This document shows positions 1-32,758 of a DNA stretch of 32,758 nt, piece after piece. Each line of letters opens with the position of its first letter. Position 1 is the stretch's first letter. The position numbers and the translations under genes were made by a program. The stretch comes from Thiomicrorhabdus sp. (GTDB lineage: Bacteria > Pseudomonadota > Gammaproteobacteria > Thiomicrospirales > Thiomicrospiraceae). The DNA is taken from contig JAMOLY010000160.1 in assembly GCA_027068835.1 (NCBI GenBank), positions 1-32,758 on the forward strand, given 5' to 3'. Under the pieces are notes generated by a model, which was not told the DNA's origin, made no database searches, and saw only the letters and a list, made by a program, of their open reading frames with translations.

Positions 1-10
1 GTTGGCCCTG

Positions 11-20
11 CCCCCCCCCC
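11..20. repeat. Homopolymer tract C10
   Basis: Ten consecutive C, just downstream of the hflD stop on the minus strand. Confidence 0.95.
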
Positions 21-34
21 TCTTTAATCTAACT

Positions 35-742
35 CTAATCCTGCTTAAACAAGCTGGTCACTTTATTATTAGACGTTTCTTTCTCATGATTGTCACTGCG
101 ATCATCATCACGGTCTATTTTAAAGCGCAACGCATCCGCCAAATATTTTTTACGTGACCAAATTAATCCCCAGCGTGAGCCTCCGACCTGATCCCACAAT
201 AGCGCAGAGCGAATGCCCGCTAAGAGCAATGCTCTTATTTTATTGGCAGTACGGTTGTTTTGCAGATGGCCGTGTTGTCCGTTAACAATAATACGTGGAT
301 TCACTTGGCTAATATTTTCAGAATAGGCACGCGCAATGGAGGCGATGACATTATCGTGCTCTTGACCAAAATGTTCTTGCTGACTTTTGGCAACTTCTAA
401 TACTTGCGATACTTTTTGCATGGGCTCGCCAAGTTTCATGAGCTTTTTTTCTAAAATCATTAAACTTAAAACATAACGTGTCATTTCAAGGTTTCGGCTT
501 TGTGTGGCTTCTTCTGAATTCATTTGATTTAGCAAGCTGTTTACGCCCACTTGAATATTCTCAAGTTTGCCCCCGTAAACATCCAATGTTTTTTTGGGGT
601 TATCACAAAATAACGATTGAATACAGGTGTGGTAAGCCAATTCATCCGCTTTTCCTGTCGTGGCTAAATCATGCACCAGTTGTGCGGCTTGATAGATTCC
701 TATTAACGCTAAGCTGCGATCTTCTTGGGTATATTCTGTCAT
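35..742 (-). CDS. hflD: High-frequency lysogenization protein HflD homolog
   Basis: Protein MTEYTQEDRSLALIGIYQAAQLVHDLATTG... is HflD-like and lies directly downstream of mnmA as in other gammaproteobacteria. Start moved to the internal ATG at 742 (track ORF starts at 826). Confidence 0.88.
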   Translation of the reverse strand: MTEYTQEDRSLALIGIYQAAQLVHDLATTGKADELAYHTCIQSLFCDNPKKTLDVYGGKLENIQVGVNSLLNQMNSEEATQSRNLEMTRYVLSLMILEKKLMKLGEPMQKVSQVLEVAKSQQEHFGQEHDNVIASIARAYSENISQVNPRIIVNGQHGHLQNNRTANKIRALLLAGIRSALLWDQVGGSRWGLIWSRKKYLADALRFKIDRDDDRSDNHEKETSNNKVTSLFKQD

Positions 743-791
743 GTCTAAGAAACCTTTAAGAGTGTAATTTGTAACGATGATTGCATCTATT

Positions 792-1913
792 TTACAACAC
801 AATTTTACAGTGAAGGCGCTGGTCAATAATTCCCCCCCCTAGGCAGTGGTCACCGTCATAAAAGACGATGGACTGTCCCGGCGCGATCGCCCATTGATTT
901 TCATTAAATTGCACCAAAAGAGAGCCATTTTTTTCTTGTAAAATCTGACAAGGTTGTTCTTCTTGTCGATAACGTACCTTGGCTTTTAATGGTGTATGGA
1001 GGGGGGGGCAATTTCCTGAAACCCAGTCCAGTATATCGGCCACCAAGTAGCGATGCTGCAACAGCGGGTGTTGTTTGCCCTGTACCGCAATGAGTTCATT
1101 GGTGGCTAAATTTTTATCCGCCGCATACCAAGGATCATTGCCTGTACCGTGCCCACCGCCTACGCCCAACCCTTTGCGCTGCCCTAATGTGTGGTACATT
1201 AAGCCGTCGTGTTTACCAATGATATTTCCGTCGGGGTCAATAATGTTACCCGGTTGTGCAGGAATAAATTGCTGTAAAAAATCTTTAAACTTACGTTCAC
1301 CAATAAAGCAAATGCCTGTACTGTCTTTTTTATTGTGGGTAATTAACCCCGCTTGTTCGGCCATTTTTCGCACCAATGGTTTTTCAAGCTCGCCCACGGG
1401 AAACAGCGTTTTTTGCAGTTGATGTTGTTGCAATGTGTACAAAAAATAACTCTGGTCTTTATTGCTGTCCATCCCCTTTAAAAGGTGACAAGTTCCGTCC
1501 CTGTCTCGCTGAATGCGGGCGTAATGCCCCGTGGCAATGTAATCCGCTCCCAGCGCTAAGGCGTGTTGCAAAAAGGCTTTAAACTTCACCTCTTTATTGC
1601 ACAAAATATCGGGATTAGGGGTTCGGCCTGCTTTGTATTCGGCTAAAAAGTGTTCAAAGACATTATCCCAATATTCGCCTGAAAAATTTTCAATGTGTAC
1701 GGGAATATCCAAGGCTTCGGCCACGTTAAAAACATCTTTTAAATCGTCTGCCGCAGGGCAATAATCGTCGGTATCATCGCCCTCCCAATTTTTCATAAAC
1801 AGCCCTTCCACCTCATAACCTTGCTGTTTAAGGAGCAAAGCGGCTACGGAGGAATCTACACCGCCCGAAAGGCCAACAATGACTTTGGTGTTTGCGTTGT
1901 TTGTGTGACTCAT
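792..1913 (-). CDS. mnmA: tRNA-specific 2-thiouridylase MnmA
   Basis: [33 protein letters not shown]-loop motif; [18 protein letters not shown]-terminal CLGGGIIDQ. Confidence 0.97.
832..839. repeat. Homopolymer tract C8 (G8 in mnmA sense strand)
   Basis: Encodes GGG GGG GGA (Gly-Gly-Gly) near the MnmA C-terminus. Confidence 0.95.
1001..1008. repeat. Homopolymer tract G8 (C8 in mnmA sense strand)
   Basis: Inside mnmA, TGC CCC CCC CTC (Cys-Pro-Pro-Leu). Confidence 0.95.
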
Positions 1914-1953
1914 AAAAAGGCTTACTCGAATAAAATAGGGGGTAATTGTGGCG

Positions 1954-2505
1954 TTATTTTAACAGCAATGATTGCCCAGGTTTTAACTCTTGTAACCCCC
2001 AGTCACCTATTTTGATTCGAACCAATCGCAATGTAGGAAAGCCCACCGCCGCAGTCATACGCCTTACCTGACGATTTTTACCTTCGGTAATGGTAAGTTC
2101 AATCCAATGAGTGGGAATGTTTTTTCGTTCTCGAATAGGGGGTGTTCGCTCCCACAACCATAGGGGGGGGGATATTTTTTTGGCTCGCGCGGGGCGGGTT
2201 AGCCCATCTTTAAGTTGCACTCCTTTTTGCAATCGTTGGATTGCCTCAGCCGTGATCTCTCCCTCCACTTGCGCTAAATAGGTTTTGGGCAGTTTATGTT
2301 TTGGATCGGCAATTTTATGTTGCAACTTGCCATCATCGGTTAACAGTAAAAGTCCTTCACTGTCACGGTCTAGCCGTCCTGCCGCATAAAAACCTTTGTG
2401 TTGAATGTAATCCGCCAAGGTTTCTCGTGTACTCGCCTGCGGGCTGGTGTCTGTAAACTGGCAGAGAACATTAAAAGGTTTGTTAAATAAGAGCAGGTTG
2501 CTCAT
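1954..2505 (-). CDS. rluE: 23S rRNA pseudouridine synthase, RluE-type (RsuA family)
   Basis: [33 protein letters not shown] catalytic motif; [27 protein letters not shown]. Confidence 0.9.
2163..2171. repeat. Homopolymer tract G9 (C9 in rluE sense strand)
   Basis: Inside the RluE gene, TCC CCC CCC CTA (Ser-Pro-Pro-Leu). Confidence 0.95.
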
Positions 2506-2543
2506 AGATTTATCTCTTTTATAAATATTTTTGAGTGCAGTGC

Positions 2544-2566
2544 GTTAAAATAGCCGATATTTTAAC
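2544..2566. promoter_or_regulatory. Inverted repeat GTTAAAAT-N7-ATTTTAAC upstream of icd
   Basis: Perfect 8-bp arms (2544-2551 and 2559-2566) in the divergent rluE/icd intergenic region; function unproven. Confidence 0.4.
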
Positions 2567-2611
2567 ATTTTTTGTAACTATTCAGCTTCTCTCTGAAGTT
2601 CGTTCGTTTAA

Positions 2612-4846
<2,235 letters not shown>

Positions 4847-4878
4847 AGCGTTTTGATTTGCAATTAGCTCTTTTTTGA

Positions 4879-4939
4879 GAGAGAGGGGGGGAGAAAAATT
4901 TGAAAAGATAACGTTCAAATTTTTCTCCCCTTCTTTCTT
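4879..4939 (+). terminator. Long-stem terminator / inverted repeat downstream of icd
   Basis: Perfect 17-bp inverted repeat GGGGAGAAAAATTTGAA (4888-4904) / TTCAAATTTTTCTCCCC (4914-4930), 9-nt loop, extendable to ~26 bp with G:U pairs on the + transcript; sits between convergent icd and ppnP. Confidence 0.7.
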
Positions 4940-4977
4940 GAACCGAAATTCATAGAACAAAAAACTGTAGTGAAAAA

Positions 4978-5292
4978 TCAAGCAATATACGAACAGCAAT
5001 AATCGGCAATATTATTCACTTTAATGTTAAATTTAGCGTTTGCAGGTACATTAAAACTGGTGCCATTGGGAATGGCTTTCCATTCGGTTTCACCTGGCAA
5101 CAATACTTCAACATCCCCTGTTAGCATCTCCATGTTTTCTGCCTGATCGGTTCCAAATTCATAGTCACCTGGCATCATAATACCTAATGTTTTTTTAGTT
5201 CCATCGGCAAACAACACGGTACGGCTGGTGACTTTTCCATCAAAATAAACAGAGGCTTTTTTTACAATCGTTACATTTTCAAACTGAGACAT
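4978..5292 (-). CDS. ppnP: Pyrimidine/purine nucleoside phosphorylase PpnP (YaiE/DUF1255)
   Basis: [69 protein letters not shown] Shine-Dalgarno before the chosen ATG. Confidence 0.93.
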
Positions 5293-5346
5293 CATCGTTC
5301 CTTTTTTAAATTGACCTAACATTTTTGCCGAATTATAGCGTAAGTT

Positions 5347-5742
5347 TTATGAACGTACATGGTTTTCACCAATAAACTCAATTTGGTAGCCATCAGGGTC
5401 TTCGGCAAATGCAATAATCGTATTACCCGCATTCATGGGTCCCGCTTCTCGAATAATTTTACCCCCCCCTGCCTTAATGGCATCCGCCGTTGCATACACA
5501 TCGGGGACTTCAATCGCAATATGGCCATACCCTGTACCAAGCTCATACGACGCCACTCCCCAATTATAGGTCAGCTCCAAGACGGTATTTGATTCTTCGT
5601 CTCCGTACCCTAAAAATGCCAGTGTAAATTCTCCTTTAGGGTACTCTTTTTGGCGAATCAGTGTCATTCCCAACACTTGAGTATAGAATTGAATGGATTT
5701 TTCTAAATTACCCACTCGTAACATCGTATGTAATAAACGCAT
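5347..5742 (-). CDS. gloA: Lactoylglutathione lyase (glyoxalase I)
   Basis: MRLLHTMLRVGNLEKSIQFYTQVLGMTLIRQKEYPKGEFTLAFLGYGDE; ELTYNWGVASYELGTGYGHIAIEVPD. Confidence 0.96.
   Translation of the reverse strand: MRLLHTMLRVGNLEKSIQFYTQVLGMTLIRQKEYPKGEFTLAFLGYGDEESNTVLELTYNWGVASYELGTGYGHIAIEVPDVYATADAIKAGGGKIIREAGPMNAGNTIIAFAEDPDGYQIEFIGENHVRS
5462..5469. repeat. Homopolymer tract C8 (G8 in gloA sense strand)
   Basis: Inside gloA, GGG GGG GGT (Gly-Gly-Gly). Confidence 0.95.
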
Positions 5743-5772
5743 TATTTTCTCCTTATTTTTATTTAACCTAAT

Positions 5773-6912
5773 TTATTTAACCCAACGATATGCAATAACA
5801 AACGATACTGCAACCGCCAGCGCACTTAAACCATAACTTAACTCTGCGCCACCCAATGACCAAGCATATCCCGCCATTAACATTCCCAAAGCGCCACCCA
5901 ATCCATGACTGGATGCGGCAAAAATGGCTTGACCTTTACCGTGATGTTTGCCCTTAAAATAGTCGTCAATTAAATGTATCGCAGCGGCATGAAACAATCC
6001 AAAACTGGCGGCGTGTAATAACTGAGCCAACAACATCCACCCCAAATAATCGGCTAAATATGCATTCATGCCCCAACGTATAATGGTTAAAAACAGACTC
6101 AATAAAATTAAAAAACGGATGGAATAGGTTTTAAAAATCAAACTCATCCAGTAAAACACCGCCACTTCGGCAATGACTCCTAACGCCCAAAGCCAAGCAA
6201 TGGTCGTTTTTCCATACCCTAGCCCACTCAAATGAATGGTAAAAAAGGCATAATACACACCGTGCGACAACTGCATTAAAAAGCTCACCACCAACAAACT
6301 CAACACAGCAGGTTGCTGAACAATAAGCATAAAACCATCGGACAAATGCGGGAGGTGTGTGCGCTTTTTATCTTTCAGTAAAAAGGTACTAAGCCATACC
6401 ACAGCCAATAACAACAATAGATCAAACGGTAACCAAGCGATCGAAAAATGCTCAATTTGCCATCCTATCAACAACACTGAGGCGATAAAGCCAATGGAAC
6501 CCCACAGACGAATTTTACCATAACGGTGCTTTTCATCGCCTAAACAGCCAAATGTGTAAGATTCAAATTGTGGCAGCGAAGCATGCCAAAAAAAGCTAAA
6601 AAAGAGAAGGGTTAAAAACAGTCCCCAGAACGAGTCAAACCATAATAATCCTAAGCCAAAGAATAGTGCCAGTCCTGTCGCCAAGCGCACCCAACGCATC
6701 GACAAGCCCGAGCGATCCGCCAGCCACCCCCAAAGATTAGGCGCAATGACTTTGGTGGCAAGCAATATTGCCAAAAGTTGACCTATCTCAATGGCGCTTA
6801 ACCCAAGCGACTGAAAATACAAACCGATGTAAGGAAGCAACGCCCCCAAAACACTAAAATAGAGAAAGTAATGCAATGAAAGTCGTGGAAAAACAGATGG
6901 GCTGAGACTCAA
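5773..6912 (-). CDS. MFS transporter, HcaT / 3-phenylpropionate-type (MFS_1_like)
   Basis: 379 aa, ~12 hydrophobic segments; YIGLYFQSLGLSAIEIGQLLAILLATKVIAPNLWGWLADRSG. Apparent TTG start. Confidence 0.8.
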   Translation of the reverse strand: MSLSPSVFPRLSLHYFLYFSVLGALLPYIGLYFQSLGLSAIEIGQLLAILLATKVIAPNLWGWLADRSGLSMRWVRLATGLALFFGLGLLWFDSFWGLFLTLLFFSFFWHASLPQFESYTFGCLGDEKHRYGKIRLWGSIGFIASVLLIGWQIEHFSIAWLPFDLLLLLAVVWLSTFLLKDKKRTHLPHLSDGFMLIVQQPAVLSLLVVSFLMQLSHGVYYAFFTIHLSGLGYGKTTIAWLWALGVIAEVAVFYWMSLIFKTYSIRFLILLSLFLTIIRWGMNAYLADYLGWMLLAQLLHAASFGLFHAAAIHLIDDYFKGKHHGKGQAIFAASSHGLGGALGMLMAGYAWSLGGAELSYGLSALAVAVSFVIAYRWVK

Positions 6913-6918
6913 AAAATG

Positions 6919-6928
6919 CCCCCCCCCC
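6919..6928. repeat. Homopolymer tract C10 (G10 upstream of the MFS gene start)
   Basis: Minus strand TTTAGGGGGGGGGGCATTTTTTGAG; tract ends 6 nt before the TTG start. Confidence 0.95.
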
Positions 6929-6961
6929 TAAATTAGAATCACAAGAGCGCTGTGCAAAAGT

Positions 6962-8056
6962 TTATGACTGTGCTAAATCCATGATCGGAGCAACCACGTC
7001 ACCGTTTTGAGCACGGTTACGCATAAAGTGGTCCAATAAAACAATCGCCATTTTGGCCTCGGCAATCGGCGTGGCACGAATTCCCACACAAGGGTCGTGT
7101 CGGCCTTTGGTTACCATGTCCACCGCTTCGCCTTGCGTATTGATGCTTTTACCTGGAGTCATAATGCTTGAGGTTGGCTTAAGCGCAATGTGCGCCACAA
7201 TGTCTTGCCCTGTTGAAATCCCTCCTAAGATACCGCCTGCATGGTTGGATGTAAATCCTTCGGGTGTCATTTCATCACGATGTTCAGTGCCTTTTTGAGC
7301 AGCAACGGCAAAGCCATCGCCAATTTCTACGCCTTTCACTGCGTTAATGCTCATTAATGCATGGGCTAAATCGGCATCTAAACGATCAAACACTGGCTCA
7401 CCTAACCCAACGGGGACATTTTTAGCAATCACGGTGATTTTAGCGCCTACAGAATTTTTTTGCTTAAGCAGCTCATCCATATACACACGAATTTCTTCTT
7501 GCTTGGCTTTATCGGGGCAAAAGTAGACATTGTCGTTATCAAACGGCCAAGTCACATTCTCAACCTTAATCGGCCCTAATTGCGACAAGTAGCCTTTAAC
7601 TTCCATCCCTAAACGGTCTTTTAAATATTTTTTAGCAATGGCTCCTGCCGCCACACGCATCGCGGTTTCACGCGCGGATGAACGTCCTCCTCCTCGATAA
7701 TCCCTAAAACCATATTTTTGAGTGTAGGTGTAGTCGGCATGTGACGGACGAAATGTTTCGGCAACCTTGGAGTAATCTGCCGAACGTTGATCTTTATTAA
7801 AGATCAGTAACCCAATGGGGGTTCCCGTGGTTTTACCTTCAAACACACCTGATAAAATTTGCACCTCATCGTCTTCACGACGCGCGGTTGCATGTTTAGA
7901 CGTACCAGGTTTGCGGCGATCCAATTCAATTTGAATGTCTAACTCACTCAACTCCAAGCCTGGCGGACAACCGTCTACAATACAGCCTAGTGCGATTCCG
8001 TGACTTTCACCAAAGGTGGTGACTCTAAAATTTTGCCCTATTGTATTGCCCGACAT
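6962..8056 (-). CDS. aroC: Chorismate synthase
   Basis: [74 protein letters not shown]-like C-terminus. Confidence 0.98.
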
Positions 8057-8140
8057 AATTCTACTTCTCTAAAATTGGTTATAATCCGAGCATTTTACCC
8101 TAATCCTCAGATAAAAATGCACCAAAACAAAGGAGAAGCG

Positions 8141-8611
8141 ATGCGCTGGCGACATCCAAACCCATTTATTTTACAACACACAGTGCTTGAAGAAGAGATT
8201 GACCATCTCAACCATGTTAATAATAAAGTTTATCTTGAATGGATGGAGCACATCGCTTGGCAACACAGCCTTTCGGTTGGGATTGATGCTGAAAAAATAA
8301 AATCCTTAGGAAAGGTAATGGTTATTGCTCGGCATGAAATGAACTTTCATGCGGGGTGTTTTTTGGATGAAACATTGCATATTGGCACTTGGGTTACTCG
8401 CCCTTTAAGCTCTAAAAAACGTGAACGTTTTTATCAAGTGATTCGTGAAGAAGATGGTAAAACGGTATTTACCGCAAAAACACTCTGGGTTTGCGTTAAC
8501 TTAAGCGACCATAAATCGACCGCTATTCCACAAGCCTTAATCACGCCTTATCAAACGCAGAATGATAAACGCTCTTCTCGCATTGAACCAAAGACGAATA
8601 CCAAATTTTAG
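8141..8611 (+). CDS. Acyl-CoA thioesterase, 4HBT / YbgC-FadM-like
   Basis: LEEEIDHLNHVNNKVYLEWMEHIAWQHS hot-dog thioesterase motif. Start set at ATG 8141 after AAAGGAGA Shine-Dalgarno. Confidence 0.82.
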   Translation: MRWRHPNPFILQHTVLEEEIDHLNHVNNKVYLEWMEHIAWQHSLSVGIDAEKIKSLGKVMVIARHEMNFHAGCFLDETLHIGTWVTRPLSSKKRERFYQVIREEDGKTVFTAKTLWVCVNLSDHKSTAIPQALITPYQTQNDKRSSRIEPKTNTKF

Positions 8612-8617
8612 GCAATA

Positions 8618-8654
8618 AAAAACCCCGCTCAATCCAAAGATTAAGCGAGGTTTA
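8618..8654 (-). terminator. Intrinsic terminator downstream of tRNA-Arg
   Basis: Minus strand AAACCTCGCTTAAT-CTTTGG-ATTGAGCGGGGTTTTTT: 14-bp stem continuous only when G:U pairs on the minus strand are counted, followed by a T run. Confidence 0.8.
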
Positions 8655-8659
8655 AAGTA

Positions 8660-8736
8660 TGGTGCGCCCGAAGGGAGTCGAACCCCTAACCGCTCGGTTC
8701 GTAGCCGAGTACTCTATCCAGTTGAGCTACGGGCGC
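8660..8736 (-). tRNA. tRNA-Arg (anticodon ACG)
   Basis: GCGCCCGTAGCTCAACTGGATAGAGTACTCGGCTACGAACCGAGCGGTTAGGGGTTCGACTCCCTTCGGGCGCACCA; cloverleaf complementarity and encoded CCA. Confidence 0.97.
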
Positions 8737-8751
8737 TTTGTTGTGTGGCGT

Positions 8752-8757
8752 ATTATA
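8752..8757 (-). promoter_or_regulatory. Putative -10 element (TATAAT) of the tRNA-Arg promoter with GC-rich discriminator
   Basis: Minus strand ...CCTATATAATACGCCACAC, 15 nt before the mature tRNA 5' end; -35 is weak. Confidence 0.5.
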
Positions 8758-8954
8758 TAGGCTTTACAAGTTAATATAAGATTAATTTTCTCTTTTTTAA
8801 ACTGCTCTTCATCATTTTTTCTAAATTCCCCGAGTACGCTATAAAATCGTGCATTTTTATATCTCGATTTGACGTTTATATTTTCTCATTAACCTACCTG
8901 ATACTGATAAAATGGCGTGTTCAAATAAAATTTTTGGTCAAAAGGACCCTTTTC

Positions 8955-9821
8955 ATGTCAGATGCTATGATTATCAACATCACCCTTAATAATGTTCAAG
9001 AGATGGTTATCCAAAACTCAAAACGTCTCCCCGTACTTATCCATTTTTGGTCGCCCGTTAATGAAGCCAGCCAACAAGCGAATGCTCGGTTAGAAACCTT
9101 GGCGCAAGAGATGGCGGGCGAATTTATTTTAGCGAAAGTAAATGTTGATCAACAATCTGACATTGCCGAAAAATTTTCAAACCCCACCCCTCCCTACTAT
9201 AAACTGATTAAAGACGCAGACATTGTGACCGAAGCGGGAGGACTGCAAACTGAAGAGGCGTACCGCACCCTGCTTAAAGAACACATTGTGGATGAGCCAT
9301 CTGAAAAGCTGAGAAAAGAAGCCGCTCAAGCGTTTGCCGAAGGAGAGTTTGATTTGGCATTACAACGCTTAAGCGAAGCGGCTCAGGAGAATCCAAATAA
9401 CATTAAAATTCATTTAGATTTGGTGCAACTTTACCTGCATACCGACCAACTTAAAGAAGCCAAAGAGCTGTTTTCTCAACTGCCGAGTGATGCACAAAAA
9501 GAGCCTCATGGACGTTATATCAAAGGCGTTTTGTTTTTTACTGAGCAGATGCAGCAAGCGCCTGAAATCGCTCAAATACAAGCCACATTAGCCGACAACC
9601 CAAAAGAAGGTGCGTCACTCTTTTACCTAAGTACTTACTTAATTTTAAACGGGCAAGTTGAGCCTGCTTTTCAAACCCTATTACAACTGTTTACGGTTGA
9701 TCGAACTTACCAAGGAGACCTTCCTAAACAGACGCTTTTGCAAGCATTTGATATGTTTTCAGCGTCTCAACCAGAGTTAGTGGCTAAATACCGTCGCACC
9801 TTTCAAAGTTTGTTAAACTAA
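8955..9821 (+). CDS. cnoX: Thioredoxin-fold plus TPR protein, CnoX/YbbN-like chaperedoxin homolog
   Basis: Trx-like N-terminus (LIHFWSPVNEASQQANARLETLAQEMAGEFILAKVNVD) and TPR C-terminus ending AKYRRTFQSLLN as in YbbN; active-site cysteines absent. Confidence 0.8.
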   Translation: MSDAMIINITLNNVQEMVIQNSKRLPVLIHFWSPVNEASQQANARLETLAQEMAGEFILAKVNVDQQSDIAEKFSNPTPPYYKLIKDADIVTEAGGLQTEEAYRTLLKEHIVDEPSEKLRKEAAQAFAEGEFDLALQRLSEAAQENPNNIKIHLDLVQLYLHTDQLKEAKELFSQLPSDAQKEPHGRYIKGVLFFTEQMQQAPEIAQIQATLADNPKEGASLFYLSTYLILNGQVEPAFQTLLQLFTVDRTYQGDLPKQTLLQAFDMFSASQPELVAKYRRTFQSLLN

Positions 9822-9852
9822 TAGAAACCTTTGCCCGACTCCCCAAATAGAA

Positions 9853-9942
9853 ATGCGAATTAGAGTGCAAGCAATTGATGTGCATAGTAAACTCAAAAAA
9901 GACAATACGTTGCAACGCATGTTTGGAAAAACAGAGAAATGA
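9853..9942 (+). CDS. Possible 29-aa small ORF (MRIRVQAIDVHSKLKKDNTLQRMFGKTEK)
   Basis: ATG...TGA in the cnoX-DUF5718 gap; basic, no clear Shine-Dalgarno; below the ORF-track cutoff. Confidence 0.25.
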   Translation: MRIRVQAIDVHSKLKKDNTLQRMFGKTEK

Positions 9943-9952
9943 GAATTAAAAA

Positions 9953-10810
9953 ATGAGCAATGCTTCTTTCCCTAACTTAGAAAAAGTGCTGTGTTTAGGC
10001 GTGGCGGGTAATTTTGCAGGGCATTTAGAGCAGGCGGGAGAAACGCCCGATTTTGTTCACGTGAAAACCCTTAATGCCACTGCACCTAAAGGGCTGTTTC
10101 CTTATTACATTCCAAATCACTCTGGTTTTTTGGGGCAAAACCCACTCTCATCCACACACATAAAATACCCCGAATACTTAGCCGACAACGCACATTTACA
10201 AGCCGAGCCTGAAGTTTGCGTGCTGTTTAACGTTAGTTATCGAAACAACCTCATTACCACCTTAACACCCGAAAAATTTGCGGCGTTTAATGACTGCTCC
10301 ATTCGTAAACCTGGGGCCAAAAAAATCAGTGAAAAGAAAAACTGGGGCGCAGAAACCAAAGGCATTTCAGAGCAATTTATTGCACTGGATCAATTTGATG
10401 AAGGAGGCGAACTCGATGCTTTTAACATCGCCTCTTTTTTAAAGCGCGATGGAAAAATTCATGCCTATGGCAAAGACAGCTCCGTGTGTACCTACTCCTA
10501 TTTTCACCAGCAACTGACTGATTGGATGATTGATAAACTCAATACACAAGAAGATTTTGGCCCATTAGAAGACTTAAGAGCGCACATTAAAACGGCCAAC
10601 TACCCTCAACAAATACTGATAAGCTTAGGCGCAACCACTTATACCAAATTTGGTGAAACCGTATTTTTACAAGCAGGAGATGAGCTATTCTTTTATGTTT
10701 ATGACAGCACACAAAACAGTGCTGAAAGCATTTTAGAGCATGCTGTACAGGCTAATAAAAATATCCCCCCCCCTATCAACAGCTCCGTATTACACCAAAA
10801 GATCATCTAA
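9953..10810 (+). CDS. DUF5718 family protein, FAH-like fold predicted
   Basis: VLCLGVAGNFAGHLEQAGE; AEPEVCVLFNV; AAFNDCSIRKPGAKKISEKKNWG; LISLGATTYTKFGETVFLQAGDELFF resemble fumarylacetoacetate hydrolase core motifs. Confidence 0.65.
   Translation: MSNASFPNLEKVLCLGVAGNFAGHLEQAGETPDFVHVKTLNATAPKGLFPYYIPNHSGFLGQNPLSSTHIKYPEYLADNAHLQAEPEVCVLFNVSYRNNLITTLTPEKFAAFNDCSIRKPGAKKISEKKNWGAETKGISEQFIALDQFDEGGELDAFNIASFLKRDGKIHAYGKDSSVCTYSYFHQQLTDWMIDKLNTQEDFGPLEDLRAHIKTANYPQQILISLGATTYTKFGETVFLQAGDELFFYVYDSTQNSAESILEHAVQANKNIPPPINSSVLHQKII
10765..10773. repeat. Homopolymer tract C9 in the DUF5718 gene
   Basis: ATC CCC CCC CCT (Ile-Pro-Pro-Pro) about 15 codons from the stop. Confidence 0.95.
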
Positions 10811-10815
10811 CCCTT

Positions 10816-11385
10816 ATGACATCTGATCATTCAAATCATTCCATCGTAGAACAACAGGTTCGACAATGGTTAGAGCAAGTCGTTATTGGATTAAACCTCT
10901 GCCCATTTGCCTCACAACCCTATCAAGCACAACAAATTCGTTTTTCGGTCAGTAACAGTCAAACCGCGGAAGCACTGCTCATGGAACTGGCAACCGAATT
11001 GACGTTACTGGCAACCAAACCTACCCGTGAGATTGAAACAACTCTATTGATTACCCCCAAGATGCTAACGGCATTTGATGAGTACAATCAGTTTCTAAAC
11101 CATGTGGATGCATTGCTTGAACAAATGAACTATCAGGGAGTTTTTCAGGTCGCCAGTTTTCACCCTGATTACCAGTTTGCAGGCACTCTACCAGAAGAGG
11201 CAGAAAACCTAACCAATCGTTCGCCCTATCCAATCTTGCACCTAATTCGAGAAGCCAGTTTAGAGCGCGTACTGAAGCACTACCCTAACCCTGAAAACAT
11301 TCCTGACACAAATATCAAACGCGTATCCAACTTAACGGAACAAGAGAAACAAACATTGTTTCCTTACTTATTCGCGCCACATTAA
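10816..11385 (+). CDS. DUF1415 family protein
   Basis: VRQWLEQVVIGLNLCPFASQPYQAQQIRFSVS; FHPDYQFAGT; NRSPYPILHLIREASLERVL. Confidence 0.85.
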   Translation: MTSDHSNHSIVEQQVRQWLEQVVIGLNLCPFASQPYQAQQIRFSVSNSQTAEALLMELATELTLLATKPTREIETTLLITPKMLTAFDEYNQFLNHVDALLEQMNYQGVFQVASFHPDYQFAGTLPEEAENLTNRSPYPILHLIREASLERVLKHYPNPENIPDTNIKRVSNLTEQEKQTLFPYLFAPH

Positions 11386-11431
11386 ACATGTTAAACAGAA
11401 TAGAAGAGACCTGTGTAATTTTAAACATAAA

Positions 11432-11453
11432 AAAAGCCCAATTTTGGGCTTTT
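11432..11453. terminator. Bidirectional intrinsic terminator between the DUF1415 gene and nuoN
   Basis: AAAAGCCCA-ATTT-TGGGCTTTT, 9-bp perfect stem with A/T flanks between convergent genes. Confidence 0.9.
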
Positions 11454-11476
11454 AACATACACACCTAAATGATGTG

Positions 11477-12922
11477 TTACATCGCGTTTAAACTATTAAA
11501 GAAAATATCAATCATGCCGCTTGGCAATAAACCCAGTACCAACAATAGGATTGCAATACTGCTAATACCAATGGTTAGGCTACCATTAACTGGCTCAAGC
11601 CTTGAGGTATCTTCTGGTTTATCAAAGTACATGGCTTTAATTACTTTTAGGTAATAGAAGGCACTGATTACCGCAGCAATGACCGCTAACACTGCTAACC
11701 ATAAGAAGCCTGCTTGAACCACTTCTTCAATGACCAATAATTTTGCCCAAAAGCCGACAAACGGTGGAACACCTGCCATGGAAAACATAATCATCAAAAT
11801 CATAAATGCTAACCAAGGATTACGAGCATTAAGCCCTTTAAAATCAGAAATCAGATCAAACTCTTTACCCGTTCTTGATAGGGCGGCAATAATACCAAAC
11901 CCTGCCACACCCGTAATGGCATAAATCACAACATAGAACATGGAGGATGCATACCCATCAGGGGTTGCGGCAATAACTCCTAAAAGTAGGAACCCCATAT
12001 GCCCAATACCTGAGTAAGCCAGCATACGCTTTAAGTTGTCTTGAACAATGGCAACCACCGCACCCACAATTAATGATAAAACCGATAGCATAATAATTAA
12101 CGACTGCCAGTCATTCAATAAACCCGGCATCGCTTCTGCCAGTAAACGGTACAACATAGCAAAGGCGGCAATTTTAGGTGCGGTTGCAAGAAACATCGTA
12201 ACGGCCGTTGGTGAACCATGATAAACATCGGGCACCCACATGTGAAAAGGCACGGCACCAAGTTTAAAGGCAAGCCCGATCACGACAAAAACGACACCAA
12301 ACGATAAGACCATGCTGTTTACTTCACCCGAAGCAATGACGTTTGCAATTTCTGGGAAGGTAATCGAACCTGTTGCACCGTAAACCATGGATAGACCATA
12401 CAACAACATACCTGTTGCTAAAGCACCTAGTACAAAGTATTTAAGTGCGGCTTCTAGCCCTTGAGCTGAGTCTTTACGCATGGCAACCATGGCATAAATC
12501 GCTAATGACATAATTTCTAGCCCAAGATACATGGTAATCATGTTGTGCGCCGAAATCATGACGAACATCCCTAATACACCAAATAATCCCAGTACAAAAA
12601 ACTCGCCACTGAAAAATTTATGCTGAACTAAATACTCTCTTGCAAAGAAAAAGACCCCAAAAGAGACCGCAAGTGTAAAGAGTTTTAAAACATCCGCAAA
12701 ACCATCACGGACAAAACTGCCATCAAAGGTAATAATTTGTGTGGTTGTAAAACTTGTAATAATTAAGAAACCAACAAAAATCAAACTGATTTGAGTTGCA
12801 TAATAAGTTGCAAATTTAAAACGTTTTGCCCAGAACGTATCCGCAATCAAAATAAACGAAATAAGTGCTAAAAGCACCATTTCTGGGATCGCTGGTGCAA
12901 ATGATGGCATAACAAAGTTCAT
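11477..12922 (-). CDS. nuoN: NADH-quinone oxidoreductase subunit N
   Basis: 481 aa multi-TM; YLGLEIMSLAIYAMVAMRKDS; FKLGAVPFHMWVPDVYHGSPTAVTMFLATAPKIAAFA. Confidence 0.97.
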   Translation of the reverse strand: MNFVMPSFAPAIPEMVLLALISFILIADTFWAKRFKFATYYATQISLIFVGFLIITSFTTTQIITFDGSFVRDGFADVLKLFTLAVSFGVFFFAREYLVQHKFFSGEFFVLGLFGVLGMFVMISAHNMITMYLGLEIMSLAIYAMVAMRKDSAQGLEAALKYFVLGALATGMLLYGLSMVYGATGSITFPEIANVIASGEVNSMVLSFGVVFVVIGLAFKLGAVPFHMWVPDVYHGSPTAVTMFLATAPKIAAFAMLYRLLAEAMPGLLNDWQSLIIMLSVLSLIVGAVVAIVQDNLKRMLAYSGIGHMGFLLLGVIAATPDGYASSMFYVVIYAITGVAGFGIIAALSRTGKEFDLISDFKGLNARNPWLAFMILMIMFSMAGVPPFVGFWAKLLVIEEVVQAGFLWLAVLAVIAAVISAFYYLKVIKAMYFDKPEDTSRLEPVNGSLTIGISSIAILLLVLGLLPSGMIDIFFNSLNAM

Positions 12923-12945
12923 ATGGTTAACTCACCTATTCCTAA

Positions 12946-14469
12946 TTACAGTTTAGAAGTTGTTGCTTGAACAAGTAGGTTCGCAACGGATGTATTCATG
13001 ACTTCAATCAGTGGGCTTGGGAATACACCCAGTCCAATAATGAAGACGGCTAGCGTGGCCATTAAGGCAAATTCACGCTTATTCAAATCTTGAAGTTTTT
13101 CAACATTGTCATTGGTAATGGGGCCAAAAAATACGCGTTTGACCATCCATAAAGTATAAGCCGCTCCAATAATCAATGTTAAGGCTGCTAAGGTTCCGTA
13201 CCAGATATTGGCTTTAAATGAACTTAAGATAACCATAAACTCACCTACAAACCCTGATGTACCTGGTAGACCTACATTCGCCATTGCAAAAAGAACGGCA
13301 AACATGGTGAACCATGGCATTTTATTCACCACACCACTGTAGGCTGAAATTTCACGCGTATGCATTCGGTCGTACAATACACCAATGGCAAGGAACATCG
13401 CACCAGAGATAAAGCCGTGCGAAATCATTTGAACCATTGCACCTTCCATACCCAGCTGTGCACCTTGCATAGACCCTGTCGAGTCAATAATGTCGTAAAC
13501 AACAAACATCCCTAGTGTTACAAACCCCATATGTGAAATAGAGGAGTAAGCCACCAGTTTTTTCATGTCTGATTGTGCTAACGCAACAATACCGATGTAT
13601 ACAATTGCAATTAACGAAAGCCCAATCACCAGCCAATCTAATGTCATCGACGCATCAGGTGTAATAGGCAAACTAAAGCGAACAAAACCATAGCCCCCCA
13701 TTTTAAGCATAATAGCGGCAAGTACAATAGAACCTGCGGTAGGTGCTTCAACGTGCGCGTCGGGTAACCAAGTGTGCACGGGAAACATGGGAATTTTGAC
13801 CGCAAATGCTGCCAAGAAAGCCAAGAAAATAAAAATTTGTGCCGTCATTCCAAGGTGCATGCCTTGGAAGTCTAAAATAGAGAAGCTTCCTGATTCTGAA
13901 TACATATAGATAAATGCAACCAGCATGAAAACCGACCCTAAGAAGGTATATAAGAAAAACTTTAAGGTGGCATAAACACGCTTAGGTCCACCCCATTTAC
14001 CAATGACGATAAACATTGGAATCAACAGAGCTTCCCAGAACACATAAAATAAGATTGAATCTAGAGCGGCAAAAACACCGACCATGATGCCGCCCATAAT
14101 AAGGAAGGCACCCATATACTGTTCAACACGTTCTTTAATCACATCCCAAGCTGAGACAATCACTAAAACTTGTGTAAATGTCGTTAACAAGATTAATGGC
14201 ATTGAAAGTCCATCAATCCCAAGGTGATAATTGACATTGAACATTGGAATCCATGGTACATTTTCAACAAACTGCATAGATGCCGTTGTGGTATCAAACC
14301 CTGTCCAGAGTGGAATAGAGAGAATAAATGTTAACCCAACAGTGAACAGTGACAACCATTTTGCTAATGTCGGATTATTGCGCCCTGCAAAGAGCACGAG
14401 TAAACCACCGACAATTGGAAGCCAAATTAATGTGCTTAAAATTGGAAAGCCTGTAAGCATGAAGTCCAT
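12946..14469 (-). CDS. nuoM: NADH-quinone oxidoreductase subunit M
   Basis: GIDGLSMPLILLTTF; FFLYTFLGSVFML; HTWLPDAHVEAPTAGSIVLAAIMLKMGGYG. Confidence 0.97.
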   Translation of the reverse strand: MDFMLTGFPILSTLIWLPIVGGLLVLFAGRNNPTLAKWLSLFTVGLTFILSIPLWTGFDTTTASMQFVENVPWIPMFNVNYHLGIDGLSMPLILLTTFTQVLVIVSAWDVIKERVEQYMGAFLIMGGIMVGVFAALDSILFYVFWEALLIPMFIVIGKWGGPKRVYATLKFFLYTFLGSVFMLVAFIYMYSESGSFSILDFQGMHLGMTAQIFIFLAFLAAFAVKIPMFPVHTWLPDAHVEAPTAGSIVLAAIMLKMGGYGFVRFSLPITPDASMTLDWLVIGLSLIAIVYIGIVALAQSDMKKLVAYSSISHMGFVTLGMFVVYDIIDSTGSMQGAQLGMEGAMVQMISHGFISGAMFLAIGVLYDRMHTREISAYSGVVNKMPWFTMFAVLFAMANVGLPGTSGFVGEFMVILSSFKANIWYGTLAALTLIIGAAYTLWMVKRVFFGPITNDNVEKLQDLNKREFALMATLAVFIIGLGVFPSPLIEVMNTSVANLLVQATTSKL

Positions 14470-14490
14470 TTCCTTATATCTTGTTCTTAA

Positions 14491-16464
14491 TTACCAAAGA
14501 GCCCAAACCAGCATTGCCAGTAAGCCAAAAATCATTGCAAATGCATAGTGATACATATAACCCGTTTGAGTTAAGCGCAATGCTTGTCCCATATCTTCAA
14601 TTGCCGTAAAGGTTCTTGTGACCATTCCTGTATCAATCAATTTAATATCAACTGCTTTGTTAAAGAAATGACTCAGTTTACGACTACCATCAACAAAAAC
14701 AATCTCATTCAAACGATCAAACCCATAAGCACTGTCCAGTACATAGAATCCTCGTGGACACATTTTTTTCAGTTTAACGGGTAAGCTGGGTACTTTAATG
14801 TACATCAACCATGCAAGGAACACCCCTGATAACGCTAAGATAACGGGCAGTGTCGTAAAGGCATCTAACACCAGTTGCAATGCACCTTGGAAATAATTGT
14901 TATACACCGATAAGGCTACATCATTTTGAGGCAATATTTGAATAGCACTGCCAAAATACTCACCACTCAACATTGGTGCAATCATGGGCCAGCCCATTAT
15001 CGCGGACGGAATTGCAAGTAAAATTAACGGCAACGTAACCACCCAAGGTGACTCTTTAATTTTATGCGTTTTAACGTACTCACTCTCTTTGCCGTGAAAG
15101 ACTAAGAAGAACATACGGAAACTATAGAACGCGGTTACAAAGACCCCTGTCATAAGAAGAACATAGGCAAAATTGGAACCAACTCGTTCAGATGCATCTA
15201 ACGACAGTAAAATACTGTCTTTTGAGAAGAACCCAGAGAACCCTGGAAAACCAATCAAAGCAAGTGAACCAATCAACATCGCAGCATAAGTGATTGGCAT
15301 GTATTTATACAAGCCCCCCATTTCTCTAATATTTTGTTTATGGTGCATCGCAATAATGACCGAACCAGCGGCTAAGAATAACAACGCTTTAAAGAAGCCG
15401 TGCGTTAATACATGGAACATACCTGCCGCATAGGCGGATGCCCCCATTGCCGCAATCATAAAGCCGAGCTGAGATAGGGTTGAATAAGCGATAACACGTT
15501 TGATATCATCTTGTATCAGGCCAAGTAACCCCATCAGAAATGCCGTAGAAGCTCCAACAATGAGAATAACACTTAGTGCGGTTTCTGACATTTCAAATGC
15601 TGGCGATAAACGCGCTATCATAAAGACACCCGCTGTCACCATTGTGGCCGCATGAATCAAGGCTGAAATAGGCGTTGGACCTTCCATGGATTCAGGAAGC
15701 CAAACATGCAATGGCATTTGAGCTGATTTACCCATCGCACCCACAAAAAGTAAAATCAACATCAATGTAATCATTGACCATTCGACACCTGGAATGATCT
15801 CAATCATGACATCGCCATTCGCTGAAAGTTGTGCGAAAAACTCATTGTAATCCATGGTGTTGAAGTAGACAAAAACCAGTGCAATTCCTAAAATGAAACC
15901 AAAGTCACCTACACGGTTGACTAAAAAGGCTTTAAAGTTGGCTTGAATGGCCGACTCACGCTTCATGTAGAAACCAATCAATAGATAAGACACCAGCCCT
16001 ACCGCTTCCCAACCAAAGAACAATTGTAGAAAGTTATTCGCCATCACCAATGAGAGCATTGAAAAAGTAAATAAAGAGATATAACTAAAGAACCGTTGGA
16101 AGTAAGGATCGTCATCCGCATAATCTTCATCATGGCTCATGTACCCTACGGTATAAATATGAACCATTAGAGAGACAAATGTCACCAGTAGCATCATCGT
16201 GGCGGAAAGTTCATCAATCATAAAACCAATTTCAAAACGTATCCCGTCACTGACCATCCATGTATAAAGGCTGGCGTTATACGCTTCTGAAGTATTTAAA
16301 ACAAACTGATTAAAGACATAAGCCGAAAGCACCATGGAAACCGTTACCCCTAAAATGGTAACCGCTTGTGCGCCCTTACGCCCAATCTGCCTGCCTAATA
16401 ATCCCGCAATCGCGGCACCTATTAAAGGAGAAACAAGAATTAAAGTTAAAATCGTATGTAACAT
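14491..16464 (-). CDS. nuoL: NADH-quinone oxidoreductase subunit L
   Basis: 657 aa; FGWEAVGLVSYLLIGFY; MPLHVWLPESMEGPTPISALIHAATMVTAGVFM. Confidence 0.98.
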   Translation of the reverse strand: MLHTILTLILVSPLIGAAIAGLLGRQIGRKGAQAVTILGVTVSMVLSAYVFNQFVLNTSEAYNASLYTWMVSDGIRFEIGFMIDELSATMMLLVTFVSLMVHIYTVGYMSHDEDYADDDPYFQRFFSYISLFTFSMLSLVMANNFLQLFFGWEAVGLVSYLLIGFYMKRESAIQANFKAFLVNRVGDFGFILGIALVFVYFNTMDYNEFFAQLSANGDVMIEIIPGVEWSMITLMLILLFVGAMGKSAQMPLHVWLPESMEGPTPISALIHAATMVTAGVFMIARLSPAFEMSETALSVILIVGASTAFLMGLLGLIQDDIKRVIAYSTLSQLGFMIAAMGASAYAAGMFHVLTHGFFKALLFLAAGSVIIAMHHKQNIREMGGLYKYMPITYAAMLIGSLALIGFPGFSGFFSKDSILLSLDASERVGSNFAYVLLMTGVFVTAFYSFRMFFLVFHGKESEYVKTHKIKESPWVVTLPLILLAIPSAIMGWPMIAPMLSGEYFGSAIQILPQNDVALSVYNNYFQGALQLVLDAFTTLPVILALSGVFLAWLMYIKVPSLPVKLKKMCPRGFYVLDSAYGFDRLNEIVFVDGSRKLSHFFNKAVDIKLIDTGMVTRTFTAIEDMGQALRLTQTGYMYHYAFAMIFGLLAMLVWALW

Positions 16465-16471
16465 TAATCAA

Positions 16472-16777
16472 CTACCCCTTAAGTGTGCCAAGATCATCAA
16501 CATTGATGCTCTTACGTTTACGGAAAACCAATACAATAATTGCTAAACCAATGGCGGCTTCAGCCGCCGCCACGGTTAAAATAAAGAAGACAAAAATCTG
16601 CCCCGTTACATCGTTATGGAAGTGCGAAAAAGCCACTAGATTGGTATTAACCGCCAAGAGTAGCAGTTCAATTGCCATCAACAGTACAATCACATTTTTT
16701 CTATTTAAGAAAATACCCGCCATACTGATAATAAAAAGTATTGCGCCAAAAATCAGATAGTCCGATAGAGCAATCAT
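16472..16777 (-). CDS. nuoK: NADH-quinone oxidoreductase subunit K
   Basis: 101 aa; [31 protein letters not shown]. Confidence 0.97.
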
Positions 16778-17415
16778 TTGTCTTCCTCCTCTTTTGGCTT
16801 AATCGGTTCTTCAAATTCTGACTTCATTTTGACCATTTTAAAGCGGTCTGAAGCCTGTGTTTTCACCTGTTTATCAATGTCTTGATAGAGTACTTCACCC
16901 GTTGGTCGGCGGCGTAATGACAGTGCAATTGCAGCCACAATACCTAGTAATAACAGCACAGCGGCTAAAATAAAGGCATACGCATGAACGGTGTATAACT
17001 GAAGCCCTATCGCTTTGGTGTTACTGTAATCTGCTGGGTGCATAACAGGAGCACCAGTAACTTCTAAACCAAAATTTTCAGGCCCGAGTACCATATACAT
17101 CATTGCCGCAATCGATAGCACGACCATTGTTCCAATGGGTAGATACTGTGTAAACCCCTCTTTTATAATAGATAAATTAATATCCAACATCATGACTACG
17201 AATAGAAACAGCACCATAACAGCACCAACATAAACCAGAATAAGCACCAAGCCTAAAAACTCTGCCTGTGCGGTAATCCAAACACCTGCCGTTGCAATAA
17301 AAGCCAGAACAAGCCATAAAGCCGCTTTTACAGGATCTTTGATGGTAATCATCATCACACCAGAAATGCATGCAACGCCAGCCAAAAAATAAAATATAAA
17401 TAGTTCAAATGTCAT
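16774..17415 (-). CDS. nuoJ: NADH-quinone oxidoreductase subunit J
   Basis: [40 protein letters not shown]; overlaps the nuoK start. Confidence 0.96.
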
Positions 17416-17431
17416 ATTAATTCACTTTCTA

Positions 17432-17923
17432 TTATCGAAACTTTGCATCAACAGCACGATCGGCAGCAATCTGCTCTTCGTGTTTGTCGCCAAAGGCCAG
17501 TAATTTATCTTTAGTTTGAATATGAGGTCCGCGTTCTTGGAAATCATATTCGAAGACTCTTGTTTCAACAATGGCATCCACGGGGCATGCTTCTTCGCAA
17601 AAACCACAATAAATGCACTTAAACATGTCAATGTCATATTGCGTGGTTCTTCTTGAACCATCATCACGCTCTTCTGACTCAATGGTAATGGCATTAGCAG
17701 GACAAACCGCTTCGCATAATTTACAAGCAATGCAACGCTCTTCACCATTTTCGTAACGTCGTAATGCATGGTGCCCACGAAACCTTGGCGAAATAGGGGT
17801 TTTCTCTTCAGGATAACGCACTGTTATTTTCTTTTTAAAGAAGTACTTACCCGTGACACTGAGACCCTTAAATAGTTCGGTTAGGCCCCATGTTTTGATT
17901 TGATGTTTTAAAAATTTACCCAT
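17432..17923 (-). CDS. nuoI: NADH-quinone oxidoreductase subunit I (two 4Fe-4S motifs)
   Basis: [16 protein letters not shown] and [16 protein letters not shown]. Start placed at ATG 17923 behind GAGGG Shine-Dalgarno, which removes the overlap with nuoH. Confidence 0.97.
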
Positions 17924-17936
17924 GTTACCCTCTAAA

Positions 17937-19001
17937 TTAATTAAACCAAGGACCAAAACTGAAGTACTTCATTGCTCCCACAACAAATACCCAAAGAATC
18001 GTCAACGGAATGAGAACCTTCCAACCAAGACGCATTAATTGGTCATAACGGTATCTAGGGAAAGTAGCACGCAGCCATAAAAATATAAACAGTAATAATG
18101 AGACTTTAAAAGCAAGCCAACCTAGCTGAGGTACCCATGAGAACATGGTTTCTAGGAACGGAATCCCCTCAAAAGGTGATAACCAACCTCCAAGAAACAT
18201 AATGGCTGTCATGAAAGAGATCAAAATCATCATCGCGTATTCCGCTAACATGAAGACCCCGAATGTCATTCCTGAGTAATCAACATGGAAACCCGCAACA
18301 ATTTCTGCCTCCCCTTCAATTACGTCAAACGGGGTACGGTTGGTCTCTGCCAAACCTGATATAAAGTACACAAAGAACATAGGCAGTAATGGCAATAAAT
18401 ACCAGTTCAACATACCGCCTTGTTGGCCGTTGACAATATCCGTTAAGTTCATGCTTCCTGCGATCATTAGAACGGTAACTAACGCAAAGCCCATTGCAAT
18501 TTCATAAGATATTTTTTGTGCTGAACCACGTAATGCCCCTAAGAAAGCATATTTGGAGTTAGAAGCCCACCCAGCCACAATCGTTCCGTAAACAATAATA
18601 GAGGTAACCGCTAAGATATACAGCAATCCTGCATTAACGTCTGCAACCACCATGCCATCGGCAAAAGGAATCACCGCCCAAGCGGCTACCGCAGGTGCTA
18701 ACGCTAAGATTGGCGCAATAATAAAAAGGTATTTATTTGCTTGATCTGGAAAAATAACCTCTTTGGTCATCAACTTTAACGCATCCGCAATCGGTTGTAA
18801 CAGTCCTAATGGACCCACACGGTTAGGCCCCATTCGAACCTGCATAAAACCAATCACTTTACGCTCAGCATAGGTTAACCAAGCCACCACCAACATAATC
18901 GGCAGAACCACGACAACCGTTTGAATAACTAATGTAATAAGAATGGCTAACCATTCAAATAAAAAGGTTGATAAAAAAGCTTGTAGTGCATCAAACATCA
19001 A
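17937..19001 (-). CDS. nuoH: NADH-quinone oxidoreductase subunit H
   Basis: [62 protein letters not shown]. Confidence 0.98.
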
Positions 19002-19003
19002 TA

Positions 19004-21115
19004 TTATCCTCTACCCATAGTGGCAACATCTGCATCAGGTGTCGCTTGTAAAGATGGCGCTCTACGAACCAAAGCATCCACAGCATAAGGTGAGACAAGC
19101 TCAACTGTTGAATCGTTATTTTTAGGTAATTGGCACGTAACGGAGCTTAAATCAATCTGTATCACTTGATTATCAAGCACTTCTCGTAACACCTCATTTG
19201 AGTGCGTATACTCAAAGTCCTCTAAATCAAACATATTACCCAGCACACGGAAAATCTTCCAAGCGGCCTTCGAATCCCCTTTAGGATCTACCGACATTTT
19301 AAATGACTGTTTAAGACCCGTTGCATTGACAAACGTACCCGCAGTTTCAGCAAAGGCCGCGATGGGAAGCAATACATCCGCATACTCACGCTGAATTTCA
19401 CTCTCAAACGCAGTCAAATTCACAACAAAATTTGCATTTTTCATTGCAGATAGGGCTTTTTCGCCCGCTGTAAAGTCTAATTCAGGCTCAATATTAAGGT
19501 TAATATAAGCCTTTAAATTAGAAGAGAGCATCTCAGAACTGTTCTTACCTGCTTTAGGTAAGAAATTAACCAAGTGCGCACCGACTTCGTTAGCAGCCAT
19601 TGGTAAAATATTTAAGTTTGCAGAGGTATTCGCTGAAATCAGGGCGGCTAATACCTGTATGGTAGAAAAGTCTGGGTGCATATGACTGATTTGCCCCACC
19701 ATAATACTCGCCGATTTAGCGCTGCATAAGCATTGGGCAATTTTTTGTTGAGACTCTGTTACTGTAATTTCATTCAACCAGTTCGGACTAATATTCCCAG
19801 AAATATCGAGCACTGCTTTTGTGATACCAGCCAATTCAGAAACCATTCCTTGAGCAGTATCGGCATGCTCTACCTTAAAGTTAAACTCCAACATATCAGG
19901 ATTTACAACAATGGCTTTTGCACCATTTGAAACAACCGCTTTACGTATACGGTGATTTAAAATAGGCAACTCTTTTCGAAGATAAGAACCAATAATTAAC
20001 ACAACATCAGCCTCTTCAACTGAAACAATCTCTTGTGTTAGCAAAGGGGTATGAAAACCAGTTTTATCAAGCGAAAAATCTGTTTGACGATGACGGAAAT
20101 CAATGTGCTCAATTCCTAAACCTCGAGCCAATTTTTGTAACAAGTATAACTCTTCAAGCGTTGAGTTAGCCGAAGCAAGCACCCCAATCTCTTTCGTTGA
20201 GCTAAGAACGTCTTGTAAACCTTCAACCGTTACTTTTAATGCCGTTTCCCAATCAACAACAACCCACTGGCCATTTTCTTTTACCATCGGCTGAGTTAAG
20301 CGATCTTCAGAGTTTAACCCTTCATAAGCAAAACGGTCACGATCCGAAAGCCAAACTTCATTAATGGATTCATTTGTACGAGGAACAACACGCTTTACTT
20401 GGCCATTCTTAGAGTGGATTGAAACATTAGAGCCCATGCTATCATGCGCAGAGATAGATGCATGTGCTTTAAGCTCCCAAGCACGCGCGGTATATCGAAA
20501 CGGTTTCGAGGTAAGCGCACCAACGGGACAGAGATCAATCATATTGCCAGACATTTCAGAGGTTATCGACTTTTCAATATAAGTACCAATTGACATCCAC
20601 TCACTACGTCCTGTCGAACCTAACTCTTTCATTCCTGCGACTTCCTGACCAAAACGAACACAACGCGTACAATGAATACAACGCGTCATATCGGTTTTAA
20701 TCAAAGAACCAGCATCACGATCACTGACAACACGCTTTCCCTCTGAATAACGAGAAATATCATCGCCGTAATCCATGGCAACGTCTTGTAATTCACACTC
20801 CCCACCTTGATCACAAATAGGACAGTCCAGAGGGTGATTAATTAACAAAAATTCCATCACCGATTTTTGTGCCGCAATTGCTTTGGCAGACTTGGTGTGA
20901 ACTTTCATTCCATCTGTTACAGGCGTTGCACAAGCAGGAAGCGCTTTCCAAGCACCTTCGACCTCAACAAGGCACATACGGCAGTTTGCAGCAATGGATA
21001 ATTTTTTGTGGTAACAAAAACGGGGAATCGATATTTGAGCATCATCTGCGACATCAATTAACATGTCGCCTTCATGTGCTTCAACAATTTGTCCGTTTAT
21101 CTCAACTTTTACCAT
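19004..21115 (-). CDS. nuoG: NADH-quinone oxidoreductase subunit G
   Basis: [71 protein letters not shown]. Confidence 0.97.
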
Positions 21116-21176
21116 AATTTTTTAACCTAAGTTTTCTAATTGGCTTAATTTTTAATTACAAGGGCTTATTTATCAA

Positions 21177-22457
21177 CTAAGTACGGTCGTAAATACTGCA
21201 TCCATGCTCAATATAGTGAACAAATTCATGCTCATAATGTTCTAACGCACTGGTCAATGCAATCGTCGCCGCATCGCCTAAACCACAGATAACATTCCCC
21301 ATGATTTTTCCAGAAACATCTTTAAGAGCATCAATGTCTTCAGGGCGACCTTGACCTGATCTAATACGTTTTACCACACGATACAACCAACCCGTACCCT
21401 CACGGCACGGAGAACATTGTCCACAAGACTCATCCCAATAAAAATGACTTAGGTTTTCAATGACCTTAACAATATCCGTTTGATCATCCATGATGATGAT
21501 AGAACCTGCGCCTAAAAAAGAACCCGCTTTCGCAATGGAATCATAATCCATGTTCATGCCCATAGCGGCTTCAGCTGGCAATATCGCTGTCGAAGCGCCA
21601 CCAGGAATGACCGCCTTAAGCTGACGACCTTTCCAAATTCCACCCGCCAATTCTAAAACCTCTTTAAAAGGCGTTCCCATTCTTACTTCAAAATTTCCTG
21701 GGTTATTGACATGGCCAGAAACAGAGTAGCACTTTGTACCCCCTGCATTTGCAACCCCTAACTCATCAAACCACTCACCACCTTTTGCCAAAATCATTGG
21801 AATAGAGGCTAAGGTCTCCGTATTATTAATCGTCGTCGGTCTGCCATAAAGTCCATAACTTGCGGGAAAAGGAGGCTTAAAACGAGGCTGGCCTTTTTTC
21901 CCTTCAATGGATTCAATTAATGCCGTCTCTTCACCACAAATATAAGCACCTGCACCTAAGTGCGCATACAAATCAAAATCATAACCAGAGCCTAAAATAT
22001 TCTTTCCTAACAGCCCCGCTTCACGAGCTTGGTTAATCGCATTAGTAAAGCGCTTATAAGGCTCCCAAAACTCACCACGGATATAGTTATAACCTGCCGA
22101 TGCACCAATTACATACCCAGCAATCATCATCCCTTCAACCAGTGCATGAGGATTGTAACGTAAAATATCTCGATCTTTAAACGTACCTGGTTCACCTTCA
22201 TCAGAGTTACAAACGATGTATTTTTGACCCGGTGCAAAACGGTTCATAAAACTCCACTTTAACCCTGTCGGAAAACCGGCTCCGCCACGACCACGGATAT
22301 TAGAAGTTTTCACCTCTTCAATAATTTCCATTGGCTCTAGATCACCTGAAAGAACTTTTTTCCAAACTTCATAGCCGCCATTCGCAATATAAACATCAAT
22401 ATCCCACGAATTATCCAAATGGTTTAGACGGAAGCAATTCTCATTTTGTATCGTCAT
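21177..22457 (-). CDS. nuoF: NADH-quinone oxidoreductase subunit F
   Basis: [68 protein letters not shown]. Confidence 0.98.
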
Positions 22458-22460
22458 GCT

Positions 22461-22964
22461 CTACTCCATACCGTCTAGAATTTTATCAAGCGATGCTTCC
22501 GTAAGATCTTCATAATAGACCTTACCTACCTGCATCATTGGTGCACCACCACAAGAACCTAAGCACTCTACTTTTTTAATTGAAAAACGACCGTCTTGGG
22601 TAATTTCTCCAGGCTTAACCTGTAATTTTTTTTCTAGGTACTCAATAACTTCTTCACTTCCTCGCAACATGCAAGAAATACTGGTACAGACACAAAGGTT
22701 AAACTTTCCAACGGGCTGATGTTCATAATTAGAATAGAACGTCGCAACTTCATACACAGAAATAGGCGGAATGTCTAAATACTTTGCAATTTGATCCATT
22801 AAGTCCGTGGTTAAATGCCCGCCATTTACCTCTTGAACAATACGTAAAGCCGCCATGGTTGCAGACTGTTTTTGATCGTCAGGATAATTAGCGATCCAAC
22901 GATCAATACGCGCTTTCACATCACCCTGAATAATGTTTGCTGCACTGTTTACTGTCGAACTCAT
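22461..22964 (-). CDS. nuoE: NADH-quinone oxidoreductase subunit E
   Basis: [46 protein letters not shown] (2Fe-2S). Confidence 0.97.
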
Positions 22965-24214
22965 CGATCCACCTCTCCAAAAACAATATCTTGCGTACCG
23001 ATAATTGCAACCACATCGGCAATCATGTGCCCTCTGACCATTTCATCCAAAGAAGCTAAGTGTGCGAACCCTGGCGCTCTTACCTTCATTCGGTATGGCT
23101 TATTTGCACCATCGGAAACCATATAAATTCCAAACTCTCCCTTAGGATGCTCCACCGCAGTATAAGCTTCACCCGCAGGAACAGAATACCCTTCCGAAAA
23201 CAGTTTAAAGTGATGAATCAAGGCTTCCATATTAGATTTAACATCTTCGCGGCTTGGAGGTGCAACTTTATGATCATCCGACATAACGGGACCATCATTC
23301 ACCTTAAGCCAATCCACGCACTGTTTAATAATTTTATTCGATTCACGCATTTCAGCAATTCGAACCAAATATCGATCATAACAATCACCCGTTTTACCAA
23401 CAGGAATATCAAATTCTAATTTGTCATACACTTCATAAGGTTGCTTTCGACGTAAATCCCATTCAATACCCGATCCACGCAACATAGGCCCAGTAAAACC
23501 AAGTTGTAACGCTCTTTCGGGTGAAACAATTCCAATATCAACCGTCCGCTGCTTCCAAATACGATTATCCGTTAACAGGGTCTCATACTCATCAATATAA
23601 TTAGGGAAACGCTCAGTAAAGGCTTCAATAAAGTCAAGCAAAGAGCCTTCACGGTTTTCATTTAATTTTTTAAGCTTATCACCAGAGTGCCATTTTGACT
23701 CTAAATTTTTAGCCATCGTATCAGGTAGGTCGCGATAAACACCACCAGGACGATAATAAGCCGCATGCATACGAGCACCAGAGACCGCTTCATAACAATC
23801 CATTAAATCTTCACGCTCTCTAAAAGCGTATAAGAAAACAGTCATTGCACCAATATCTAAAGCATGCGCACCTAACCACATCAAATGATTTAAAACACGC
23901 GTGATCTCATCAAACATGACTCGAATATATTGCGCTCTCTCAGGTACTTCAACACCCAACATCTTTTCAATGCCCATGACATAAGCATGTTCATTACTCA
24001 TCATCGATACATAATCCAGACGATCCATGTATCCAATAGACTGATTATATGTTTTGTACTCAATAAGCTTTTCAGTGCCTCGATGTAGCAACCCAATATG
24101 AGGATCAGAGCGCATAATCGTCTCACCATCTAACTCCAATACAAGGCGTAATACACCATGTGCAGAAGGATGCTGAGGGCCAAAGTTAAGGGTATAGTTA
24201 CGAATTTCAGGCAT
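22961..24214 (-). CDS. nuoD: NADH-quinone oxidoreductase subunit D
   Basis: [58 protein letters not shown]. Confidence 0.98.
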
Positions 24215-24227
24215 TTCTTATTCCTAA

Positions 24228-24896
24228 TTACACGTTTTCAGGTGACTGTTTACGAATCACTTTTGGAACATTGACTCTATTTTCAATGGTGACAGGCTCA
24301 TACACAACTCGACCTTTATCGACGTCATAGCGCATTTCAACATGCCCTGTTAATGGAAAATCCTTTCTTAGTGGGTGCCCAATAAAACCATAATCGGTCA
24401 ATATTCGACGAAGATCGGGATGACCTTTAAATAAGATACCAAATAAATCAAACGCTTCACGCTCAAACCAGTTGGCGCAATTCCAAATATCAATCACACT
24501 ATCCACAACAGGCATCGAGGTTAATTCGGGGTAAATTTTGACGCGCACTCGTAAGTTATGCTGAACGGAAAGAAGGTGATAAACAACCGCAAAACGCCTC
24601 TCCATATCTAACGCATCATCCGAGGTCTCTTCAAAGTCAAATACGCCCCGACTGAATCCTTGGTTTGCTGCAGTCATCGTCTCCCAATTTGCTTGGCCAA
24701 AATCTAAATAATCCACGCCACAAAGGTCAATGAGTTGCTCAAAACCTAGTGAATTTTTAAGTACTTGAAAAGCATTCAATGCAGCAGAGGGAGAAATCTC
24801 AATGGTAAGTTCATCAAAACGAACCTCAGAGGTAATCACATCTTCGCCAAGCGCGTCAGCAATACTGTTTTGTAAATTTAATACGGATTGTTTCAT
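24228..24896 (-). CDS. nuoC: NADH-quinone oxidoreductase subunit C
   Basis: WYERE-like [50 protein letters not shown]. Confidence 0.97.
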
Positions 24897-24925
24897 AATT
24901 AAAACTACTCTATCGCTCTATAAGG

Positions 24926-25402
24926 TTAACGTGCAATGGTATTCGTACGCTTAATTTTATTTTGTAACTGAATAATCCCATACAACAATGCTTCAGCGGT
25001 TGGTGGACAACCAGGAACATACACATCAACGGGAACAATGCGGTCACAACCACGAACGACGGAATATGAATAATGGTAATACCCCCCACCATTTGCACAA
25101 GAACCCATTGAGATCACCCAACGAGGCTCCGCCATTTGGTCATAAACCTTACGAAGTGCAGGAGCCATCTTGTTAACCAGCGTGCCTGCAACCACCATAA
25201 CATCCGACTGCCTAGGGCTTGGACGAAAAATAATCCCAAAACGATCCAAATCATAACGTGACGCTCCCGCGTGCATCATCTCTACCGCACAACAAGCCAA
25301 GCCAAAGGTCATCGGCCAAAGTGAACCCGTACGCGCCCAGTTAATCAGCTTATCCGCTGACGTGGTAACAACACCTTCTTTTAAAACGCCTTCTACTCCC
25401 AT
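24926..25402 (-). CDS. nuoB: NADH-quinone oxidoreductase subunit B
   Basis: [77 protein letters not shown]. Confidence 0.98.
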
Positions 25403-25749
25403 TCAAGCGCTCCTTTTCTCCACTCATAAATAAAACCAACCACTAACAGCAATAAAAACACACCCATTGCAAGCAAACCAAACGTACCAATTTCATCAAG
25501 CGAAACCGCCCAAGGGAATAAGAATGCAATTTCTAAATCAAAAATAATAAACAGAATGGCTACGAGATAAAAACGCACATCAAACTTCATACGTGAATCT
25601 TCAAATGCTTCAAATCCGCACTCATAAGGAGAGTTTTTTTCAGCATCAGGCTTTTGCGGCCCTAATAAATATCCAATTAAAATTGGACCGATACCAAACA
25701 GTGCGCCTAGCACAACAAAAACCAGGACGGGAAGATAGTTTTCTAGCAT
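25393..25749 (-). CDS. nuoA: NADH-quinone oxidoreductase subunit A
   Basis: [43 protein letters not shown]. Confidence 0.97.
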
Positions 25750-25807
25750 GGGTGTTGACCTCGTCTAGCATTTAAATATAACCGCTATAAAACAACGGAT
25801 TTGAATA

Positions 25808-25892
25808 TGGTGCCGATGGCCGGAGTCGAACCGGCACAGCTTGCGCCACTACCCCCTCAAGGTAGCGTGTCTACCAATTTCACCACATCGGC
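25808..25892 (-). tRNA. tRNA-Leu (anticodon GAG)
   Basis: GCCGATGTGGTGAAATTGGTAGACACGCTACCTTGAGGGGGTAGTGGCGCAAGCTGTGCCGGTTCGACTCCGGCCATCGGCACCA; class II tRNA with long variable arm and encoded CCA; conserved secG-tRNA-Leu-nuo context. Confidence 0.96.
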
Positions 25893-25946
25893 ATAATTAA
25901 ATAGCTTCCTACTCAAACAAGTAAGAAACTTAAATAAATTAGTTAA

Positions 25947-26264
25947 TCAATTAGGCACTACGGGAACATCAGGGTTTTCAATGACCTTACTTTCAACCGC
26001 TTCTTTAGCCACACTCTGATACCCTTTTGCCTGCTGACTTGCCAAATAAGCCAACGTCAAACTGGTCACAAAAAATAAGGTTGCAACTACAGCTGTGACC
26101 CTAGACAAGAATGTTGCCGTACCGCCACTACCAAAAACAGACTGGGATGAACCTCCACCACCAAAATTTGCACCCGCATCCGCACCTTTACCATGCTGTA
26201 ACAACACCAGCGTAATCAATAAAAATGCAATAATAATATGCACTGTTAAAATAATTTCAAACAT
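25947..26264 (-). CDS. secG: Protein translocase subunit SecG
   Basis: [54 protein letters not shown]. Confidence 0.97.
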
Positions 26265-27022
26265 TAAACTTCCGCCGCCTTACAAATTGCAATAAAATCA
26301 TCTGCATCAAGCGATGCACCACCAATTAAGCCACCATCAATATCAGGCTGACCAAACAACTCTTTTGCGTTACCTGGCTTAACACTACCACCATATTGAA
26401 TAATGATATTTTCAGCCACCACCGCATCTAACTGAGCCAACTTTGCACGAATAAATGCATGCACATCCTGAGCTTGCGCTGGAGAAGCCGTCACGCCCGT
26501 ACCAATCGCCCAAACTGGCTCATAAGCAATTACTACCGCTTTAAAGGCCGCAATACCCACCAAACTCAACACCGCATCTAACTGTTCAGAAATCACAGAT
26601 TCCATCACACCAGATTCTCTTTCTTGGAGCGTCTCACCAACACATAAAATTGGAGTGATACCCGCTTCAAGTGCCACACGTACTTTATTTGCCACTTCAG
26701 CATTGGTTTCACCATAAATGGCTCGACGCTCCGAATGCCCCAAAATCACATAACGACATCCAAGATCTTTTAGCATCGAAGCAGAACCTTCACCCGTAAA
26801 AGCACCTTGATGTGGCTCTTCAGCCATATTTTGAGCGCCTATCGAAATCGTGTCTGTCGATAAACTACGCAACGTATAGTCAATATAAAGTGACGGTGGG
26901 CAAATAGCCACATCAACACCTTTTAGCTCTCCTGACTTGGAATTTAGCCCTGTAACTAGGTTCAAAACAAAGGCTTTCGAACCATGCATTTTCCAATTAC
27001 CAGCAACAAATGGTTTTCTCAT
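26264..27022 (-). CDS. tpiA: Triosephosphate isomerase
   Basis: [49 protein letters not shown]. Start moved to ATG 27022 (GGAG Shine-Dalgarno). Confidence 0.97.
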
Positions 27023-27089
27023 TGATATTCTCCGACACAAAAGTTCCACAATATTAGCGGTTTATTTCTAGAAAAACAATATTGAAATT

Positions 27090-28418
27090 TCAAGAAAATT
27101 CTGATTTAACCAAATTAACTAACTCAATCGCGACTTCCTCAACTAATTCTGCACTTTCTCCCTCAACCATCACCCTAATTAACGGCTCGGTTCCAGAAGC
27201 ACGAATCAAAATACGCCCCTTATCGCCCATTTTTTCTTCCAAATAAACAACACGCTCATTCAGTCGTTTATTCTCATCCAACCCTAACGCACTCTCAACA
27301 AGGACGTTCTTAAGAACTTGAGGGTACATAACCAGAGACTCACTAAGCTCTGTCAAATTTTTTCCTGAATCAACGACCACCGACAGTACTTGCAACGCAG
27401 CAACAATGCCATCACCTGTCGTTGTCTTATCTAAACACAAAACATGACCAGAAGGTTCAGCACCATAGCACAAGCCATTCTTAACCAACGATTCCATCAC
27501 ATAACGGTCACCCACAGACGTGCGATGCAACTGCACTCCCTGCTCTCTTAAAGCATTCTCTAACCCTAGGTTACTCATTACCGTGCCAGACACAGCTGAC
27601 ACGGCTTTCGCACAGGCTGTCGCAAGAATGTAAAGAATCGCATCACCGTCTAATACTTGACCCATTCCATCCACCATCATGACCCGATCACCATCCCCAT
27701 CAAACGCAATCCCCAAGTCCGCGGAATGACTTACAACAGCCTCTTGCAACGAATCTAAATGCGTTGCTCCACAATCTTGGTTGATATTCAAACCATCGGG
27801 TTCCGCACCAATCGTAATGACCTCAGCCCCCAGCTCAGAAAAAACACTGGGAGCAACATGATAAGTGGCGCCATGCGCACAATCCAAAACAATCTTTAAA
27901 CCACCCAGCTTCTTTTTTGCCGAATAGGTGCTTTTACAAAACTCAATATAACGCCCCGCAGCATCATCAATCCTTCTTGCCTTTCCGAGCTCTCCTGACG
28001 AAACAATCTCAAGCGATTGCTCAAAAGTGCCCTCAATCGCTAACTCAATTTCATCAGTAATTTTTCTCCCCTTAGCGGAAAAGAATTTAATTCCATTATC
28101 ATAGTGCGGGTTGTGAGAGGCGCTGATAACAATTCCAGCATCGGCATGAAAAGTCTGTGTTAAATACGCCACGGCTGGGGTTGGCATCGGCCCCAAAAGT
28201 AACACATCAATTCCCGCGGCAATAAACCCTGATTCCAGCGCCGATTCAAACATATAGCCAGAAATTCGAGTATCCTTACCAATCATCACACAAGATTCAC
28301 CACGATCCTTCATGACCTTCCCTGTCGCCCACCCTAACTTTAAAACCTGATCGGGGCTGATCATCCCTTTACCAACACGGTCACGAATTCCATCGGTTCC
28401 AAAATATTTTTTTTTCAT
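27090..28418 (-). CDS. glmM: Phosphoglucosamine mutase
   Basis: KKYFGTDGIRDRVG; GIVISASHNPHYDNGIKFFS; DGDGDRVMMVD; RASGTEPLIRVMVEG. Confidence 0.98.
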   Translation of the reverse strand: MKKKYFGTDGIRDRVGKGMISPDQVLKLGWATGKVMKDRGESCVMIGKDTRISGYMFESALESGFIAAGIDVLLLGPMPTPAVAYLTQTFHADAGIVISASHNPHYDNGIKFFSAKGRKITDEIELAIEGTFEQSLEIVSSGELGKARRIDDAAGRYIEFCKSTYSAKKKLGGLKIVLDCAHGATYHVAPSVFSELGAEVITIGAEPDGLNINQDCGATHLDSLQEAVVSHSADLGIAFDGDGDRVMMVDGMGQVLDGDAILYILATACAKAVSAVSGTVMSNLGLENALREQGVQLHRTSVGDRYVMESLVKNGLCYGAEPSGHVLCLDKTTTGDGIVAALQVLSVVVDSGKNLTELSESLVMYPQVLKNVLVESALGLDENKRLNERVVYLEEKMGDKGRILIRASGTEPLIRVMVEGESAELVEEVAIELVNLVKSEFS

Positions 28419-28440
28419 TCTTGTTTTAACCTTACATTTG

Positions 28441-29274
28441 TTACATTAAACACTTCATCACCCTTAACGCATCGACCGTCTCTTTAACATCATGAACTCG
28501 AACAATATCAACCCCCTTCAATGCCGCCAGTACAGCCGCCACAATACTACCATTTGCACGGTCATGCAGCACAGTACTGCTTAATATTTCTGAGATCATT
28601 CGCTTTTTTGACACCCCTGCCAGAATAGGATACTTTAAAGCCGTTAACGAATCCAACCCTTGAAACAAAATTTTATTATGCGCTAACGCCTTACCAAACC
28701 CAAACCCAGGGTCTAAAATAATTTTATCTGTTGCAACACCAGCCCTTTCACAACAACTTGCTCGTGCCAACAAAAAATCTCGAACTTCAGACAGAACATC
28801 ACCATAAGCGGGCGAATCTTGCATCGTTTCAAAAGCACCTTGTTTATGCATTAAACAAACAGAAACCCCTGAATTTACCACAACATCCATCGCACCATCC
28901 GCATACAAAGCATTCACATCGTTAACGATTTTAGCGCCAACAGCAATGGCCTCCTGCATCACCTCAGGCTTATAGGTATCAATCGAAATAACGATATCAA
29001 AACGTGCTGCAATCCACTCAATAACAGGAACAACTCGCTCCAACTCTTCTGATAACGAAACAGGCACAGCACCAGGACGCGTTGACTCACCGCCAACATC
29101 AATAATATCCACACCCCCCGCCTGAAACTTAACCACTTGCGCCTCAACGGCCTCTGGTGTTACAAAGCGCCCACCGTCCGAAAAAGAGTCAGGGGTCACA
29201 TTTAGAATACCCATCACAACAGGCATACCGTCCTGCTGTGATTTACACTCGATAAACTCCTGAATACTAAACAT
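28441..29274 (-). CDS. folP: Dihydropteroate synthase
   Basis: VMGILNVTPDSFSDGGRF; DVGGESTRPGAVPV; DPGFGFGKALAHN. SD AAAGG 6 nt before ATG. Confidence 0.97.
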   Translation of the reverse strand: MFSIQEFIECKSQQDGMPVVMGILNVTPDSFSDGGRFVTPEAVEAQVVKFQAGGVDIIDVGGESTRPGAVPVSLSEELERVVPVIEWIAARFDIVISIDTYKPEVMQEAIAVGAKIVNDVNALYADGAMDVVVNSGVSVCLMHKQGAFETMQDSPAYGDVLSEVRDFLLARASCCERAGVATDKIILDPGFGFGKALAHNKILFQGLDSLTALKYPILAGVSKKRMISEILSSTVLHDRANGSIVAAVLAALKGVDIVRVHDVKETVDALRVMKCLM

Positions 29275-29287
29275 CTACTGCCTTTAC

Positions 29288-29315
29288 AAAAAAAAACCCC
29301 GAATAAACGGGGTTT
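29288..29315 (-). terminator. Intrinsic terminator between ftsH and folP, in the folP leader
   Basis: Minus strand AAACCCCG-TTTATT-CGGGGTTT followed by a T run (9 A on + at 29288-29296); 8-bp GC-rich stem. Confidence 0.88.
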
Positions 29316-29322
29316 ACTTTAT

Positions 29323-29481
29323 GAGGCCTTTGCACGAGAGGAGCGCGAGAGAAGAAAGAAATAAAACTTGACTGATTGAGACGAAAACCACAAGGAATAG
29401 CCAGCTATTCGCAAGGTTTTCAACGAAAATCAGGCATATTTTAGCCTTTTTTATCCGTGCATCCTTTCGTGCAAAGGTCTC
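29323..29481. mobile_element. Non-autonomous MITE-like element (IS5-type ends suspected), 159 bp
   Basis: Inverted ends GAGGCCTTTGCACGAGAGG / complement of CCTTTCGTGCAAAGGTCTC (17/19 identical), flanked on both sides by TTTAT (29318-29322 and 29482-29486); no ORF; internal hairpin. Confidence 0.8.
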
Positions 29482-29501
29482 TTTATATTTAAACCTAAAC
29501 T

Positions 29502-31472
29502 TTAGTGAAGCTTTGGCTCACCTTGCTCTGAAGCAGAGTCACCACTCATATCGTCCGAAACAGCATCATCCAGCACCGCATCTTTTGATGTTTTTTCCGT
29601 ACTCTCTCCAGAAGAAGCGTCAGAATCTTTCCCATCAGACTCCCCCCAATCTTTAGGCTTTCCAGGTGGAAGACCCTCCATAATATTTTTAATTTGAGCC
29701 GCATCAATGGTCTCAAACTCCATTAAGGTATCCGTCATAATCTCTAACTTATCCGCATGCTCAATTAAAATCTCTTGAGCACGCTTATAGTTACGATCAA
29801 TCAATTTTCGCATTTCCGCATCAATTAAACGAGAAATCTCTTCCGATACATTTGCATTTCGAGAGTGCCCCATAAAACCAGCCTTCTCTTCATCCTCATA
29901 CATTAACGGCCCAAGAGCTTCCGACAAGCCCCACTTCGTAACCATGTTGCGTGCAATACTGGTTGCCCGCTCAATATCATTACTGGCTCCCGTGGTAACC
30001 AAATCTGCACCATAAATTTGCTCCTCTGCAATACGACCACCATACAGACTCGACAATTGGCTTTCCAGCTTTTGCTTACTGTAACTGTAAACATCTTCTT
30101 CAGGTAGATACATCGTCACACCTAAAGCACGTCCACGAGGCATAATACTGACTTTATAGACAGGGTCATGCTCAGGCACCAAGTACCCTACAATCGCATG
30201 ACCCGCCTCATGATAAGCCGTCATTCGACGCTCTTTTTCGCTCATGATCATACTCTTGCGCTCAACGCCCATCAGTATTTTATCTTTCGCTTGTTCAAAA
30301 TGCTTTTGAGTCACTAACTTATCATTATTTCTTGCCGCAAACAGCGCCGCTTCGTTCACCAAGTTGGCCAAATCAGCCCCAGAAAAACCAGGCGTTCCAC
30401 GAGCAATATAAGCAGGTTTCACATCCTCTGATAAAGGAACCTTACGCATATGCACTTTTAAAATTTGCTCACGCCCTTTAATATCAGGCAAACCAACCGA
30501 CACTTGGCGATCAAAACGTCCAGGACGCAACAGTGCAGAATCCAATACATCAGCACGGTTTGTTGCGGCAATGACAATCACGCCCTCATTTCCTTCAAAC
30601 CCGTCCATCTCAACTAAAAGCTGATTCAACGTTTGCTCTCGCTCATCATTTCCACCACCGCCCATTCCTGAACCACGACTGCGACCCACCGCATCAATTT
30701 CATCAATAAAAATAATACAAGGCGCATGCGCCTTTGCCTGCTCAAACATATCTCTTACACGAGAGGCACCCACCCCAACAAACATCTCCACAAAATCAGA
30801 ACCCGAGATCGTAAAGAAAGGCACCTTCGCCTCCCCCGCAATCGCCTTCGCCAAAAGGGTTTTACCCGTCCCCGGAGGGCCTACCATTAACACGCCACGA
30901 GGAATATTCCCCCCCAAGCTTTGATACTTTCCAGGGTCTTTTAAAAAATCAACAATTTCACCCACTTCCTGCTTCGCTTCATCCGCGCCCGCAACATCAT
31001 CCAACGTGACCTTAATTTGCTCATCCGTCAACATTTTGGCTTTACTCTTACCAAAAGACATAGGGCCACCCTTGCCGCCCATTCCACCGCCCATCGACTT
31101 CATAAAGAAGATCCAAACACCAATCAATAACAGCATTGGAAACCAAGAAATAAAGATCTGCATTAAAATACTTTGCTTTTCAGGAGGCTTAGCGCTTACC
31201 TTTACTCGATTATCCAGTAAATCACCCATCAATCCTGGATCACCAGGACTATAAGTCGTAAAGGCTTTTCCATCCACATAAACCCCACGGATGGTCGGTC
31301 CTTCAATCGAAACCTGACTGACTTGCCCTTGATGAATTTGATCAATAAAGTCGGAATAATCAACACGACTTGTTGGCGTACTGCCCTGCCCACTAAAGTG
31401 ATTAAACACTGACATCAGCACCATCGCCGCAACTGCCCAAATCAACATATTCTTTAACATATCATTATTCAT
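29502..31472 (-). CDS. ftsH: ATP-dependent zinc metalloprotease FtsH
   Basis: [39 protein letters not shown] region; [31 protein letters not shown]. Confidence 0.98.
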
Positions 31473-31576
31473 TGGCTACCCTTAACCATTTGTTAACCTA
31501 AAAATACAAGCCGATTACTTTAACACAATTCTTCATAAAAATATCTTATGCCCGAAAAATTCTCAATACCACTTTG

Positions 31577-32194
31577 TCAGATTTTACCTCGTGCCAATAG
31601 GTATATTTCCCTACTCCTTGCCCGTGAAGCATCAGGTTTTCGAGTAATGACTTTTTTATATTTTGACTTTAATGTGGCTAACAGTTGATCATAACCCTCG
31701 CCCTGAAACACCTTCATCAGCAAGTCACCATTTTTTTTCAAAACTTGATCCGCCAAATCAACACACAACTCAACCAAATACATAGCACGAGGAATATCCA
31801 CCCCCTTATTACCACTCATATTAGGTGCCATATCAGACATAACCACATCCACATCTCGACCATCAAGTGAGGAGAGTAAATGATCGTAAACCTCCTCCTC
31901 TCTAAAATCACCTTGAATAAAGGTAACACCAGCAAAGGGTTCTACAGGCAAAATATCCAGTGCAAACACCTCACCCTTTGCCCCCACCTTATGAGTCGTC
32001 CACTGCGACCAACCTCCTGGCGCCGCACCTAAATCAACAACACACATGCCCGATTTAAACAAAGCATCCTTCTTATCAATCTCTTGAAGCTTATAGACAG
32101 CACGTGAACGCCACCCCTCTTGCTTTGCTTTTTGCACATAAGGGTCATTAAAATGCTCTTTTAACCACCCATCACTCGATTTACTTCTCGCCAT
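31577..32194 (-). CDS. rlmE: 23S rRNA (uridine-2'-O-)-methyltransferase RlmE (FtsJ)
   Basis: SRAVYKLQEIDKKDALFKSGMCVVDLGAAPGGWSQ; VMSDMAPNMSGNKGVDIPRAMYL. Confidence 0.97.
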   Translation of the reverse strand: MARSKSSDGWLKEHFNDPYVQKAKQEGWRSRAVYKLQEIDKKDALFKSGMCVVDLGAAPGGWSQWTTHKVGAKGEVFALDILPVEPFAGVTFIQGDFREEEVYDHLLSSLDGRDVDVVMSDMAPNMSGNKGVDIPRAMYLVELCVDLADQVLKKNGDLLMKVFQGEGYDQLLATLKSKYKKVITRKPDASRARSREIYLLARGKI

Positions 32195-32253
32195 AATAAA
32201 ATTTCTACTACAATATATGAACTATCTTAATAAGAATCATAACGGAATATTCA

Positions 32254-32562
32254 ATGAGCCAACCTGAAAAACTTTCAAATAACCAAAAAAAATACCTTCG
32301 CGGCATTGCACACGGCTTAAATCCCATGATTATGATTGGGGCAAACGGAGTAACCGAAAGCCTAATGGAAGAACTAGAAAGTACGCTAACGCATCACGAA
32401 ATTTTAAAAATTAAAATTGCCTCAGCAGATCGAGACGAACGCCAAAAAATTACTGAACGTATACTTAAGCAAACAGGCGCACTGCTAGTACAAGCCGTCG
32501 GAAAAACCTGCATAATCTATCGTCAAAATGAAGAGACAGAACTTCCACTGCCTAAAAAATAA
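32254..32562 (+). CDS. yhbY: Ribosome assembly RNA-binding protein YhbY (CRM domain)
   Basis: LSNNQKKYLRGIAHGLNPMIMIGANGVTESLMEELESTLTHHEILKIKIASADRDERQKI; divergent from rlmE as in Escherichia. Confidence 0.95.
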   Translation: MSQPEKLSNNQKKYLRGIAHGLNPMIMIGANGVTESLMEELESTLTHHEILKIKIASADRDERQKITERILKQTGALLVQAVGKTCIIYRQNEETELPLPKK

Positions 32563-32695
32563 CGTAACCGCTCAACCCAATCACCACACGAAACGTCCCG
32601 TCCTATTTAAACCCGCTTCTTCTCCATTATAGTCGCACAGTTTAGGCAAAAAACATACAGATCTTAAATTCGTAAACAAGGCCATTTTTTTAGGA

Positions 32696-32703
32696 GGGGG
32701 GGG
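32696..32703. repeat. Homopolymer tract G8, intergenic downstream of yhbY
   Basis: TAGGAGGGGGGGGTAAAATTTACC. Confidence 0.95.
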
Positions 32704-32758
32704 TAAAATTTACCTCTTCTTACCAATCCCTAATTTTTATCTCTTTAGTTGTTGGTAA

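Follow-up and report, generated by a model that had tools for sequence, protein, structure and literature searches.

An element in the ftsH-folP spacer

The spacer between two genes of a sulfur-oxidising Thiomicrorhabdus, which from established knowledge of FtsH and FolP we take to be ftsH (open reading frame 29502-31472, minus strand) and folP (open reading frame 28441-29274, minus strand), contains a long imperfect palindrome of 159 bp that folds into a hairpin from end to end. The question raised by this locus is whether the sequence is a mobile element that was inserted there or a structured RNA that belongs to the region. The window, i.e., the whole stretch of 32,758 nt that was analysed, has the palindrome at positions 29323-29481 of the plus strand. 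It is read here, with a probability of about 95% based on sequence comparison, as a MITE, a non-autonomous IS5-type element, in the 3′ region of ftsH. It is short and devoid of a transposase gene, it has terminal inverted repeats and a target duplication of fixed length, and comparison of its copies shows dispersal, common ends, a 5-bp duplication and a preferred target, while in relatives the site is empty. The initial annotation had also read it as a MITE, and the dispersed copies, the 5-bp duplications and the empty sites bear this out.

The left terminal inverted repeat (29323-29342, plus strand) is GAGGCCTTTGCACGAGAGGA, with one change relative to the family's GAGACCTTTGCACGA, and the right one (29462-29481) reads GAGACCTTTGCACGAAAGGA on the minus strand. 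The two ends are 20 nt long and complementary at 18/20 positions (90%). They are bounded by the target-site duplication TTTAT, at 29318-29322 on the left and at 29482-29486 on the right. Thus the length of 159 bp, the near-perfect inverted ends and the TTTAT on both sides are as first annotated, and so is the absence of a reading frame: no ORF of at least 100 aa in the window overlaps the element. The DNA fold has a free energy of -39.7 kcal/mol, against -16.0 +/- 2.9 for shuffled sequences (z = -8.2), and none of 200 shuffles equals it. A promoter within the element was considered and rejected, as no sigma-70-like site was found within it.

The end motif, allowing up to 3 mismatches, is found at 4 sites in the window where 0.5 are expected. 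At 9824-9838, directly after the open reading frame 8934-9821, there is an isolated sequence resembling the end, GAAACCTTTGCCCGA (2 mismatches), with no partner end nearby; it is perhaps a remnant of another MITE copy.

Copies in the genome and in the genus

The initial annotation had proposed a search for dispersed copies. With the 159-bp sequence as query, the same genome yielded about nine additional complete or almost complete copies (77-89% identity) as well as some partial ones, and matches to the family are present in 22/32 Thiomicrorhabdus genomes. The 15-bp end (up to 2 mismatches) has 22 + 21 sites in the own genome, compared with 6 + 2 for a reversed control. Related genomes hold dozens to hundreds of copies of the element, and five of them (G001, G013, G017, G024 and G025) each have at least 32 BLAST matches. 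A scan of one genome per species for paired perfect ends 115-145 bp apart gave mostly Thiomicrorhabdus records. Among plasmids and phages no DNA similar to the element was found, and viral contigs have no end pair at its spacing.

The richest genome is that of Thiomicrorhabdus sp. Milos-T2 (G013), with 269 + 263 end sites and none for the control. In the 2.39 Mb read, about 90% of the genome with the last part of contig 2 excluded, there are 204 paired elements. These fall into size classes of about 40 to 280 bp that share one 15-bp end, and 159 bp is the commonest size. With some 200 paired copies, this genome is suited to work on the rise of such elements and the loss of their mover. No description of a MITE in Thiomicrospira or Thiomicrorhabdus came up in literature searches. 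The elements are a new MITE family in Thiomicrorhabdus, of a class that is already known, that of ISAba23-like IS5-type non-autonomous elements, and copy number, target sites and parent can be described here for a MITE family that has spread through a genus.

Target-site duplication and insertion preference

An exact 5-bp duplication flanks 106 of 166 copies, whereas 2.1 are expected from flank shuffling; duplications of 2 or 3 bp show no excess among the same 166 copies. The corresponding figure for Milos-T2 is 111/204 copies against 2.8, a count for which pairs with a duplication were preferred during picking. The base before the duplication is C or T and the one after it A or G in 88-89% of sites, and the end positions of the duplication are A or T in 93-96%, in Milos-T2 and in the other genomes alike. 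The consensus target, obtained separately in Milos-T2 and in the other genomes, is a pyrimidine, five A/T and a purine (Y-WWWWW-R), its symmetry being given by construction because both strands were pooled in the count. The site in the window, with C before the left and A after the right duplication (C-TTTAT-A), fits this consensus.

All 111 duplication-flanked copies of Milos-T2 lie outside called genes, genes being called by a simple ORF rule. They are distributed over tandem (62), divergent (31) and convergent (18) spacers, roughly according to spacer length. A preference for a particular gene context was rejected on these counts, and the site ahead of the ftsH terminator is thus no special target. 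In five tandem spacers of Milos-T2 the first 2 bp of the element overlap the called gene and seem to complete its stop codon (T+GA).

Secondary structure of the copies

Fold-back was assayed in an alignment of 43 divergent copies with 176 columns. RNAalifold gives 59 pairs; 95.1% of the cells pair, both-sided changes occur at 31 of the 59 pairs, more than in any of 500 shuffles and in all slid versions, and the covariation score is 0.273, compared with 0.134 for shuffled and at most 0.079 for slid alignments, although the shared ancestry of the copies inflates both the cell and the covariation counts. The fold-back appears to be maintained, beyond what is inherited from recent duplication. Covariation over the whole hairpin allows one to ask whether the fold-back of a MITE is a by-product of its birth or is selected.

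A function of the hairpin itself should be considered. The RNA of one strand may be kept foldable by selection, for example for RNase III processing or because insertions into transcribed spacers are thereby made harmless. The spreading element would then be selected for a full-length hairpin RNA of one strand that aids the success or the harmlessness of a DNA transposon. In addition to the both-sided changes and the covariation score, this would be in line with the plus-strand RNA being more stable than the minus-strand RNA in 42/43 copies (-71 vs -57 kcal/mol), and with G.T mispairs outnumbering A.C mispairs by 252 to 122 on the window's plus strand, with the register chosen symmetrically. 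However, mutations confined to a single copy show a weak G.T excess, with 9 to 6 in 73 Milos-T2 copies and 25 to 14 (p = 0.11) for three groups summed. Orientation to the flanking genes in Milos-T2 is unbiased, with 18 copies in the same and 24 in the opposite direction, and the inflation by shared ancestry also weighs against such selection. Among other fold-back families that share the element's ends, strand asymmetry is not consistent, and it was rejected as a general rule. At the locus described here, the transcript has the less stable strand of the element. A function of this kind is considered unlikely and is kept only as a lead.

Probable parent insertion sequence and proposed mechanism

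The ends of the element had been likened to IS5-family termini in the initial annotation, with the suggestion that a larger, transposase-bearing parent exists or existed in this genome. Both points are supported. A search with DDE_Tnp_1 revealed in the own genome a 586-bp remnant with the ends of the element (G000:C157:30295-30880), in which the beginning of an IS5-type transposase is joined in frame to its C-terminal part across an internal deletion. Intact IS copies with the same ends, 1244-1254 bp long and with frames of 337 codons, are present in two other genomes, G015 and G024. The transposase matches the NCBIfam IS5 family model NF033581 with 261.7 bits (cut-off 140), and also Pfam DDE_Tnp_1 and DUF772. 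The best-named relative of this putative parent is ISAba23, and the transposases are 54% identical. The element has the ends of autonomous elements, namely of the ISs in G015, G024 and G060, a genome of the same taxonomic family, and of ISAba23, and also those of the own remnant. In G060 a 5-bp duplication flanks 3/4 IS copies (AATAA, AAGAT and AAGCT). No clean 5-bp duplication is found at the G015 and G024 copies or at the remnant.

The element and the IS have little in common beyond the ends of about 15 bp, thus simple deletion of the IS does not account for the element. The mover is likely an IS5-family transposase of the ISAba23 type, a link that draws on the ends, the duplication length and the co-occurrence in the genus. 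Cut-and-paste mobilisation in trans is the mechanism best supported by these sequence features: a transposase of the ISAba23 type would bind the element's ends of about 15 bp in trans, and would insert the element into AT-rich Y-WWWWW-R targets by a cut staggered by 5 bp. In the own genome's assembly (317 contigs, about 94% complete) no intact matching IS was detected, only the 586-bp deleted remnant. The element is therefore probably immobile there now, unless the assembly has missed the parent.

A transposase other than the ISAba23 type may instead be the mover. Milos-T2 has its high copy number with no ISAba23-type transposase detected in protein searches of the whole genome, and some ISs of this type have no clean duplication, which would agree with another enzyme. 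However, the ISAba23-type ISs match the element in their 15-bp ends and, for G060, in the 5-bp duplication, and the multicopy DDE_Tnp_1 elements read in Milos-T2 were rejected as movers, their ends differing from those of the MITE. Another mover is quite improbable, and the mover of Milos-T2 has been lost or is unseen. Seven candidate long elements between matching ends were also read in that genome; these enclose either ordinary genes of the host or nothing with a long ORF, and were rejected as MITE ends paired by chance. The own genome also has, close to contig ends, two mutually similar fragments of another DDE transposase (L044 1399-1686 and L045, about 1399-1779), unrelated to the MITE ends.

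Empty sites and the ftsH-folP locus

An uninterrupted spacer in relatives, another check that had been proposed, is found. Among the 30 folP loci of the genus, including that of the window, the ftsH-folP spacer is empty in 28 of the 29 relatives. The nearest relative, G024, has a folP gene 84% identical to that of the window, and its spacer has a single target copy, TTTAAGTATGAAGTGAACCCCG, where the minus strand of the window reads TTTAAATATAAA-[element]-ATAAAGTAAACCCCG. The one occupied spacer is that of Milos-T2 (L095 2433-2591). It holds a member of the same MITE family, but in the opposite orientation and with another 5-bp duplication, and thus represents an independent insertion.

The alternative that the segment is a regulatory RNA or leader resident in the ftsH-folP region and kept by common descent would agree with its strong full-length hairpin, with the covariation across copies and with its location in a probably transcribed 3′ region, but it is highly improbable and as to origin is refuted by the empty sites: relatives' spacers, except for the independent insertion in Milos-T2, are without the element, copies are present at many unrelated loci, and an Rfam search of the element gave nothing near threshold. 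A conserved structured RNA of the locus was thus rejected for want of both conservation in synteny and a known family. The initial annotation had named such a resident RNA as the reading to adopt if there were no second copy and no IS with the same ends, and if the segment were syntenic in distant relatives; second copies and such ISs exist, and the segment is not conserved in synteny.

With the element read as an inserted MITE, the ftsH-folP spacer of the window is accounted for. The ftsH stop codon is 15 bp beyond the right duplication, which places the element in the 3′ untranslated region of ftsH. An intrinsic terminator of the host, AAACCCCGTTTATTCGGGGTTT with a T run (29294-29315, minus strand), stands between it and the downstream folP; a similar G+C hairpin with a T run was found by reading at the same place in the spacers of relatives. 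As this terminator separates ftsH from folP and the element is before it, no continuous operon is split, and the annotation of the two genes as a tight housekeeping operon is not supported. The insertion gives the 3′ end of ftsH a long hairpin and disrupts neither the terminator nor folP, and it should be near-neutral at this site. With an element of a known kind and a mover that is probably of a known IS type, the insertion site itself is ordinary.

Comparison with known elements

ISAba12 belongs to the IS5 family. It is the proposed parent of MITEAba12 from Moraxellaceae, another element in another host, which resembles the present case as a MITE with a proposed IS parent (PMC6382973). Closer is ISAba23, an IS5-family element from Acinetobacter with a 5-bp target duplication and a length of 1249 bp (PMC4110982), near the 1244-1254 bp of the parents found here. 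The 5-bp duplication is thus a published trait of this IS5 branch and is not new. The ISAba23 copies end in GARACCTTTGCACGAA, and 2/4 copies read have the 5-bp duplication. The element in the window differs in having no transposase gene, in resembling ISAba23 only at the ends, and in its host.

Ends like those of the present element, GAGACCTTTGCA / GAGACCATTGCA, are also found in the BrickBuilt MITE and ISPg1/ISPg9 of Porphyromonas gingivalis and in ISNme1 of Neisseria, and IS5-family parents have been proposed there too (PMC4596501). BrickBuilt contains tandem repeats of 23 nt and its target duplications vary (PMC4596501), whereas the element in the window is free of such an internal array and its duplication is fixed at 5 bp.

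Other Gammaproteobacteria, namely Zhongshania, Marinomonas and MAGs (L142, L143, L151, L164, L187, L201, L206, L214 and L220), have fold-back elements that share the 15-bp ends but are otherwise unrelated. The long palindromes of these elements are outside the search pattern by which they were found.
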